From Solitalea canadensis DSM 3403 (lineage in GTDB: Bacteria; Bacteroidota; Bacteroidia; Sphingobacteriales; Sphingobacteriaceae): DNA of 64,000 bases. The stretch is from positions 744,001 through 808,000 of the forward strand of contig NC_017770.1 of NCBI RefSeq assembly GCF_000242635.2, given 5' to 3'. The notes under the pieces were generated by a model. That model ran no database searches, was not told the DNA's origin, and saw only the letters and a program-made list of their open reading frames with translations. The translations under genes were made by a program, and so were the position numbers. Below are positions 1 to 64,000 of the stretch, one piece after another; positions within the stretch are counted from its first letter, which is position 1, and each line of letters starts with the position of its first letter.

Positions 1-405
1 CTCCATTAATGATTTTTGAGCAATTTGCAACATGGTTTCCTGCCATTGAGTGATGGTTGAAAGAAGGAAATCAATACCCTTTCTCGATAGGATTATTAAA
101 TCTGAATCACAAATCGCCTGTATACTTTCCGTTGCCGGAGTAAGGCTGTTAAAACTTTCAATATCAGCAATAAACTGATTCTCTTTAATAAAATAATGTG
201 TTAATTCTTCTCCATCATTATTATTAATATAGGTGCGAAGCACTCCATGATTAACAAAAATTATCTCTCTGCAAATTGCTCCCCTTTCCAGCAAAATTTC
301 ATTCTCCTTTACAGTTCGAAACACTAACTGCGATTGGATAAGCTTCAACTCTTGTTCACTGAACTTTCTAAATTGACTCAAAATATTGAATAAGCTTATA
401 TGCAT
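1..405 (-). CDS. Crp/Fnr-family cyclic-nucleotide-binding-domain regulator, N-terminal part (truncated by window edge)
   Basis: Reading the minus strand from the ATG at 405-403 gives 135 uninterrupted codons that run off the window start, so the C-terminus is missing. The visible part resembles the cyclic-nucleotide-binding beta-roll of Bacteroidota Crp/Fnr proteins: a short N-terminal helix (QFRKFSEQEL), an 'ENEILLERG' strand, 'REIIFVNHGVLRTY', then 'FIKENQFIADIESF'. Family members are usually about 190 residues with a C-terminal helix-turn-helix, so roughly a third lies outside. The gene is divergent from the small ABM-domain gene at 655, with 249 bp between. Ligand and targets cannot be told from this fragment. 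Confidence 0.75.
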   Translation of the reverse strand, partial: MHISLFNILSQFRKFSEQELKLIQSQLVFRTVKENEILLERGAICREIIFVNHGVLRTYINNNDGEELTHYFIKENQFIADIESFNSLTPATESIQAICDSDLIILSRKGIDFLLSTITQWQETMLQIAQKSLME

Positions 406-654
406 TGTTATTTTATAATTTTTTAAGAAACAATAGATAAAAACAATGTTCTGATTCCTAAAAATGTAAGTTCAGACCAAGCGGCGAATAATAATTTCTC
501 ATCCGACTTATTAAACTGAATGTTCAGGTGATTTACTGGATACTGATATGCATAGCAATTCGACGCTTTTTACAACTTTTTTCTTATCTCTAACTCTCGT
601 TACTTATTTTTAATTTCTCCAAGCCAATTCAATGTTATTGAGTTAAAAAAGTAT

Positions 655-960
655 ATGATTTTAGAAAAAGCCATCTTAGATGTAATCCCCGATAAAGTTG
701 AACAGTTTGAAGAAAACTTTCTGGTCGCTCAGCAAATAATCAGTTCTATGAATGGTTACAGGTGGCATCAACTTCAAAAATGTATTGAAAAACCTAGCCG
801 CTATTTATTACTGGTAGAATGGGAAACTTTGGAAGATCATACAATAGGATTCAGAAACTCAGTGGAGTATCAGCGTTGGAAAGAACTGCTACACAAATTC
901 TATGATCCATTTCCTACTGTTGAACACTATGAATTAGTAGTTTCTCAAAACAATCGATAA
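655..960 (+). CDS. Small antibiotic-biosynthesis-monooxygenase (ABM) domain protein
   Basis: A 101-residue protein with the ABM/dimeric alpha-beta barrel pattern: an N-terminal beta strand (AILDVIPDKVEQFEENF), a helix, 'GYRWHQLQKCIEKPSRYLLLVEWETLEDH', then 'FRNSVEYQRWKELLHKFYDPFPTVEHYE'. The 'W-x-LEDH-x-x-FR-x-S-x-E-YQ-x-W' portion is typical of these small cytoplasmic proteins. Family members include quinol monooxygenases and heme-degrading enzymes, but many have no known substrate and none can be assigned here. It stands alone, divergent from the Crp/Fnr-type regulator and upstream of the B12 riboswitch. The ATG at 655 is the only sensible start; no strong ribosome-binding site is visible. 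Confidence 0.75.
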   Translation: MILEKAILDVIPDKVEQFEENFLVAQQIISSMNGYRWHQLQKCIEKPSRYLLLVEWETLEDHTIGFRNSVEYQRWKELLHKFYDPFPTVEHYELVVSQNNR

Positions 961-1008
961 TAATAGTTAAAGTTTACATTTTTATCTATCTATTAACTAA
1001 TCAATACT

Positions 1009-1016
1009 TATATTTG
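1009..1016 (+). promoter_or_regulatory. Bacteroidota -7 promoter element for the B12 operon
   Basis: TATATTTG matches the Bacteroidota -7 consensus TAnnTTTG and lies about 30 bp before the first conserved riboswitch helix. No convincing -33 TTG/TTTG is seen at the expected distance. Confidence 0.5.
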
Positions 1017-1043
1017 CCACGCTTTGGTTTAATAACTATTACT

Positions 1044-1240
1044 CAATGGTTATTAATTAAAAGGGAATCAGGTGTAAATCCTGAACAGTACCCGCTGCTG
1101 TAAATCCCATTCAAAAGCTTAAGAATAAAACTCATGCCACTGTTCCGTTCCGGAATGGGAAGGTGTTTCTTAAGCCGGGATAAGTCAGAAGACCTGCCAA
1201 GTATACAGCCTGCAAGCTTTCGGGAGTTAGAGCTTTGAGA
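1044..1240 (+). ncRNA. Cobalamin (AdoCbl/B12) riboswitch
   Basis: The leader contains the conserved cobalamin-riboswitch core: 'CAGGTGTAAATCCTGAACAG' beginning about 1069, then 'TACCCGCTGCTGTAA' to 1103, and the downstream B12 box 'AGTCAGAAGACCTGCC' at about 1183-1198. Spacing and order match the class. The region between the aptamer and the ATG at 1328 holds a T-run, a short imperfect palindrome near 1278-1290 and a second T-run at 1291-1295, which could serve as the expression platform (inference). B12 binding would be expected to shut down the four uptake genes that follow. Confidence 0.93.
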
Positions 1241-1327
1241 TACTTGTTATTCTCTATTTGTACTTCATTGTTTTTTTAGCTGTACGGCTGTTTTTGTTGT
1301 TACTAATTTTTTAATCTAATAAAAACA

Positions 1328-2401
1328 ATGAAAAAGTACCTCTTTTATTTACCCCTTTTAGTATCGCTTTTCTTTACTGCATGTAGCAAAGATGATCAGA
1401 AGGATATCATTGAGCCAATAACGCCTGGAAAGTATGCCGATGGATTCTTTATTATTAACGAAGGCTGGTTCGGACATGAAAATGGCAGTGTAAACTTCTA
1501 TAAATATGGTGAAGATACCATCAGAACGAATGTATTTAAAAAAGAAAATACTGGTAAAGAACTTGGTGTTAGTACTGAATATGGTTCTGTTTTCAATGGC
1601 AAGCTATATATTGTCTCAAAACAAGGTCCGTTTGTAGTTGCTGATGCTGGTTCTTTAAAGGAAACCGGAAGGATTACTGAATTACCTGCAAATGGTCGTG
1701 CTTTTTGTGGTATTAATGCTACTACAGGTTTAATTACTACTGCCGATGGTGTTTATCCTATTAATCTATCAACATTTGCTATTGGTACAAAGATCAATGG
1801 TATTGCCGGAGAAACAGGCGCTATTTGGGCTAACGATAAATATGCATTCGTAATTAGCCAAGCCAATGGGATTTATGTTATTAATAGTGCAACATTGGCT
1901 GTAGTTAAAAATTATGCTAAAGGTGCAATTGGTTTTGCTTTGTCAAAAGACGGAAGCTTATGGGCAGCAACTGAAAACTCATTAATTGAAATCAATCCAC
2001 AAACATTAACATTTAAAGAAATTAATGTTCCGAAAGCCCCTTTTGCATCATGGTATGCTTGGGAACCTGGTAGCTTGACTGCTTCAACTTCTGAAAACGC
2101 CATCTACTTTGTATCAGGAAGCTCAAGTTGGTCACCTACTCAAATCTATAAATATGTAATCGGCGACGAAGCCTCGTTAAGCAAGCCACTTGTTACGCTG
2201 CCTGAAAACAAAGTATTTTATGGTAGCGGTTTAAGATTCGACCCTGTTAAAAAACAACTAATTGCATATACAGTGCAATCAGGATGGGGTGAAAACTATA
2301 AATACAATTCTCTTTATTTCTTTAATGCCAGCAACGGGGAAAAAGTAAAGGAAATTAATTTCGAAGGTTTCTATTTCCCTGCAGTTGCCGTATTTCAATA
2401 A
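1328..2401 (+). CDS. BtuG-like surface lipoprotein (YncE-type beta-propeller), B12 capture
   Basis: A 357-residue lipoprotein: signal peptide with lipobox FTAC (Cys19), followed by SKDD, which resembles the acidic surface-export signal of Bacteroidota lipoproteins. The body has repeated propeller-like strands such as 'DGVYPINLSTFAIGTKI', 'NGIYVINSATLAVVKNY' and 'NSLIEINPQTLTFKEI'. In Bacteroides, BtuG is a seven-bladed surface propeller that binds B12 very tightly and passes it to BtuB. Placement as the first gene after a cobalamin riboswitch and near a BtuB-like receptor supports the same role. It is 15 bp upstream of the next gene. Orthology with BtuG is inferred from fold-like features and context; no residue-level B12 site can be named. 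Confidence 0.75.
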   Translation: MKKYLFYLPLLVSLFFTACSKDDQKDIIEPITPGKYADGFFIINEGWFGHENGSVNFYKYGEDTIRTNVFKKENTGKELGVSTEYGSVFNGKLYIVSKQGPFVVADAGSLKETGRITELPANGRAFCGINATTGLITTADGVYPINLSTFAIGTKINGIAGETGAIWANDKYAFVISQANGIYVINSATLAVVKNYAKGAIGFALSKDGSLWAATENSLIEINPQTLTFKEINVPKAPFASWYAWEPGSLTASTSENAIYFVSGSSSWSPTQIYKYVIGDEASLSKPLVTLPENKVFYGSGLRFDPVKKQLIAYTVQSGWGENYKYNSLYFFNASNGEKVKEINFEGFYFPAVAVFQ

Positions 2402-2416
2402 GAAGATCCTCCAATC

Positions 2417-3319
2417 ATGAGAAAACTACTATTTCTAACCTTACTGGCCTTGGGAACATTAAGTGCTTGTAAAAATGACGACGATATAAATCCGGATAAC
2501 GAAGGACCTGTTTATGTGCCTCGTCCGATTATTACAACAAGTAGTGCATATATCTCAAAAGTATTTGAGTTTTTACCAGCTCCAGGACAGTTTGTTAATC
2601 AAGACGGATTAGGCACTCCTGATGGTGCACAAAAACTTATTGGAAAGTCAGGAAATGGAACGATTTCATTAGGTGGCTTCGGGGGATATGTAATCTTCGG
2701 ATTTGACCATTCCATTGTGAATGGGAATGGAGATGATATTGCCGTGTATGCTAATGCTTTTGAGGGAAGTTCAGAGCCTGGAATTGTAATGGTAATGCAA
2801 GACCTCAACGGTAACGGATTGCCTGACGATACCTGGTATGAATTAGCAGGAAGTGAGTCCACTAATGTTGCTACAGCTAAAAATTACAAGATCATTTACT
2901 ATAACCCTAAAAAGGTTGGAACAGATGTGCAATGGAAAGACAGTAAGGGTAATAAAGGTGCTGTGCTGGCCAACGAATATCATACCCAAAATAACTATTA
3001 CCCAACATTTGCCAAGAATCAGGATTCGCTGATTTTTGAAGGAACACTGCTTCCAAACAATAAATCAATCAATAATATGGGATGGGTTATTCTTTCTGCT
3101 TATAAGTATGGTTATGTCGATAACTATTCGGATGAATACAAAGCGAAGAAATATAACTCATTTGACATTTCATGGGCAATTGATAGCAAAGGGAATAAAG
3201 TACAACTATCAGCAATTGATTTTGTAAAGGTTTACAATGGAATGAACCAGGATGGTGGCTGGTTAGGAGAAGCTTCAACTGAAGTTTCCGGAGCCGCCAA
3301 TATTTCTTTATTGAAATAA
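2417..3319 (+). CDS. Surface lipoprotein of the B12-uptake operon (function unproven)
   Basis: A 300-residue lipoprotein with lipobox LSAC (Cys18) followed by KNDDD, a likely surface-export signal. The central part is rich in Gly/Asp/Asn ('GNGDDIAVYANAFEG', 'MQDLNGNGLPDDTWYELAGS'), with EF-hand-like 'DLNGNGLPDD' around residues 130-140, suggesting a calcium-stabilised beta-rich domain. It closes with 'GGWLGEASTEVSGAANISLL'. Proteins of this type accompany B12 receptors in Bacteroidota and are usually named only 'cell surface protein'. Location between a BtuG-like protein and the receptor points to capture or presentation of cobamides; a second binding protein analogous to BtuH is possible, but I cannot show homology. 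Separated by 7 bp from the receptor gene. Confidence 0.7.
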   Translation: MRKLLFLTLLALGTLSACKNDDDINPDNEGPVYVPRPIITTSSAYISKVFEFLPAPGQFVNQDGLGTPDGAQKLIGKSGNGTISLGGFGGYVIFGFDHSIVNGNGDDIAVYANAFEGSSEPGIVMVMQDLNGNGLPDDTWYELAGSESTNVATAKNYKIIYYNPKKVGTDVQWKDSKGNKGAVLANEYHTQNNYYPTFAKNQDSLIFEGTLLPNNKSINNMGWVILSAYKYGYVDNYSDEYKAKKYNSFDISWAIDSKGNKVQLSAIDFVKVYNGMNQDGGWLGEASTEVSGAANISLLK

Positions 3320-3326
3320 GAACTGC

Positions 3327-5363
3327 ATGAAATATTTCCGACTAAAGACTGAAAGTAACCAGAATAGTGCAAAAATGGAGGTTAGGAGTGCGATTGCACT
3401 CCTGCCTTTTTTGTTGTTTTCGGTTACTTTATGGGGACAGGATTCTTCAAGTGTAAAAAGGCTAAAGACGGTTACGGTTACAGCGAAATCTAAATATGAA
3501 GTTAAGGGAGCCTCACAAACCCGAATCGATACGTTGATTCTACAGCGAAACGTAAACAGCAGTTTGGCTGAATTACTAAGTGAAAATACCCCTGTTTTTA
3601 TTAAATCTTATGGTCGTGGATCACTGGCTACTGCATCATTTAGAGGAACTGCTCCTTCACATACTCAGGTAACCTGGAATGGAATCAATATTAATTCACC
3701 AATGTTGGGAATGGTTGATTTTTCATTAATACCCGTTTATTTTCTGGACGATGTGAATTTAAGTCATGGAGGAGCTTCTGTTTCCAATACGAGTGGGAGT
3801 ATAGGCGGTAGTATTCAGCTAGATAATAAACCGCTTACCCAAAAAGGTTGGAGTGGTCAGTTTGTGCAGGGACTCGGAAGTTATTCAACTTATGATGAAT
3901 TCGGGCAGCTAAACTATGTGGCAAATAAATGGCAAACTAAAACGCGATTATATTACGGCTATTCGGCTAATGACTTTTCATTTAAAAACAAAGAAATAAA
4001 AGATCTTGAAAATCCATTAGCTCCATATCCAATACAGGTTAATAAAGAAGCAGAGTATCATAAAGCAGGGATATTACAAGAGGTTTATTTCAGGCCCACG
4101 TTAAAAGACCAGCTCTCTTTTAATATATGGTCGATGTATACGGATCGTAAATTACCAAGATTAACAACCAGTGAAGCCGATGAAAACGCCAATATAAACA
4201 GCCAATTTGATGAAACACTCAAAGCTGTTGTTTCATGGAATAGATATGAACATTCAGCTAATTATTTTCTTAGGTTAGGTTATGATCACCAGGACCTTGA
4301 TTTTTGGCTTAAAAATCAGATCAGTGGAGGAGATATTGTTAAAGCTATTAATTCAACAGCAACCTCAAACTCATTTTATTTTCAATCAGAACTGAATAAA
4401 AGCTTCATTGAGGATAAATTGAAATTGAAGGGAAGATTGGATTACACCCTAAGTAAAGTCATCTCAGCAGAAGAAGTTAAAATGACTGGTTATGAAGAAA
4501 ATAGAAGCGATTTATCCTTTCTTTTATCGGCAGAGGCCAATCTGACTAAACGCTTATTCTTAACAGCTTTAGTTCGACAAGGAATTATTGATGGAGATTA
4601 TTATGCCTCTCCTTTTTTAGGCACAGAGTTTCTTATCAATGAAAATTACGACTGGAAACTAAAGTTGAATATTAGTCAGACCTTCCATTATCCAACACTC
4701 AACGATTTATATTACTTACCCGGAGGAAATCCAAATCTTTTACCGGAGCGTTCTAATGCTATTGAAATAGGAACATCTATTTCAAAAAAGTTAAATGATA
4801 CGTTTAATTTTTGGGTAGATATCAATGCCTATTCATCAACGGTAAAAAACTGGATTATTTGGTTGCCTTCCTATAATCAATTTTGGGTTCCGGAAAATAT
4901 GCGTGAAGTAAAATCCAAAGGTGTGGAAAGTAAGATTGGAATTTCCGGAGGTCGTCGATTTACGTTTAAATCACATGTTAATTTTGCATGGACACACTCC
5001 GTAAATAATGACGACCCACGTAATTGGGCTGATGAATCGGTTGGTAAGCAATTAGTATATATTCCGGAATATTCTGGCAACCTGTTCAGTAATATTGCTT
5101 ATAAAGGTTATTACATTTCCTATTTTTTCAATTATTACAGTACGCGATACACTACTACCAGTAACGAGAAGGAAACTAAACGCGATTTTCTTTACCCTTA
5201 TTTGATGAGTGATATGGCTATAGGGAAAGACTTCAAGCTTCGTAAAACATATGTTGGACTTCAGGTTAAGGTGTTAAATCTCTTTAATGAAGAATATAGA
5301 ACTATTCTGCGCCGTCCAATGCCTGGTCGAAATTATTATTTAACTATTAAAGCAAGTTTTTAA
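3327..5363 (+). CDS. TonB-dependent outer-membrane receptor, BtuB-like
   Basis: A 678-residue receptor: signal peptide, a TonB-box-like strand 'LKTVTVTAKSKYEV', a plug domain with 'SFRGTAPSHTQVTWNGINI' and 'GGASVSNTSGSIGGSIQLD', then a 22-strand-type barrel ending in an aromatic residue (…ASF). It lacks the N-terminal carboxypeptidase-like domain of SusC proteins and is much shorter than they are, as expected for BtuB-type receptors. It sits third in the riboswitch-led operon, which makes cobamide import the likely role. The ATG at 3327 puts 16 extra residues before the hydrophobic signal; the internal ATG at 3375 (MEVRSAIALL…) would give a more normal signal peptide and may be the true start. 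Confidence 0.85.
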   Translation: MKYFRLKTESNQNSAKMEVRSAIALLPFLLFSVTLWGQDSSSVKRLKTVTVTAKSKYEVKGASQTRIDTLILQRNVNSSLAELLSENTPVFIKSYGRGSLATASFRGTAPSHTQVTWNGININSPMLGMVDFSLIPVYFLDDVNLSHGGASVSNTSGSIGGSIQLDNKPLTQKGWSGQFVQGLGSYSTYDEFGQLNYVANKWQTKTRLYYGYSANDFSFKNKEIKDLENPLAPYPIQVNKEAEYHKAGILQEVYFRPTLKDQLSFNIWSMYTDRKLPRLTTSEADENANINSQFDETLKAVVSWNRYEHSANYFLRLGYDHQDLDFWLKNQISGGDIVKAINSTATSNSFYFQSELNKSFIEDKLKLKGRLDYTLSKVISAEEVKMTGYEENRSDLSFLLSAEANLTKRLFLTALVRQGIIDGDYYASPFLGTEFLINENYDWKLKLNISQTFHYPTLNDLYYLPGGNPNLLPERSNAIEIGTSISKKLNDTFNFWVDINAYSSTVKNWIIWLPSYNQFWVPENMREVKSKGVESKIGISGGRRFTFKSHVNFAWTHSVNNDDPRNWADESVGKQLVYIPEYSGNLFSNIAYKGYYISYFFNYYSTRYTTTSNEKETKRDFLYPYLMSDMAIGKDFKLRKTYVGLQVKVLNLFNEEYRTILRRPMPGRNYYLTIKASF

Positions 5364-5364
5364 A

Positions 5365-6456
5365 GTGAAAAGATTCATTGCTTTTGTGTTCATGCTATTC
5401 CTTTTTCAGTCGTGCATGAAAGACGATTATCCTGTAGGAGAAAATGTTTTTTATGATGATGCTGACGGTGTATTTATAACTAATGAAGGAAACTTTATGT
5501 ACGGTAATGCGTCGTTATCGTATTACTCACCGGAAAAAAAAACGATTATTAATGATGCCTTTTTTACTGCCAATGGAATTCCATTAGGGGATGTAGCTCA
5601 ATCAATGGAGATTAGAAATGGGTTGGGGTACGTTGTTGTAAATAATTCAGGAAAGATATATGTGATCGATATAAAAACGTTTAAGCTAGTGGGTAAGATC
5701 ACTGGCTTAACATCTCCCCGTTACATCTATTTTATGTCTGATGAAAAGGCCTACGTAACCGATTTGTATGCCAAAGCAATTACCATCATAAACCCTAAAA
5801 CCTACACTGTAACAGGTAAAATTGATGTAAATAATAACTATTCACAATTTTATCAGCATCCTACTGAACAAATGGTGATCTATAATAATTGGTTATTCGT
5901 GAGTTGTTGGTCATATGATGACAAAGTATTAGTAATAGATACCAATACAGATAAGGTGGTAAAAGAGATAACAGTAGGGAAACAACCAAACAGCATTGTG
6001 ATAGATAAGAACAATAAGGTTTGGGTGATTTGTGACGGAGGATATAAGGGAAGTCCATACGGATACGAAAACCCTTCATTAATTAAAATCGATGCTAAAA
6101 CATTTTCTATCGAAAAAGTGTTTGACATGGAGAAAGGTGAAAACCAACCTTCAAAACTTACGATTAACGGCCATCGGGACACTATTTATTATTTAAATAA
6201 TGGTGTATGGCAAATGCCAGTTAACGCTCAACAGCTTTCGGCAAATCCATTGATTCCTGAAAAGAATCCAGGAAAAAAAGATAAATTATTTTATGGTTTA
6301 GGGATTAATCCGAAAACCTCAGAAGTATACATAACAGACGCCATTGATTATTTGCAAAATGGGATTCTATATAGGTATTTGCCTTCAGGTAAACCTGTTG
6401 ATTCTTGCAAAGTAGGAATTATTCCAGGCAGTTTTTGCTTTAAAGATAACGACTAG
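5365..6456 (+). CDS. Second BtuG-like surface lipoprotein (beta-propeller)
   Basis: A 363-residue lipoprotein starting with GTG one base after the receptor stop codon, so translation is probably coupled. Lipobox FQSC (Cys17) is followed by MKDD. The body shows classic YncE/propeller repeats: 'NSGKIYVIDIKTFKLVGKI', 'YAKAITIINPKTYTVTGKI', 'DKVLVIDTNTDKVVKEI' and 'KQPNSIVIDKNNKVWV'. It shares the start of the mature domain with the operon's first gene (DGxFIxNEGxF in both), indicating that the two are paralogues placed on either side of the receptor. The likely role is high-affinity B12 capture for the neighbouring receptor. The last gene before a hairpin terminator at 6480. Confidence 0.78.
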   Translation: MKRFIAFVFMLFLFQSCMKDDYPVGENVFYDDADGVFITNEGNFMYGNASLSYYSPEKKTIINDAFFTANGIPLGDVAQSMEIRNGLGYVVVNNSGKIYVIDIKTFKLVGKITGLTSPRYIYFMSDEKAYVTDLYAKAITIINPKTYTVTGKIDVNNNYSQFYQHPTEQMVIYNNWLFVSCWSYDDKVLVIDTNTDKVVKEITVGKQPNSIVIDKNNKVWVICDGGYKGSPYGYENPSLIKIDAKTFSIEKVFDMEKGENQPSKLTINGHRDTIYYLNNGVWQMPVNAQQLSANPLIPEKNPGKKDKLFYGLGINPKTSEVYITDAIDYLQNGILYRYLPSGKPVDSCKVGIIPGSFCFKDND

Positions 6457-6479
6457 CTAGATTCGTTCTCGTATTGACT

Positions 6480-6515
6480 AGGTCTGTGTTTTTTGATGAA
6501 CATAGACCTTTTTTG
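6480..6515 (+). terminator. Rho-independent terminator of the B12 operon
   Basis: AGGTCTGTGTT pairs with AACATAGACCT (one G-T pair) around an 8-nt T-rich loop, followed by a T-run. It lies 24 bp after the last B12-operon stop codon. Confidence 0.8.
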
Positions 6516-6553
6516 TACCATTAGATTTTATTAAATAAAATAACTACCCAACT

Positions 6554-7960
6554 ATGAATGCAATTCTTCAGCATGACCTTCAATCCATTGATCAAATTCT
6601 TGATCAAATCAAGCAGTATGGCCTTGATTTCCTTGCTAATATTGATAAAATTCCTACAGGACAACAAACGACTATCGTAAATGAAAATCAATTGCCAGCG
6701 AATGGAGGAGGAACTTTAGCTGCTTTAAATCTTTTTAAATTAGAATTCCAAAAACTAATGGTTGCATCAGCAGGACCTCGATATTGGGGTTTTGTTACAG
6801 GGGGCACTACACCTGCAGCTATTGCTGGTGACTGGCTAACTGCTGTCTTTGATCAAAATACGCAAAACATAACTGGTGCAGGCGATCTGTCAGCGGTTGT
6901 TGAATTAGAAACCATTCGACTAATGCTTCAACTATTTGAACTTCCTCAAGATTTTCATGGAGGTTTTGTTTCTGGAGCGACTATGTCGAATTTCACTTGT
7001 TTGGGAGTGGCCCGACAATGGGCGGGAAAAAAAGCAGGAAAAGATATTGCGCGTGAAGGAATGATTAATGATATAGTCGTGTTATCAGCAGTACCGCACT
7101 CATCAGTATTAAAGTCGCTTTCAATGTTGGGTTTCGGTAGTAGTAATATTGTAAAAGTTAAAACAATTGAAGGAAGAGAAGCGGTGGATATAGATGATTT
7201 GAAGGAAAAACTGGAGAAATATAAGAATCGTTCAATCATTGTTAGCTGCAGTGGTGGCACAGTTAATTCAGTAGATTTTGATGACTTTGTTCAAATTGCT
7301 GAACTGAAAAAGCAATATGAATTCTGGATGCATATTGACGCTGCATTTGGAGGTTTTGCGGCTTGTGCACCAAGTCATCAACACTTATTGAAAGGGTGGG
7401 ATAAGGCTGATAGCATAACTGTCGATTGCCATAAATGGATGAACGTTCCATATGATAGTGCCGTTTTCTTTGTTAAAAAGGAACATAACAGGCTTCAAGT
7501 TGAAACTTTTCAAAATTCGAATGCTCCCTATTTGGGTAATCCGGAAGACAATTTTTCTTATTTGAATTTCTTGCCGGAAAATTCACGTCGTTTTAGGGCA
7601 TTACCGGCTTGGTTCAGTTTGATTGCTTACGGGCGCGAAGGTTTTAAGTCTATTGTGGCAAACAACATTAACAATGCCATGGAGTTTGGAAAATGGATGG
7701 AAACTGCTGCAACATTCGAACTACTCGCACCTGTTTACCTTAATACAGTATGTTTCAAGTTGAAGGAAAATAATGTGTTGTTGCCTGAATTCTTGAATGA
7801 ACTGAATAGCCGCGGAAAAGTTTTTATGACACCTTCTATTCTTAAAGGAGAAAACTGTATTCGGGCAGCATTTGTAAACTGGAGGACCTCATCACTTGAT
7901 TTGCAAATAGCACAACAAGAATTAATAACTGTTTTTCAACAATTGTCAACAAAAGTTTAG
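6554..7960 (+). CDS. PLP-dependent group II amino-acid decarboxylase
   Basis: A 468-residue cytoplasmic enzyme of the glutamate/aromatic-L-amino-acid decarboxylase family. The signature 'DCHKWMNVPYDSAVFF' contains the PLP Schiff-base lysine (Lys294). Upstream are 'GPRYWGFVTGGTTPAAIAGDWL', the cofactor-region motif 'GGFVSGATMSNFTCLGVAR' and 'HIDAAFGGFAA', whose Asp contacts the pyridine nitrogen in this family. Length is normal (450-500). The substrate is not decided by these motifs; aromatic amino acids, aspartate or glutamate are all possible. It follows the B12 terminator and probably forms a single-gene unit; the next gene is 159 bp downstream. Confidence 0.88.
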   Translation: MNAILQHDLQSIDQILDQIKQYGLDFLANIDKIPTGQQTTIVNENQLPANGGGTLAALNLFKLEFQKLMVASAGPRYWGFVTGGTTPAAIAGDWLTAVFDQNTQNITGAGDLSAVVELETIRLMLQLFELPQDFHGGFVSGATMSNFTCLGVARQWAGKKAGKDIAREGMINDIVVLSAVPHSSVLKSLSMLGFGSSNIVKVKTIEGREAVDIDDLKEKLEKYKNRSIIVSCSGGTVNSVDFDDFVQIAELKKQYEFWMHIDAAFGGFAACAPSHQHLLKGWDKADSITVDCHKWMNVPYDSAVFFVKKEHNRLQVETFQNSNAPYLGNPEDNFSYLNFLPENSRRFRALPAWFSLIAYGREGFKSIVANNINNAMEFGKWMETAATFELLAPVYLNTVCFKLKENNVLLPEFLNELNSRGKVFMTPSILKGENCIRAAFVNWRTSSLDLQIAQQELITVFQQLSTKV

Positions 7961-8005
7961 CAGATATAACTCATTTTCAAAAATAAAATATGTAAATTAT
8001 ATTAA

Positions 8006-8013
8006 TAAATTTG
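8006..8013 (+). promoter_or_regulatory. Candidate -7 promoter element upstream of the aquaporin gene
   Basis: TAAATTTG fits TAnnTTTG and would give a leader of roughly 100 nt before the ATG at 8120. No clear -33 element is seen. Confidence 0.35.
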
Positions 8014-8119
8014 CTGATAGAGAGATAGTTCTAAATTTATGCTCATCTTCTTAGAACCACCTCTTTGTAATTAAGAGTTCTGTAGAAATCTACAGTTAAT
8101 TTAAAATCTATTTTATCTT

Positions 8120-8818
8120 ATGAAAATGTCTAACAGATTAGCTGCTGAATTTATTGGCACATTTTGGTTGGTATTAGGAGGTTGCGGAAGCGCTGTAATC
8201 TCCGCGGCATTTCCCAATGTAGGTATTGGGTTATTAGGGGTTGCTTTTGCGTTTGGTTTAACAGTGTTAACAATTGCCTATTCGCTCGGCCATATTTCCG
8301 GTGCACATTTAAATCCTGCGGTATCCTTCGGATTATGGGCAGGAGGCCGGTTAGAGACCTCCGCATTAATTCCTTATGTAATTGCACAGGTTTTAGGTGG
8401 AATTGTTGCTTCAGGAGTACTGTTCCTAATTGCAAGCGGAACAGCTGGATTTAGTTTAAGCGATGGATTTGCATCAAATGGTTATGGAGATTACTCTCCT
8501 GGCCACTATGGCGTAAATGCTGCTTTTATTTGTGAATTGGTCATGACCTTCATGTTTTTAATCGTAATTATGGGTGCAACGGATGAAAGAGCGCCAAAGG
8601 GTTTTGCCGGAATTGCTATTGGGTTAGCATTAACGCTTATTCACCTTATCAGTATTCCTGTAACCAATACATCTGTTAATCCTGCTCGTAGTACCGGACC
8701 CGCCATATTTGTGGGTGGTTATGCTCTTGCTCAACTATGGTTGTTTTGGGTAGCACCAATCGCGGGAGCGGTAATAGCTGGTTTCTTCTATAAAACGTTC
8801 TTTGGTAAGAAAGATTAA
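8120..8818 (+). CDS. aqpZ: Aquaporin Z-type water channel
   Basis: A 232-residue inner-membrane protein with six hydrophobic segments and the two half-helix motifs of aquaporins: NPA at residues 65-67 (HLNPAVSFG) and NPAR at 187-190 ([11 protein letters not shown]). His175 in 'LIHLISIP' and Arg190 correspond to the selectivity filter of water-specific AqpZ rather than a glycerol facilitator, which has Gly at the His position. Length matches E. coli AqpZ (231). It is monocistronic: a strong hairpin terminator follows 28 bp after the stop. The role is rapid osmotic water flux across the cytoplasmic membrane. Confidence 0.95.
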
Positions 8819-8845
8819 TCTTGTATTCCAACTAAAAGATTTTGA

Positions 8846-8872
8846 ATGCCCCGCATGGGGCATTTTCTTTTT
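8846..8872 (+). terminator. Rho-independent terminator after aqpZ
   Basis: ATGCCCC-GCAT-GGGGCAT forms a perfect 7-bp stem, followed by a T-rich tail. Confidence 0.9.
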
Positions 8873-9132
8873 AAGAATTGACATAAAAATTACATATTAG
8901 CCTATAACTTTTTGTTATTGATAATAATCTATTTTGATTATAATTTATGCGTATGAAAAATGATATTTAGTGTAATTTATTAATAGTTAGAATAATAGAA
9001 AATGGTGAAGAGTTGGATGAATTTTCTGAAAAGAAAACTTACACTACTTATTGTATAGACTTTTTCTAAATAATTATTCAACCCAAGAAATAATTTAGTT
9101 TCTTTGTAATTAAGGCCAAATGCAAACACTGA
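8873..9132 (+). promoter_or_regulatory. Intergenic leader before nuoH
   Basis: AT-rich sequence without an ORF. The only promoter-like signal is TTTCTTTG at 9099-9106, a one-mismatch match to TAnnTTTG, about 27 bp before the nuoH start. No hairpin, repeat or nuoA-G remnant was found here. Confidence 0.3.
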
Positions 9133-10182
9133 ATGATCATTGCTATTAGTTTACTTCTTTTTATTGTTCTGTACACACTAGCTGCTGTTTGGGCTGAACG
9201 TAAAGTTTCAGCATTTATTCAGGATCGTTTGGGGCCGATGGAAACGGGTAAGTTTGGTTTGTTACAAACATTTGCTGATATCTTAAAGTTATTACAGAAA
9301 GAGTTTATTACTCCAACAGCTGCTGATAAGTGGCTTTTTATAGTTGCTCCTGTACTTATTTTTGTGTCTGTTTATATGGGTTTTGCGGCAATTCCGATTG
9401 CTCCTGAACTTATCGGTACAGATTCAAATCTTGGGATTTTTTACATACTTGCTATTATTTCCATTGAAGTAGTGGGTTTCTTAATGGTAGGATGGGGCTC
9501 TAATAATAAATATGCCTTATATGGAGCTACTCGTTCAGTTGCCCAGATAGTGTCTTACGAAATTCCAGCCGGAATTGCAGTCATATCTGCTGTGATGTTA
9601 ACTCAAAGTTTAAGTTTACATACAATCACAGTTAACCAAGGAATATTATCTACTGAAACCATTAAGTTTTTAGGTTTCTGGAAGGTAAACGAAATAGGGG
9701 GGATTTTGGCATGGAACATATTTCAGGCACCTCATATGCTGATCGCATTTGTGATCTATTTTACTGCGGCTTTGGCAGAATCCAATAGAACACCGTTCGA
9801 TATTCCGGAAGCAGAATCTGAGTTGGTTGCGGGTTTTCACATTGAATATTCAGGCATCCGTTTCGCTTTAGTTTTTCTTGCAGAATACGGAATGATGCTT
9901 CTGGTTTCAATGATTGCTGTTGTTTTATTCTTAGGAGGGTGGAATACAATATTACCAAATATCGGTCCTGTAAAATTAGCTACCTGGACAACCGGAACTA
10001 TATGGGGCATTTTTTGGATGTTGGGTAAATCATTAATATTGGTTTTGATTCAAATGTGGATCAGATGGACTTTACCTCGTTTCCGTGTAGACCAGTTAAT
10101 GTCATTTTGTTGGAAAGTATTAACTCCGGCAGCCTTTGCCTGCTTGTTTATTTCAGGTATCTGGAGATTAATGGTAATGTAA
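9133..10182 (+). CDS. nuoH: NADH-quinone oxidoreductase subunit H
   Basis: A 349-residue, eight-helix-type membrane subunit that links the hydrophilic arm of complex I to the proton-pumping arm and forms part of the quinone cavity. Signature loops are present: 'AERKVSAFIQDRLGP' near residue 20 and 'RTPFDIPEAESELVAGFHIEYSG', the acidic quinone-site loop. A stop codon sits directly upstream in frame (9130-9132), so the ATG at 9133 is the start; full length is as in other bacteria. First gene of nuoHIJKLMN. Subunits A-G are not upstream; the preceding gene is an aquaporin, so the peripheral arm must be encoded elsewhere or be absent. Confidence 0.97.
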   Translation: MIIAISLLLFIVLYTLAAVWAERKVSAFIQDRLGPMETGKFGLLQTFADILKLLQKEFITPTAADKWLFIVAPVLIFVSVYMGFAAIPIAPELIGTDSNLGIFYILAIISIEVVGFLMVGWGSNNKYALYGATRSVAQIVSYEIPAGIAVISAVMLTQSLSLHTITVNQGILSTETIKFLGFWKVNEIGGILAWNIFQAPHMLIAFVIYFTAALAESNRTPFDIPEAESELVAGFHIEYSGIRFALVFLAEYGMMLLVSMIAVVLFLGGWNTILPNIGPVKLATWTTGTIWGIFWMLGKSLILVLIQMWIRWTLPRFRVDQLMSFCWKVLTPAAFACLFISGIWRLMVM

Positions 10183-10262
10183 CTCCAATAATTAAGGAGA
10201 ACGGTTTAATCAGATAATAAATCGGTGTTAATCATCAATTTTGATCTGTGTAATCACAAACA

Positions 10263-10847
10263 ATGAAAAAAAGTAAGTTAAATATAATAGAAGGTTTCAC
10301 CACAGCGATAAAAGGGTTAACAATTACGCTAAGGCATATTATTGCTGCGCGAAAAAAACGTAAACCTACCGGTATTGCTAATGATAACTATTTCCAGCCT
10401 GAAGCAGGAGTGGTTACAATCCAGTATCCGCATCAACAGATTCCTGTGCCGGAAGTGGGGCGTTATCAGTTGCATGTTGAAATTGATGATTGTGTAGTAT
10501 GTGATCTCTGCGCAAAGATTTGTCCGGTTGATTGTATTACCATCGAATCGATAAAGGCTGTAGAAGATATTGGTAAAACATCTGATGGAACTACCAAACG
10601 TTTACACGCTCCAAAATTCTTTATTGATCATGCAAAATGCATGTATTGTGGTTTATGTACAACCGTTTGTCCGACAGAATGCATCACTATGACCAGCGAG
10701 TACGATGTAAGTGTGTTGGATATCAAAGAAATGGATCGTAAATTTTCGGTAATGACAGAGAAAGAAGCCGAAGAAAAACGTGAAATGTTAGAGAAATTTA
10801 ACCAGGAGCGAGCTGCCGCAAAAGCTGCCGCATCCAAAAAAGAATAA
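10263..10847 (+). CDS. nuoI: NADH-quinone oxidoreductase subunit I, 2x[4Fe-4S]
   Basis: A 194-residue ferredoxin-like subunit carrying clusters N6a and N6b, which pass electrons to N2 and the quinone. Two complete binding motifs are visible: C77-x2-C80-x2-C83-x3-C87-P and C126-x2-C129-x2-C132-x3-C136-P. The C-terminus after residue 160 is a charged Glu/Lys/Ala-rich tail (…EKREMLEKFNQERAAAKAAASK), a lineage-specific extension. It lies 80 bp after nuoH and 6 bp before nuoJ, inside the nuo operon. It is the only peripheral-arm iron-sulfur subunit in the window. Confidence 0.97.
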   Translation: MKKSKLNIIEGFTTAIKGLTITLRHIIAARKKRKPTGIANDNYFQPEAGVVTIQYPHQQIPVPEVGRYQLHVEIDDCVVCDLCAKICPVDCITIESIKAVEDIGKTSDGTTKRLHAPKFFIDHAKCMYCGLCTTVCPTECITMTSEYDVSVLDIKEMDRKFSVMTEKEAEEKREMLEKFNQERAAAKAAASKKE

Positions 10848-10853
10848 AATAAA

Positions 10854-11402
10854 TTGTTAAAGGTAATTTTTTACATTCTTGCTTTCCTTACAGTTGCAGC
10901 AGCAATTTATACGGTAACCTGTCGTAATCTTGCCCGTGCTGTTTTTGTGTTTTTTGCCACTTTGTTTTGCCTTGCCGGAATATATGTTTTTGCATTTGCA
11001 GATTTTGTGGCCATTACACAAATAATGGTATATGTGGGTGGAATTGTGGTATTGATGCTTTTTGGAATAATGCTTTCCAACAGAAGCATGTTTTCCATAC
11101 TTACCGAACAAAAAAATGAAACTCACCTGTTTCCGGTAAGTGTTTTAAGTGGAACATTATTAGCACTTGTTGTATTAGGCGGCTTACTTACGCTAATTTG
11201 GATGGGAAATATCGGACAACTTAGTTGGATGAAAAACAATGTTGACTCGGCTCATGCTTATTCGGGAACTGAAAACTCAGCAAATGTGTTAGGTGTAAGC
11301 TTTATGACTACCTATTTGCTGCCATTAGAAACTATCTCTGTTTATTTATTAGCGGTATTGGTTGGAGCGGCTTATTTGGCAAGGAGAAAAAGTAGAATGT
11401 AA
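10854..11402 (+). CDS. nuoJ: NADH-quinone oxidoreductase subunit J
   Basis: A 182-residue membrane subunit with five hydrophobic segments. The conserved third helix 'QIMVYVGGIVVLMLFGIML' contains the glycine pair that forms the pi-bulge important for coupling in complex I. The best start is TTG at 10854, 6 bp after the nuoI stop; no ATG lies near enough to preserve the first helix. Spacing of 65 bp to nuoK. It belongs to the proton-translocating membrane arm. Confidence 0.94.
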   Translation: MLKVIFYILAFLTVAAAIYTVTCRNLARAVFVFFATLFCLAGIYVFAFADFVAITQIMVYVGGIVVLMLFGIMLSNRSMFSILTEQKNETHLFPVSVLSGTLLALVVLGGLLTLIWMGNIGQLSWMKNNVDSAHAYSGTENSANVLGVSFMTTYLLPLETISVYLLAVLVGAAYLARRKSRM

Positions 11403-11467
11403 TAATTGATTTAGGATCGAGAGAAATAATATGACATCTCATATCTCAAATCTAAAATCTAATTGAA

Positions 11468-11782
11468 ATGTTAAACGGAATTCCTTTAGAACATTTTTTG
11501 ATCATAAGTGCAATATTGTTTAGTGCCGGTATTTTTGCTGTATTAACCCGCAGAAATGCCATTATGATATTAATCGGTATAGAATTGATGTTAAATGCAG
11601 CAATTCTTAATTTGATTGCGTTTGGAGCATTTGATAAAACGAAAAATGGTGGTCAGTCTTTTGCAATATTTGCTATTGTATTAGCAGCCGCCGGAGTAGC
11701 GGTGTCTCTAGCTATTATTTTAAACGTTTATCGCCATTTCAAGACAATAGATCCTTCCAAGATCGATGAAATGAAGTATTAA
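11468..11782 (+). CDS. nuoK: NADH-quinone oxidoreductase subunit K
   Basis: A 104-residue three-helix membrane subunit of normal length. Helix 2 carries the conserved glutamate in 'IMILIGIELMLNAAILNLIAF' (Glu in GIELMLN), one of the proton-channel residues of complex I; a second acidic residue is not obvious in the last helix. It starts 'MLNGIPLEHFLIISAILFSAG', typical of the family. It lies between nuoJ and nuoL in the operon; a 68-bp gap to nuoL contains a short degenerate GCAAAG-type repeat. Confidence 0.95.
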   Translation: MLNGIPLEHFLIISAILFSAGIFAVLTRRNAIMILIGIELMLNAAILNLIAFGAFDKTKNGGQSFAIFAIVLAAAGVAVSLAIILNVYRHFKTIDPSKIDEMKY

Positions 11783-11850
11783 GCTGCAAAGGCGGTGAGA
11801 CGCAAAGAGTAAATAGAATGGTCTAATAATAGATTTATTAACATAATAGA

Positions 11851-13947
11851 GTGACAATAATTGAACAAGTAAATTCAGTAACGGGTGCCGCTGTAATGGC
11901 GTTAATTTTGCCATTATTGTCGTTTTTAATTATTGGTTTTTGGGGAAAGAAACTTCCGCGAAAAGGCGATTGGGTGGCGGTTTCTTTTACTTTCATTAGT
12001 TTTTTACTTTCTGTTTATTGTTTCATCAATACCTGGAATAAGCAACCGCATCATTTTTCAACCGAATGGTTAAATACCGGAATTATTAACATAGGCGTAG
12101 GTATTTCTTTGGATAATCTGGCTGTGCTAATGTTGGTATTAGTTACTTTAATAACCACATTGGTAATGGTTTATTCCATCGAGTATATGAAGGGCGAAAA
12201 ATATTATCATCGCTATTTTTCTCATTTAAGTCTTTTTCTGTTTTCCATGCTGGGCGTTGTGCTTGCCGACTCACTTTTCCTTGTTTATATTTTTTGGGAA
12301 TTGGTTGGTTTTGCGTCGTATTTATTGATCGGTTTCTGGTTTGAAAAAGATACGGCCACAGCCGCAAATAAGAAAGCTTTTATAGTAAACCGGGTTGGAG
12401 ATATTGCTTTTCTGATCGGGATATTAATCCTGTTAACTCAATTCGGGACACTTGATTTTAATGCCCTATTTGGAATTGATGGTAAAACGGGTTTGGTTCA
12501 ACAAGGTGTTGTTGAAAAAGGTTACTGGAAATTTATCAATAGTTTCGGGAAAGAAGTTGTATTGAATCAAACAATGCTTACCGTAGCGGGCTTGTGTATT
12601 TTTGGCGGAGCAGTTGCTAAGTCGGCACAATTTCCTTTACATGTTTGGTTACCAGATGCAATGGAAGGCCCTACATCGGTTTCCTCATTAATTCACGCGG
12701 CAACAATGGTTGCGGCGGGAGTTTATTTAACAGCACGTGTATTTCCTCTTTTCAGTCCAGATGCGTTAACAGTAATAACGTATGTGGGTTCATTCACTGC
12801 GTTCATGGCAGCCACAATTGCCATCACACAAAATGATCTTAAACGAGTATTAGCCTATTCAACCATCTCGCAATTAGGCTTTATGATTGCGGCTTTGGGG
12901 GTAGGAGCATGGTCAGTGGCTTTATTCCATTTAGTTACGCATGCATTTTTTAAATGTTTGTTATTCCTGGGAGCAGGTTCAGTGATCCACCAGTTACATC
13001 ATGTGCAACATGAACAACATTTAGACTTCGATACTCAAGATATGCGCTTAATGGGAGGCTTAAGAAAGCAGATGCCAATAACCCATGCTGTATTACTGAT
13101 CGCATCATTGTCCTTAGCCGGATTACCATTTTTCTCCGGTTATCTTTCAAAAGACTTAATCCTGGTAAATGCATGGTCGTGGGCTGATAGTTACGGAGGC
13201 TTGTCAATAATAGTTCCTGTACTCTTATCGATTGCCGCTATGTGTACGGCTTTCTATATATTCAGATTAATATTTAAAGTTTTCTGGGGCCAAAACAGGT
13301 TAGAGAAATTATACCCACAGAACAATGTAAAGGTACATGAGTCTAATAAACTGATGACAGTTCCGATGCTCATTTTGGCGGCATTTACATTGTTTTTCTT
13401 TTTCTCTATAAACCCGGTACATGGCTTGGATGCCTGGATTCTTTCAGGGCTAAAAACTCCCGTGAATTCATTTTCAATACCATTGCAACTTTCACATTTG
13501 GCAGAGCAAATAGTACCAGTTTCAACAGTTGTTATAGCATTGATAATGATCTTGTTGGCACGAATAGCCTATATTCAGGGTAAATTAACCTTTTTGCAAG
13601 AATCAAATTTCTTATTCAAATTTTCATTTAATGCATGGTATTTCGATCAGCTGTATTCGGCCGTGATTGTAAAACCAATACTTGCATTCGGTACCTTCAT
13701 CAAGTGGTTTGATCGAGTTGTGGTTGATGGTATTGTAAATGGAGCAGCTAGTTTAGTACAAGGCTTTTCGGCAGTTGTCGATTGGATTGACCGTTATATT
13801 GTTGATGGTTCTGTAAATGGAATAGCATTTTTAAGTGGCCGTATTGGAGAATTCTTCAGGGGCTTTCAAACAGGGCGTATACAGCAATATATGGCTCTGA
13901 GTGTTTTTGGTTTAATTTTGATTATTGTTCTAAGTTATTTTTTCTGA
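11851..13947 (+). CDS. nuoL: NADH-quinone oxidoreductase subunit L (antiporter-like)
   Basis: A 698-residue Mrp-antiporter-like subunit with about 16 membrane helices and the long C-terminal lateral helix that braces the membrane arm. Family landmarks are 'FWELVGFASYLLIGFWFEK' (conserved Glu), 'AKSAQFPLHVWLPDAMEGPTSVSSLIHAATMVAAG' and 'HAFFKCLLFLGAGSVIH'. It starts with GTG at 11851; no earlier start fits. The C-terminal part contains two similar stretches, 'IKWFDRVVVDGIVNGAASLV' and 'VDWIDRYIVDGSVNGIAFL', a short internal duplication in the amphipathic region. It lies 3 bp before nuoM. Confidence 0.97.
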   Translation: MTIIEQVNSVTGAAVMALILPLLSFLIIGFWGKKLPRKGDWVAVSFTFISFLLSVYCFINTWNKQPHHFSTEWLNTGIINIGVGISLDNLAVLMLVLVTLITTLVMVYSIEYMKGEKYYHRYFSHLSLFLFSMLGVVLADSLFLVYIFWELVGFASYLLIGFWFEKDTATAANKKAFIVNRVGDIAFLIGILILLTQFGTLDFNALFGIDGKTGLVQQGVVEKGYWKFINSFGKEVVLNQTMLTVAGLCIFGGAVAKSAQFPLHVWLPDAMEGPTSVSSLIHAATMVAAGVYLTARVFPLFSPDALTVITYVGSFTAFMAATIAITQNDLKRVLAYSTISQLGFMIAALGVGAWSVALFHLVTHAFFKCLLFLGAGSVIHQLHHVQHEQHLDFDTQDMRLMGGLRKQMPITHAVLLIASLSLAGLPFFSGYLSKDLILVNAWSWADSYGGLSIIVPVLLSIAAMCTAFYIFRLIFKVFWGQNRLEKLYPQNNVKVHESNKLMTVPMLILAAFTLFFFFSINPVHGLDAWILSGLKTPVNSFSIPLQLSHLAEQIVPVSTVVIALIMILLARIAYIQGKLTFLQESNFLFKFSFNAWYFDQLYSAVIVKPILAFGTFIKWFDRVVVDGIVNGAASLVQGFSAVVDWIDRYIVDGSVNGIAFLSGRIGEFFRGFQTGRIQQYMALSVFGLILIIVLSYFF

Positions 13948-13950
13948 TAG

Positions 13951-15585
13951 ATGACGCTTAGTATACTCATATTTCTTCCTCTTGTTTTTCTGATTCTGAT
14001 AGCTGTTTTGCCAGAATCAATGAAGCATACGTTTAAATACATCACACTTGGTGTATCAATTGTTCAAATGATTATCGCAGGGTTCCTGTATATGCATTTT
14101 GATCATCGGTCAGCCGGTGTTTTCGATGAAAAAACTTTTCAGTTTGTAGAGAAGCATTCATGGATTAACCTTGATCTTGGGACGCTAGGTAAATTGCAAA
14201 TTCAATATTTTTTAGGCATTGATGGAATCAGTATCGGGTTATTGATTCTCTCCGCCTTTGTAATGGCTATTGCAGCTTTGGCTTCATGGGAAATTAAAAC
14301 CAATTTGAAAGGCTATTTCTGTTTGTTCTTATTGCTGAATACGGCCATTATGGGTGTTTTTTGTGCGTTGGATTTCTTTCTATTTTATATTTTTTATGAA
14401 TTGATGTTGTTGCCGTTGTATTTCCTTATTGGAATTTGGGGTGGGGCAAGAAGAGAATATGCATCAATTAAATTCTTCCTTTACACGTTATTCGGTTCGG
14501 TATTTATGCTGATTGTAATAATTGGGTTGTATTTTTCTGTAAAAGATCCGGTAACGGGTGCTCATACATTTGATATGCTTTCCATGATGAATCCAGCTAA
14601 TTATGTTCCGGGTTCAATATTCGATCTTCATACAACAATTAAAGTATTTGGCATTTCACCGCGTTTGATTGCTTTCGCGGTATTATTTATTGCGTTTGCC
14701 ATCAAAGTTCCGATTGTACCGTTGCATACGTGGTTACCAGATGCGCACGTTGAAGCTCCAACTCCAATATCAATCATACTTGCAGGCGTGTTGTTGAAAA
14801 TTGGCGGTTATGGTATTATGCGTGTTTGTATTGGTATTTTCCCTGACGGAGCTGTTTATTTTAGCTGGATAATGGGTTTAATCGGTGTCATTTCCATTAT
14901 TTATGGAGCGATGGCAGCACTGGCCGCTTCCGATTTAAAACGTCTGATTGCTTATTCTTCTGTTTCCCACATGGGCTTCGTGATGTTGGGAATTGCCTCA
15001 CTAACTGTAGAAGGTTTAAGTGGAGCAATGTTCCAAATGATTAGTCACGGAGTATTATCAAGTATGTTATTCTTCCTTGTTGGGGTGATTTATAATCGTG
15101 TTCATGATCGTGAAATTGCCAACTTTAGGGGATTATATAGTCAAATGCCTGTTTATTCAGTATTTGTGTTCATTGCTTTTTTTGCTTCCTTAGGTTTGCC
15201 AGGTTTTTCAGCATTTATAGCTGAGGCATTTTCCTTGATCGGTGCGTTTAATTCTGCATCAGTTAATCAATTGCTGCCACGCTGGATGGCTATTGTGGGA
15301 GCGTTGGGCATTTTATTGGGAGCTGCTTATCTATTATGGACACTACAACGTATGTTTTTGGGCAAAACCCGTTTTAAAGGTGGAGATGAATGGGCAAAAG
15401 AATTAACGGATGTTAATTATCGTGAAGTAATTGCTTTAACGCCAATGGCTGTAATTGCTTTGGTGTTAGGAATTATGCCTTTCCTGTTTTTCGATATGAG
15501 TAATTCTGCAATGCTTGAGTTGGTAAATTCAACGCTTAAAAATGGCAGCGCACATTTGCAAACCTTAAGTAAATTGTTGAATTAG
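13951..15585 (+). CDS. nuoM: NADH-quinone oxidoreductase subunit M (antiporter-like)
   Basis: A 544-residue antiporter-like proton-pumping subunit. Conserved features are 'FYELMLLPLYFLIGIWGG' (channel Glu), 'IKVPIVPLHTWLPDAHVEAPTPISIILAGVLLKIGGYG' and 'LKRLIAYSSVSHMGFV'. About fourteen transmembrane helices can be drawn. It starts with ATG 3 bp after nuoL and ends 2 bp before nuoN, so the three large subunits are tightly coupled. Nothing unusual in length. Confidence 0.97.
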   Translation: MTLSILIFLPLVFLILIAVLPESMKHTFKYITLGVSIVQMIIAGFLYMHFDHRSAGVFDEKTFQFVEKHSWINLDLGTLGKLQIQYFLGIDGISIGLLILSAFVMAIAALASWEIKTNLKGYFCLFLLLNTAIMGVFCALDFFLFYIFYELMLLPLYFLIGIWGGARREYASIKFFLYTLFGSVFMLIVIIGLYFSVKDPVTGAHTFDMLSMMNPANYVPGSIFDLHTTIKVFGISPRLIAFAVLFIAFAIKVPIVPLHTWLPDAHVEAPTPISIILAGVLLKIGGYGIMRVCIGIFPDGAVYFSWIMGLIGVISIIYGAMAALAASDLKRLIAYSSVSHMGFVMLGIASLTVEGLSGAMFQMISHGVLSSMLFFLVGVIYNRVHDREIANFRGLYSQMPVYSVFVFIAFFASLGLPGFSAFIAEAFSLIGAFNSASVNQLLPRWMAIVGALGILLGAAYLLWTLQRMFLGKTRFKGGDEWAKELTDVNYREVIALTPMAVIALVLGIMPFLFFDMSNSAMLELVNSTLKNGSAHLQTLSKLLN

Positions 15586-15587
15586 GA

Positions 15588-17105
15588 ATGGAGCAATTTA
15601 TTGAACATATACAAACCTCTATAGCTGATGTACTAGGAAGCTGGATGTATTTGCTTCCGGAAATATCATTAACGATTTTCTTTCTGACCGCCATCTTTGG
15701 CGATCTGTTCTTTTCAAAAAAGATCAAAAATATTGTTCCGATCATTACACTTTCTGGTCTTGCAGTAGCACTGATTGAGGTAATTGATCAATTTCTTTTG
15801 GTACATTCTGAGCCGGTAATGTTGTTTTCACAAATGCTGCGCCTTGATCATACAGCCATTTGGTATAAGCTGCTTATCCTTTTTTCAGGTATTATAGTTG
15901 TGCTTTTTTCGCTTCGTGATTTTAAATTACGTAATACAGAAAAGGGCAGTAGCGAATATTTTAGTTTGGTTTTAGTTGTTACCATTGGGCTAAACTTTAT
16001 GATCATGGCTCAAAATCTATTGATGATCTATTTGTCGGTAGAATTTGTTTCAGTTTGTTCATACGTACTCGCAGCATCTTTAACAGGGCATAAACGATCT
16101 GAAGAATCAGGAATGAAATATGCATTGTTCGGTGCTGTAGGCTCTGCTGTGATGTTGTACGGAATGTCATTATTATATGGGTTTACAGGAACATTAAGCT
16201 TATTGGATCCTGCCTTTTATGTCGGTTTATCAAGCATGAATTTTATGGTTGCTGCTATAGCGTTGCTCTTAACAATAGCGGGCTTATTTTTTAAAATTTC
16301 TGCATTTCCTATGCATGTATGGGTTCCTGATGTATATGAAGGTGCCCCAACTCCAATCACTACATTTTTGTCTGTTGGACCCAAAGCCGCAGGTATCGCC
16401 TTATTGATCAATTTCGTACTGGCCTTAAATAATACTGGTAATAACACAGGATCTGTTTTCTTGTATTCAACAGAAGTATTTATGGCAATAGTGGCTATTG
16501 TTACAATGTGTATTGGTAATTTCTCTGCTTTATGGCAAAATAATGTAAAACGCCTGATGGCATATTCAGCAATTGGTCAGTCGGGTTTCATATTAATGGG
16601 CATAGCTGCTTATTCATTAACAGGACAAAAAGCAATTTTATATTTTCTATTTGTATATGCTTTTGCCAATATAGGCGCCTTTTTGGTAATTGGTTATTTC
16701 TCGAATGTTTTTCATTCAGAAGAATTAGATGATTATAAAGGGATGGGCATGAAATACCCTGTTGTTGCAGCCTGTATGGTGGTCTTTATGGTTAGCTTAA
16801 CAGGATTACCACCAACTGCAGGTTTTGTAGGAAAATTCCTCATTCTATCTTCCGCTGTTGAAGCTTATACAATTGGAGGAAATGTGTTATTGTTAATTAT
16901 GGTGATTTTTGGCGTAATAAATACGGTGGTCTCGCTTTTTTATTACTTGAAAATTCCATTAAACCTGTACCTCCGAAAACCTAAAACCGAAATCGCGTTA
17001 GATAAAGGAAATATACTTTATTCGGTAATAATTGTATTTCTAGCCATTATAACCATAATACTTGGCATCTTCCCACATAAATTAATGGAACTGATGAATC
17101 TGTAG
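15588..17105 (+). CDS. nuoN: NADH-quinone oxidoreductase subunit N (antiporter-like)
   Basis: A 505-residue antiporter-like subunit. Motifs: 'LLMIYLSVEFVSVCSYVLAA' (channel Glu), 'KISAFPMHVWVPDVYEGAPTPITTFLSVGPKAAG' and 'VKRLMAYSAIGQSGFILMG'. Last of the nuo genes, 2 bp after nuoM. A small membrane ORF follows 45 bp downstream. It pumps protons at the proximal end of the membrane arm. Confidence 0.97.
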   Translation: MEQFIEHIQTSIADVLGSWMYLLPEISLTIFFLTAIFGDLFFSKKIKNIVPIITLSGLAVALIEVIDQFLLVHSEPVMLFSQMLRLDHTAIWYKLLILFSGIIVVLFSLRDFKLRNTEKGSSEYFSLVLVVTIGLNFMIMAQNLLMIYLSVEFVSVCSYVLAASLTGHKRSEESGMKYALFGAVGSAVMLYGMSLLYGFTGTLSLLDPAFYVGLSSMNFMVAAIALLLTIAGLFFKISAFPMHVWVPDVYEGAPTPITTFLSVGPKAAGIALLINFVLALNNTGNNTGSVFLYSTEVFMAIVAIVTMCIGNFSALWQNNVKRLMAYSAIGQSGFILMGIAAYSLTGQKAILYFLFVYAFANIGAFLVIGYFSNVFHSEELDDYKGMGMKYPVVAACMVVFMVSLTGLPPTAGFVGKFLILSSAVEAYTIGGNVLLLIMVIFGVINTVVSLFYYLKIPLNLYLRKPKTEIALDKGNILYSVIIVFLAIITIILGIFPHKLMELMNL

Positions 17106-17150
17106 GGAACAATAGCTGCAATAAAATGTTATAATCTTCAAAAATCTATT

Positions 17151-17279
17151 ATGACAGAGAATCCCAATCGCTATGGTAAATTAGGCTTATGGCTTAAACG
17201 TATTGGCATCTGGGGATTCTTGTTTTTCCTGTTGAAAGGTTTGGCGTGGCTGGTGGCACTTTGGTGGGTTACGAAATAG
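17151..17279 (+). CDS. Small (42-aa) single-pass membrane protein downstream of nuoN
   Basis: A short ORF from ATG at 17151 to TAG at 17277. It begins hydrophilic (MTENPNRYGKLGLWLKRIG) and continues with one hydrophobic, Trp/Phe-rich segment (IWGFLFFLLKGLAWLVALWW), ending VTK. Positive residues precede the segment, suggesting the N-terminus stays in the cytoplasm. The first codons and their spacing look like a genuine gene, and similar tiny Lys/Trp-rich membrane proteins occur in Sphingobacteriia, but I cannot name a family. It may be co-transcribed with nuo and be an accessory subunit (speculative). Its stop codon touches the first unit of the downstream heptamer array. Confidence 0.55.
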   Translation: MTENPNRYGKLGLWLKRIGIWGFLFFLLKGLAWLVALWWVTK

Positions 17280-17370
17280 CTATTAGCTATTAGTTTTTAG
17301 CTATTAGCTGTTAGCCTCTATCAAAGTCTACTACTAAACTAACTGCTAAAAGCTAATCGCTAACAGCTAA
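17278..17370. repeat. Inverted heptamer array A1 (AGCTATT-type units)
   Basis: Left arm: consecutive 7-nt units AGCTATT, AGCTATT, AGTTTTT, AGCTATT, AGCTGTT at 17278-17312. About 30 nt later the right arm has CTGCTAA, AAGCTAA, TCGCTAA, CAGCTAA at 17343-17370, which are the reverse complement of the left units. ATTAGCTGTTAGC (17303-17315) pairs exactly with GCTAACAGCTAAT (17359-17371). The array could fold as a long cruciform or RNA hairpin. A second copy (A2) lies at 18881-18966. Confidence 0.85.
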
Positions 17371-17416
17371 TATCTTATCTATAATTTCTAATATTGCCGA
17401 CTCAAAAACACATCAA

Positions 17417-18882
17417 ATGCTTAAAAAAACCATTGCGACCTTAATGGTCTGTCTGCTATTCGTCCTAAACATCTATGGACAAAAAAAACGTTCAAAAGAT
17501 CTACATTAATCTGGGGAAATATGCTAAAGGAATAGCTATTCCTATCCAAAATGAGGCAGGTAAAACAACTCTTCTCATTTCTGATGAAGATAAGATTCAT
17601 TGTTGTTTATTGAATGATAGTTTACAGGTTGAATCTGTTCATTTGATTATGGATGATCCACGTTTATTATTTAAGAAAAAGCATTTAGGAAATTGCAAAA
17701 GGAAATAGGTACACCTTGTTCTTGTATGATAAAAGTATCAATAATGTAATTCGTTAAGTAATTGACTATGATTCAGCTGAAATTTCGAAAAAATATACCG
17801 TTAATGTAATGGGAAAGGATGAATCTTATTTAGATGCTGCTAACATGAATAATAAGGTGCAATTTATTACAGCCGATAAAAAAACGGGAACGGTCTATGT
17901 AAATGAAATCGATGAAGCAGGTAATAATTTAAAAACGCCTTTCAAATTCTTCGATATTAACAAACAAGACTTTGAAATAGTAAGTGACATTCTGTTTAGT
18001 TATAAAACCGATTTTACTAAAATAAGTTATGTCGGAGATATTAGCTTAAACACTACACAGGCAAATGAAAAAATGTATGCTTTTGATAATAAGATCATTT
18101 TTACTTACGATAAGTCAAATATTAACACTACTTATATTCTGACATTAGATTTAAACTCCAAACAATCCTCTTTGAGTAAAATAAGTCACTCAGATGTCCA
18201 ATTTAATGGGTTGGGAGACATAAAATATAACTCGTTTATTTTTAATAAGAAATTATTCCAGGTGTCGTCATCATACACTGCATTAAAACTATCTATAAAA
18301 GACCTTGCTACAGGCAACACAATTAAGCAGTATGAATTTGAAGAGAATAAAGACATTGCTTTTAAAAATGGTCCAATAATTCAAGATGGAAGTGCTTATG
18401 ACTCTGAACCGAGGGTGTTGAGCAAAAGCAATCAGTTACTGAGAAAAATCGCTAATTCAAAAGTAGCGGTAACGGCAAATAATAACAATGATTCAACCGT
18501 TTCGGTTACTATTGGTTCCTACCAAGAAATAAAATATGAAGGAGTGAGATTTAATAGTGGCGGTTTGCCAGGGATGGGATATAATGGAATTCCTATTGCT
18601 TCAATAGGAAATTCAATTACACTTAATGTCTTTGCTGCTCCTGGTTTATATAATTTTATGAATAATAAGACAACTAAGTCAGCTTATTTTAAAACCATAC
18701 TTCATAATGCAGATTTCTCCCACATTACAGGAGATACAAAGAAAAGTACATTCGATAGAATTAATGATTATGAAGATTCTCTAGAGAACGCTAAATCTAA
18801 TACAATGTTTGCTCAAAATGACGGATACGTTTATGGTTATTATAGCAGCGAAACAAAAATGTACAACCTGGTGAAATTTTAG
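17417..18882 (+). pseudogene. Decayed gene for a secreted protein of about 490 residues
   Basis: An intact signal peptide is encoded from the ATG at 17417 (MLKKTIATLMVCLLFVLNIYG) but runs into a stop at 17507. A +1-type shift at the A8 run near 17482-17489 connects it to a second frame (KNVQKIYINLGKYAKGIAIP…) that ends at 17708. A further shift near 17690-17700 leads to a third frame (GNRYTLFLYDKSINNVI), which contains an in-frame TAA at 17755 and then continues without interruption from about 17758 to 18882 (…DYDSAEISKKYTVNVMGKDE…). Three lesions make this a pseudogene unless the assembly is poor here. Product family not recognised; the C-terminal 360 residues look like a beta-rich secreted protein with no clear motif. 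It lies exactly between heptamer arrays A1 and A2. Confidence 0.7.
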
Positions 18883-18966
18883 TTTTAGCTATTAGTTGTT
18901 AGCATTTAGCTTTTAGTTAGTCACTACTAAAGTCTAATAACTAACAGCTAAAAGCTAATAGCTTCT
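18881..18966. repeat. Inverted heptamer array A2 (AGCTATT-type units)
   Basis: Left arm: AGTTTT then heptamers AGCTATT, AGTTGTT, AGCATTT, AGCTTTT, AGTTAGT (18887-18921). Right arm: AGTCTAA, TAACTAA, CAGCTAA, AAGCTAA and TAGCTT (18931-18964). Same units, same arrangement and same short central spacer (ACTACTAAA) as array A1. As in A1, the array begins at a TAG stop codon, here the stop of the pseudogene (18880-18882). Confidence 0.85.
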
Positions 18967-18990
18967 TCGCAACTTAGCAGTTAAATTACC

Positions 18991-18998
18991 TAAATTAG
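18991..18998 (+). promoter_or_regulatory. Possible -7 element for the FAD oxidoreductase gene
   Basis: TAAATTAG is one mismatch from TAnnTTTG. It ends 5 nt before the ATG at 19004, so a transcript from it would be nearly leaderless. Confidence 0.35.
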
Positions 18999-19003
18999 CC
19001 TTC

Positions 19004-20146
19004 ATGCTAAGTTACTGGGAACAAACCTCTTTTATCCATTACGATTTTATTATAGTTGGCAGCGGTATCGCCGGCTTGTCGACAGCTTGTTGTATTAAGG
19101 AACGATCGCCTAAAAGCTCTGTTCTTGTGCTGGAGCGTGGAATATTTCCAACAGGGGCCAGTACAAAAAACGCTGGCTTTGCCTGCTTTGGCAATGTGGG
19201 TGAAATCACTGCTGATCTTGAACTGATTGATTCCGATCGATTGTTGCAACTTTCAGTAAACAGGTGGGAGGGCTTGCAGCTTTTGCGGAAACGCTTAAGC
19301 GATAAAGCGATCGACTTTCAGCCGAATGGAGGTTATGAACTCATTCTTTATTCAGATACATATGATTATAAAAGTGGTATTGAAAAAGTAAACCAGCTTT
19401 TTAATTCGGCTTTTAAGAAAGAAGTATATGTTGAAGACCAAAAAAGCATTGATCGTTTCGGTTTTAATAAGAACCTGGTTAAAACCATGATATACAATTC
19501 ATTGGAAGGGCAGATCGATACAGGTAAAATGATGTCATCATTGCTCTTGTATGCGCAACAACTAGGTATTAAAGTGATCTCCGGTGCAGAAGTATTAGAG
19601 ATCAATGAAAATGAAAAACAAGTTGAGGTAATTGTAAAGTCGGAAATTTATGGTAAAAATGAATCCATAAAATTTGAAGCAGAAAAGGTCGCCATTTGTA
19701 CCAATGCATTCAGCAAACGTTTTTTTCCGAACGCAGACCTTGAACCAGGCAGAGGACAGGTAATTTGTACTTCAGAAATCCCTGATCTTAAAATAAAAGG
19801 AACGTTCAATTTTACTGAAGGATATTATTATTTCCGTAACATTAATAACCGGATACTTTTTGGAGGTGCACGGAATGTAGATTACGATAATGAAACCACC
19901 GATCAATTTGCCCTGACTGAAAAGATACAGCAAAACCTTGAATACTATTTAAAAGAAATGATTTTGCCGGATGTAGATTATACAATTGATTATAGATGGA
20001 GCGGAATCATGGCATTTGGTAAAGAAATTACCCCGGAAGTGCTAAAAGCCAGCGATCGGATTGTTGCAGGCTTCAGATTCAACGGGATGGGAGTAGCCTT
20101 AGGTAGCAAAGTAGCCGAACAACTGACAGATTTATTGCTGCTTTAG
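19004..20146 (+). CDS. FAD-dependent amino-acid oxidase-like oxidoreductase (DAO family)
   Basis: A 380-residue protein with an N-terminal dinucleotide-binding fold: 'YDFIIVGSGIAGLSTACCI' (GxGxxG at residues 19-24), 'SSVLVLERG', then 'GASTKNAGFACFGNVGEI' typical of DadA/glycine-oxidase relatives. A substrate-domain strand 'LEPGRGQVICTSEIPDL' and the C-terminal FAD motif 'IVAGFRFNGMGVALGSKVAEQL' complete the DAO fold. It oxidises an amine or amino-acid substrate by flavin chemistry; the exact substrate is unknown. No signal peptide, so cytoplasmic. Monocistronic between array A2 and a perfect hairpin repeat. Confidence 0.82.
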   Translation: MLSYWEQTSFIHYDFIIVGSGIAGLSTACCIKERSPKSSVLVLERGIFPTGASTKNAGFACFGNVGEITADLELIDSDRLLQLSVNRWEGLQLLRKRLSDKAIDFQPNGGYELILYSDTYDYKSGIEKVNQLFNSAFKKEVYVEDQKSIDRFGFNKNLVKTMIYNSLEGQIDTGKMMSSLLLYAQQLGIKVISGAEVLEINENEKQVEVIVKSEIYGKNESIKFEAEKVAICTNAFSKRFFPNADLEPGRGQVICTSEIPDLKIKGTFNFTEGYYYFRNINNRILFGGARNVDYDNETTDQFALTEKIQQNLEYYLKEMILPDVDYTIDYRWSGIMAFGKEITPEVLKASDRIVAGFRFNGMGVALGSKVAEQLTDLLLL

Positions 20147-20151
20147 AAATT

Positions 20152-20199
20152 ACCTCACCCTAAATCCCTCTCCTTGAGGAGAGGGATTTAGGGTGAGGT
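20152..20199. repeat. Perfect 22-bp stem hairpin repeat with TTGA loop
   Basis: The arms ACCTCACCCTAAATCCCTCT-CC and its exact reverse complement enclose a 4-nt TTGA loop. It starts 6 bp after the preceding stop codon. There is no T-run, so it is a repeat element rather than a standard terminator. Shorter relatives with the same TTGA loop lie at 20272-20293 and 32049-32064. Confidence 0.85.
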
Positions 20200-20271
20200 G
20201 CTAACATATCTTATTTCACAAGTATGTAAAATTACAGCCATGAATTTCTCCTATTAAACATTCTGAGCGCT

Positions 20272-20293
20272 CCCTTCTCCTTGAGGAGAAGGG
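20272..20293. repeat. Hairpin repeat with TTGA loop (9-bp stem)
   Basis: CCCTTCTCC-TTGA-GGAGAAGGG, a perfect stem with the same loop and the same CTCC/GGAG closing pairs as the element at 20152. It lies about 25 bp before the sensor-kinase -7 element. Confidence 0.75.
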
Positions 20294-20316
20294 CCGTGGA
20301 TGAGGTAGTATTTTAC

Positions 20317-20324
20317 TATCTTTG
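20317..20324 (+). promoter_or_regulatory. Bacteroidota -7 promoter element of the sensor kinase gene
   Basis: TATCTTTG is an exact TAnnTTTG match. It ends 6 nt before the ATG at 20331, implying a leaderless or very short 5' UTR. A TTG inside the element has been read as a start in automatic ORF calls but overlaps the promoter. Confidence 0.6.
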
Positions 20325-20330
20325 TCCCCG

Positions 20331-21935
20331 ATGAAGCGCGTTTTCGGAAATCAGCGGTATTTACTCTTTATAGGATTGATCATAGTATTGGCTTTTACAT
20401 TGATCGCATTTTTTATTAGTGGAAAGCTAAATGAGCGTGTTGATGAGATCAGTGGGTCGCTGGCGAAGAATGTATACAAGCAAAAAGCCGTTGTTATGCG
20501 AGCTGAATTCGATAATCTCCTGCGAGCAATAACCACAGAAGAAAATCTACTGAAGGAAATAAAAAACAACAAAGATATTGATGAGTTGTCGCCTGCTATA
20601 AGAACTATTTTATTGGCAGACCCCAAAGTTAATCACGCATGGTATGCTGTTGTTGTTAACCAAGATACTGTTTATACAGGCGTCAACAGAATTTCAGGTG
20701 GATACACCCATACCAAAGTTTCCTCATTCATAAAATCATGGATTAAAACCGGCTTTAGTCAGCAAGACACCTTGAGCCGCATTAATAACATTATATCTTA
20801 TCGCGACTCATTACACTTGCTTAATGCATCAAGAGTGAGATTGCCCGATAAATCAGAAGTACTTTTTGGGTTTGATATTAACCTACGGGAACTTCGTCAG
20901 TATTTCTGGAATGTCGACAAGTTAGGACAAGCTTATTTCTTTTTGGTAGATGAAAATGGAATCTGCTTATCACATCCCGATGAAAAATTGATTGGAAAAA
21001 AGCTGTATCCAATGCAGGATTCTTCCCTGATTAAAAAGGTGGTGAATGATAGCATTGTGAGACATGAAATCGTTCATTCCACTTACCTGGAAATTCCGGT
21101 AATGCAATACTACAGTCCGTTTCAGTTTGGAACAGAACGTTGGATATTGGGGGTAAGTACTCCACTTACCGTGTTTTCTGAAGATGTTGCTGCCATTCGA
21201 AACTATACCTTGGTAATGGGAGTGTTGAGTGTTTTCATCATTTTAACATTAGTACTTTTTGCCCAGCTTAAGTGGCAAAAAGAGTTTACATTGCGACAAG
21301 AGGTGCAAAAGCAGTCGGATCAGCTCGCGTTAAAAACTCAGCAACTGCGGTTAAAGGCAGAACGACAAGAAAAAGAAAATGCATTACTTCAGCTTCAAAA
21401 ACTTAAAGAAAAGGTAGATCCACATTTCTTGTTTAACTCCTTCGGTTCATTAAATGCGTTGATTGAGCAAAATCCGGCCTTGGCACGTGAGTTTGTTGTT
21501 AAGCTTTCACGGGTTTATCGGTATGTGCTTGATTCTAATACAGAAGGATTGTCGAGTGTTGAGGAAGAATTGCGATTCGCTAGTCAGTATTATTTCTTAT
21601 TGCAGATCCGCTTTGGCGAAGCTTTGCCTCCGCTACATGTGAATATAAAAGATGAGCACAGGCAAAAGCAATTACCATTTATGAGCTTACAAACGGTAAT
21701 TGAAAATGCAATTAAACATAACATAGTTTCCAAAACAGATCCTTTGCATATCAAAATTGAAAGTGAGGAAAATCAACTCGTAATTTCCAATAACTATCAA
21801 TTAAGGAATGATGTAAACGATTCCGGTAAACAAGGTTTAACTTATCTCAAAAGTACTTATAGTCATTATGGTAATTCATCTTTCCGACATGGAAAAGAAG
21901 CCGATGAGTATAAATGCTATTTACCTTTATTATAG
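20331..21935 (+). CDS. LytS/YehU-type sensor histidine kinase (His_kinase family) with extracytoplasmic sensor
   Basis: A 534-residue membrane kinase. A first transmembrane helix (residues about 10-30) and a second (about 285-305, 'LVMGVLSVFIILTLVLFAQL') enclose a periplasmic domain of around 250 residues; its end ('GQAYFFLVDENGICLSHPDEKLIGKKL' … 'RWILGVSTPLTVF') resembles a dCache/Cache sensor. A coiled coil (QKQSDQLALKTQQLRLKAERQEKENALLQL) leads to the kinase core with 'DPHFLFNSFGSLNALIEQNP' (His365) and N-box 'QTVIENAIKHN'. Such kinases pair with LytTR regulators; the regulator at 29672 is the likely partner, separated by a protease and a SusC/SusD pair. ATG 20331 is preferred over an upstream TTG (20322), which lies inside the -7 promoter element. 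The degenerate C-terminal ATPase region lacks an obvious G-box; activity is probable but not certain. Confidence 0.88.
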   Translation: MKRVFGNQRYLLFIGLIIVLAFTLIAFFISGKLNERVDEISGSLAKNVYKQKAVVMRAEFDNLLRAITTEENLLKEIKNNKDIDELSPAIRTILLADPKVNHAWYAVVVNQDTVYTGVNRISGGYTHTKVSSFIKSWIKTGFSQQDTLSRINNIISYRDSLHLLNASRVRLPDKSEVLFGFDINLRELRQYFWNVDKLGQAYFFLVDENGICLSHPDEKLIGKKLYPMQDSSLIKKVVNDSIVRHEIVHSTYLEIPVMQYYSPFQFGTERWILGVSTPLTVFSEDVAAIRNYTLVMGVLSVFIILTLVLFAQLKWQKEFTLRQEVQKQSDQLALKTQQLRLKAERQEKENALLQLQKLKEKVDPHFLFNSFGSLNALIEQNPALAREFVVKLSRVYRYVLDSNTEGLSSVEEELRFASQYYFLLQIRFGEALPPLHVNIKDEHRQKQLPFMSLQTVIENAIKHNIVSKTDPLHIKIESEENQLVISNNYQLRNDVNDSGKQGLTYLKSTYSHYGNSSFRHGKEADEYKCYLPLL

Positions 21936-22108
21936 GTAGCAAGGAATAAAATACCCGCGCCCGGGTTTAAAATTCCTCAATCAGTAAATAATTTTTACTC
22001 CTTAAATATGCGGATTCACTCCGCTGAATAAAGGGCTCACTCCGTATTGCTTTGATAATTGTCGTTTATACGACATTTTCAGCTTCGATTTCAATTAATC
22101 TGTTGCGA

Positions 22109-24730
22109 ATGATTCAACGAATACCAGCTAAAAGTTTTTATTTCTGTGCGTTGCTGATCCCGGTGATGATAGGAGAGGTGGGCTGCGCTAAAATAATGAA
22201 AGGCAGTAAGTATAAGACTATTGCTGCTGATACTGTTAAAAAAACCAATGGCGATACAAAGAGTTACGGCGACCTTCTGAAAAATGCAAAAACTGAAGAC
22301 GGGTTATTTAAGGTTCACCAGGTTAAAAGTGATTATTATTTCGAAATCCCATTGAAATACATGGGCAAAGACATGCTTCTTGTCAACAAAATATCTTCAG
22401 TGCCATTGGCGATAAATGAAGCAGGTTTAAACAAAGGAATGAATTACGAGAATAAGGTTATTCAATTCTCATATAATAAAGATGCAGGAACAATTTGGGT
22501 GAAAACAAATGTTCCGCAAGTAGAATCTCCTGCAGGAGATGCAATCACTCGTTCGGTAAATGATAATTTCACCGGATCTGTAATTGAAACGTTTAAAGTA
22601 GAATCTTATAATTCGGATTCTTCTGCAGTGGTTATCAAAGTAAATAAAGTTTTTGACGGAACTGAAAAGAGCTTTAACGATGTGTTCTCAAATATTGGAT
22701 TGGGTACCAGTCCAAAAACTTCTCTTTCATCAATTGAACACATCAAAAGTTTTCAGCGCAATCTGGTTGTTCGCTCATTATTATCAACCACAGTAACAGA
22801 GGGTCAAACTTCAATGCCTGTTAGTATTGCAGTTACAACCAATCTGTTATTGTTGCCTGAAAAACCAATGACCCCTCGTTTTGCCGATGATCGTGTAGGG
22901 TTCTTTACAACACCGAGATGGTATTTTTCTGACGACCAACATCAAATGGAGCGCAGAAACCTGATTACTCGCTGGAATTTAGAACCAAGGCCGGAAGACC
23001 GTGAGCGATATAAAAAAGGAGAGTTGGTAGAGCCTGCGAAACCAATAGTCTTTTATATCGATCCGGCCACGCCGCCAAAATGGAGAAGTTATATTATTGC
23101 CGGAGTGCATGATTGGCAAGCTGCGTTTGAAAGAGCTGGTTTTAAAAATGCCATTATAGCGAAGGAAGTAACCGATACTGCAAATTTTGACATTGATGAT
23201 GTCAATTATTCGGTAGTTACTTACGCCGCATCTCCAAAATCAAATGCAATGGGTCCATCTGTTGTTGATCCTCGTTCAGGTGAGATTATTGAATCAGATG
23301 TAATCTGGTGGCATAATGTTATGACATCGGTGCAAACCTGGATGCGCGTACAAACAGGTATTATTGATACAGGCGCTCGTGCTAATCGTTTGTCGGATGA
23401 ACGTATGGGAAATGCTATACGTTTCGTTTCATCACACGAAATTGGTCATACGCTTGGTTTAAAACATAATATGGGAGCATCAATGAGTTTTCCTGTTGAT
23501 TCCCTCCGCTCTCCATATTTCACTAAAAGAATGGGAGGAACCGCTTCTTCTATCATGGATTATGCTCGTTTTAATTATGTAGCTCAGCCGGGTGATAGAG
23601 TTGAAAATATCACTCCGCTAATTGGTGAATACGATAAGTATGCAATTGCATGGGGATATCGTTGGTTAGGTGCCGACAATCCTCACGCTGAGTTACCCCA
23701 GTTAAAATCGTGGATCAAGGAGAAGGAAAATAATCCACTTTATCGTTACGGTGAACAGCAAGATCCTAAGAATGTAATCGATCCTCGTTCTCAGTCGGAA
23801 GATATAGGTGATAATGCAGTATTGGCAAGTCAGTATGGTTTGAAAAACCTGAAACGTCTGGTGCCTCAAATTACTAATTGGGCAGCAAAAGATGGAGATA
23901 GTTATTACGATGCAGGTAAGCTGTACATGGCCGTTATTAATCAGTGGAGTACTTATGCTGATCATGTAATTTCCAATATAGGTGGTTGTTATCTTGAAAA
24001 TCCAGTGGCTGGAGATAAAAAGAATGCCTACACACCGGTTCCTTTAAATCTTCAATTACAGGCACTGAATTATGTTCAGTCAGAAATTATGACAATGCCT
24101 GAATGGTTGTTTAATCCAACTTTATTAAAGAAAACATTCCCGATTCAGGATAGTCCAATGGGACCTTTCGAATACGGTCCTTATAATGTTCGTCGAGCTT
24201 ACCAGTATAGTTTGATCTACTCGCTATTGAGTGATGAGCGTTTATTGAGAATGCTCGAAATGGAATTATTGTTTGGTAAGGAGAACGTGTTAACTGTAGC
24301 TCAGCTATTAAAAATAACCAGGGGAACAGTATTTAAACCAACCGTTGCGGGTCGAAATTTAACTATAACAGAAAGAATGCTGCAACAAAATTATGTAGAC
24401 GCATTACTGGTTAGTACCGATAAATTATTAGCAAAGGTGGCTAAAAAGAGTTTACAGGAAGTGGAATCAATTAAAGCAATACAATCGCCTTTCGCATGCG
24501 ATTACGGAATTGAAAAATTGACTAGCTCAAAAAATGTAAACGAGGATTCATTGAGAAATATTTTTGTGACCTCAATGTCAAGGACTTCTGATGTAGCGGT
24601 TGAGAAGCGTGGTGAATTGTTGCGCATAAAGGAGTTGCTGGAAAAATATAAAAACGTTGGTGATGAAAGCACCAAAGGGCATTATCTGGATTTGATTATG
24701 CGAATTAACCAAAGTTTGAAATTAATGTAG
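22109..24730 (+). CDS. Exported zinc metalloprotease (DUF5117/DUF4953 type)
   Basis: An 873-residue exported protein. From the ATG at 22109 (MIQRIPAKSFYF…) there is a normal signal peptide ending near 'GEVGCAK' (Cys26; a weak lipobox, so lipidation is uncertain). The catalytic motif is HEIGHTLGLKHN with His443, Glu444, His447 and a third His, the extended zinc-binding motif of metzincin-like peptidases; a methionine-containing 'SSIMDYARFNY' follows about 50 residues later and fits a Met-turn. The N-terminal region (residues about 40-250) corresponds to DUF5117. Family members are periplasmic or surface peptidases of unknown substrate. It lies between the kinase and a SusC/SusD pair, suggesting peptide capture from protein substrates. 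A TTG at 22052 would add 19 residues before the signal and is less likely. Confidence 0.82.
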   Translation: MIQRIPAKSFYFCALLIPVMIGEVGCAKIMKGSKYKTIAADTVKKTNGDTKSYGDLLKNAKTEDGLFKVHQVKSDYYFEIPLKYMGKDMLLVNKISSVPLAINEAGLNKGMNYENKVIQFSYNKDAGTIWVKTNVPQVESPAGDAITRSVNDNFTGSVIETFKVESYNSDSSAVVIKVNKVFDGTEKSFNDVFSNIGLGTSPKTSLSSIEHIKSFQRNLVVRSLLSTTVTEGQTSMPVSIAVTTNLLLLPEKPMTPRFADDRVGFFTTPRWYFSDDQHQMERRNLITRWNLEPRPEDRERYKKGELVEPAKPIVFYIDPATPPKWRSYIIAGVHDWQAAFERAGFKNAIIAKEVTDTANFDIDDVNYSVVTYAASPKSNAMGPSVVDPRSGEIIESDVIWWHNVMTSVQTWMRVQTGIIDTGARANRLSDERMGNAIRFVSSHEIGHTLGLKHNMGASMSFPVDSLRSPYFTKRMGGTASSIMDYARFNYVAQPGDRVENITPLIGEYDKYAIAWGYRWLGADNPHAELPQLKSWIKEKENNPLYRYGEQQDPKNVIDPRSQSEDIGDNAVLASQYGLKNLKRLVPQITNWAAKDGDSYYDAGKLYMAVINQWSTYADHVISNIGGCYLENPVAGDKKNAYTPVPLNLQLQALNYVQSEIMTMPEWLFNPTLLKKTFPIQDSPMGPFEYGPYNVRRAYQYSLIYSLLSDERLLRMLEMELLFGKENVLTVAQLLKITRGTVFKPTVAGRNLTITERMLQQNYVDALLVSTDKLLAKVAKKSLQEVESIKAIQSPFACDYGIEKLTSSKNVNEDSLRNIFVTSMSRTSDVAVEKRGELLRIKELLEKYKNVGDESTKGHYLDLIMRINQSLKLM

Positions 24731-24811
24731 TTCACAGTTATTCCGTCTTGCTTAACCGGGGCGGAATGATGGGTGATAAGTATAAACGCTTTCCGAGTAA
24801 ATACGATTGCT

Positions 24812-24858
24812 GTTGGAGATCTGTCTGTAGTTACAATTATGCAGACAGTGCTTCCAAC
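24812..24858 (+). promoter_or_regulatory. Stem-loop in the susC leader (locus 1)
   Basis: Nested inverted repeats GTTGGA…TCCAAC and CTGTCTG…CAGACAG enclose a 14-nt loop. No T-run follows directly. It lies 37 bp before the SusC start and inside a possible 39-codon upstream ORF (24766-24885), so it could act on translation or transcription of the transporter genes. Confidence 0.55.
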
Positions 24859-24895
24859 GGGCTGACAAAAAGAACCAAAAACTAATCAAACATAC

Positions 24896-27800
24896 ATGAA
24901 TAGATTTCTACTAATTCTCCTTTTTCTGAGCGTAAGTCTTTCAGGCTTTGCCCAGGAGCTGTTCATTATTAAGGGACAGGTTATGGCACAGGATGATAAA
25001 TTACCCATCCCTGGTGCTTCAGTATATGTAGATAAATCAACCGTCGGACAACGTACTGGTGTTCCGGGAGTTGTTGAGAATTCTGCGATTGGTACAATTA
25101 CTGATTCAGAGGGTCGATTTACATTAAGTGTTCCTAAAGGAACTGAATTCTTAACGGTAAGTTTCCTTGGTTTTAATTCACGACGCGTACCGGTTTTAAA
25201 TAAACCATATGTAGTTGTTTATATGGAAAGTGTAAGAAGCGAATTGACCGAGGTAATTGTTACCGGTTATGCGGATATCCAAAAACGTAAAAACACTACT
25301 TCAAGTGCTAAAATCGAATACCAGGATGTTCGTCAGGGTGGGGTTGCAGGTATTGATCAAATGCTACAAGGTCAGATTGCGGGTGTGTCTGTTTCACCTT
25401 TAAACGGTGGGCCGAACGCAGCCAGTAAGATCAAAATTCGTGGTACTGTTTCATTGCAAGGTACTCAGGATCCTTTATGGGTAATTGATGGTTTACCTAT
25501 TGAAGGTACCAGTTTACCATTAAACTTATTGGATAAAAACAATATTGACGAGTTACGCAACCTTCCGATTGCAGGTATCAACTCAGATGATATTGCCGAC
25601 ATTACCATCCTTAAAGATGCTGCGGCAACGGCAATCTATGGTGCCAGAGCTGCAAACGGTGTAATCGTTATTACCACTAAGAAAGGTAAAAACGGTCCGA
25701 TGTTGGTAAACTTCAATGCAAACACATTTATTTCTGAGCGTCCTGATTTTGGTAAACTTAACCTGATGGATGCATCACAGAAAGTAAACTGGGAGTTGGA
25801 TTTAGCAAAAAGAAGTGACCTAACATTCCGTGATGATAAAGGAGCTGTTGCTCGTATCTTAAGCAAATCAGGAGAGTTGGCTACTTACAGACAAAATGGT
25901 TTTTCTGCGTTGAGTCAACAAACACAAAGAGCAATTAATAACCTTAAAAACGTTCAGACTAACTGGGGTAATGAGTTGTATCAAACAACAATTAACCAGC
26001 AGTATGGCGTAAATATTTCAGGTGGTAATGATCGTGCTGATTATTATTTCTCGGCAGGATATTACAATGAGAAAGGTACTACTATTGGTACAGGTTTCGA
26101 ACGTTATAATGCAACCTTGAAAACCAATTTCTACTTAACTAAAAAGTTCACTACAGGAATTTCATTATTCGGTACAACTTCTGAGCGTAATGCTTACTTA
26201 ACAGAAACTGACGTATTTACTAATCCGTCATATTATGTAAGAAACGTGAATCCATACCTTGCTGCAAGAAATGCTGATGGCAGCTACTTGTATGATGCTG
26301 ATGCTAACGGTTTTGAGGATCGTTATGTTCCTTTCAATATTTTAGAAGAACGTGCAAACACCCACAATACATTAAGCAACCAAAGCTTAAAAGGTATTGT
26401 TGACATGGAATACAAAATTATTCCGGAGTTGAGTTTGAAAACGCAGTTAGGTTTACAGTTTGAGAATATCGATGCTGAAAAGTTTGGTGATCAAAATTCT
26501 TATTTCACTCGTAAATGGAGAGAAAAAACCCGTCGCTATAACTCTTCAACAAAAAAATATGAATATTATTTACCGGTAGGAGGTATTATTCAGAATAGTG
26601 AAGGATCAACTTTCCAGTATAACTGGAAATCAATGGTTGAGTTCACCAAAACATTTAACCACAAGCATGAAATAGAAGCAATGGTTGGTTCAGAATTACG
26701 TAAAACTAATGATGAATTGATCAACACCAAAGGTTTTGGATTTAATCCTCAGACCCTAACAACGCAGCCAATTATGTTCCCGAATGCAGATGCTGCCAAT
26801 AACGCTGATTTCCGTGCGTATCAAAAAACTAAGCTTCAAAACGCTTTTGCGTCATTCTTCTCAACAGTGTCTTATACCTATGCTCGCAGATATACCGTGT
26901 TCGGAAGTTTACGTTATGATGGTTCAGATTTGTTTGGTGTAGACCCAAAATACCGTTATTTGCCAATTTGGTCAGTTGCCGGTGCATGGAATGCTAAAGA
27001 AGAAGATTTCCTTAAATCAGCTAAATGGTTATCAAGTTTACGAGTACGTGGATCATATGGTATACAAGGTAACTTAGATAAAAGTACATCACCATTTGTT
27101 GTAGGTTCTTATAACAACGTAAGTGTACTGCCAGGATCCAATGAGCAGATTATTAATGTATTGAGTCCACCTAATAGTAAATTACGCTGGGAAAAAACAG
27201 CGACTATAAACGGCGGTGTTGATTTAGGTCTAGTAGATAACCGAGTACAAATTACATTCGATTATTATAACCGTAACAGTTCTGACCTTATTGGTTTACA
27301 ATCGTTGCCTCTTGAAAACGGATTTGAATTTACGAATGCAAACTGGGCTAGGGTAAACAACCGTGGTATCGAGTTGTCAATCTCAACTCGTAATATCAGA
27401 TCAAACAACTTTGAATGGTCAACAGATTTTAATATAGCACAAAACAAGAGTAAAGTTGAGCGTGTTCAAATTCGTGAAACCGACTGGACTCCATCAAAAG
27501 AAGGTTATCCTGTAGATGCTGTTTTCGTGATTAAAACTGCAGGTTTGGATAAAAACGGATTACCGTTATTCCAGAAAAAAGATGGTAGCGTTGTTACAAT
27601 GGAAGAATTCTACAAACTGTACGATCAGTATGCAGAGATTTTCCCTGGAGAGATCAGTGCATCGGCTTTGAATAATGCTGAGTACCGCGACTTGTTTACT
27701 TATGCAGGTAACCGTGATCCTAAATTTGTCGGTGGTTTAACCAACAGATTCCGTTTAGGAAATTTTGATCTTGCAATTGCAGCCAGCTTTACGCTTAAGC

Positions 27801-28252
27801 AATTAATGACTCGTTCAATTCCTTACAACCCTGCTGAGATAGATCGTGGTCATAACTACACGACAGACGTTTTAAATGCCTGGACTTCAAAAAATACTAA
27901 TACTTCATTGCCAGCGATTTTTGGAAGAGATTCATACAATGGTGATCGCTGGATGGCTCAGCAGTTCTTATCTGCTACCGGTACAGATCCTGGAAGATCA
28001 TTCCCGTTATTGGATATCTGGACTAAAGAAATGAGTTATGTACGCTTAAGTAGCTTGAGGTTAGGTTATACATTGCCAACTTCATTGGCTAGTAAAATCA
28101 AAGCAAATAGCTTGCGCCTAAGTGTTGAGGGAAGAAACCTGTTTGTGTTCAGCAGTGATTATGACGGATTCTTTGATCCTGAAACTTACGGTAATATTTA
28201 TGCTCAACCATTATCTAGAAGTATCTCTTTTGGAGTTAACGTAACTTTTTAA
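24896..28252 (+). CDS. SusC/RagA-type TonB-dependent outer-membrane transporter (locus 1)
   Basis: An 1118-residue receptor: signal peptide (LSGFAQ), an N-terminal carboxypeptidase-regulatory-like domain ('KGQVMAQDDKLPIPGASVYV' … 'GTITDSEGRFTLSV'), a TonB-box region 'LTEVIVTGYADIQKRK', a plug with 'LQGQIAGVSVSPLNGGPNAASKIKIRG' and 'ILKDAAATAIYGARAANGVIVITTKKG', then a large barrel ending '…SFGVNVTF'. An extra stretch of about 20 residues (STVGQRTGVPGVVENSAIG) is inserted in the regulatory domain. It forms the channel under the SusD lid encoded 11 bp downstream. Substrate is unknown; the neighbouring metalloprotease makes oligopeptides a reasonable guess rather than glycans, since no glycoside hydrolase is present. 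Confidence 0.93.
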   Translation: MNRFLLILLFLSVSLSGFAQELFIIKGQVMAQDDKLPIPGASVYVDKSTVGQRTGVPGVVENSAIGTITDSEGRFTLSVPKGTEFLTVSFLGFNSRRVPVLNKPYVVVYMESVRSELTEVIVTGYADIQKRKNTTSSAKIEYQDVRQGGVAGIDQMLQGQIAGVSVSPLNGGPNAASKIKIRGTVSLQGTQDPLWVIDGLPIEGTSLPLNLLDKNNIDELRNLPIAGINSDDIADITILKDAAATAIYGARAANGVIVITTKKGKNGPMLVNFNANTFISERPDFGKLNLMDASQKVNWELDLAKRSDLTFRDDKGAVARILSKSGELATYRQNGFSALSQQTQRAINNLKNVQTNWGNELYQTTINQQYGVNISGGNDRADYYFSAGYYNEKGTTIGTGFERYNATLKTNFYLTKKFTTGISLFGTTSERNAYLTETDVFTNPSYYVRNVNPYLAARNADGSYLYDADANGFEDRYVPFNILEERANTHNTLSNQSLKGIVDMEYKIIPELSLKTQLGLQFENIDAEKFGDQNSYFTRKWREKTRRYNSSTKKYEYYLPVGGIIQNSEGSTFQYNWKSMVEFTKTFNHKHEIEAMVGSELRKTNDELINTKGFGFNPQTLTTQPIMFPNADAANNADFRAYQKTKLQNAFASFFSTVSYTYARRYTVFGSLRYDGSDLFGVDPKYRYLPIWSVAGAWNAKEEDFLKSAKWLSSLRVRGSYGIQGNLDKSTSPFVVGSYNNVSVLPGSNEQIINVLSPPNSKLRWEKTATINGGVDLGLVDNRVQITFDYYNRNSSDLIGLQSLPLENGFEFTNANWARVNNRGIELSISTRNIRSNNFEWSTDFNIAQNKSKVERVQIRETDWTPSKEGYPVDAVFVIKTAGLDKNGLPLFQKKDGSVVTMEEFYKLYDQYAEIFPGEISASALNNAEYRDLFTYAGNRDPKFVGGLTNRFRLGNFDLAIAASFTLKQLMTRSIPYNPAEIDRGHNYTTDVLNAWTSKNTNTSLPAIFGRDSYNGDRWMAQQFLSATGTDPGRSFPLLDIWTKEMSYVRLSSLRLGYTLPTSLASKIKANSLRLSVEGRNLFVFSSDYDGFFDPETYGNIYAQPLSRSISFGVNVTF

Positions 28253-28263
28253 CCTGACCACGC

Positions 28264-29586
28264 ATGAAAAGAATAATAACAATTGGCGCTTTATCACTTA
28301 GCTTATTAGCTACAAGTGCCTGCAACAATTATTTAGATATACAACCTGTTGGAAAAGTAATCCCTCAAACTGCTGAAGATTTCAGAGCGTTACTTACCAA
28401 TGCTTATTCAACTTTCCCTACTCACAAATCATACCTGGCACTTCGCACCGATGAATTGCTGTTGGATGAAAATAGCGAGGACATACCAAATTTGAGAGAT
28501 ATTTATCTGTGGAATGATGGGAATCCTGACGAGAAAACAATACCAATGCCTTGGACTCAGGTTTACAAAACCATTTTTTTTGCGAATAGCGTAATTGCTG
28601 ATGCGGAAAGTAAGGCGGGAAAGAATGAGACTGTAAATCAGATCAGAGGCGAGGCTCATTTGATGAGAGCATACTGCCACTTTGAATTGTTGAACTTATA
28701 TGCTAAGCCATACAATAAAGCAACAGCTGCAACTGACAAAGGCATTCCAATTTCAACCTCTATCGATATTGAACAGAAATATGTTTCATCTCCGGTTGAA
28801 AAGGTTTATAGTCAGATATTTGCTGATGTTGCAGCAGCTAAAAAGCTTTTAAACAAAGCTTCTTTTGATGCAGGTTATAACTATCGTTTTACCACTCGTT
28901 CATTAGCAGCTTTCGAGGCACGTATTTATTTATACCGTGGTGAGTGGGATAAAGCATTAACAGCAGCAGAAACAGGTCTTCAGTTAAATAGTACATTAGA
29001 AGATCTTAATGATGCGGCAAGTAAATCGCCAAGCCATTACCAGTCTAAAGAAAGTATTCAGGCGATGGAAAATACAATGAATAGTATCGTAACCCGTACC
29101 TCATTTATATCACCTCACCTGATCGGTATTTATTCAGCAGGAAACGATTTACGTTTAGCGAAATATTTTGCAAATAACGGCAGTAATTATTCATCAGCAA
29201 AAGGAAATGGTCCGGAGTTTAAAGTATCTTTCAGAAACGGAGAGCTTTACCTGATCAAAGCAGAAGCAGCTGCACGTACCGGTAAAGATGCTATTGCCAG
29301 AGAAGCCTTGCTTGCATTGGAAGTTAAACGTTTAATCCCAACTTACTTTACTACTCAGAAACAGTTAATTGATGGTTTGAGTGGAGAAAATTTGGTTAAT
29401 GAAATTCTTAAAGAAAGAGAACGTGAGTTAGCACTGGAAGGACATCGTTGGTACGATCTTCGTCGTACAGACCAAATTGAGATTAAGCACACTGCTCTTG
29501 AAAAAAATGCTACGCTGATAAAAAATGACCCAAGATATACGATCCGTGTTCCTAAAGAAGCATTAGTGAACAACCCGGATTTGTAA
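28264..29586 (+). CDS. SusD/RagB-type nutrient-binding lipoprotein (locus 1)
   Basis: A 440-residue surface lipoprotein with lipobox TSAC (Cys19) then NNYLDIQPVGK, the standard SusD opening. TPR-like helices appear in 'GEAHLMRAYCHFELLNLYAKPYNK' and the C-terminal hallmark 'EILKERERELALEGHRWYDLRR' is complete. It is shorter than average (usually 470-600), in keeping with RagB-like peptide-binding members. It closes over the SusC channel to bind substrate. A terminator hairpin follows. Confidence 0.92.
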   Translation: MKRIITIGALSLSLLATSACNNYLDIQPVGKVIPQTAEDFRALLTNAYSTFPTHKSYLALRTDELLLDENSEDIPNLRDIYLWNDGNPDEKTIPMPWTQVYKTIFFANSVIADAESKAGKNETVNQIRGEAHLMRAYCHFELLNLYAKPYNKATAATDKGIPISTSIDIEQKYVSSPVEKVYSQIFADVAAAKKLLNKASFDAGYNYRFTTRSLAAFEARIYLYRGEWDKALTAAETGLQLNSTLEDLNDAASKSPSHYQSKESIQAMENTMNSIVTRTSFISPHLIGIYSAGNDLRLAKYFANNGSNYSSAKGNGPEFKVSFRNGELYLIKAEAAARTGKDAIAREALLALEVKRLIPTYFTTQKQLIDGLSGENLVNEILKERERELALEGHRWYDLRRTDQIEIKHTALEKNATLIKNDPRYTIRVPKEALVNNPDL

Positions 29587-29621
29587 GAGATAGAGAAAAC
29601 CAAACAATTAAATTTTAAGAT

Positions 29622-29656
29622 AAACTCCGGCCTTTCTAAAATGGTCGGAGTTTTTT
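29622..29656 (+). terminator. Rho-independent terminator after SusD (locus 1)
   Basis: AACTCCGGCC pairs imperfectly with TGGTCGGAGTT, followed by TTTTTT. It separates the transporter genes from the regulator 15 bp downstream, which may be reached by read-through. Confidence 0.8.
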
Positions 29657-29671
29657 ACCTTACAGCCTCCA

Positions 29672-30439
29672 ATGAATAATATGACCGTACTAATAATAGA
29701 AGATGAAGAATTAGCAGCCAATGAACTTCAGAATACATTACGGCAGCTTGAGCCAACTATTGAAATAGTGGCTGTTCTTGGTACGGTAAAATCAGCTGTT
29801 CAATGGTTGAAAGATCATCAGGTTGACTTGATTTTTATGGACATCCATTTAGGTGATGGTGATAGTTTCCAAATCTTTCAGCAAGTAACAATTAAATGCC
29901 CTGTTATTTTTACTACAGCTTACGACGAATATACCATGAAGGCTTTTAAGCATCAAGGTATCGACTATTTGCTTAAGCCGTTTGATAAAGAGGATGTTCA
30001 GCTGGCTTTGCAAAAATTAAAAAACATTAATGATTCGGTAATTAAGGAAACTGAAGCCCCAGTTGTTCCAGTTTTACCATTGAGTTATGCGCAGGGAAAA
30101 GAACGGTTTATGGTAAACATGGGTACCCGTCTTAAAACCATTTTAGTAGGTGAGGTCGCTTATTTTATGGCCGATGATAAATATTTGTTTTTGATTACAC
30201 GTGATGGACAGAGTTACATCATCGAAGAAACCATCACCAGTTTAGAACCCCAGCTTTCTACCAAAGATTTTTTTCGGATTAACCGGAAGTTTATTGTAAG
30301 CCTGCCTTCTATTAAAGAAATGTATAAGTTATCGAGGAACCGGGTTCGCATCATTCTTGATCCAATTCCCGAAACAGATATGATGATCACGGTGAGCGAA
30401 GACCGGGCTGAAGCATTTAAAACCTGGTTAAACTTATAA
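29672..30439 (+). CDS. LytTR-family two-component response regulator
   Basis: A 255-residue regulator. The receiver domain has the acidic pocket Glu10-Asp11-Glu12, phospho-acceptor Asp57 ('LIFMDIHLGDGDSF'), Thr81/Thr82 and Lys102 ('YLLKPF'). A linker leads to a C-terminal LytTR DNA-binding domain ('RFMVNMGTRLKTILVGEVAYFMADDKYLFLIT' … 'FFRINRKFIVSLPSI'). The partner is most likely the LytS-type kinase at 20331, the only orphan kinase nearby. Probable targets are the locus-1 SusC/SusD and protease genes and/or the downstream barrel protein. Both Met1 and Met4 are plausible starts. Confidence 0.92.
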   Translation: MNNMTVLIIEDEELAANELQNTLRQLEPTIEIVAVLGTVKSAVQWLKDHQVDLIFMDIHLGDGDSFQIFQQVTIKCPVIFTTAYDEYTMKAFKHQGIDYLLKPFDKEDVQLALQKLKNINDSVIKETEAPVVPVLPLSYAQGKERFMVNMGTRLKTILVGEVAYFMADDKYLFLITRDGQSYIIEETITSLEPQLSTKDFFRINRKFIVSLPSIKEMYKLSRNRVRIILDPIPETDMMITVSEDRAEAFKTWLNL

Positions 30440-30477
30440 CAAGGACGATACAAAGCTTACTTCAAATTCTATTTGGC

Positions 30478-30485
30478 TATCTTTG
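30478..30485 (+). promoter_or_regulatory. Bacteroidota -7 element upstream of the barrel-protein gene
   Basis: TATCTTTG is an exact TAnnTTTG match, 22 nt before the ATG at 30508. No good -33 element is visible. Confidence 0.5.
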
Positions 30486-30507
30486 CAGCCACTATACTGA
30501 AACCTTA

Positions 30508-31722
30508 ATGAAATTTCGTTGGTCATTAACAGTCTCTCTTTCCATTTTATCCTATTCTTCGGTTTACAGCCAGGAAAAAACAGATACTGTTAAAGTACCT
30601 AAACAAGATTTATGGGATATCGTTTTTCCAAAGAAATTAGCTCCCGGTGAGAAAGAGGTTACCTCTAAAATTCAAAAAAGTATATTACCATACATTTCGG
30701 CTAATCCTGCAACCGGAATTGAATTTGGTGTATTCGGTAACTTAGCAGCTTATTTTGGAGAACGTCCCACAACCCGCCTATCAAATCTTACAGTAGGAGC
30801 CACCTACACAACCAAGGATCAGTTTTTTACTTCTTTGAGGAGTAATATCTTTACTAACCACGACAAATGGATATTGTCCAGTGACAATCGATTCTATAAA
30901 TATTCGCAATCTACTTATGGTTTAGGCTCATCAAGTTCAAAGAATGATGAGGTCCCATTGCAGTTTAACATGATCCGTTTTTATGAAACTGCATTGCGGG
31001 AAATCTATAAAAGTGTTTATGCCGGGGTAGGAATAAATTATCAACGCCATTATGCCGTAACAGGGTTTAAGCCATTTAACAATAACCAAAAGGAGGGTGA
31101 TGTTTATTCTGTTTACAGTGCAAATTATGGCTTTGATCCGACTGTTTATACTTCTGCCGGCTTTAACATTGCAGCAGGTATCGATAGCCGGGATAATATC
31201 ATAAACGCCTATAAAGGAGTTTATGCTCGGGTAAATTATGCGTTGTTCGGTAAGTTTTTTGGAGGAGCCAGTAAGTGGCAAAATCTATTCACCGAATTCA
31301 GAACGTACCTGCCCATGAAAAAGAACAACAGTCAGGTGTTAGCTTTTTGGTATTATGGCAGTTTTATCACATCAGGAAATGCCCCTTATATGGATCTTCC
31401 GGCAATTGGATGGGATACCTATGGCAATTCTGGTCGGGGTTATGTTCAGGGTCGTTTCAGAGGCAATTCATTAATGTATGGTGAAGCCGAATATCGCTTA
31501 AGATTAACTAAAAGTGGTCTATTAGGAGCAGTTGCATTTTTGAACTGTTCAACTACTAGTAATAAACAGGATGCTGAAAAGCTTTTTGATGCCGTTAACC
31601 CCGCAGGAGGAATTGGCTTACGAATTAAGCTCAATAAAATATCCCGAACCAATATTACCATTGATTACGGAATCGGTAAAAACTCCAATGGTTTTTATTT
31701 GAATGTTGGTGAGACGTTTTAA
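30508..31722 (+). CDS. Outer-membrane beta-barrel protein (BamA/TamA 'surface antigen'-like)
   Basis: A 404-residue exported protein with a signal peptide ending '…SSVYSQEK'. After a short linker it contains only barrel-like amphipathic strands: 'LPYISANPATGIEFGVFGNLAAYFG', 'LSNLTVGATYTTKDQFFTSL' and 'GFNIAAGIDSRDNIINAYKGVYARVNYALFG', ending '…GFYLNVGETF' with a terminal aromatic. The 'D-S-R-D-N' and 'GYVQGRFRG' sections resemble the Omp85/surface-antigen barrel, where the RGF motif is typical. There are no POTRA domains, so it is the barrel-only type common in Bacteroidota. Role unknown; its own promoter suggests a separate unit. Confidence 0.7.
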   Translation: MKFRWSLTVSLSILSYSSVYSQEKTDTVKVPKQDLWDIVFPKKLAPGEKEVTSKIQKSILPYISANPATGIEFGVFGNLAAYFGERPTTRLSNLTVGATYTTKDQFFTSLRSNIFTNHDKWILSSDNRFYKYSQSTYGLGSSSSKNDEVPLQFNMIRFYETALREIYKSVYAGVGINYQRHYAVTGFKPFNNNQKEGDVYSVYSANYGFDPTVYTSAGFNIAAGIDSRDNIINAYKGVYARVNYALFGKFFGGASKWQNLFTEFRTYLPMKKNNSQVLAFWYYGSFITSGNAPYMDLPAIGWDTYGNSGRGYVQGRFRGNSLMYGEAEYRLRLTKSGLLGAVAFLNCSTTSNKQDAEKLFDAVNPAGGIGLRIKLNKISRTNITIDYGIGKNSNGFYLNVGETF

Positions 31723-31747
31723 AGTGAATTTACATACCAGTGAAACA

Positions 31748-31766
31748 GACCCCTAGCCCCTAAAGG
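31748..31766. repeat. Small hairpin repeat (CCCCTAAAGGGG)
   Basis: The near-palindrome CCCCTAGCCCCTAAAGGGG lies within ACAGA…TCTGT-like flanks. It belongs to the same pyrimidine-then-purine type as the TTGA-loop hairpins. Confidence 0.45.
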
Positions 31767-31855
31767 GGAATCTGTATCGTTTGAAAAAATCACTCTCTGC
31801 ATTAATTAGTATTAATAATTTGCAGTTAACTCTGTCAAATGCTCAATCCCGCCTT

Positions 31856-31961
31856 GTACAGTTCGGAAGAGTAAACTTAAGTTCTTGCGGAAACTGCGGG
31901 AGAACTGTACGCAGCGGCGGCGTTTTTTGCTTACTTTTTTTCGCTGCTGGAAAAAAGTAAG
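31856..31961. repeat. Composite inverted-repeat element in a 373-bp gene-free stretch
   Basis: GTACAGTTC (31856-31864) pairs with GAACTGTAC (31902-31910). It is followed by a GC-rich GCAGCGGCGGCG segment, then CTTACTTTTTT (31930-31940) pairing exactly with AAAAAAGTAAG (31951-31961). From memory, the GGCGGCG plus CTTACTTTTT part recurs between genes in many Bacteroidota genomes. No ORF is convincing between 31723 and 32095; the rest of the stretch holds only this element and two small hairpins. Confidence 0.65.
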
Positions 31962-32048
31962 TCTCGCGGAAAGCGACTAAGTGAAATAAAGCACGATTGA
32001 ATATTAAAATGAGACACTTTTGACACTACTGTCAATAACTAAACCTTT

Positions 32049-32064
32049 CCCCTCTTGAGAGGGG
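32049..32064. repeat. Hairpin repeat with TTGA loop
   Basis: CCCCTC-TTGA-GAGGGG, a perfect 6-bp stem continued by TTAGGGGTG. It shares the TTGA loop with 20152-20199 and 20272-20293. Confidence 0.65.
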
Positions 32065-32095
32065 TTAGGGGTGTGTTCATCCAAAGTATGGATCA

Positions 32096-32929
32096 CTAAT
32101 CATTCACCGCTAAAAGCTTATACTTAAGCTGATTTGCCATTTTAGCCGCAGAGATGTTATAAATATATAAAGTATCGTAGTTCCCTGATATTTTCCAGGC
32201 ATATGGTTCCGTTTTTCGTTTCGAGGTGAAATAAATAACATTTTGGAGTTTACCTTTAAGAAGCTGTGTGCAAGGAGACGAGTAACATACGGCAAATTTT
32301 TCAAAATCAGCCAGACCGATAATGCTCCCGTCAAACCTGAAATTGACGGTTTGATCTGTTACAGTATTATTTTTATCTATTAGCTTGTAATTGTTTGCTA
32401 TTGTACTTTCGTTAACGGCTTGGCTAAAAGCAGTTTTTATTCCTGCTTCCACATATAAATATTTAACATTTGCTTTTTCATAAACGCATTCCGGTTTAAT
32501 CCGGTTTGCACTTGTTTCTCTTTTTTGTACTAAATGATCAAGGTATTTATCATAAGTAAAAAAAAGTGTCTTTCCGTTTCTTAATTGGATGGATAAAGAA
32601 TCAGAACCATAATATTTAACAGGAAGATGCTGTCGACTGCCATCTGCATATGCTATTACACTATCGATTTTACTATCCTCAAAAATTAACTCCCAAACAT
32701 CAGGTTTTTGGGTAGCTACATCAATATTGTCCGAATTACGTTTTAAGCTTAATGCAGCCAGGTAATCTTTGCATAACCAGTTACCTTTGAATTTAGTTCT
32801 AGGTCCAGTTATAACTGAATCAATTGTTTTGGGGGAAGATTCCTTTTCAGCGTCTGTAATTGAAGGTTTACTTTTACAACCATTAAAGAGAATAAAGAAT
32901 GAGAGCGTTACTAATAAAGATGATTTCAT
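32096..32929 (-). CDS. Hypothetical lipoprotein
   Basis: A 277-residue lipoprotein with a signal peptide ending in lipobox FNGC (Cys18) and a Lys/Ser-rich linker. The mature part has 'FKGNWLCKDYLAALSLKRNSDN', a pattern seen in small exported Bacteroidota proteins, and predicted beta strands throughout; two cysteines ('CYSSPC') near residue 220 could form a disulfide. No known domain is recognised. The residue after the cysteine is Lys-Ser-Lys without acidic residues, so a periplasmic rather than surface location is more likely. It is the last gene of a minus-strand group and faces the barrel-protein gene across the repeat-rich spacer. Confidence 0.75.
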   Translation of the reverse strand: MKSSLLVTLSFFILFNGCKSKPSITDAEKESSPKTIDSVITGPRTKFKGNWLCKDYLAALSLKRNSDNIDVATQKPDVWELIFEDSKIDSVIAYADGSRQHLPVKYYGSDSLSIQLRNGKTLFFTYDKYLDHLVQKRETSANRIKPECVYEKANVKYLYVEAGIKTAFSQAVNESTIANNYKLIDKNNTVTDQTVNFRFDGSIIGLADFEKFAVCYSSPCTQLLKGKLQNVIYFTSKRKTEPYAWKISGNYDTLYIYNISAAKMANQLKYKLLAVND

Positions 32930-33046
32930 AAATTTAATATGCCTAATAAATTTACGAATCAGTTTTGAAGAAAGTATACAATCTTCAAAATATAATTTTG
33001 GAAGTTTAAATAAAATATGAAAACAGCTATTAACTGCTAAAGCAAA

Positions 33047-33322
33047 TTAGTCGATGTTTCCATACACGTTTCCGATCTTAAGATCTTCATCGACAACAGC
33101 TTTCCATTTAGTTACAAATTCATTAGCAAAAAAAGGAGTTTCAGCCTTCAGGCAGGAAACCTCGATCAGGTAATCTTTTTTTCGTTCTGTAAGTACAAAG
33201 CGAGCTATCTTGGTTCCATCATATTGAAAAACCAAAATATTCTCACGCTCAGAGATACATTCAGCATCAGGCTTACGACACATTTTAAATACAATCTCTA
33301 TATTTTCAATTAATTCTATCAT
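33047..33322 (-). CDS. Hypothetical small cytoplasmic protein
   Basis: A 91-residue protein without signal peptide or membrane segment: 'MIELIENIEIVFKMCRKPDAEC' followed by beta strands 'ENILVFQYDGTKIARFVLTERKKDYLIEV' and a C-terminal helix 'FFANEFVTKWKAVVDEDLKIG'. The composition looks like a real alpha/beta protein, but I recognise no family. It is separated by 117 bp from the lipoprotein gene downstream and 103 bp from the nitrilase-like gene upstream, all on the minus strand, so a shared transcript is possible. Confidence 0.6.
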   Translation of the reverse strand: MIELIENIEIVFKMCRKPDAECISERENILVFQYDGTKIARFVLTERKKDYLIEVSCLKAETPFFANEFVTKWKAVVDEDLKIGNVYGNID

Positions 33323-33425
33323 TTATTGATGATTATCCAGTTCAATATTAAACGGTGCAAAAATGAGATTATTTAGTGAGAAAATCAGGATGGTACGTAT
33401 TTTTTGTGTGCTGAATAATTCATTT

Positions 33426-34562
33426 TTAAAGCCATATGTTAATCAACGCAGCTCCATCTATTATTTTGGAATGGTTCACAGTTTTGTTTTTAAGATAAAT
33501 AACGCTACCGTCATCACCCAAGTCCCAAAGCTTGCCCCGTAAGAAAACATTAATCCCGTTTGATACAGTAGATTTTAGGGCACGACCACCCATACTGTAT
33601 TTAAGCCACGCATCTTTTTCCGTAAGCTTTCCAATATCTGTTTTGTTTACATCAGCAGGTATTGCAGCTCCATTATACCCTTTCCACTTTGTCGACCAAA
33701 GATTGTCGGGTGCAGAAAAGGATGGAACAGCCAGTAAACTGGCTTTTTTGTTCTTTAAAGTTTCATATACAGCAGGATACCATGAATCTGCACAGATGAC
33801 AACGCCTAAATTTCCGGCAGAAGTTTGATACACCGGAATGTTTTGCGCTTTGCCGGCACAAGTGAATATTTTCTCGTCATTGATTGGAAATGCTTTTATT
33901 GATAACGGATCTTTAAGTTTTCCATCTGGTCCGAATACGCCACAAACATTATATAAATTTCCTTTTTTGATTTTTAAACGACCAGCAGCAGAAACGGAAG
34001 GTTCCGGTAATACGATTGAACCTCCCACAACAGTAACTCCAAATTCCTTAGCCAGTTTAGAAAAAACACGTTCATAAATAGTAGCCATTTCCTCTGCTTT
34101 CATTAGAAAAACCGCATATTTTGCTTTGTCATCTGCCGGTGCACCGAAATAATTCTTAATAAAGGAAAGCGGATGTGTTAGCACAACGGTTGTAATAGCA
34201 CTATTTACCGTTGGTGCTGAATAGACAGATGCTTTTTCATTTACCGCAACTAGCCAGGTTCCGGTATATTCCGGAAAAACAACAATGGTTTTGTCAGTTA
34301 TAAATCCATTGTTCTTGGCTTCAGTTAAATATCCTGAAAGTTTGTTGTAAAAGATGGTTTCATTCGCATAATCAGCCGGGAGAAGATAGGGTTGAATGCC
34401 TAATAAATTTCCTTTGGCTGAATCCTGACCAACTACCTCAATGTTTTCCAGCTTTAATGAAGTGGGTTCAGTGGAAGTAATTCTGTCACTTTGCGCCCAA
34501 AGCTGGAACAAACCAATTAATACGACAACGAGGATGGCAATCTTGGTAAATTTGAATTTCAT
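33426..34562 (-). CDS. Exported carbon-nitrogen hydrolase (nitrilase superfamily)
   Basis: A 378-residue protein from the ATG at 34562; an upstream ATG at 34583 would add seven hydrophobic residues before the positively charged KFKFTK and is less likely. A single N-terminal hydrophobic segment (IAILVVVLIGLFQLWA) is a signal peptide or anchor, so the catalytic domain is outside the cytoplasm, which is unusual for the family. Candidate catalytic residues are Glu98 ('VVFPEYTGTW') and Cys257 ('VVICADSWYPAVYE'); a lysine near 'LSIKAFP' could complete the triad. Apolipoprotein N-acyltransferase and vanin-like amidases are other extracytoplasmic members; the reaction here is unknown. It lies on the opposite strand from the aguB amidase and is not its close homologue. 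Confidence 0.75.
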   Translation of the reverse strand: MKFKFTKIAILVVVLIGLFQLWAQSDRITSTEPTSLKLENIEVVGQDSAKGNLLGIQPYLLPADYANETIFYNKLSGYLTEAKNNGFITDKTIVVFPEYTGTWLVAVNEKASVYSAPTVNSAITTVVLTHPLSFIKNYFGAPADDKAKYAVFLMKAEEMATIYERVFSKLAKEFGVTVVGGSIVLPEPSVSAAGRLKIKKGNLYNVCGVFGPDGKLKDPLSIKAFPINDEKIFTCAGKAQNIPVYQTSAGNLGVVICADSWYPAVYETLKNKKASLLAVPSFSAPDNLWSTKWKGYNGAAIPADVNKTDIGKLTEKDAWLKYSMGGRALKSTVSNGINVFLRGKLWDLGDDGSVIYLKNKTVNHSKIIDGAALINIWL

Positions 34563-34666
34563 ATAGGCAACTAACAGATACACTAATATAATAGTCTGTA
34601 GTTTAGAGTCAAGGGAGATGAGCTGAAATTTTTAATTCAAACCCTTCTCAATTGCCAGAAGAATTA

Positions 34667-35623
34667 TTACGGAATCAATAAGATCTTTCCAGTACTTTTT
34701 CTGCTTTCAAGATAACGATGAGCATCCGCTCCTTCCGAAAGCCTAAATTTTGTGGGTTCATCCAGCTTGATTTGTCCGGCAATTATCCATTCAAATAACT
34801 GATTGGATCGTTTTATACGTTCTTCACCGGATGTAAGATAACTCCACAAATCACCACCGGTTAATGTTTTAGAAGTGTCCATTAGCATTCGAGGATCAAC
34901 CGGAGCCGGATCGCCGCCCGACATGCCATAAAAAACAACATGACCGGTGTCTCTGGTTGCCGTAAAACTGTTGGTCAATGTTGAACCAACAGAATCGTAG
35001 GTTATGTGAACACCTTTGGTATAATTAATAACTTTTTCAACCCAGTTTTCACTATAAAGAAATATTTCATCTACACCTGCATGATGGGCGATAGCGGCCT
35101 TTTCTGGCGAGGATGTTAAGCCTATTACGGTTGCTCCTTTTAGCTTACAAATTTGAGTAAGTAACTGGCCAACACCACCTGCAACGGCATGAATCAATAC
35201 AAATTCTCCTTGACTAACTGCATGACTGTCTGTCGCGAGGTATTGAGCGGTAAGACCCTGTAGTAAGGAAGCTGCCGCAGTTTCGAAAGTGATTTTTTCC
35301 GGGAGTGGAATCAAGTGGGTTTCTGGAACTGCCACTAAAGCAGCATTTGCAAAGGGGACATCAGCAAAGCCAACCCGATCACCAATTTTAAATTTTGATG
35401 AACCGTTGTTGTTGATTACAACACCTGCACCTTCATAACCTGCAATATAAGGTGGATTTCCTTTTAAGTGATAGTTGCCTTTCCGACGATAAACATCAGC
35501 GAAATTTAAGCCTATTGCTTTCAATTCTACCATTACCTCGCCTTGCTTAAGGTTTGGATCGGCTACTTCTCCATAATATAATACATCGGCATCGCCAAAA
35601 CGATCAAAACACAATGCTTTCAT
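34667..35623 (-). CDS. NADPH:quinone reductase-like zinc-independent medium-chain dehydrogenase
   Basis: A 318-residue enzyme of the MDR/QOR family. N-terminal 'LKAIGLNFADVYRRKGNYHLKGNPPYIAGYEGAGVV' is the QOR signature, and the Rossmann region has 'VLIHAVAGGVGQLLTQICKLKGATVIGLTSS' (AxxGxxG cofactor motif). No catalytic zinc Cys/His set is seen, as usual for quinone reductases. Near the C-terminus 'LSEGADAHRYLESRKSTGKILL' is typical. It reduces quinones or enones with NADPH in the cytoplasm. Divergent from aguB with 194 bp between. Confidence 0.88.
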   Translation of the reverse strand: MKALCFDRFGDADVLYYGEVADPNLKQGEVMVELKAIGLNFADVYRRKGNYHLKGNPPYIAGYEGAGVVINNNGSSKFKIGDRVGFADVPFANAALVAVPETHLIPLPEKITFETAAASLLQGLTAQYLATDSHAVSQGEFVLIHAVAGGVGQLLTQICKLKGATVIGLTSSPEKAAIAHHAGVDEIFLYSENWVEKVINYTKGVHITYDSVGSTLTNSFTATRDTGHVVFYGMSGGDPAPVDPRMLMDTSKTLTGGDLWSYLTSGEERIKRSNQLFEWIIAGQIKLDEPTKFRLSEGADAHRYLESRKSTGKILLIP

Positions 35624-35774
35624 AAATAGTAGTTAACAAAATTGTAAGTAAAGTATAAACAAATTTAGCTGAATAAGTTTTTATTAGGATTGGTGTTTTG
35701 TATGAATAGCTGTAATTACGTCATGTTATCTTCATATTATCTTCTTCATTGGTTCAATAATGAAATGCCAATTT

Positions 35775-35801
35775 AAAATTTCGTATTTTTGCGAAAATTT
35801 T
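35775..35801 (+). promoter_or_regulatory. aguB promoter: -7 element inside an inverted repeat
   Basis: AAAATTTCG (35775-35783), the -7 element TATTTTTG (35784-35791, matching TAnnTTTG) and CGAAAATTTT (35792-35801) follow each other directly. The arms are inverted with one extra A. The symmetry makes it a candidate operator overlapping the promoter. The GTG start is 17 bp downstream. Confidence 0.55.
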
Positions 35802-35817
35802 AAAAACGAGATAAAAA

Positions 35818-36687
35818 GTGGTAAAAGTAGGATTAGTTCAAATGTCGTGCGTTAAAGAGCCGGCGATCAATCTTGAAAAAGCAATTGCAAAAATTCGTGA
35901 AGCTGCGGCTAAAGGTGCACAGATCGTTTGTTTGCAAGAACTTTTCACATCGTTATATTTTTGCGATGTAGAAGACTACGAAAACTTTAAACTGGCCGAA
36001 CCGATTCCTGGTCCATCGACAGATGCTATACAGACAGTAGCTGCCGAATTAGGAGTAGTGGTTATCGCTTCGTTATTTGAAAAACGTGCGCAAGGCTTGT
36101 ATCATAATACTACAGCCGTTATCGATGCTGATGGAACGTATTTGGGTAAATACCGCAAAATGCACATTCCAGACGATCCGGCATATTACGAGAAATTCTA
36201 TTTCACACCGGGTGATCTTGGGTACAAAACATTTAAAACTAAGTTTGCCAATATTGGTATATTAATTTGCTGGGACCAGTGGTACCCGGAAGCTGCCCGT
36301 ATTACTGCATTAAAAGGTGCAGAGATTTTATTCTATCCAACAGCTATCGGATGGGCTACTGCTCAGGATGAAGCCACCAATACTGAACAATATAATGCTT
36401 GGCAAACTATTCAACGCTCGCACGCTGTAGCAAACGGAGTTCCGGTTGTAAGTGTAAATCGTGTAGGTTTTGAACAAGACGGTGCTATGAAATTCTGGGG
36501 CGGATCATTCGTAAGCAATCCTTTTGGAAGTTTATTATACAAAGCTTCCCACGAGGAGGAAGAAGTAGCTGTAGTTGACATCGACTTAAAGAAAAGTGAC
36601 AGCTACCGTACTCACTGGCCGTTCCTGAGAGATCGTCGTATCGATAGCTATCAGCCTATTACGAAAAGGTTTATTGACGAGGAGTAG
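35818..36687 (+). CDS. aguB: N-carbamoylputrescine amidase
   Basis: A 289-residue nitrilase-superfamily enzyme that hydrolyses N-carbamoylputrescine to putrescine, CO2 and ammonia. The catalytic triad is visible: Glu41 ('CLQELFTSLYFC'), Lys114 ('YRKMHIPDDP') and Cys151 ('ILICWDQWYPEAAR'). 'HIPDDPAYYEKFYFTPGD' and 'DSYRTHWPFLRDRRIDSY' are typical of plant/bacterial carbamoylputrescine amidases. GTG start. The partner agmatine deiminase (37216) lies downstream but is separated by a four-helix-bundle gene with its own inverted arrays. Together they make putrescine from agmatine in the cytoplasm. Confidence 0.93.
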   Translation: MVKVGLVQMSCVKEPAINLEKAIAKIREAAAKGAQIVCLQELFTSLYFCDVEDYENFKLAEPIPGPSTDAIQTVAAELGVVVIASLFEKRAQGLYHNTTAVIDADGTYLGKYRKMHIPDDPAYYEKFYFTPGDLGYKTFKTKFANIGILICWDQWYPEAARITALKGAEILFYPTAIGWATAQDEATNTEQYNAWQTIQRSHAVANGVPVVSVNRVGFEQDGAMKFWGGSFVSNPFGSLLYKASHEEEEVAVVDIDLKKSDSYRTHWPFLRDRRIDSYQPITKRFIDEE

Positions 36688-36692
36688 TTTTT

Positions 36693-36727
36693 AGTCCATA
36701 GTCCATGGTCCATAGTCGATAGTGTAT
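36693..36727. repeat. Heptamer array B, left arm (AGTCCAT units)
   Basis: Five consecutive 7-nt units: AGTCCAT, AGTCCAT, GGTCCAT, AGTCGAT, AGTGTAT. It starts 5 bp after the aguB stop codon. The segment 36692-36715 is the reverse complement of 37181-37204 with only two mismatches in 24, so it forms inverted repeats around the four-helix-bundle gene. Confidence 0.88.
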
Positions 36728-36792
36728 AAATTGAGGCTATAGAATGAATTGTTTAAAGTTGGTATATTTCGCCACTTAACATCTATTCTTTT

Positions 36793-37146
36793 ATGGCTTT
36801 CAAATTTGAAAATTTACTAGTGTGGCGATGGTCAATGGATTTGAACGAACTGATCAATAATTTAGCTAAAACATTTCCCAAAGATGAGTTGTATATGTTG
36901 ACTTCACAAATGAAAAGAGCTTCTGATTCAGTAGTTCTTAACATTGCAGAAGGATCAACTGGTCAAACTAATGCAGTTTTTAAACAATTTTTGGGTTATT
37001 CATTGAGATCTTTGATAGAAGTTGTGTCTTGTCTATTTATTGCAAAAAGACGAAATTATGTAGCAGAGCTTGATTTTGCTTGTTTATACGATAAGCATGA
37101 AACACTCAGTAAAATGATTACAAAGCTCAGAGATTCATTAAATTAA
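36793..37146 (+). CDS. Four-helix-bundle protein (23S rRNA-intervening-sequence/S23 family)
   Basis: A 117-residue protein matching the four-helix-bundle family named after proteins in 23S rRNA intervening sequences: 'FENLLVWRWSMDLNELINNLAKTFPKDELYMLTSQMKRASDSVVLNIAEGS', then 'FKQFLGYSLRSLIEVVSCLFIAKRRNYV' and 'LYDKHETLSKMITKLRDSL'. The 'Q(M/I)KRA…NIAEG' helix is the hallmark. Relatives include Avd, the accessory nucleic-acid-binding protein of diversity-generating retroelements; function of the stand-alone genes is unknown. It is placed between aguB and aguA and enclosed by the two arms of heptamer array B, which suggests an inserted unit. It has a separate TATATTTC -7-like box at about 36763. 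Confidence 0.9.
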   Translation: MAFKFENLLVWRWSMDLNELINNLAKTFPKDELYMLTSQMKRASDSVVLNIAEGSTGQTNAVFKQFLGYSLRSLIEVVSCLFIAKRRNYVAELDFACLYDKHETLSKMITKLRDSLN

Positions 37147-37182
37147 CGGTTTACATACTATTTACATAAAATATAGGCATCT

Positions 37183-37210
37183 ATGGACTATGGTCTATGG
37201 ACTATTGACA
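37183..37210. repeat. Heptamer array B, right arm (ATGGACT units)
   Basis: Four 7-nt units ATGGACT, ATGGTCT, ATGGACT, ATTGACA, the reverse complement of the left-arm units. The array supplies a spurious ATG at 37183 in frame with aguA, which can mislead start prediction. Confidence 0.88.
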
Positions 37211-37215
37211 AAACT

Positions 37216-38259
37216 ATGCAAGCGATAAATACTCTTCCTGCCGGCTACCATTTCCCTGCCGAGTGGGCCAAACATACTGCAACCTGGTTAAGCTGGCCTC
37301 ATAAAGAAGCTTCATGGCCGGGTAAAATTGATTCGATTTATCCTATTTATGCACAGTTTATTAAGGCTGTGGCTGAAGGGGAACAAGTTTATATCAATGT
37401 AAATGATGAACAAATGAAAGTATTCGCCACTTCTCAGTTAGAGAAGCAAGGTGTAGATCTTTCAAAAGTTTCTTTTTTTATACACCCAACTAACGATGCA
37501 TGGTGTCGCGACCATGGTCCGGCATTTTTGATTAATCCTACGGAGAAAAAGAAATTGATTGTAGACTGGGGGTATAATGCATGGGGTGGTAAATATCCGC
37601 CGTTTGATCTGGATGATGTTATTCCTACCCGTATTGCAAAACATTATGATATTCCAGTTTATTATCCTGGAATTGTGATGGAAGGCGGTTCAGTTGATTT
37701 TAATGGGGCAGGAACAGTTTTAACAACAACAGCGTGTTTGTTGAATGAAAATAGAAATCCTCATTTAAACCAGGGACAGATCGAAGATTATTTACGCAGT
37801 TTTTATGGTGTAGAACAAGTGCTTTGGTTAGGTGATGGTATTGTTGGAGATGATACTGATGGTCATATTGATGATATTACCCGTTTTGTGAACGAAGATA
37901 CAGTGGTAACGGTAGTGGAGCATAATAAAAGCGATGAGAATTATGAACTGTTGCAAGAAAACCTTCATGCATTAAATAAAATGCGTTTGTTGAATGGAAA
38001 ACAGTTAAATGTTATCGAATTACCTATGCCAGATGCCGTTATCTATGATGATATGCGCTTGCCGGCTTCGTATGCTAACTTTTATATTTCAAATGCGGCA
38101 GTAGTAGTGCCAACCTATCGTTCAAAGAATGATCAGCTGGCATTGGATATATTAACTAAGTGTTTCCCTGACCGAAAAGTAATTGGATTAGATTCAACAG
38201 ATATTATCTGGGGATTGGGAAGTTTCCATTGCTTAAGTCAGCAAGAACCTGCTGTATAA
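37216..38259 (+). CDS. aguA: Agmatine deiminase
   Basis: A 347-residue enzyme of the peptidylarginine-deiminase-like superfamily that converts agmatine to N-carbamoylputrescine and ammonia. Motifs: 'WAKHTATWLSWPHKEASWPG' at the N-terminus, 'RDHGPAFLI', 'MEGGSVDFNGAGT', 'GDDTDGHIDDITRF' (catalytic His/Asp) and the C-terminal 'GLGSFHCLSQQEPA' with catalytic Cys339. The start is put at ATG 37216 (MQAINTLPAGYH) because codons from 37183 are made by the heptamer array. It works with aguB upstream. Confidence 0.94.
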   Translation: MQAINTLPAGYHFPAEWAKHTATWLSWPHKEASWPGKIDSIYPIYAQFIKAVAEGEQVYINVNDEQMKVFATSQLEKQGVDLSKVSFFIHPTNDAWCRDHGPAFLINPTEKKKLIVDWGYNAWGGKYPPFDLDDVIPTRIAKHYDIPVYYPGIVMEGGSVDFNGAGTVLTTTACLLNENRNPHLNQGQIEDYLRSFYGVEQVLWLGDGIVGDDTDGHIDDITRFVNEDTVVTVVEHNKSDENYELLQENLHALNKMRLLNGKQLNVIELPMPDAVIYDDMRLPASYANFYISNAAVVVPTYRSKNDQLALDILTKCFPDRKVIGLDSTDIIWGLGSFHCLSQQEPAV

Positions 38260-38272
38260 ACGTTGATTTTAG

Positions 38273-38302
38273 CACCCAACCCTTGTTGAGAGAGTTAGGG
38301 TG
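38273..38302. repeat. Degenerate hairpin repeat (CACCC…GGGTG)
   Basis: CACCCAACCC, TTGTTGAGAGAG, TTAGGGTG: an imperfect relative of the CACCCTAAAT…TTGA…AGGGTG hairpin at 20152, located 14 bp after the aguA stop. Confidence 0.5.
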
Positions 38303-38334
38303 TTAATTTGATCATAAAGAAATTAGATTTAGAG

Positions 38335-39354
38335 ATGCCAAAAGAATCTTCGATAAAGCAAATAATATCAAAGTTAGGACTTGATGGATTTGTATTGGGG
38401 ATACTTTCGGTAATCGTAATCGCCTACTTTATTCCCGGGCCAGGTATTATGCAGGGCCCTTTTTCATTAAAATCTATAGCCAATTACGGTGCTTCGCTGA
38501 TTTTCTTTTTTTATGGTTTAAAGTTGAACCGAGCAAAACTAAAAAGCGGATTAAGTAATTGGAGACTTCACTTGATGGTGCAGGCATCCACCTATCTCAT
38601 ATTTCCAATTGTTGTTTTTACCGTTTACAAGTTGTTTGGAAACCAAAATGCACATTGGTTATGGGTAGGAGTACTATTCTTATCAGCAATACCATCCACG
38701 GTTTCTTCATCAGTGGTAATGGTATCAATTGGAGGTGGAAATATCCCAGGTGCCATTTTTAATGCGAGTATATCAAGTCTCATCGGAGTGTTTTTAACGC
38801 CATTTTGGATGGAAATCTTCTTTTCGTCAGGCTCAGGAACTTTTGATGTGTCTGATGTGGTGTTAAAGCTCATTTTGCAAGTGCTGGTTCCGGTAATTCT
38901 GGGATTAATACTGAATCCGAAGTTCGGAGCTTTTGCTGAGAAACATAAAACCAATTTAAAGTACTTTGATCAAACGGTTATTTTAATGATCGTTTATACT
39001 TCTTTTAGTGAATCTAACGCAGGACATGTATTTGAGGGTTATTCCATTACAGAATTGTTAACGTTAGGAGCGCTGATGGTTGTTTTATTCTTTGTAGTGT
39101 ATTACATTATTTCCCTTTGTGCGTATCTATTGAAGTTTAAGCATGAAGACCGAGTTACGGCTGTTTTCTGCGGATCAAAGAAATCATTAGTGCATGGAAC
39201 GGTTATGTCAAAAATAATCTTCGCCAATAATCCCTCATTAGGAGTTATCTTATTGCCTTTGATGATGTATCATGCTTTGCAATTGGTTATTTGCAGTTTT
39301 ATAGCTCAAAAGATGGCTAAAAGAAGTAAGGAATTGGAAATTGCCGGCAACTAA
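38335..39354 (+). CDS. Bile-acid:sodium symporter (BASS)/SLC10A7-like transporter
   Basis: A 339-residue inner-membrane protein with about ten hydrophobic helices. It has 'LGILSVIVIAYFIPGPG' at the start, 'FFFYGLKLNRAKLKSGLSNWRLHLMVQ', 'FLSAIPSTVSSSVVMVSIGGGNIPGAIFNA' (first unwound-helix motif) and 'VFCGSKKSLVHGTVMSKIIF' (second), as in the YfeH/SLC10A7 branch of the BASS fold. Substrate unknown; several members transport organic anions with sodium. The start is taken at ATG 38335 rather than TTG 38308, which is close to the degenerate hairpin repeat. Confidence 0.85.
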   Translation: MPKESSIKQIISKLGLDGFVLGILSVIVIAYFIPGPGIMQGPFSLKSIANYGASLIFFFYGLKLNRAKLKSGLSNWRLHLMVQASTYLIFPIVVFTVYKLFGNQNAHWLWVGVLFLSAIPSTVSSSVVMVSIGGGNIPGAIFNASISSLIGVFLTPFWMEIFFSSGSGTFDVSDVVLKLILQVLVPVILGLILNPKFGAFAEKHKTNLKYFDQTVILMIVYTSFSESNAGHVFEGYSITELLTLGALMVVLFFVVYYIISLCAYLLKFKHEDRVTAVFCGSKKSLVHGTVMSKIIFANNPSLGVILLPLMMYHALQLVICSFIAQKMAKRSKELEIAGN

Positions 39355-39483
39355 CAAGGTTGTAATCATAATTAATGGATAATTTTAAATTATTGTTTCT
39401 CAGTAGATTGTCATCTTTTAGGTAGATAAATCGCCAACACAAAACTTATCCTCAATAAAAGTGTTTCTTCAATAAATAATTAG

Positions 39484-39491
39484 TAATTTTG
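39484..39491 (+). promoter_or_regulatory. Bacteroidota -7 element of the purF-like gene
   Basis: TAATTTTG fits TAnnTTTG, 39 nt before the ATG at 39531. The -33 region is poor (TTTC at 39464). Confidence 0.5.
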
Positions 39492-39530
39492 CGACCTTAA
39501 TTTTGGAGCTTTCCAGAGGACAGAAAATTC

Positions 39531-41432
39531 ATGAGTGACGCGATTAAACACGAGTGCGGTATTGCACTAATCCGATTACGTAAACCCCTGAGTTATTATC
39601 AGGAAAAATACGGAACGGCACTGTACGGTTTAAATAAGCTGTATTTAATGATGGAGAAACAGGTTAACCGTGGACAAGACGGCGCCGGAATCGCAACCAT
39701 CAAACTGGATATCGAACCAGGAAATCGATACATTAGCCGCCAACGCTCTACTTCTTCAAGGGCGGTTACCGAAATCTTCGAATACGTTTTAGGCAAATAC
39801 GCCGACTTACACCGCAAAAATCCCGAATTACTTCATGATGCTGAATGGTTAAAAGAAAACATGCCTTTTATGGGCGAAGTTCTTTTGGGTCACTTGCGTT
39901 ATGGTACTCACGGACAAAACAGCATTGAAAACTGTCACCCGTTTTTGCGTCAGAACAACTGGCAAACACGGAATCTTGTAGTTGCAGGTAACTTCAACAT
40001 GACCAATGTTGATGAATTATTAGCGCAATTATATGAGTTGGGACAGCACCCGAAGCAAAAAGCGGATACGGTAACCGTATTGGAAAAGATCGGTCACTTT
40101 TTGGATGATGAAAATCAAAAATTATTTGATGCCTATAAAAAAGAAGGGTATTCAAATGTTGAAATATCAAAACTGATTGCAGATAACCTGGATGTAAGCA
40201 ATATCTTAACCCGCTCAGCAAAAACCTGGGATGGTGGTTATGCTATTTGTGGATTGATGGGACACGGAGATGCATTTGTGATGCGTGATCCTTCAGGTAT
40301 TCGTCCTGCGTTCAAATACATTGATGATGAAGTGATAATTGTAGCTTCTGAGCGACCAGCTATTCAGACTGCGTTTAACGTACCTGTTGAAGCAATTACT
40401 GAAGTTCAGCCGGGCCATGCTTTAATCATTAAAAAAGATGGAACCATCTCAGAAGAAATGTTCCGTGAACCTTTAGAACGTAAATCATGTTCGTTTGAAC
40501 GTATTTATTTTTCGAGAGGAAGTGATACTAGTATCTACAGAGAGCGCAAGCAATTGGGTAAATTATTAGTACCTGCAATCCTGGATTCTGTAGATGGCGA
40601 TCTGAAAAACACGGTATTCTCATTTATTCCAAATACTGCAGAAGTTGCATTCTACGGAATGGTAGAGGGAGTTCATGATTATGTTCGTTGTCGTCAAAAA
40701 GATTTGTTCAAAAGTAAGCAACAGCATACGGATGAGCAGATTGAAGAAATATTGAATTTAAAACCTCGTGTTGAGAAACTGGCAATTAAAGATGCCAAGC
40801 TTCGTACATTCATTACACAAGATTCTGATCGTAATGACTTAGTAAATCATGTATATGATGTTACTTACGGGGTAATTAATAAAGGTGTGGATAATTTAGT
40901 CGCGATCGACGACTCAATTGTTCGTGGAACAACCCTAAAACAAAGTATTATCCGCATATTAGACCGTTTAGGTCCTAAGAAGATCGTGATCGTTTCTTCG
41001 GCTCCTCAAATTCGTTATCCCGACTGTTATGGTATTGATATGAGCCGCATGGGTGAATTCGTGGCGTTCCAAGCTGCTATTTCTTTATTGAAAAAAGCGG
41101 GAAAAGATCACATCATTCAGGATGTTTATCAAAAATGTAAAGCGCAGTTCGACCTTCCGAAAGAAGAAGTGAAAAACTATGTAAAAGAGATCTATGCTCC
41201 GTTTACTGATGAGGACATATCTGCTGAGATTTCACGTATTGTAACTCCAGAAGGCATTAATGCTGAAGTTCAGGTAATTTATCAGACACTTGATAGTTTA
41301 CATACTGCTTGTCCAAACGACTTAGGCGACTGGTATTTCTCAGGCGATTATCCAACTCCGGGAGGAAATAAAGTGGTAAATAGAGCATTTATCAACTTTA
41401 TGGAAGGTAGAAATCAACGAGCATACGCTTAA
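39531..41432 (+). CDS. purF: Amidophosphoribosyltransferase, long Bacteroidota form
   Basis: A 633-residue enzyme of the purine pathway's first step (PRPP + glutamine to phosphoribosylamine). The class-II glutamine amidotransferase domain starts at Cys9 ('HECGIALIRL'), implying an 8-residue propeptide that must be removed to expose the nucleophile. 'QVNRGQDGAGIATI', 'LGHLRYGTHGQNSIENCHPF' and 'LVVAGNFNMTNVDELLAQL' follow. The phosphoribosyltransferase domain has 'VAIDDSIVRGTTLKQSIIRIL' (PRPP loop). At 633 residues it is about 130 longer than E. coli or B. subtilis PurF; the additional segments lie between and after the two domains. A typical second PurF may exist elsewhere in such genomes, so this copy's exact role is an inference. 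A terminator follows. Confidence 0.88.
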   Translation: MSDAIKHECGIALIRLRKPLSYYQEKYGTALYGLNKLYLMMEKQVNRGQDGAGIATIKLDIEPGNRYISRQRSTSSRAVTEIFEYVLGKYADLHRKNPELLHDAEWLKENMPFMGEVLLGHLRYGTHGQNSIENCHPFLRQNNWQTRNLVVAGNFNMTNVDELLAQLYELGQHPKQKADTVTVLEKIGHFLDDENQKLFDAYKKEGYSNVEISKLIADNLDVSNILTRSAKTWDGGYAICGLMGHGDAFVMRDPSGIRPAFKYIDDEVIIVASERPAIQTAFNVPVEAITEVQPGHALIIKKDGTISEEMFREPLERKSCSFERIYFSRGSDTSIYRERKQLGKLLVPAILDSVDGDLKNTVFSFIPNTAEVAFYGMVEGVHDYVRCRQKDLFKSKQQHTDEQIEEILNLKPRVEKLAIKDAKLRTFITQDSDRNDLVNHVYDVTYGVINKGVDNLVAIDDSIVRGTTLKQSIIRILDRLGPKKIVIVSSAPQIRYPDCYGIDMSRMGEFVAFQAAISLLKKAGKDHIIQDVYQKCKAQFDLPKEEVKNYVKEIYAPFTDEDISAEISRIVTPEGINAEVQVIYQTLDSLHTACPNDLGDWYFSGDYPTPGGNKVVNRAFINFMEGRNQRAYA

Positions 41433-41455
41433 CCGTATTCGTTAAAATAATTAGA

Positions 41456-41486
41456 GCGTGCAAGGATTTTCTTTGCACGCTTTTTT
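41456..41486 (+). terminator. Rho-independent terminator after purF
   Basis: GCGTGCAAGG pairs with CTTTGCACGC (one G-T pair) around ATTTT, followed by TTTTTT. Confidence 0.9.
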
Positions 41487-41507
41487 ATTCCTTATGGATC
41501 AACATTT

Positions 41508-41574
41508 AAGGGTCAGTTTTTTATTTATAATGTTTTTTACATCTTCGTTGAATTTTTATCCTCATCTGACCCTT
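41508..41574 (+). promoter_or_regulatory. Inverted repeat around the sigma-factor start region
   Basis: AAGGGTCAG (41508-41516) is the exact reverse complement of CTGACCCTT (41566-41574), whose last two bases are the first two of the TTG start at 41573. In RNA this could pair the start region with the 5' leader; as DNA it could be two half-sites. Confidence 0.45.
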
Positions 41575-42169
41575 GGAGAAGATTTACTCAAATACAGATT
41601 TTGAATTATGGTTGGCTTTTAAGCAAGGCAATATGGCGGCTTATGAGCGTATTTACACCCTTCACATCAATAGTTTGTATGAGTATGGATCAAGGTTTGG
41701 AAAAGATGAAGAAATAGTAAAAGATTGTATTCAGGATCTTTTTGTTAAAATCTGGACTAACCGAAATTCTTTAACAGACGTAATTTCCATCCGTAATTAC
41801 CTCTTTACTTCGCTGAGGGGCCAATTATTCAATAGGCTTGAAAGAGAAAAGAAAATTATCTATGATGATAATATAGAGGATAATTATGATTTTGAAATGG
41901 TTTTTCCTACAGAAAACCGTTTGATAGCCATTGAAAAAGATAAAAGGCTGACAGGTAAAATGGCAGCAGCATTGGATAAGCTTTCTCCGCGCCAGAAAGA
42001 ATCTATCTACCTTCGATTTTATGAGGGCCTGAGTTACCCTGAATTGGCTCAAGTGATGAACATTTCTGTTAAATCTTCTTATAAACTGATCGCAAAAGCG
42101 CTGGATTCGTTAAAAGAACATGTCGATCCTTCTGATATTTATTTGTTTTTACTTTCGGTTTATAAATAA
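41573..42169 (+). CDS. ECF sigma factor, Bacteroidota FecI-like
   Basis: A 198-residue sigma-70 family protein. Region 2 is 'LWLAFKQGNMAAYERIYTLHINSLYEYGSRFGKDEEIVKDCIQDLFVKIW' and region 4 is 'ALDKLSPRQKESIYLRFYEGLSYPELAQVMNISVKSSYKLIAKALDSL'. Length and motifs match the sigma factors that Bacteroidota place beside FecR and SusC/SusD. TTG at 41573 is the only start that keeps region 2; the next in-frame ATG (residue 20) would cut it. It should direct RNA polymerase to the FecR-SusC-SusD-phosphatase genes once released by the anti-sigma factor. Confidence 0.92.
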   Translation: MEKIYSNTDFELWLAFKQGNMAAYERIYTLHINSLYEYGSRFGKDEEIVKDCIQDLFVKIWTNRNSLTDVISIRNYLFTSLRGQLFNRLEREKKIIYDDNIEDNYDFEMVFPTENRLIAIEKDKRLTGKMAAALDKLSPRQKESIYLRFYEGLSYPELAQVMNISVKSSYKLIAKALDSLKEHVDPSDIYLFLLSVYK

Positions 42170-42233
42170 TTTCTCACTTTAATTTACTCATAATTAGCTA
42201 TTTAAATCTTTTTTTAAATTTTTATGAAAAAAG

Positions 42234-42263
42234 AGGGATAAAAAGTGACTGCTGCCTGTCTTT
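42234..42263 (+). promoter_or_regulatory. Candidate ECF-sigma-dependent promoter upstream of fecR
   Basis: AGGGAT (42234-42239) and TGTCTT (42258-42263) are 18 bp apart, 40 bp before the FecR start and after a T-rich tract. The pair resembles what I recall of FecI-like promoters in front of Bacteroidota FecR/SusC operons. Inference only. Confidence 0.35.
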
Positions 42264-42302
42264 AGAAAGAACTCCTTAAGTAGTTCATTCTAAGATTACA
42301 GT

Positions 42303-43331
42303 ATGCAAGAAGATTATAAAGGTTTTTTAGCCGATGATTTTTTGAAGGACGATTTATTCCTTCAGTGGTTAAAGGGGACAGATAAAGAAATAAAAAACAC
42401 TTGGGAAAAATGGTATCAGTTGAATCCTGATCGTCAATCTCATGTGGATGAAGCCAGATTAAAATACAATCAACTGATTTCTTTTCAAAAAAAGGAGCTT
42501 TCTTCAATAGATCAAAAAGCTATTTGGAACACAATTGAAGAACAACACCTACGATCAGCTTCTCAAAAAATTAGTTCATTACAGTTATTACGCCGTATTG
42601 CGGCCATATTTATAGTTTTTGCAGTTTTTGGTGCAGGGGTAATTTATTACTACAAGAACTTCTACTCAGTGATTAAAGTACTAACCGGAAACGGGGAATT
42701 AATAACCTACCAATTGCCCGACAGCTCGGTAGTTACCTTAAATGCCAATTCCAAATTAACTTATTCACGCAACTTTTTATCTAATGTGGTTCGTGAGGTT
42801 TGGGTAGAAGGAGAAGCGTTTTTTAATGTAACACATAAAAAAACAAATCAACGATTTATTGTACACACACACGATCTTAATGTTGAGGTACTAGGAACCA
42901 CCTTTAATGTTAAACGTCGCAGAGGAATATCAAATGTAGTGCTAGCTACCGGAAAGATAAGACTCGTGTTTACCGATGAAAAACATCAACCCATGTTTAT
43001 GAGACCAGGAGATATGGTTGAATATACACCTTCAGAGAATAAAATAGCTAAAAGACATACAGCAAGTGTGGAAGTTGTGGCAAAATGGAGAGAGAAAATT
43101 TTCGTTTTCAACAGCACTCCTTTTGCCAAAGTAGCTGAAGAATTAGAAGAAGTGTATGGCTATGAAATTATAATAGAAGATAGTGAGATAGCTCGCAAAC
43201 ATGTGTCGGGTACCTTAAACGCCCAAAGCGACGCAGAGCTGTTAAGCACGTTATCAACATTACTGAATGCTGAGATCATCAAAAATGATAAACAGTTGAT
43301 CGTTAAATCAAAGATCCATCCTAACCAATAG
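42303..43331 (+). CDS. FecR-family anti-sigma/signal-transduction protein
   Basis: A 342-residue inner-membrane protein. A cytoplasmic N-terminal part of about 95 residues, including 'FLQWLKGTDKEIKNTWEKWY', binds the sigma factor in this family. One transmembrane helix follows at about 99-116 ('AAIFIVFAVFGAGVIYYY'), then the periplasmic FecR domain ('VLTGNGELITYQLPDSSVVTLNANSKLTYSRNF' … 'VWVEGEAFFNVTHKKTNQRFIVHTHDLNVEVLGTTFNV') and a C-terminal DUF4974-like secretin/STN-type region ('PFAKVAEELEEVYGYEIII'). It relays receptor occupancy to the sigma factor. Located 7 bp before the STN-bearing SusC gene. Confidence 0.93.
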   Translation: MQEDYKGFLADDFLKDDLFLQWLKGTDKEIKNTWEKWYQLNPDRQSHVDEARLKYNQLISFQKKELSSIDQKAIWNTIEEQHLRSASQKISSLQLLRRIAAIFIVFAVFGAGVIYYYKNFYSVIKVLTGNGELITYQLPDSSVVTLNANSKLTYSRNFLSNVVREVWVEGEAFFNVTHKKTNQRFIVHTHDLNVEVLGTTFNVKRRRGISNVVLATGKIRLVFTDEKHQPMFMRPGDMVEYTPSENKIAKRHTASVEVVAKWREKIFVFNSTPFAKVAEELEEVYGYEIIIEDSEIARKHVSGTLNAQSDAELLSTLSTLLNAEIIKNDKQLIVKSKIHPNQ

Positions 43332-43338
43332 TATATTT

Positions 43339-46300
43339 ATGAGAAAAGTTCTACAAAAAGGCATAGTAGGAGCGTGCGTAATCAGCATGACTGTTGCTCC
43401 AAGCTATGCAAAACTGACGCAGTTAACCATAGCGGGAATTGCCAGTCAGAAGAAGGCATCCGTTAGTGAAACTAAAAAGGTAACGGAAATGCAAACATTA
43501 AATGAGGTACTTACAGGTCTTTCCAAATCGTTAAATGTCCATTTTATTTTTGTGGATGATGATTTGGCCAATAAGCTTGTCATTGCCCCTGCATTTTCCG
43601 GTAAAAAATCGGATAAAGCATCCCTTGAAAAAACGTTGGACGATTTATTAGCCAGCTACTCATTAACTTCTAAGAAGATCTCTGAAAAACAGTATGTGAT
43701 TTCTCGTTTGACAGAGCCTGTGAACACGACAGAAAAAGAAGAAAGCATTGTTGTTGTTCCGACAATAACAGCTGTTACGCCTGATGTTACTGTAAAAAAT
43801 GATGTAATTGATGAAAAAGTAGTTTCTGGTACGGTTACAGATGCTGTAGATGGATCTCCATTACCAGGTGCATCGGTTAGTGTTAAGGGCAGCAGCATAG
43901 GAACTTCTACAGATGTAAACGGAAAGTATTCACTTAAAGTTCCATCCGAAACTGCTGTATTAGTGATCAGTTACCTTGGTTATAATGCTAAAGAAGTTAC
44001 TGTAGGTACTAACACAACTATTAATGTTCATTTAACGCCTAATTCAAAAGGATTGCAAGAAGTGATTGTTGTTGCTTATGGTACACAAAAGAAAGCTTCA
44101 GTAATTGGTTCTGTAGCGAATTTAAGTTCAAAAGCATTTGAAAATTCACCAAGGGTAAGTGCACAGGAATCGTTGCAAGGAAATGTAGCAGGTGTGCAGG
44201 CATCAAATGGTTCAGGACAACCGGGTTCGGTTCCCAGTATCCGTATTCGCGGTATCGGTTCAATCAATGCAAGTTCATCGCCATTATATGTAATTGATGG
44301 GGTGCCGGTAGTAGCCGACGATCTTACTAGTTACAATACGAATACTATCGCAGGTTTAAACAGTTCAGATATTGAATCAATAAGTGTGTTGAAAGATGCG
44401 ACAGCCGCCTCGTTATATGGTTCGCGAGCTGCCAATGGTGTAATTTTAATTACTACTAAATCGGGTAAAGCTGGAAAAACACGCTTTAACGCTTCTTTTC
44501 AGCAAGGGGTGAATAGACTTACTAATTCTGATGCTACTAAACCGTTAAATACCACCGAAGCCTTAGAATTAATTCGTGAAGGCTGGCTTAATTCAGGTAA
44601 AACTGCTGCAGATTTTGATGCAGAGATCATTAAACAAAAAATTAATTCTTCAGTAAATACAGATTGGAGGAATGAGCTTACCCGTGCCGGAAATTATAAC
44701 CAATTTGATCTTTCTGCTTCAGGTGGAAGTGAAAAAACTACTTATTTCTTGTCGGGAGGATATTATGATGCCAAAGCACCTTTAAAAGGCGTGGATTATA
44801 AAAGAACAACAGCAAGGGTTACATTAAATACACAAGCTACAGAGCGACTTTCATTTAATAGCAACCTTAGCTTTAGTTATCAAAAGTCTAATACGGTGTC
44901 AGATGCCGGAGCATTTGCCAACCCGGTTCGTGCAATGTATCGTTTGCAACCATGGTTAACGGTTTATAACAACGACGGATCGTATAATTTCAGTTATAAC
45001 AGTGGTCATAACCCTGTTGCCACAATTAATGAAACTTATAGAAGAGGTACCAGTAGTGCTTTTTTAGGGAAAATTGGCGGTAAATATAAGTTTGCAGATT
45101 TCCTGATGTTTGAAAGTAATGCCAGTTTGGATTACAATAACGCAGGAATCGACCGTTTTCAGTCGCCACTATTTGGTGATGGAAAGAATGTAAATGGACG
45201 TTCATTAACAGGAACTGACGTTTGGCAAAACTGGAACACAACGAACATCTTGCGTTTCAATAAAGTACTTGATGAAAAGCATAATTTAAGTGCATTCGTA
45301 GGCTATGAAGCACAACGAATTACCGGAAAAGGAAGTGCGACAGAGTATACTAATTTATTGCCCGGCAAAACGAGTCCGGCTACTGGTTCAACGCCGCAAA
45401 ATGTAACACCGCTGAACACCGAAAGCACATTGACAGGTTTGTTTTTAAGTGCAAACTATGGATATAATGATCGCTATTTAATGAGCGCATCAGTTCGTCG
45501 TGATGGTTCATCCCGTTTTGGTGCCAATAAGCGATACGGAACATTTTGGTCTTTGGGAGCTGCATGGAATATTCATAATGAAAGTTTTATGAAAGATGTT
45601 AACCTGGTTAGTGAGTTAAAGCTTCGTTCGAGCTACGGCGTAAATGGTAACCAAGGTATTAGCAATTTTGCTGCGAGAGGATTATTTGGTAGTGGATATG
45701 ACTATGACAGCCAACCAGGATACATACAAACACAGTTTGCAAATAACAATTTAACCTGGGAAGAAAACCGTCCGTTTAATGTCGGACTAGATTTTGGGAT
45801 TTTCAAAGACCGTATCAGTGGTACTGTTGAATATTATGAGCGTAGTACAACCAAATTGTTGTTAGATGTTTCAGCATCAGCTATCAATGGTTTAACAAGC
45901 TACAGTGACAACTACGGTTCAATGAAAAATAGTGGAATTGAAATGTCCTTAACTACTCAGAATATCCGTCCTGATGAGGCTAGGGGCTTTAGTTGGAAAA
46001 CAGACTTGAATTTTTCTACCCTGAAAAATAGAATTACCGGTTTGGTAAACCCAATGACAGGAACATTTAACCGCGAAGTAGGATTAGATTTTTATCAGTT
46101 TTACATGGTGGGGTATGCAGGTGTAGATCCGCAGTCAGGCGAATCATTATTCTATGTTGATGGAACTAAATCGGCCACCACGAAGGATTACACACAAGCA
46201 CAACGCTTTAACCAGGGATCAGCATTGCCAAAGTTCTTTGGCGGTATTACCAACTCATTTAGCTATAAAGGTGTTGAACTGAGTTTTCAGTTTTATATGA

Positions 46301-46725
46301 ACTGGGGTAATAAACTCAGAAATGGATGGGGTACCAGTCAGGAGTCTGATGGTGGTGATAAATTCAGCTCTACAGGAAGCGTAACACGTTATACTTACGA
46401 ACACCGTTGGCAGAAACCGGGTGATGTGACCGATGTTCCAAGATTCTTGTACGGAGGCCCAACTGCTGAAAGCTCAACGCGTTTCTTGTTAGATGGTAGT
46501 TATGTCCGTTTAAGAGATGTATCATTAACCTACACATTACCTGCAACATTTACTAATAAGTTTAAAACAGATAAAGTTCGCTTGTATGTAAGAGGAAATA
46601 ATCTTTGGACTTACATCAAAGACAAGCGCTTGATTTTTGATCCGGAAGTTCCAATTGAAGGGAACCTTGATCAGCGCGCTCCTGTTTACAAAACCGTATT
46701 AATGGGCTTAGATATCTCATTTTAA
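43339..46725 (+). CDS. SusC-type TonB-dependent transducer/transporter with STN domain (locus 2)
   Basis: An 1128-residue receptor. After the signal peptide ('…VAPSYAKL') a secretin/TonB short N-terminal (STN) domain occupies about residues 50-130 ('LNEVLTGLSKSLNVHFIFVDDDL' … 'LLASYSLTSKKISEKQYVISR'); this domain contacts FecR in transducing receptors. A carboxypeptidase-like domain follows ('VSGTVTDAVDGSPLPGASVSVKG'), then 'LQEVIVVAYGTQKKASVIGS', the plug motif 'ILLKDATAASLYGSRAANGVILIT' region and a full barrel ending '…LMGLDISF'. It is therefore both importer and signal sensor for the sigma/FecR pair upstream. Substrate unknown; the downstream phosphatase suggests an organic phosphate (weak inference). 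Confidence 0.94.
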   Translation: MRKVLQKGIVGACVISMTVAPSYAKLTQLTIAGIASQKKASVSETKKVTEMQTLNEVLTGLSKSLNVHFIFVDDDLANKLVIAPAFSGKKSDKASLEKTLDDLLASYSLTSKKISEKQYVISRLTEPVNTTEKEESIVVVPTITAVTPDVTVKNDVIDEKVVSGTVTDAVDGSPLPGASVSVKGSSIGTSTDVNGKYSLKVPSETAVLVISYLGYNAKEVTVGTNTTINVHLTPNSKGLQEVIVVAYGTQKKASVIGSVANLSSKAFENSPRVSAQESLQGNVAGVQASNGSGQPGSVPSIRIRGIGSINASSSPLYVIDGVPVVADDLTSYNTNTIAGLNSSDIESISVLKDATAASLYGSRAANGVILITTKSGKAGKTRFNASFQQGVNRLTNSDATKPLNTTEALELIREGWLNSGKTAADFDAEIIKQKINSSVNTDWRNELTRAGNYNQFDLSASGGSEKTTYFLSGGYYDAKAPLKGVDYKRTTARVTLNTQATERLSFNSNLSFSYQKSNTVSDAGAFANPVRAMYRLQPWLTVYNNDGSYNFSYNSGHNPVATINETYRRGTSSAFLGKIGGKYKFADFLMFESNASLDYNNAGIDRFQSPLFGDGKNVNGRSLTGTDVWQNWNTTNILRFNKVLDEKHNLSAFVGYEAQRITGKGSATEYTNLLPGKTSPATGSTPQNVTPLNTESTLTGLFLSANYGYNDRYLMSASVRRDGSSRFGANKRYGTFWSLGAAWNIHNESFMKDVNLVSELKLRSSYGVNGNQGISNFAARGLFGSGYDYDSQPGYIQTQFANNNLTWEENRPFNVGLDFGIFKDRISGTVEYYERSTTKLLLDVSASAINGLTSYSDNYGSMKNSGIEMSLTTQNIRPDEARGFSWKTDLNFSTLKNRITGLVNPMTGTFNREVGLDFYQFYMVGYAGVDPQSGESLFYVDGTKSATTKDYTQAQRFNQGSALPKFFGGITNSFSYKGVELSFQFYMNWGNKLRNGWGTSQESDGGDKFSSTGSVTRYTYEHRWQKPGDVTDVPRFLYGGPTAESSTRFLLDGSYVRLRDVSLTYTLPATFTNKFKTDKVRLYVRGNNLWTYIKDKRLIFDPEVPIEGNLDQRAPVYKTVLMGLDISF

Positions 46726-46745
46726 TTCTAATCAAGAAGACTTTT

Positions 46746-48215
46746 ATGAAAACCAATTATAAAATAGTAACGCTGTCTGTAGCACTATTAGCGGCTTTCA
46801 GCAGCTGTAATAAAGACTTTTTAGAAACTAATCCGCAGAACTCAACCTCTGTTGAAGAAGCAATTGTTGATGTAAACGGAATGAGAGCAGCTATTTATGG
46901 AAGCTATTCATTAATGCAGAGCGATTTTTACTACGGACGTTCATTTGTGTTTTATCCGGATGTAATGAGTGATAATGTGTACATCAGCTCAAAAAACAGT
47001 GGACGATACGAAAAAAACGATCAGTATGCTATACGTGCAAATGATGCATACGCCCGGGATACATGGAACCAGATTTATAGAGTGATTGCAAACAGCAATG
47101 TTATTTTAGATAAAAGTAAATCGGTTATTGCAATTTCCACAGACAGTATTGAACGCAGACAAATTATTGGTGAAGCTTATGCATTAAGAGCATTAGCTTA
47201 TCATGATTTGGTTCGTTTATATGCACAACCTTATAATTTCACTGCAGATGCAAGTCATTGGGGGGTGCCTTTATTTACGAAGGCAGTTTATGAGAAGGGT
47301 AGTGTGGCAAATTTAGGCAGATCATCAGTAAAAGAAGTATATGTACAAATTGCTAAAGATTTAGATAGCGCGATCAATAATTTGCCAGAGCGATTAAGAG
47401 CTAAAGGTGCCAATTTAGATGCTAAGTATAAAGGCCGTCTAAATCTGTTTGGAGCAAAAGCACTAAAAGCGAGAGTCGCATTATACATGGGTGATTATGC
47501 TACTGCAGTTTCACTGGCCACAGAAGTAATCAACAAAAAATCACTGTACACTTTATTGCTAAATGATAAATATGTTAGTGATTTCAAGTTAAATAATAAT
47601 ACAGAAACCATTTTTGAGGTAGTAAATACCAACATTGATAATATGGGAACTAACAGTTTGGTTCATTTTTATAATCAAAGTGGGTATGGCGATGCATTGG
47701 CTTCAGATGATTTATATAACGCTTATGCTAAAACCGATGTTCGTCGTTCATTTATGCAAAAAGGGACCCGAAAAGATGGTGAAACCAATGCAAGTTTGGT
47801 AATTAAGTATACATCCACATCTACCCGTGATGAAAGCATGAAAGTAATGCGATTGGCAGAAATGTACCTGATTAGGGCTGAGGCTAATATCAAGTTAGGA
47901 AACGATGCTCTTGCCCTTGCAGATATAAGTGTTATCGCTAAACGTGGTGATAAAGATGCAGTTGATATTGTTGTTCCGTTAGAAGGATTAATGGGCACAT
48001 TACTAGCCGAGCGAAGAAAGGAGTTTCCGTTTGAAGGGCATCGATTATTTGATTTAAATCGTAATGGCTTCAATTTTACCAAGTTTAGGACAGGCGGAGA
48101 AACCATTAATGTTACCTATCCTAATCAGCGTGTGATCCTGCCGATCCCTCAAAGTGAATTGGATGCGAATCCTTCAATAAGAAGTCAGCAGAATCCCGGA
48201 TATGGCGGATTATAA
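46746..48215 (+). CDS. SusD/RagB-type nutrient-binding lipoprotein (locus 2)
   Basis: A 489-residue lipoprotein with lipobox FSSC followed by NKDFLETNPQN. SusD hallmarks: 'GEAYALRALAYHDLVRLYAQPYNFTAD' in the TPR-like helices, 'MRLAEMYLIRAEANIKLGNDA' and 'LLAERRKEFPFEGHRLFDLNRNG'. It ends '…RSQQNPGYGGL', the usual tail. It is paired with the STN-type SusC 20 bp upstream and precedes the phosphatase gene by 20 bp. The ligand cannot be read from sequence. Confidence 0.94.
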   Translation: MKTNYKIVTLSVALLAAFSSCNKDFLETNPQNSTSVEEAIVDVNGMRAAIYGSYSLMQSDFYYGRSFVFYPDVMSDNVYISSKNSGRYEKNDQYAIRANDAYARDTWNQIYRVIANSNVILDKSKSVIAISTDSIERRQIIGEAYALRALAYHDLVRLYAQPYNFTADASHWGVPLFTKAVYEKGSVANLGRSSVKEVYVQIAKDLDSAINNLPERLRAKGANLDAKYKGRLNLFGAKALKARVALYMGDYATAVSLATEVINKKSLYTLLLNDKYVSDFKLNNNTETIFEVVNTNIDNMGTNSLVHFYNQSGYGDALASDDLYNAYAKTDVRRSFMQKGTRKDGETNASLVIKYTSTSTRDESMKVMRLAEMYLIRAEANIKLGNDALALADISVIAKRGDKDAVDIVVPLEGLMGTLLAERRKEFPFEGHRLFDLNRNGFNFTKFRTGGETINVTYPNQRVILPIPQSELDANPSIRSQQNPGYGGL

Positions 48216-48235
48216 TTTAAATAGAGGATTTTAAC

Positions 48236-48811
48236 ATGAAAATGTATAAAAGAACATTTGTGTTAGCAGGGTTGTTATTGGTGCTTTGTGTAAGCAATGC
48301 AGGTGCTCAAACGTTAACACGTTCTGAAAAATGGGGTAAACCTGTTGAACGTAATTACCTGCATAACTTATACAGCATATGTGAAACTGTATTTAGGTCG
48401 GAGCAACCAGATAGCCTGGCATTTTCAGAATTATCAACAATGGGGGTAAAGAGTATATTAAATCTTCGTGATAAACATAGCGACAGTAAGTTGGTGGGTG
48501 GACTTCCGCTGAACCTTTACAATGTTAATATGAAGGCAAGCGATTTTTCTGATAAAGAAATAGTTGAATCATTACAGATTCTTCATAAATCGCCGAAACC
48601 GGTTTTGGTGCATTGTAAGCACGGTTCTGACCGAACTGGTGTTGTGATTGCAATGTATCGCATTGTTTTTCAAAACTGGACTAAAAAAGAAGCGATTGAT
48701 GAAATGATCAACGGAAACTATGGATTCCATCAAAAATACACTAACATACCACTTTACATAGAACAAGTGAATGTTGAAAAAATCAGGCAATTGGTGTTTT
48801 CAACTAATTAA
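48236..48811 (+). CDS. Secreted Cys-dependent (dual-specificity/PTP-like) phosphatase
   Basis: A 191-residue exported protein: signal peptide ending 'SNAGAQ' then a tyrosine-phosphatase fold. The active-site loop HCxxxxxR is intact as 'VHCKHGSDRTGVV' (Cys127, Arg133), with general-acid-region 'YNVNMKASDFSDKEIV' upstream and 'VFRSEQPDSLAFSELSTMGVKSILNLRDKHSD' typical of DSP/Siw14-like enzymes. No membrane anchor, so periplasmic or secreted. Being the last gene of the sigma-FecR-SusC-SusD unit, it probably removes phosphate from the imported ligand (a phytate/inositol-phosphate-like or phosphopeptide substrate is inferred, not shown). A strong terminator follows. Confidence 0.87.
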   Translation: MKMYKRTFVLAGLLLVLCVSNAGAQTLTRSEKWGKPVERNYLHNLYSICETVFRSEQPDSLAFSELSTMGVKSILNLRDKHSDSKLVGGLPLNLYNVNMKASDFSDKEIVESLQILHKSPKPVLVHCKHGSDRTGVVIAMYRIVFQNWTKKEAIDEMINGNYGFHQKYTNIPLYIEQVNVEKIRQLVFSTN

Positions 48812-48827
48812 TCAGTCAGAGCGACCC

Positions 48828-48867
48828 AAAAAATAAAGGATGCAAATTTTTGCATCCTTTATTTTTT
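48828..48867. terminator. Bidirectional Rho-independent terminator
   Basis: AAAATAAAGGATGCAAA and its exact reverse complement flank a short T loop, with A- and T-runs on the two sides, so it can serve both the phosphatase (+) and the VOC gene (-). Confidence 0.9.
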
Positions 48868-48887
48868 ATATAAAGAGATATCATCTT

Positions 48888-49259
48888 TTAATGATGAGAA
48901 TGTAAGCCTATTTTGTTGCCTTCTGTGTCAAGGATAAAAGCGTAATAACCGTGTTCGGGTGAAATAATGGTTTTAGGCTTGTTTATTAACCCACCAGCTC
49001 CTTCCACTTTATTGAGAACCACACTTAAATCGTCACCACAATTAAGGTAAATAACCACGCCCTGATCATTCGGATGGTACGTTTTGCCTGAAACGATTGC
49101 CCCACTTACACTCCCCGCCTCACTTGGAAAAAAACCAAGCCGGTCATTATCCATAAGCATATCAACCATTTCAAAATCCAAGATGTGAGAGTAGAATTTT
49201 CGCGCCCGCTCAAAATCATTTACGGGAATCTCGAACCAGTTTATTGTGTGTTTTGACAT
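48888..49259 (-). CDS. VOC-family (glyoxalase/bleomycin-resistance-like) protein
   Basis: A 123-residue protein with the paired beta-alpha-beta-beta-beta layout: 'INWFEIPVNDFERARKFYSHILDFEMVDM' then 'FPSEAGSVSGAIVSGKTYHPNDQGVVIYLNCGDDLSVVLNKVEGAGG' and 'HGYYAFILDTEGNKIGLHSH'. It has the typical 'D-xx-RA-x-xFY' motif and the C-terminal 'D-x-EGN-xIGLHS'. Metal ligands cannot be fixed reliably. Possible roles are a small-molecule lyase or binding protein; function unknown. Convergent with the phosphatase gene; heptamer array C lies upstream. Confidence 0.85.
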   Translation of the reverse strand: MSKHTINWFEIPVNDFERARKFYSHILDFEMVDMLMDNDRLGFFPSEAGSVSGAIVSGKTYHPNDQGVVIYLNCGDDLSVVLNKVEGAGGLINKPKTIISPEHGYYAFILDTEGNKIGLHSHH

Positions 49260-49319
49260 AGCGTAGGAATTTAGATGAAGTTAAATTTACGGAAATTCGG
49301 ACTAACCGCAAAGACAAGC

Positions 49320-49447
49320 GATTATGGGTTACGGATTACGAGTTACTGGTTATTATTAAATATCTATTTAGGTGTCTATGAGCCAATGAATCGTGAATTA
49401 ATAATGACTTTTTCTTAACCCGAAACACGCAACCAATAACTCGTAAT
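49320..49447. repeat. Inverted heptamer array C (GGTTACG-type units)
   Basis: Left arm: GATTATG, GGTTACG, GATTACG, AGTTACT, GGTTATT (49320-49354). Right arm: TCTTAAC, CCGAAAC, ACGCAAC, CAATAAC, TCGTAAT (49413-49447), the reverse-complement type (GTTxxxx). ATTACGAGTTACTGGTT on the left pairs with AACCAATAACTCGTAAT on the right with one mismatch. The 58-nt spacer has no gene. Same 7-nt period and inverted layout as arrays A and B but with different unit sequence. Confidence 0.75.
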
Positions 49448-49451
49448 TATC

Positions 49452-50066
49452 CTAAACGTGCTTAAGTACAACAGGAATTAAAAGTCTGAAAATGGCATAT
49501 CCGGCAATTACGGTTCCGGCAATGCGATTTAACCAGGAGATGTGGCGTTCATTAATCTTACTGCGGTATTTGCTCACAAAGTATGATTTTCCAATATCAG
49601 AGCTTAAAATGGTGAGGGAGGTAGCGGCTAAAAAGCCTATGAGTTCGGAGTGGGTGTAGGATTCGGTAAATTTGGTGGAGATTGTAATCCAATAAAACAA
49701 CATCATTGGGTTAAGCATGCACATTAAAAAACCTTTGAAAAAATAGGCGGTGTTCTTTAATGCCTTCGTTGGTTCGTTGGAAATCTTAACCTTTTTGATG
49801 ATATAATAAATTCCGATACCCAGCAAAAAAGTGCCACCGACGATGTAAATTATTTGTCGGTACCGCTCTTCCAAACCTATTAACAGGCTGAATACTACGG
49901 CTAATACGATATAGATTACATCACTTAAGAATACACCAAAGGCAAAATAAATCCCAGACCTAAAACCCTTACTAATACTGATTTTAAGGAGTGAAAAAAA
50001 AGTGGGCCCGGTAAGTAGAGAAAGCACAAATCCAACAAGTATTCCAGTAATAATGGCCAATAGCAT
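49452..50066 (-). CDS. LysE-family amino-acid/metabolite exporter
   Basis: A 204-residue inner-membrane protein with six hydrophobic helices. The N-terminal LysE/RhtB pattern is present: 'FVLSLLTGPTFFSLLKISISKGFRSGIYFAFGVFLSDVIYI', with the conserved G-P in helix 1, then 'FLMCMLNPMMLFYWI', the conserved asparagine-proline pair of the family, and a final helix 'RIAGTVIAGYAIFRLL'. Such proteins export amino acids or related compounds; substrate unknown. It is divergent from the dCMP deaminase gene, with 97 bp between the chosen starts. Confidence 0.9.
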   Translation of the reverse strand: MLLAIITGILVGFVLSLLTGPTFFSLLKISISKGFRSGIYFAFGVFLSDVIYIVLAVVFSLLIGLEERYRQIIYIVGGTFLLGIGIYYIIKKVKISNEPTKALKNTAYFFKGFLMCMLNPMMLFYWITISTKFTESYTHSELIGFLAATSLTILSSDIGKSYFVSKYRSKINERHISWLNRIAGTVIAGYAIFRLLIPVVLKHV

Positions 50067-50163
50067 CAGTGAGTTTCCAAAAGGTTTCGGTAAAAATCTT
50101 ATTTATCGCTTAAAAACCCAAATAAATTGTGCTTATTTTGGAGATTATTTCTTAACAATTTTA

Positions 50164-50637
50164 ATGAAGCGACCAGCATTCGACGATATTTTCATGCACT
50201 TAGCCTCCGACTTAGCGGGGCGTTCACATTGTGTAAAAGCCCGGGTTGGAGCGGTTCTTACAAAAGATACCCGCATTATTTCAATAGGTTATAACGGCCC
50301 ACCGGCAGGCACTCACAATTGTGATGAGGAATGGCCGGAGCACGGATGTGCGAGGGATTCAAAAGGGAGTTGCTCGTTAGCTCTTCATGCAGAAGAAAAC
50401 GCCATTTTATATGCAGCTAAGAATGGAGCTTCATTGGAGGGGTCAAGCCTCTATGTGACATTGTCGCCTTGCCTGCCTTGTGCACGATTAATTTATGCTT
50501 CAGGTATAAAAAAGGTTCAGTTTTTAAACTCTTATGCTGAATATAAAGGTTTGTCAAGTGATGAAGGTGTTGACTTTTTAAGAAAGTTCGGCGTTGAAGT
50601 CACAAAGTATGTTGCTGAAGAGGTGATTAATGAATAA
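50164..50637 (+). CDS. Deoxycytidylate (dCMP) deaminase
   Basis: A 157-residue zinc enzyme that converts dCMP to dUMP for thymidylate synthesis. Zinc/catalytic motifs: His75-Ala-Glu77 ('LHAEENAI') and Cys103-Leu-Pro-Cys106 ('SPCLPC'). 'VGAVLTKDTRIISIGYNGPPAG' and 'CDEEWPEHGCARDSKGSCSLALHAEENA' are typical of the ComEB/dCMP deaminase branch. The start is ATG 50164; the longer frame from 50002 would overlap the divergent LysE gene and adds a poor, low-complexity N-terminus, so it is rejected. No allosteric-site call is possible from sequence alone. Confidence 0.93.
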   Translation: MKRPAFDDIFMHLASDLAGRSHCVKARVGAVLTKDTRIISIGYNGPPAGTHNCDEEWPEHGCARDSKGSCSLALHAEENAILYAAKNGASLEGSSLYVTLSPCLPCARLIYASGIKKVQFLNSYAEYKGLSSDEGVDFLRKFGVEVTKYVAEEVINE

Positions 50638-50727
50638 TGAGGCAATGAAACATAAAGAATGAGACTGTTAATAGATTCAATCTTCAAACTATTCACTATT
50701 TCTGTTAACTTTTAAAGCTGAAAATCC

Positions 50728-50735
50728 TATCTTTG
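50728..50735 (+). promoter_or_regulatory. Bacteroidota -7 element of guaA
   Basis: TATCTTTG is an exact TAnnTTTG match that ends 3 nt before the ATG at 50739. If the start site follows at the usual distance, the guaA mRNA is leaderless. Confidence 0.6.
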
Positions 50736-50738
50736 CCC

Positions 50739-52268
50739 ATGCTTGAAAAAATTATCATTCTCGACTTTGGCTCTCAGTATACCCAATTAATTGCCAGGAG
50801 AGTCAGAGAACTCAATGTTTATTGCGAAATCCACCCTTATAATCACCTTCCCGAATTTGATGATACTGTTAAAGGTGTAATTCTATCAGGTTCACCGCAT
50901 TCTGTACGCGACGAAAACGCACCTGAAGTTGACCTTTCATTATTTCATCAAAAATACCCTTTATTAGGTGTTTGTTATGGAGCGCAATATTTGGCGCAAA
51001 AAATGGAAGGCAATGTATTGCCGTCAAAGATCAGAGAATATGGCCGTGCTAATTTGAGCACCATCAACAATGATCATGAATTGTTGAAAGGCCTTTCAGA
51101 CAATACCCAAGTGTGGATGTCACATGGTGACACCATTGCCGAAGTTGCGGATAATTTTGAAGTAATTGCCAGTACCGACAGCGTTCATGTTGCGGCATTC
51201 CATATTAAAGACACTAAAACTTACGGAATTCAGTTTCACCCGGAGGTAACTCACTCTTTGGAAGGAAAATTGTTGTTAGATAATTTCCTTGTTCAGGTTT
51301 GTGGCTTATCACAAGACTGGACACCGAATTCATTCATTGAATCTACCATTGCTGACCTTCAGGAAAAAATCGGAAACGATAAAGTAGTGTTAGGTCTTTC
51401 AGGAGGAGTAGACTCAACTGTTGCTGCTGTTCTTTTGAACAAAGCGATTGGCAAAAATCTATATTGTATTTTTGTTGATAACGGACTGTTGCGTAAGGAT
51501 GAGTTCGAAGGCGTATTGAAACAATACGAAGGAATGGGCTTAAATGTAAAAGGTGTTGATTCAAAACAACGCTTTTATGATGCATTAGCCGGCATTTCTG
51601 ATCCTGAAAAAAAACGTAAAGCAATTGGTCGTGTATTCATTGAAGTGTTTGATGATGAAGCACACAAAATAGAAGACGTAAAATGGTTAGGACAAGGTAC
51701 AATTTACCCTGACGTAATTGAGTCAGTTTCGGTAAAAGGACCTTCAGCAACCATTAAATCACACCATAACGTGGGTGGTTTACCCGACTTCATGAAATTG
51801 AAGGTAGTTGAACCATTACGTTTATTATTTAAAGACGAGGTTCGTCGAGTAGGTAAAACCCTTGGGATTTCAGATGAGTTGTTAGGACGTCATCCTTTCC
51901 CTGGTCCGGGTTTGGCAATTCGTATTTTAGGAGACATCACTCCTGAGAAAGTTGCTATTTTACAGCAAGCGGATAAAATTTACATCGACAATTTACGTTC
52001 ATCAGGTTGGTATGATAAAGTTTGGCAAGCAGGAGCAATTTATCTTCCTGTACAGTCAGTAGGAGTAATGGGCGATGAGCGTACATATGAAAATGTAATT
52101 TGCCTTCGTGCAGTTGAATCAGTAGACGGTATGACTGCCGATTGGAGCCATTTACCTTACGAGCTATTAGCCAAAATATCAAACGAAATCATCAATAACG
52201 TAAAAGGAATTAACCGCGTTGTATATGACATCAGTTCTAAGCCGCCAGCTACCATTGAGTGGGAATAA
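50739..52268 (+). CDS. guaA: Glutamine-hydrolysing GMP synthase
   Basis: A 509-residue enzyme: N-terminal class-I glutamine amidotransferase with nucleophile Cys79 ('[12 protein letters not shown]') and '[11 protein letters not shown]', then the ATP-pyrophosphatase domain with P-loop '[21 protein letters not shown]' and the C-terminal dimerisation domain ending '…KPPATIEWE', the family's invariant tail. Converts XMP to GMP using glutamine and ATP. A TTG at 50733 lies inside the -7 promoter element, so ATG 50739 is the start. The last 44 bases overlap the next gene in another frame. Confidence 0.97.
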
Positions 52269-53487
52269 AATATTAAGTGCAGCTATTTTAATGGCTGCAC
52301 TTACCATAAGTTCTTGTTCGAAAAAAGTAGCACCTCCATCAGCTCCAACTCAGCCTGAAACTTCTGCAAAAGAGGTTCAGAAGGAAACTGCTAAAGAGCC
52401 TGCTGTATTTTCAAGAAATTCAAACAAACAGCCGGTAATTTCTTTAGTATTACCATTTAATGTTGATAAGGTTGATCTTACCAGCGCAAGTACTAAAAAA
52501 GATCTGGAACCATCTGCTACTGCTTTGGATTTTTACCAGGGTTTTCGCTTGGGGCTTGATTCAGCTACACAGAACGGAGATAAGGTTAAACTAATGGTTT
52601 ATGATAGTAAAGACGACTCGGCTGCTGTTCGTAACCTTGCGCGTTCTCAGTCTATCATTAATAGCAACTTGGTTATCGGGCCACTGTTTCCTTCAGAAAT
52701 TCGTGCATTTAATCCTGTAGCCGAAGAAAATCAACAATACTTTGTCTCTCCTCTTTCTCCACGTGTAGTGGTTAAAGGCAATCCATATTTTATCGTACCT
52801 GTTTGTCCGATGGAAATTCATGCACGTAAAGCTGCAGAGTTTATCATTAAAAAGTTTGAGACAAGCCGCTTAATGATCTTGAAAGGAAGCGATTCTGATG
52901 AAGATAACTTTGTTAAGCCCTTTAAATCAGCTTTTGAAGAGCAAAGTATAGGAACAACCATCAGCGAGTATAGAACTACTTCAAATATTTTTGACCCTAT
53001 TACTACTAAGCTGGTAAAAGATCAGAATAACATTCTATTGATTTCTTCAGCTAATAAAGCTTTTTGGCAAGCGCTATTGAAATTCCTGGATAAAAATGCA
53101 AATGATTACAAATTCACTGTATTTGCCTATCCTGGTTCTGAGAAGTTGGCTACCTCATTGGGATTAAAGAATTTGCAGAAGTATAATGTCTATTTTACTT
53201 CTTCGTACCACATTGAAAAAACAGACCCTGCAACTGCGGCATTTTTTGGCAGATACAAGCAAGTATATGCATCTGAGCCTAATGAATATGCAATTAAAGG
53301 ATTTGATATAGGCTTTTTCTTTGCTAAGTTGTTATCATCGCATATGCGTGATTATGACAAGCATATGGGGAAATTTTATAATGGTATCCATAATAATTTT
53401 CAGTTTGTGAAAACAGAAAATGGTTATTTGAACGAAAGTTTAAAAGTATTAAAGGTTGAAAACTCAAAGTTTGTAGAACAGAAATAA
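52225..53487 (+). CDS. Lipoprotein with periplasmic-binding-protein type 1 (LpoA/LivJ-like) fold
   Basis: A 420-residue lipoprotein beginning with ATG 52225 inside guaA (44-nt overlap). Positively charged start, hydrophobic segment and lipobox ISSC (Cys31) precede a Ser/Pro/Lys/Glu-rich linker. The mature domain has '[13 protein letters not shown]', '[30 protein letters not shown]', '[32 protein letters not shown]' and '[17 protein letters not shown]', which follow the type-1 periplasmic binding fold used by amino-acid-binding proteins and LpoA. No ABC permease gene is next to it, so a structural or cell-envelope role is as likely as nutrient binding. It ends on the start codon of the next gene (TAATG overlap). 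Confidence 0.8.
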
Positions 53488-54656
53488 TGAGGTTTGACAA
53501 CCAGTTACGTATTGCGGCATCCATCATCGAAGAGTATACCTTTGAAATGCCGCTTTCCCGTTTTTTAGCGAATTACTTCCGCAAGAATAAACAAATGGGG
53601 TCAAAAGACCGTAAAACGGCCGCTGACCTTGTATATTCATTTTTCCGACTGGGTGTTTCTTTGCCAGATAGATCTGTAGAAGAGCGTTTATTGATCGCAC
53701 AATTTCTTTGCAGGTCGTCATTTAGCCCTTTATTGGATCAATTACAACCTGTATTTAATCAACAAATCGAATTGCCACTAATTGAGAAAGTGGCCTATCT
53801 TAAAAAGTTGTATGCAGAGTTTGATATAAATGCCTTATTCCCATTTATAGATGAGGTTTCAGAAGGTATTGATAGCGAATTGTTCCGCCTTTCACATCTT
53901 AATCAGCCTAAGCTTTTTATTCGCATAAGAGAAGGAAAGACAGCTATTGTGCGGGCAAAATTGCGCGAGTTAGAGATTTCTTTTGATGAGATTTCTTCCA
54001 CTTGTTTTTCATTTAAAAATACCACCAAACTGGATCACCTGTTTGAAGGAGAGATCCCTCGTCCGTTTGAAATTCAGGATTTGAGTTCGCAGCAGACAGC
54101 AACCTATTTCCAACCAACAAAATGGGAAAGCTGGTGGGATTGTTGTGCAGCTTCTGGTGGTAAATCACTAATGCTGTATGAACAAGAGCCGTCCATAAAA
54201 TTACTGGTTTCAGATATCAGGGAGAGCATTCTTAATAATCTCGACGAGCGTTTTGCTGCCGCAGGAATTACTTCTTATCACAAAAAGGAGATAGATCTTA
54301 CCAAAGCCTTGGAACCTTTTCTGGTGGATAGGGAATTTGATGGAATCATTTTGGATGCGCCATGTAGTGGTTCAGGTACCTGGGGACGAACTCCAGAGAT
54401 GATTACAGCTTTTGAGCCGCAAAAAATAGAATGGTTTAGCTCTTTGCAGAAGAAGATAGCTGCTAATGTTTCCAAATGGCTTAAACCCGGAAAGCCGCTG
54501 ATCTATATAACCTGTTCAGCTTTTAAACAAGAAAATGAAGTTGTAATGGATTTCATTTGCAATGAACTTGGATTTGAGTGTGAACGTTTTGAATTATTAA
54601 AGGGATATAAAAACGCTGCGGATACCATGTTTGTGGCCCGTTTGATAAAGAAGTAG
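53487..54656 (+). CDS. RsmB/NOP-family rRNA cytosine-C5 methyltransferase
   Basis: A 389-residue SAM-dependent methyltransferase. The NusB-like N-terminal part ('ANYFRKNKQMGSKDRKTAADLVYSFFRLG') is followed by motif I 'WDCCAASGGKSLMLYEQ', motif IV 'LDAPCSGSGTWGRTPE' (Cys293) and motif VI 'LIYITCSAFKQENEVV' (Cys343), the two-cysteine set of m5C methyltransferases; Cys343 is the expected nucleophile. Probable substrate is 16S rRNA as for RsmB, but position specificity is not known. The start overlaps the preceding stop by one base (TAATG), indicating translational coupling with the lipoprotein. Confidence 0.93.
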   Translation: MRFDNQLRIAASIIEEYTFEMPLSRFLANYFRKNKQMGSKDRKTAADLVYSFFRLGVSLPDRSVEERLLIAQFLCRSSFSPLLDQLQPVFNQQIELPLIEKVAYLKKLYAEFDINALFPFIDEVSEGIDSELFRLSHLNQPKLFIRIREGKTAIVRAKLRELEISFDEISSTCFSFKNTTKLDHLFEGEIPRPFEIQDLSSQQTATYFQPTKWESWWDCCAASGGKSLMLYEQEPSIKLLVSDIRESILNNLDERFAAAGITSYHKKEIDLTKALEPFLVDREFDGIILDAPCSGSGTWGRTPEMITAFEPQKIEWFSSLQKKIAANVSKWLKPGKPLIYITCSAFKQENEVVMDFICNELGFECERFELLKGYKNAADTMFVARLIKK

Positions 54657-54815
54657 GGGAGGCTCGCCAAGCCGCAGAGTCGCAAAGATTATGACCATGT
54701 CTACAAATTGCCCGAAAAATCAAAATTAAATTTCGTTAAGTTGTCTTTGGTGATAATTGATGTTTTGTTAAGAAGACATTATTTATAACTAAGTATCGAA
54801 TTTTATAAATCTTGT

Positions 54816-54838
54816 TAATCTACTTGTTTAGTAGATTA
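54816..54838 (+). promoter_or_regulatory. Operator palindrome 1 (TCTACT-N5-AGTAGA) over the -33 region of locus 3
   Basis: TAATCTACT-TGTTT-AGTAGATTA is a perfect 9-bp inverted repeat. Its spacer carries the TTG of the -33 element (54824-54826). A second site with the same half-sites and spacer lies at 54861-54877. Confidence 0.75.
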
Positions 54839-54847
54839 ATTCTTTCC

Positions 54848-54855
54848 TATATTTG
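54848..54855 (+). promoter_or_regulatory. -7 promoter element of locus 3
   Basis: TATATTTG matches TAnnTTTG, 21 bp after a TTG at 54824-54826, a good -33/-7 pair. It sits between two operator palindromes. Confidence 0.65.
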
Positions 54856-54860
54856 CAAAG

Positions 54861-54877
54861 TCTACTAAAGAAGTAGA
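54861..54877 (+). promoter_or_regulatory. Operator palindrome 2 (TCTACT-N5-AGTAGA) just after the -7 element
   Basis: TCTACT-AAAGA-AGTAGA repeats the half-sites and 5-nt spacing of palindrome 1. The centres are 42 bp apart, four helical turns, so two dimers would bind on the same face. Confidence 0.75.
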
Positions 54878-54914
54878 TTATTGATTGAAGTTCGATATAA
54901 AGAAAAAGAAAAGT

Positions 54915-55028
54915 ATGAAATTACCATTACAAAATCTGTTTAGAGCAGGGGTTGGTGAAACCTCTTTACATTTATCTGCTACCAAACTTACCTTCTGCAC
55001 ATCCATGTGTATGCACGTCATGTGCTAG
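54915..55028 (+). CDS. 37-codon upstream ORF with a Met/Cys-rich C-terminus (candidate leader peptide)
   Basis: ATG at 54915 to TAG at 55026. The peptide starts MKLPLQNLFRAGVGETSLHL and closes with SATKLTFCTSMCMHVMC, so the last ten codons contain three Cys and three Met. It is the first ORF after a good promoter and two operator-like palindromes, and is followed by 129 nt of leader with two weak stem-loops (55035-55054 and 55092-55118) before the SusC start. It could be a sulfur-amino-acid leader peptide of an attenuator, a small metal-binding peptide or a modified peptide. The leader role is inference from position and composition. It is not homologous to anything I can name with confidence. 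Confidence 0.6.
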   Translation: MKLPLQNLFRAGVGETSLHLSATKLTFCTSMCMHVMC

Positions 55029-55157
55029 TCTGTATTCTTTTTTGCCTGCTCATTTTTCAGTAGGACACTATTAACAATCCTTTCTTTTAAAAATTGCAGT
55101 GTATTCGCTGTAGCAATTGCTATGCGTTTATCGGTCTGCTATTGATTTTAATTTAAT

Positions 55158-58100
55158 ATGTTAAAAAGAATTTTATTGCTTTTGCTGCTGAGTTATTCAT
55201 TTGCGGCATTTGCGCAAACCAAACAACTAAAAGGGGTAATTCTATCTGCAGAAGATAAACAACCTTTAACAGGTGCTTCCGTTTCAGTAAAAGGGAGCAA
55301 CAAAGGAACTATTACTGACCAGAACGGAGCTTTTCAATTACAGGTAGCAGAAAGTGATAAAACACTTATTGTATCTTTTGTTGGCTTCGTAACCAAAGAA
55401 GTCGCTATCGCCGGATCATCATTAACTGTTATTCTTAATTCTGATAGTAGAACAATAGATGAAGTGGTGGTGGTTGCTTATGGAACAGCAAATAAATCTA
55501 GTTATACAGGATCTGTAGCTCAGATCAAAAAAGATCAGATTGAAAAATTGCAAGTCTCAAGTGTTTCTAAGGCATTGCAAGGATTAGCGCCTGGTGTTCA
55601 ATCTGTTTCGGCGAGTGGACAGCCAGGTACGGATGCTACCATTCGTATCAGAGGTATTGGTTCTATCTACGCATCAAGTGATCCTTTATATGTAGTTGAT
55701 GGAATTCCGTATTCAGGAAACATCAACTCTATCAATCCAACCGACATAGAATCAATCAGCGTGTTAAAAGATGCGGCATCAAGTGCATTATATGGTTCGC
55801 GTGGTGCTAATGGTGTGGTAATTATTACCACAAAACAAGGTAGCCGTAATAAGGATGCAAATATCCAGGTGAATGTACAGCAAGGCTTTTCTGATCGCGC
55901 AGTTCGTGATTATAAGCATGTTTCTACTGATCAGTATTTTGAACTATACTGGGAAGCCTTGCGTAATAAAGAATTAAACCAGGGGGCTACAAAAGACGCC
56001 GCATCTGCAACAGCTAGTCAACGTGTAGTTGAAGATTTAGGAATTAATCCTTATGGGACTTCCTATCCTCAACCGGTTGGTTTAGACGGAAAAATTGTTT
56101 CGGGTGCAAAAGCATTATGGAACGATGATTGGCAAAAAGGCCTGGAGCAAACTGCCCGCCGTACGCAAGCTGATTTAAGTGTTTCAGGTGGTGGAGAAAA
56201 TAGCCAATACTTTGTTTCCGGAGGATATTTAAGTGATAAAGGTATTGCGTTAGCTTCCGGATTTGAGCGTGTAAATGCGCGTAGTAATTTTACCATTAAC
56301 GCTAAAAAATGGTTAAAGATTGGCTTAAACTTAGCTGGATCAACTTCTAAACAAGATTATCCTCAGTCAGAAGACAGTCAGGTTTCAAACGTAATTAACT
56401 TTGGACGTAATATTCCGAGCTTCTATCCAATCTATGAACGCAATGATGATGGTTCTTACAAACTAGACATAAGCGGAAATAAAGTGGTTGATTACGGTGC
56501 GTATCGTCCAAGTGCGGTGAATCCAAGAACTAATCTTATTGGAACTGCTTACCTGGATAAATCGCAAATCCAGAAGGATGATATTTCATTGCGAAGCTTT
56601 TTTGAAGCCAGTATTTTAAGTAACCTGAAGTTAAAAACAAGCTATAGCGTAGATTATTCAGGAAGAAATGATGTCTACTACAGCAACCCATCCTTTGGCG
56701 AAGCTGCAGAAATAAAAGGCTCTGTGCAGCGTGATAACTACCGTACTTTTTCGTGGACGTTGAACAACGTTTTAACCTATGACAAAGTAATAGGTAGTGA
56801 ACATCACATTAATCTATTAGCAGGGCAGGAGTTATATAATTACAATTGGAGATACACTAGTGGTAGTCGTCAGGGTTTTGTATTGCCTGGCTTGGAAGAA
56901 CCGGATGCAGCTTCGCAGTTAAACGATTTTTCAGGCTATTCTAATAATTACAAACTATTAAGCTTCTTCGGAAAAGCAGAATATGATTTCCAACAGAAAT
57001 ATTATTTATCAGGTTCATTACGTGCTGATGGAACTTCCCGTTTTTCTCCTCAAAGCAGATGGGGTACATTTTGGTCGGTTGGAGCATCTTGGAAAGCTAA
57101 ACAAGAATCATTTTTGGAACCAATTAAGTGGTTAGATGTACTTACTTTAAAGGCTAGCTACGGTGCGCAAGGTAATGACAACCTTGGTTATTATTATGCT
57201 TATGAAGGTTTGTATACCGTAGCTAATAACTTAGGTGAAGGTGGTGCCTATACCTTACGCCTGGCTACTCCCAACTTAAAATGGGAATCAAATCTGAATC
57301 TTAATGTTGGTGCTGATTTTAGCGTATTAAATAACAGGTTAGGTGGTACGTTTGAATATTTCCAGCGTAAATCGAAAGACCTGTTATATCCTCGCCCTTT
57401 ACCAATTTCTTCCGGCTTTTCTTCTATTGATGAAAATGTGGGCCAGTTAAAGAATAATGGATTTGAATTTTCAATCAATGCGACGCCTGTTATTGTTAAC
57501 AATTTCAAATGGAACGTCAACTTTAATTTAACACATTATAAAAACGAGATTACTGAGCTTCCTCAGAAAGAGATCATTTCTGGAACCAAGAAATTAATGG
57601 TTGGAAAATCGATCTATGATTTTTATATCAGAGAATGGGCAGGTGTAGATGAAGCAACAGGAAAGCCTCAATGGTTTAAAGATGATGCGAACGGAAACAA
57701 AGTAAAGACCTTTAACTATTCTGAAGGAACGCAATATTATGTAGGTTCATCGTTACCTGATTTTTATGGTGGATTAACCAACTCATTTGGTTATAAAGGT
57801 TTTGAGTTATCAGCATTACTTGTTTATAGTGCAGGTGGTAAGGTATTGGATAATGACATTGTTTCATTGTTGCATAACGGAAATAATCCGGGTAGAGCTT
57901 GGCAAGAAGATATCTTAAATCGCTGGACTCCGGAAAATACAATTACTGACGTTCCTGCTTTAACAACCGACAATACTAACTGGACACAAACCTCCACTCG
58001 TTTCTTATATGATGCAAGCTATCTGCGTCTGAAAAATGTAACGCTTAATTACAATTTCCCGGCTCAGACCGCCAAGAAGATTGGATTAAACAATTTAAGA

Positions 58101-58238
58101 GTGTACGTGCAAGCGGATAACTTGATAACCTGGAGTAAACATAAAGGAATGGATCCGGAACAAACAGTAGGAGGAACCACTTATTATCGTTATCCAGCAA
58201 TGAGAGTGTTCTCGGCAGGGGTAAATGTTAATTTCTAA
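55158..58238 (+). CDS. SusC-type TonB-dependent outer-membrane transporter (locus 3)
   Basis: A 1026-residue receptor: signal peptide ('SFAAFAQ'), carboxypeptidase-like domain ('KGVILSAEDKQPLTGASVSVKGSN'), TonB-box region 'IDEVVVVAYGTANKSSYTGS', plug motifs 'LQGLAPGVQSVSASGQPGTDATIRIRG' and 'VLKDAASSALYGSRGANGVVIITTKQG', then the barrel ending '…FSAGVNVNF'. No STN domain, so it is an importer without sigma signalling. Control appears to lie in the operators and leader upstream. Ligand unknown; if the Met/Cys-rich uORF is an attenuator, a sulfur-containing compound is the best guess. The SusD partner follows 23 bp later. Confidence 0.94.
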   Translation: MLKRILLLLLLSYSFAAFAQTKQLKGVILSAEDKQPLTGASVSVKGSNKGTITDQNGAFQLQVAESDKTLIVSFVGFVTKEVAIAGSSLTVILNSDSRTIDEVVVVAYGTANKSSYTGSVAQIKKDQIEKLQVSSVSKALQGLAPGVQSVSASGQPGTDATIRIRGIGSIYASSDPLYVVDGIPYSGNINSINPTDIESISVLKDAASSALYGSRGANGVVIITTKQGSRNKDANIQVNVQQGFSDRAVRDYKHVSTDQYFELYWEALRNKELNQGATKDAASATASQRVVEDLGINPYGTSYPQPVGLDGKIVSGAKALWNDDWQKGLEQTARRTQADLSVSGGGENSQYFVSGGYLSDKGIALASGFERVNARSNFTINAKKWLKIGLNLAGSTSKQDYPQSEDSQVSNVINFGRNIPSFYPIYERNDDGSYKLDISGNKVVDYGAYRPSAVNPRTNLIGTAYLDKSQIQKDDISLRSFFEASILSNLKLKTSYSVDYSGRNDVYYSNPSFGEAAEIKGSVQRDNYRTFSWTLNNVLTYDKVIGSEHHINLLAGQELYNYNWRYTSGSRQGFVLPGLEEPDAASQLNDFSGYSNNYKLLSFFGKAEYDFQQKYYLSGSLRADGTSRFSPQSRWGTFWSVGASWKAKQESFLEPIKWLDVLTLKASYGAQGNDNLGYYYAYEGLYTVANNLGEGGAYTLRLATPNLKWESNLNLNVGADFSVLNNRLGGTFEYFQRKSKDLLYPRPLPISSGFSSIDENVGQLKNNGFEFSINATPVIVNNFKWNVNFNLTHYKNEITELPQKEIISGTKKLMVGKSIYDFYIREWAGVDEATGKPQWFKDDANGNKVKTFNYSEGTQYYVGSSLPDFYGGLTNSFGYKGFELSALLVYSAGGKVLDNDIVSLLHNGNNPGRAWQEDILNRWTPENTITDVPALTTDNTNWTQTSTRFLYDASYLRLKNVTLNYNFPAQTAKKIGLNNLRVYVQADNLITWSKHKGMDPEQTVGGTTYYRYPAMRVFSAGVNVNF

Positions 58239-58261
58239 TTACTAACAGAGGAGATCAGATA

Positions 58262-59764
58262 ATGAAAAAATATATATACAGTGCTGTAGTAACAATTGCA
58301 TTGGCAACATTAAGTACTTCTTGCGAAAAAGAGCTAGATGTACAGCCTACAAATGCAGTTGCCGAATCCTATTTATACGATAATGTAGATAATGTTGAAA
58401 CCGTTATCAATGGCACCTGGCGCTACATGATGGATACATACTTTACCTATGCAAATCCTGGTTACGGTGCAATTTTACGTACGAGTGATGCAATGGGTAA
58501 TGATGTGGCATTAACTACTAAATATGGTTTCAGAGATGCCTATGCATTTAATGAGTTGCATGATTTTACTAAAACACGTGTAACCGGCTTTTGGACCCTT
58601 CTTTACAAGGTGATTAACAATGCAAATAATGTTATTGCAAAAGTTGATGCAGCTAAAGGAAGTGAAGCAAAGAAAAAGCAATTAAAAGGGCAGGCTTTGG
58701 CATTACGCGCCAATAGTTATTTAACATTGGCAACTTATTATCAGTTTACGTATTTAAAGGATCCTAATGCTAAGGCGGTGCCAATTTATACTACACCAAC
58801 TGATGAAAACACTAAAGGAAATCCAAAGGCAACTGTTGCACAGGTTTATGAGCAAATTGTGAAGGACCTGATAGAAGCTGAAACATTGTTAAATGGTTAT
58901 TCTCGCTCAGCAAAATATAAAATCGATGCTAGCGTAGTGAAGGGTTTGTTGGCTCGTACTTACCTTGCTTTAGGGAGATGGGATGACGCTGCCCAAAAAG
59001 CCGTAGAAGCTCGTGCCGGCTATACTTTAATGAGTGCTGAAGATTATTATAAAGGATTTAATGACCTTAATAATGACGAGTGGATTTGGGGGCATGGACA
59101 ACGTCCTGATCAAAGTGTGGCAAGCTATAATTTCCATTTCCTGGATGTTTCTTCGGCTTCATCTTATTATTACAGTTTCATGGCGGATCCCTATTTCAAG
59201 AATTTGTTTGATACAAACGATATTCGTTCTAAGTTATTTTTCTGGGACAATCTGCCGGGGCGGGAAGGCTTTTTACGTTACGAGAAATTTAAGTTCAGAG
59301 CTGATCAAACCGGCGATATTGTATTAATGAGGGCCTCAGAAATGTATTTAATTGAAGCTGAAGCATACGCAGAAAGTGGTAAGTTAGATAAAGCTGTGGA
59401 GACATTGAATGCTTTACGCACAGTAAGAAAAGCGCAGCTGTTTGATTTAACAGGAAAAACCAAAGAAGACGTGGTGAATGCAATTTTGATTGAGAGACGT
59501 AAGGAGCTTTGGGGTGAAGGTTTTGCTTTGGCAGATATTTTACGTAAACAACGTTCTGTAGAACGTAAACTGTATAAAGATGAAACAGGTAAAGACGTTC
59601 AGGTTACAATTACACTTCCTGATGGATCACAAAAAACGGTAACTGCTAAAGGTCACCGCGTGGTTAAATTTGCAGACGGAACTAATTTTATACCTAACAG
59701 TAAATATTATATCTTTGCGATCCCTCAAAACGAGGTGCGTGATAATCCGAATCTTAATAATTAA
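58262..59764 (+). CDS. SusD/RagB-type nutrient-binding lipoprotein (locus 3)
   Basis: A 500-residue lipoprotein with lipobox STSC (Cys21) and 'EKELDVQPTNAVAESYLYDN'. SusD hallmarks: 'LKGQALALRANSYLTLATYYQFTYLKDPN', 'MRASEMYLIEAEAYAESGKLDKAVETLNALR' and 'AILIERRKELWGEGFALADILRKQRS'. The C-terminal part has an extra beta region ('DVQVTITLPDGSQKTVTAKG') before the usual '…IPQNEVRDNPNLNN'. It caps the locus-3 SusC channel. Followed by a perfect terminator. Confidence 0.93.
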   Translation: MKKYIYSAVVTIALATLSTSCEKELDVQPTNAVAESYLYDNVDNVETVINGTWRYMMDTYFTYANPGYGAILRTSDAMGNDVALTTKYGFRDAYAFNELHDFTKTRVTGFWTLLYKVINNANNVIAKVDAAKGSEAKKKQLKGQALALRANSYLTLATYYQFTYLKDPNAKAVPIYTTPTDENTKGNPKATVAQVYEQIVKDLIEAETLLNGYSRSAKYKIDASVVKGLLARTYLALGRWDDAAQKAVEARAGYTLMSAEDYYKGFNDLNNDEWIWGHGQRPDQSVASYNFHFLDVSSASSYYYSFMADPYFKNLFDTNDIRSKLFFWDNLPGREGFLRYEKFKFRADQTGDIVLMRASEMYLIEAEAYAESGKLDKAVETLNALRTVRKAQLFDLTGKTKEDVVNAILIERRKELWGEGFALADILRKQRSVERKLYKDETGKDVQVTITLPDGSQKTVTAKGHRVVKFADGTNFIPNSKYYIFAIPQNEVRDNPNLNN

Positions 59765-59783
59765 ATAGATAGTTTGTGTGTGT

Positions 59784-59815
59784 GCCCTATAGTAGTCAAC
59801 TATAGGGCTTTTTTT
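59784..59815 (+). terminator. Rho-independent terminator after locus-3 SusD
   Basis: GCCCTATAGT and ACTATAGGGC form a perfect 10-bp stem with a 5-nt loop, followed by TTTTTTT. Confidence 0.93.
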
Positions 59816-59817
59816 AT

Positions 59818-60552
59818 TTACTTCTCCTCCGCATAAAACATTATCGGAACAGAATAATATCTCGCACAGACAGCCTTGTTATCATACATGGCGGGAGTAA
59901 CTTTTCCCAATTGAGGAGAAACGGTCAACAGATCTACTATTAATTTACGGTCTGCGAAATCTTCACCAACCGGAACAGCTGTAATTGATCCATCCTTGCC
60001 AAAGAGTAAACCAACTTTCATTTTTACTTCTTTTAAGGTTGATGCTTCTACATTCTTATTTGCGGCGTCTACTTCAAAAACTCTTGCTTTAATTGTGGCC
60101 GACTTTACAATTTTATCAGCTATGGTACTAAGTAACTTGGTATTGATTGTTTTGTTGAAGAACAAGTCTTCTTGCTTATTATCAATGATCAATGAAGGCA
60201 ATTTATCTACATCGGCAACGTCCATCGTATCGGTGTAGGCTAAACGTACATTTAACTTGTTTTTTAATATTTCTTTTGATTCTGAGTCACCTAATGCTGC
60301 AGAACGCTGAAACAAATCAATTGCTTTTTGTTTGTTGCCTTGGTCATATTGCAATACTGCCAGATTAAACAAAGCGTCGGTATGTCGGGGATTAATCTCT
60401 AATACTTTTTCAAACGCTGTTATAGCATTGGCAAAATCTTTATTGTCATATAATTTGAGTGCCTGCTGATAAAGGCTGTCAGCTTGGTTGGATTGCGCGT
60501 AAACAGAGCTAATAAAAATACTAATGACTAATAGAAACAATAACTTTTTCAT
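59818..60552 (-). CDS. Exported TPR protein with a TonB-C-like C-terminal domain
   Basis: A 244-residue protein from ATG 60552 (MKKLLFLLVISIFISSVYAQ); a start 15 bases earlier is possible but weakens the signal peptide. Two to three TPR repeats occupy residues about 25-95 ('ADSLYQQALKLYDNKDFANAITAFEKVLEINPRHTDALFNLAVLQYDQGNKQKAIDLFQRSAALGD'). The C-terminal part ends 'LGKVTPAMYDNKAVCARYYSVPIMFYAEEK', similar to the TonB C-terminal domain ('…G-W-xPAxxxGKxV…PIxF'). Function unknown; such proteins may interact with receptors or peptidoglycan. It is convergent with SusD of locus 3. Confidence 0.78.
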   Translation of the reverse strand: MKKLLFLLVISIFISSVYAQSNQADSLYQQALKLYDNKDFANAITAFEKVLEINPRHTDALFNLAVLQYDQGNKQKAIDLFQRSAALGDSESKEILKNKLNVRLAYTDTMDVADVDKLPSLIIDNKQEDLFFNKTINTKLLSTIADKIVKSATIKARVFEVDAANKNVEASTLKEVKMKVGLLFGKDGSITAVPVGEDFADRKLIVDLLTVSPQLGKVTPAMYDNKAVCARYYSVPIMFYAEEK

Positions 60553-60698
60553 GGAATGATCTTTCATTTGTAAGATAAAAATGTGATTATTTCAGCAATT
60601 AACAGTCCATTTAGTGATGTTTTTTTGCCAAATCAGTGTGTTAGAGCACAAAGCGTTTTATCTTTTAACGTTTAAAGAATGATAATGAGTATTAAATT

Positions 60699-61118
60699 TC
60701 AGGATTTGATTTCCTTTTGGCCTAGTGAAAACCAGTTGCCTGAATCATCCACAAAGATGGCTTCATATCCGTAAAATTCTTTTTTAGGAGTTTTGGTAAA
60801 TTGTACCCGTTTAGCTTTTAATTCGTTATAGGTGGCCTCTAAATCTTTGCATTGAAAAATGCATGAGCCAAAAGTTCCCTTTTTTACCAAGACCCTCATT
60901 TGTTCAGTGGTTTCTTTATCCCACATCATCCCTTCTTGAATAGGAGAGAGGATAATTTCAAGGTCAGGTTGTTCGGGTGGGGTAACCGTTAACCATCTCA
61001 TGCCTGGTCCCATTGGAACATCGGTATGAACCTTGAAACCCAGTTTGTTCACATAAAAATCGAATGCACTGTCCTGATCAAGAACATATATGCAAACATG
61101 GTTTAGCTTTGCAATCAT
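60699..61118 (-). CDS. VOC-family protein
   Basis: A 139-residue glyoxalase-fold protein: 'KLNHVCIYVLDQDSAFDFYVNKLGFKVHTDVPMGPGMRWLTVTPPEQPDLEIIL' and 'YEAIFVDDSGNWFSLGQKE'. The His in 'LNHVCIYV' and the Glu in 'DLEIIL' are in positions of VOC metal ligands. Substrate unknown. It is 29 bp downstream of another VOC gene in the same direction; the two are probably co-transcribed. Confidence 0.88.
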   Translation of the reverse strand: MIAKLNHVCIYVLDQDSAFDFYVNKLGFKVHTDVPMGPGMRWLTVTPPEQPDLEIILSPIQEGMMWDKETTEQMRVLVKKGTFGSCIFQCKDLEATYNELKAKRVQFTKTPKKEFYGYEAIFVDDSGNWFSLGQKEIKS

Positions 61119-61147
61119 TGTTGATGTGTTAAGTATAATGGTTTAAT

Positions 61148-61588
61148 TTAGTCTTTTTTGGTCCAGACTTTTTCATCATTCATTACCCATAAGTTGTTTT
61201 GAGCATCTAGCCATGGGCCATAAGGTTCGTTTTCTTTATTTTCAGCGCCAAAACGAAGAACATTCCCATCTAAATCGTCCACTTGCATTTCATAAGCCCA
61301 CCAATAATTGGTTGGTTTTACCCTGATCATACCTCCATTCTTTAAAATCTCATCGTATAAAGCATCCGTATCCTGAACGCCAATCCAAACCCAAGCACCA
61401 GGAGCACTTTGATCATTTTCCACAATCATAAGATTACTTTCATCACGAGAAACAGAGGCAATAATTCCGGGATCCTGCCAATCAAGTTTAAAACCCAGAG
61501 ATGTTACATAATAATCAATACTGGCCTGCAGATCTTTTACCCTTAGTATAGGAGTGGCAGGGTGAAAACGATTATAGTTATTGGGCAT
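61148..61588 (-). CDS. VOC-family protein (bleomycin-resistance-like)
   Basis: A 146-residue VOC protein from ATG 61588; an upstream TTG (61597) would add three residues only. It has 'FHPATPILRVKDLQASIDYYVTSLGFKLDWQDPGIIASVSRDESNLMI', then 'GAWVWIGVQDTDALYDEILKNGG' and 'WWAYEMQVDDLDGNVLRFG'. The Asp-Leu-Asp-Gly-Asn-x-Leu-Arg-Phe strand is characteristic. The C-terminus is extended by about 25 residues rich in Asn, Trp and Asp. Paired with the downstream VOC gene; function unknown. Confidence 0.88.
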   Translation of the reverse strand: MPNNYNRFHPATPILRVKDLQASIDYYVTSLGFKLDWQDPGIIASVSRDESNLMIVENDQSAPGAWVWIGVQDTDALYDEILKNGGMIRVKPTNYWWAYEMQVDDLDGNVLRFGAENKENEPYGPWLDAQNNLWVMNDEKVWTKKD

Positions 61589-61664
61589 CTTAATCAAAGA
61601 TTTTGATTAAAGTTATTGGTTAATAAGGAATTAAAAAAGAGGAAATTATGAAGTGGGTAGAAAC

Positions 61665-61692
61665 AAAAAAAACCCCTTTAAGCGGGTTTTTA
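61665..61692 (-). terminator. Rho-independent terminator after yebC
   Basis: On the minus strand AAAAACCC-GCTTAAAG-GGGTTTTT forms an 8-bp stem followed by a T-run. Confidence 0.8.
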
Positions 61693-61712
61693 ATTAAAAA
61701 CTTGTGAAAATA

Positions 61713-62432
61713 TTATTCTTCGCGAGGTGCCATATTATGATATACAGCATTTACGTCATCATCTTCTTCTAATTTGTCGATCAATTTCTGAACTTCTGCT
61801 TCCTGTTCGGCGGTAACTTCCTTGTAGGTAGTACAAAAACGTTCGAATTCTGAGCTAATAATGTTAAATCCTTTGTCTTCAAGCGCTTTTTGCATTTTAC
61901 CGAAATCTTCGAATTCAGTAGTAATGGTGATTTCATTTTCATCTTGGAACACTTCTTCAGCGCCAAAATCGATCAAATCCAATTCTAATTCTTCAACGTC
62001 AACGCCATCAGCAGCAATACGGAAAACCGCTTTACGTTCAAAGATGAAGTTTAACAAACCCGAAGTTCCCAATGTACCACCAGAACGCGTAATATAACTT
62101 CTTACGTTACCTACAGTACGGTTAATATTGTCAGTCGAAGTTTCTACAAGAATTGCCACTTTATAAGGGCCGTAACCTTCATAAACGATCTCTTCATAGT
62201 TAGAAGTATCTTTATCTGTAGCACGTTTGATAGCAGCTTCAATTCTGTCTTTAGGCATGTTTGCACCTTTGGCGTTTTGCATGATCACACGTAAACGCGC
62301 ATTAGACTCAGGATTAGGGCCGCCAGCTTTAACAGCAATAACTATATCTTTTCCGATGCGAGTAAATAGCTTTGCCATTTTACCCCAACGTTTCATTTTA
62401 CTTTGCTTTCTTGCTTCAAATGCTCTTCCCAT
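61713..62432 (-). CDS. YebC/PmpR-family DNA/RNA-binding protein
   Basis: A 239-residue protein of normal length. The N-terminus 'MGRAFEARKQSKMKRWGKMAKLFTRIGKDI' matches the YebC pattern of the lineage, followed by 'GPNPESNARLRVIMQNAKGANMPKDRIEAAIKRAT', the conserved 'YEGYGPYKVAILVETSTDNINRTVGNVRSY' and 'GGTLGTSGLLNFIFERKAVF'. Family members are transcriptional regulators or, by more recent work, ribosome/translation-associated factors. It lies alone with its own terminator, 20 bp after the stop. Confidence 0.95.
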   Translation of the reverse strand: MGRAFEARKQSKMKRWGKMAKLFTRIGKDIVIAVKAGGPNPESNARLRVIMQNAKGANMPKDRIEAAIKRATDKDTSNYEEIVYEGYGPYKVAILVETSTDNINRTVGNVRSYITRSGGTLGTSGLLNFIFERKAVFRIAADGVDVEELELDLIDFGAEEVFQDENEITITTEFEDFGKMQKALEDKGFNIISSEFERFCTTYKEVTAEQEAEVQKLIDKLEEDDDVNAVYHNMAPREE

Positions 62433-62532
62433 ATGTTAAAAGAATTCAGGATTGTTACGAAAAGCAGCCTTTTCAACTCAATCCGTTGATTTGTAAATTA
62501 TATTATATTAAAATGAGTTTTTATTAATTCAA

Positions 62533-63099
62533 TTATAAGCCCGTATTATTTCTGAACAATTTAATTGCGATGGCTAACAGAATAACACCGAAAGCTTTCC
62601 GGAGGATTTCTACTCCTGATTTTCCCAATAAACGCTCCAGGCGGTTCACATTTTTCAATACAAAATAAACAAAAATTAGATTGATAATTATACCTAAAAC
62701 AATGTTTATTGTTTGATATTCTGCTTTTAACGAAAGTAAAGTAGTCATGGTTCCGGCTCCGGCAATCAACGGGAACGCAAGAGGTACTATCGATGCCGTT
62801 TCTGGCATTTGATCTTTAAAAACATGTATACCAAGAATCATTTCCATAGCGATAAAGAAGATTACCAGCGATCCTGCGATGGCAAAAGACTTTACATCAA
62901 TTCCAATGATTGTTAGTAGTTTTTCTCCGACAAAAAGAAACACAATCATTAAGATCATGGCAACTATAGTCGCTTTTTCAGATTGAATATGACCGGCTCT
63001 GTTTCTTAGTTCAATAATTACCGGTATCGAGCCTAAAATATCAATGATCGCAAAAAGGATCATTGTTACGGATATGATTTCGTTGATAGATAAATTCAT
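62533..63099 (-). CDS. MarC-family integral membrane protein
   Basis: A 188-residue protein with six hydrophobic segments: 'IISVTMILFAIIDILGSIPVIIELRN', 'IVAMILMIVFLFVGEKLLTIIGIDVKSFAIAGSLVIFFIAMEMILG' and 'VPLAFPLIAGAGTMTTLLSLKAEYQTINIVLGIIINLIFVYFVL'. The 'P-x-AFPLIAGAG' loop is the MarC/UPF0056 signature. Despite the name, the family has no proven drug-efflux role. Located between the permease gene and yebC in the same direction, with a terminator on its upstream side. Confidence 0.93.
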   Translation of the reverse strand: MNLSINEIISVTMILFAIIDILGSIPVIIELRNRAGHIQSEKATIVAMILMIVFLFVGEKLLTIIGIDVKSFAIAGSLVIFFIAMEMILGIHVFKDQMPETASIVPLAFPLIAGAGTMTTLLSLKAEYQTINIVLGIIINLIFVYFVLKNVNRLERLLGKSGVEILRKAFGVILLAIAIKLFRNNTGL

Positions 63100-63117
63100 A
63101 CAGGCCGCAAAGATATT

Positions 63118-63147
63118 AAAAAGGCTCCGAAATTTTCGGAGCCTTTA
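63118..63147 (-). terminator. Rho-independent terminator after the amino-acid permease
   Basis: AAAGGCTCCGAAA and its exact reverse complement form a long stem; the minus-strand transcript ends with a T-run. It separates the permease from marC. Confidence 0.9.
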
Positions 63148-63161
63148 TGAGATTCAATTTT

Positions 63162-64000
63162 TTACATTTCCTGTTCAATAGCTTTTGGGGCCGGTCTAAA
63201 GCTGAAGGCCCTATATAAGTAGAACACAATATTTACTGCTGCAAATATTAATGAGAAATAATAAATAGCTGTGTCAGGTGTTTCTGCAGTAATGTGGTGA
63301 ATAATAGCCACAACAATTAACAATACAGAAAGAGCAACACCAATCAATGAAATGGTTTTGTTGCTGGTAAATAATGTTTCTGATTTATTATCAGATAATG
63401 CACTGTTTTTCATTCCATAGCACAAATAAACAGTAAATCCGATCATCATCCATACAATTAAACGGATCCAGGTATCTAATGGTAGAAATACCATCATGAA
63501 TAAACAGGTTCCAACACCTAATAATGGAATTAAAGGCACTAAAGGAGTTTTGAATGAACGAGGTGCATCAGGCATTTTTTTACGCATTACTATAATACCA
63601 ATACATACAAGAATAAATGCGAACAAAGTTCCGATACTGGTCATTTCTCCTACAACACGTGCAGGAACAAAAGCAGCGAACAAGCTAACGAATAACATGA
63701 ATAACAAGTTACTCTTAGCAGGAGTACGGAACTTGCTGTTTACTTCCGAAAATACTTTTGGTAATAATCCGTCTTTACTCATGGAGAAGAATACGCGCGA
63801 CTGGCCTAAAAGCATTACCAGAATAACTGATGCATAACCTGCAAGAATCGCAATGATAATCGCTTTATTTAGCCAAGGATAAGCAGGAGTGATAGTTCCA
63901 TCTGCTCCAACCGGGCCCATGTGATCGATTGCCACTGCAACAGGTGCGATACCATCTTGTCCTTTAAATGCCGAGAAGTTAACAACTCCAGTCATTACGT
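63162..64000 (-). CDS. APC-superfamily amino-acid permease, C-terminal part (truncated by window edge)
   Basis: The frame stays open to the window end, so the N-terminal half is missing; the ATG at 63995 is internal. About six to seven helices of the C-terminal half are seen, with 'AIIIAILAGYASVILVMLLGQSRVFFSMSKDGLLPKVFSEVNSKFRTPAKSNLLFM', the classic helix-8 'GQ-x-R-x-F-x-MS-x-DG-LLP' motif of the cationic amino-acid transporter/YfnA branch. The tail 'FSFRPAPKAIEQEM' is cytoplasmic. Imports amino acids with protons; specificity unknown. Ends 15 bp before its terminator. Confidence 0.92.
   Translation of the reverse strand, partial: VMTGVVNFSAFKGQDGIAPVAVAIDHMGPVGADGTITPAYPWLNKAIIIAILAGYASVILVMLLGQSRVFFSMSKDGLLPKVFSEVNSKFRTPAKSNLLFMLFVSLFAAFVPARVVGEMTSIGTLFAFILVCIGIIVMRKKMPDAPRSFKTPLVPLIPLLGVGTCLFMMVFLPLDTWIRLIVWMMIGFTVYLCYGMKNSALSDNKSETLFTSNKTISLIGVALSVLLIVVAIIHHITAETPDTAIYYFSLIFAAVNIVFYLYRAFSFRPAPKAIEQEM

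What the first reader, a model, noticed from the sequence alone, without database searches (positions are those of the whole stretch)
36692..37210. Four-helix-bundle gene enclosed by inverted heptamer arrays and lodged inside the agmatine-to-putrescine gene pair
Seen: the arms (36692-36715 and 37181-37204) are inverted with 22 of 24 matches, each made of 7-nt units (AGTCCAT/ATGGACT). Exactly one gene, a 117-residue S23/IVP-type four-helix-bundle protein, lies between them, and the unit separates aguB from aguA, which act consecutively. The right arm touches aguA and supplies a false start codon. Family knowledge: four-helix-bundle proteins of this type occur in rRNA intervening sequences and are related to Avd of retroelements, but stand-alone genes have no known function. 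Inference: arms plus gene may be a small mobile or domesticated nucleic-acid unit, with the protein possibly recognising the arrays. No clear target-site duplication was seen.
Basis: partly seen in the sequence, partly recalled or inferred. Interest (0 to 1): 0.8.

Follow-up and report, generated by a model that had tools for sequence, protein, structure and literature searches.

The report
Hairpin-armed four-helix-bundle genetic element
A small bacterial gene of unknown function sits between mirror-image runs of a 7-letter DNA word, and comparison with many genomes suggests that gene and runs form one unit that is tied to similar hairpins scattered through the same genome.

Summary
Confirmed, and general. 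A PF05635 (S23/23S rRNA IVP) gene at 36793-37146 lies between inverted heptamer arrays (36692-36723, 37181-37209) in the spacer of an aguB/aguA-like pair. All five PF05635 genes of this genome, and 137 of 189 non-redundant loci from many phyla (one inside a 23S rRNA gene), have complementary arms, against 16 of 327 control ORFs. The unit differs between loci, but the two arms match each other, with fixed polarity (126 v 6). Unit type follows protein lineage, also between unrelated sites. Gene-less hairpins of the same units are scattered in this genome; arrays are at background in the sampled genomes without the gene. Best reading: a mobile hairpin element whose Avd-like four-helix-bundle protein acts on its cognate heptamer stem; it works like RAYT/REP and is anatomically an intergenic relative of rRNA intervening sequences. 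Binding and movement are inferred. At this junction the lineage is long established (20 of 27 window-type loci read lie there); no target-site duplication could be read. No RVT_1 reverse transcriptase was found in this genome.

The parts
36692..36723 (+). left arm: tandem heptamer array, TAGTCCA type (G-rich 5' arm)
36793..37146 (+). four-helix-bundle gene, PF05635 / TIGR02436, 117 aa
   Evidence: AlphaFold2 pLDDT 95.8, four helices
37181..37209 (+). right arm: the inverted heptamer array (CTATGGA)
37183..37185 (+). ATG inside the right arm, in frame with aguA; probably not the start codon
35818..36687 (+). upstream neighbour, aguB-like (N-carbamoylputrescine amidase best hit)
37216..38259 (+). 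downstream neighbour, aguA-like (agmatine deiminase best hit)
17277..17392 (.). gene-less heptamer hairpin, TTAGCTA type, the unit of the resident PF05635 locus L004
18877..18963 (.). second gene-less TTAGCTA hairpin
49320..49450 (.). gene-less TTACGAG-type inverted arrays, the unit of resident locus L002; not seen in the same spacer of G001, G002, G003

Best explanation
Gene and arms are one genetic element. The arms can fold into a stem in single-stranded RNA or DNA. The protein, an S23/Avd-type four-helix bundle, recognises stems of its own unit type and promotes the copying or insertion of such hairpins, its own element and gene-less ones in trans, with host enzymes doing the chemistry. 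Spacers between genes, and tolerant RNA loops such as one in 23S rRNA, are where copies survive. Shown: the anatomy, its recurrence across phyla, matched arms, fixed polarity, linkage of unit to protein lineage, and arrays at background level in sampled genomes without the gene. Inferred: binding, the copying step, and whether RNA or DNA is copied.
For: Matched arms in 137 of 189 non-redundant loci, 171 with arms or a 7/8-nt array; control ORFs 16 of 327; named loci 52 of 75 v 4.5% of cross-locus pairs. Polarity 126 v 6 and, for gene-less hairpins, 26 v 0. Similar arms at unrelated sites: 2-3% of pairs at 25-55% protein identity, 12% at 55-65%, 10 of 16 at 65-80%. Off-junction window-type copies and the G001 junction copy fall in one subclade (SH-aLRT 84) and share TAGTTCA-type units, while most other junction copies have TAGTCCA- or AAGTCGG-type units. 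Of 32 gene-less arrays of this genome 20 match arms of its five resident genes; 0 of 300 random sets of five do as well. Arrays: 66 in 1480 kb of 21 genomes with PF05635, 4 in 920 kb of 14 without. (TAGTYCA)3 in 16 of 41 genomes with the window's protein type, 3 of 110 without; own-arm-only genomes set aside, 14 of 41. dN/dS median 0.10 over 35 pairs. Fold: 2gsc TM 0.94, 2rld, then Avd and chains of the DGR ribonucleoprotein. Presence and absence at orthologous junctions.
Against: No binding or movement was observed, and no target-site duplication could be read. No known catalytic domain was found. 52 of 189 loci lack matched arms at the threshold. 8 of the 21 gene-bearing genomes gave no array in the 20-40 kb sampled, and G000 and G043 hold 43 of the 66 arrays. 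25 of 41 genomes with the window's type lack the exact TAGTYCA pattern. GAGATNT arrays occur in G000, G003 and two genomes without any PF05635 hit (G076, G077), and are also weakly linked to the other protein type. Genomes and loci are related, so p-values are optimistic. The lineage's preference for one junction could also mean a host role.
Confidence: 0.58

Rival explanations
1. Host RNA regulator: the protein binds heptamer hairpins in its own and other transcripts and controls their cleavage or decay; the hairpins are a regulon rather than a mobile family.
For: Strong purifying selection; the window's type sits mostly at one metabolic junction in many genomes; arms stay complementary there although the units differ; arms fold as RNA.
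Against: Patchy presence and short empty junctions in relatives; location inside a 23S rRNA gene and between cas genes; unit changes with protein lineage rather than with site.
Confidence: 0.2
2. Passenger: another enzyme (for example a Y1-type transposase) makes and moves the hairpins, and four-helix-bundle genes are carried or preferentially inserted between arms.
For: The protein has no recognised catalytic domain; gene-less hairpins outnumber gene-bearing ones in this genome. Y1 transposases were not searched for.
Against: Unit type is tied to protein lineage; arrays fall to background in sampled genomes without the gene.
Confidence: 0.17
3. Avd-like accessory of a reverse transcriptase: hairpins are copied by a resident reverse transcriptase.
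For: Avd fold and DGR ribonucleoprotein chains among the Foldseek matches.
Against: RVT_1: 0 matches in G000, G001 and G003, all with the gene, and 16 in G002, without it.
Confidence: 0.04
4. Chance slippage repeats beside unrelated small genes.
For: Short tandem arrays can arise by slippage (general knowledge).
Against: The excess is at lags 7 and 8 only: 129 and 27 of 189 loci v 0-7 at lags 5, 6 and 9-13; matched arms and fixed polarity.
Confidence: 0.01

Closest known systems
23S rRNA intervening sequences (IVS) with an S23 ORF
   Same: S23-family ORF bordered by inverted repeats that form a stem. The Coxiella IVS has a 28-bp terminal stem and tandem heptamers (GACAGAT) before its ORF (PMC4990558, passages). 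The Azospirillum copy read here lies in a 23S rRNA gene and has inverted heptamer arms.
   Different: The window's element lies between protein genes, and has scattered gene-less relatives of the same unit in the same genome. RNase III excision was not tested here.
RAYT transposases and their REP/REPIN hairpins (recalled; REPs seen only in search listings and passages)
   Same: A single-copy protein gene linked to dispersed intergenic hairpins of a matching type.
   Different: The protein is a four-helix bundle, not a Y1 HUH transposase; the stems are 7- or 8-nt tandem arrays.
Avd of diversity-generating retroelements
   Same: Same fold by Foldseek (4dwl TM 0.79, 8ub7 0.76-0.81); resemblance of PF05635 to Avd is noted in PMC10053308 (passages).
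   Different: No RVT_1 reverse transcriptase in this genome.
Heptamer repeats of Cyanobacteria (STRR, trnL P6b), Xanthomonas (GGGAATC) and Beggiatoaceae (TAACTGA)
   Same: 7-nt units. Nostoc P6b stems are built on heptamers of unknown origin (PMC4476775, passages). Xanthomonas campestris ATCC 33913 has 70 convergent GGGAATC pairs (PMC4692102, passages); the solved S23 protein XCC0516 (2gsc) is also from X. campestris. TAACTGA repeats occur in Cyanobacteria and Bacteroidetes with no evident transfer mechanism (PMC4679880, passages).
   Different: None of the passages read links them to S23/PF05635 genes. Here the link was tested only beside genes on cyanobacterial plasmids: 11 of 11 loci have an array on at least one side (11 of 13 cyanobacterial records found).

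Membership tests
PF05635 / TIGR02436 four-helix-bundle family | profile score over the curated cut-off | tested here: met
   108.2 bits v 33.8 and 95.5 v 24
PF05635 / TIGR02436 four-helix-bundle family | four-helix-bundle fold of 2gsc/2rld | tested here: met
   pLDDT 95.8; 2gsc TM 0.94, 2rld 0.78-0.84; the ring of five was not modelled
23S rRNA IVS | S23 ORF bordered by complementary ends | tested here: met
23S rRNA IVS | located in a 23S rRNA helix | tested here: not met
   the window copy lies between aguB- and aguA-like genes; 1 of 20 loci given to Rfam is in 23S rRNA
23S rRNA IVS | excised by RNase III | not testable with these tools
   needs an experiment
REP/RAYT system | dispersed intergenic hairpins linked to a resident protein lineage | tested here: met
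REP/RAYT system | Y1 HUH transposase as the protein | tested here: not met
   the only Pfam family at E up to 0.001 is PF05635
Diversity-generating retroelement | reverse transcriptase with Avd | tested here: not met
   no RVT_1 match in G000
Diversity-generating retroelement | template and variable repeats | not tested
   not searched
Insertion sequence / MITE | target-site duplication | tested here: inconclusive
   empty junctions are too diverged to read breakpoints
Insertion sequence / MITE | transposase inside the element | tested here: not met

The most novel reading that the evidence does not exclude
A bacteria-wide class of mobile hairpins whose only protein is an S23/Avd-type four-helix bundle that recognises its own 7- or 8-nt unit. 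It would unite S23-coding rRNA intervening sequences, gene-less heptamer hairpins, cyanobacterial STRRs and trnL-intron heptamer stems, and Xanthomonas GGGAATC pairs as gene-bearing and gene-less forms of one system that spreads with no known transposase or reverse transcriptase.
Probability: 0.42. Interest if true: 0.94.

Novelty: new variant of a known kind. Interest (0 to 1): 0.84.

Why it matters
S23/IVP proteins have solved structures (2gsc, 2rld) deposited without a function, and the function and origin of rRNA intervening sequences are called unclear in PMC4990558 (passage). Heptamer repeats in Nostoc introns, Xanthomonas and Beggiatoaceae are described without a known origin or mechanism of spread (passages). 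A measurable link between gene type and array type makes these questions testable with one binding assay and one gene deletion. If movement is shown, it would add a kind of small mobile element that uses neither a known transposase nor a resident reverse transcriptase.

Tried and rejected
Reverse-transcriptase dependence: disfavoured for this genus. One universal unit: rejected, units differ between loci. Period 7 only: rejected, period 8 occurs too (27 of 189 loci). Strict single origin of the junction copies: a 158-row tree put 7 of 7 junction copies in one clade (SH-aLRT 99), but that tree lacked off-junction copies of the same type; with 20 more loci (19 in the tree) the 26 window-type rows form one clade (100) and the G001 junction copy groups with six off-junction copies (84), so I withdrew the stricter claim. 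rRNA location as the rule: rejected (1 of 20 loci given to Rfam). The reversed control of the TAGTYCA search is not a clean null: it hits 14 genomes and reads as another unit, GTATCAR, seen beside the PF05635 loci L037 (G043) and L182 (G023). A GGGAATC scan of viral contigs gave 3 stretches that led no further. The flanks of XCC0516 could not be read: with its sequence, plasmids gave only other taxa and phages none.

Limits: loci were mostly taken best-scoring first, so they are not a random sample of the family. Dropped rows: 5 of 80 (short flanks), 3 of 203, 11 near copies. Of 18 plasmid records found I fetched 12; the 4 Riemerella records were not read. Minus-strand loci were not turned, which does not affect the arm test. 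Arm-similarity pairs share loci. In this genome one of the five PF05635 matches (L004) has an internal stop.

Full report
The arms are inverted with 22 of 24 matches, both are period-7 arrays, and one 117-residue PF05635/TIGR02436 gene lies between them. The block fills the 528-nt gap between an aguB-like stop and the likely aguA-like start; those two names are best NCBIfam hits below the equivalog cut-offs. The right arm carries an in-frame ATG. As RNA the arms pair around the gene (z -4.36).

The anatomy is general. This genome has five PF05635 matches, one with an internal stop. All five have complementary arms, mostly with different units. Beside 51 loci of the genus and family (best-scoring first) lag-7 self-similarity averages 11.4 and 11.6, lags 3-6 and 9-13 stay at 3.7-4.2, and lag 8 is slightly raised (4.6, 5.2). 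Matched arms, own pair v cross-locus pairs: 44 of 50 v 14%, 23 of 29 v 7% across Bacteroidota, 52 of 75 v 4.5% in named genomes of many phyla, with 2 of 68 for distant flank pairs. Over 189 non-redundant loci 137 have matched arms and 171 have arms or a 7/8-nt array; other single lags give 0-7. Other ORFs of the same loci give 16 of 327 away from the gene and 31 of 308 next to it.

Other settings. On cyanobacterial plasmids 11 of 11 loci read have an array on at least one side; two of these genes lie between cas6 and cas4 and one between ribonucleotide reductase genes. Matched arms at the threshold occur in 7 of 12 plasmid loci, Azospirillum included. In Azospirillum lipoferum the gene lies inside a 23S rRNA gene (RF02541) with inverted heptamer arms.

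Polarity is fixed. An inverted repeat has the same polarity on both strands, so this is independent of orientation. The 5' arm has more G than C in 126 and fewer in 6 of 137 non-redundant loci. Of 36 gene-less arrays in 664 kb of this genome, 26 have an inverted partner within 220 nt, all 26 with this polarity; both arms of one hairpin can be counted, and control windows gave 2.

Gene and arms go together. In pairs without homologous neighbour genes in the flanks held, similar arms occur in 1-3% below 55% protein identity, 12% of 291 at 55-65% and 10 of 16 at 65-80%. The protein is under purifying selection (median dN/dS 0.10 over 35 pairs).

Scattered arrays. In 664 kb of this genome there are 36 lag-7 arrays apart from the finding, against 1-6 at eight other lags. 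Of 32 that are not simple, 20 match an arm of the five residents; random sets of five other family genes average 19%, and 0 of 300 do as well. Thirteen of the 20 match the window's arms best. A GAGATNT family (six arrays) has no resident partner. Fourteen genomes without PF05635 give 4 arrays in 920 kb, all in G002 and close to the mean of other lags (4.4); 21 genomes with it give 66 in 1480 kb (other lags 7.6), though 8 of the 21 gave none in their samples and G000 and G043 hold 43.

The link is type-specific, with exceptions. In 151 genomes (TAGTYCA)3 occurs in 16 of 41 with a protein like the window's and in 3 of 110 without; it shows no link to the L046 type (11 of 66 v 8 of 85). Setting aside two genomes whose only match is the gene's own arm, it is 14 of 41 v 3 of 110. 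GAGATNT goes with the L046 type (45 of 66 v 21 of 85), but also with the window's type (27 of 41 v 39 of 110), and occurs in 2 of 33 genomes without a PF05635 match. Genomes are related, so p-values are optimistic.

History at this junction. Of 47 genomes with an aguA match, 30 loci were read. Seven have the gene with arms or arm-like repeats (L052, L055, L059, L062, L068, L076, L081; own arm scores 13-27). Eight have a spacer of 1-29 nt (L061, L063-L066, L073, L075, L078), L072 and L074 also look short, two have no aguB nearby (L060, L080), and the rest hold other sequence, in several by eye a palindrome of another kind. Of 20 further loci with a protein like the window's, 13 lie at the junction and 7 elsewhere; 18 of 20 have matched arms. 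The 26 window-type rows of the tree form one clade (SH-aLRT 100). Six off-junction copies and the G001 junction copy form a subclade (84), and these seven carry TAGTTCA-type units, unlike the TAGTCCA- and AAGTCGG-type units of most other junction copies. In this part of the tree the unit follows the protein lineage rather than the site. G005 has such a gene elsewhere and an empty junction (L388, L075). Trees of so short a protein are weak.

Mechanism. The predicted structure is nearly that of 2gsc (TM 0.94) and close to 2rld, then to Avd and chains of the DGR ribonucleoprotein, which makes nucleic-acid binding likely, by inference. RVT_1 has no match in G000, G001 and G003 and 16 in G002. I conclude that the protein most likely recognises its cognate heptamer stem and that this promotes the spread or upkeep of such hairpins by host enzymes. 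A host regulator keeps about a fifth of the weight.

Literature. Nine searches of one open-licence library listed no paper that I could see to link PF05635 genes with heptamer arrays in general. Read as passages only: PMC4990558 (heptamers before the S23p ORF of the Coxiella IVS), PMC4692102 (70 convergent heptamer pairs in Xanthomonas campestris), PMC4476775 (heptamer stems in Nostoc trnL introns), PMC4679880 (TAACTGA repeats), PMC10053308 (PF05635-Avd resemblance), PMC10910872 (a figure legend listing 23S rRNA IVP), PMC11637426 (one IVP gene). Novelty is therefore put at a new variant of a known kind, the IVS; the genome-wide link is the new part.

Noticed in passing
window 17277-18963: Two TTAGCTA hairpins flank a 1.5-kb stretch downstream of a nuoN-like gene that holds a 357-aa ORF without a clear start; the neighbouring content differs in G001-G003.
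   Followed up: partly
L053, L054, L056-L058, L077, L079, aguB-aguA spacer: In relatives without the gene the same spacer often holds other palindromic-looking repeats (by eye), as if the junction tolerates hairpins of several kinds.
   Followed up: no
L142 and L152: PF05635 genes with heptamer arrays lie between cas6 and cas4 in Anabaena sp. 90 and Pseudanabaena galeata, with different units; a Science paper's legend lists 23S rRNA IVP among CRISPR-linked proteins.
   Followed up: partly
G002 (L374-L379): The congener without PF05635 and with almost no heptamer arrays has 16 RVT_1 matches, several near-identical in score; G000, G001 and G003 have none.
   Followed up: no
L059 and L081, start of aguA: The right arm appears to run into the first codons of the aguA-like gene, so array sequence may have become coding.
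   Followed up: no
window 11436-11462: A GAGATNT-type array without a detected inverted partner; this unit family has no partner among the five resident PF05635 genes.
   Followed up: partly
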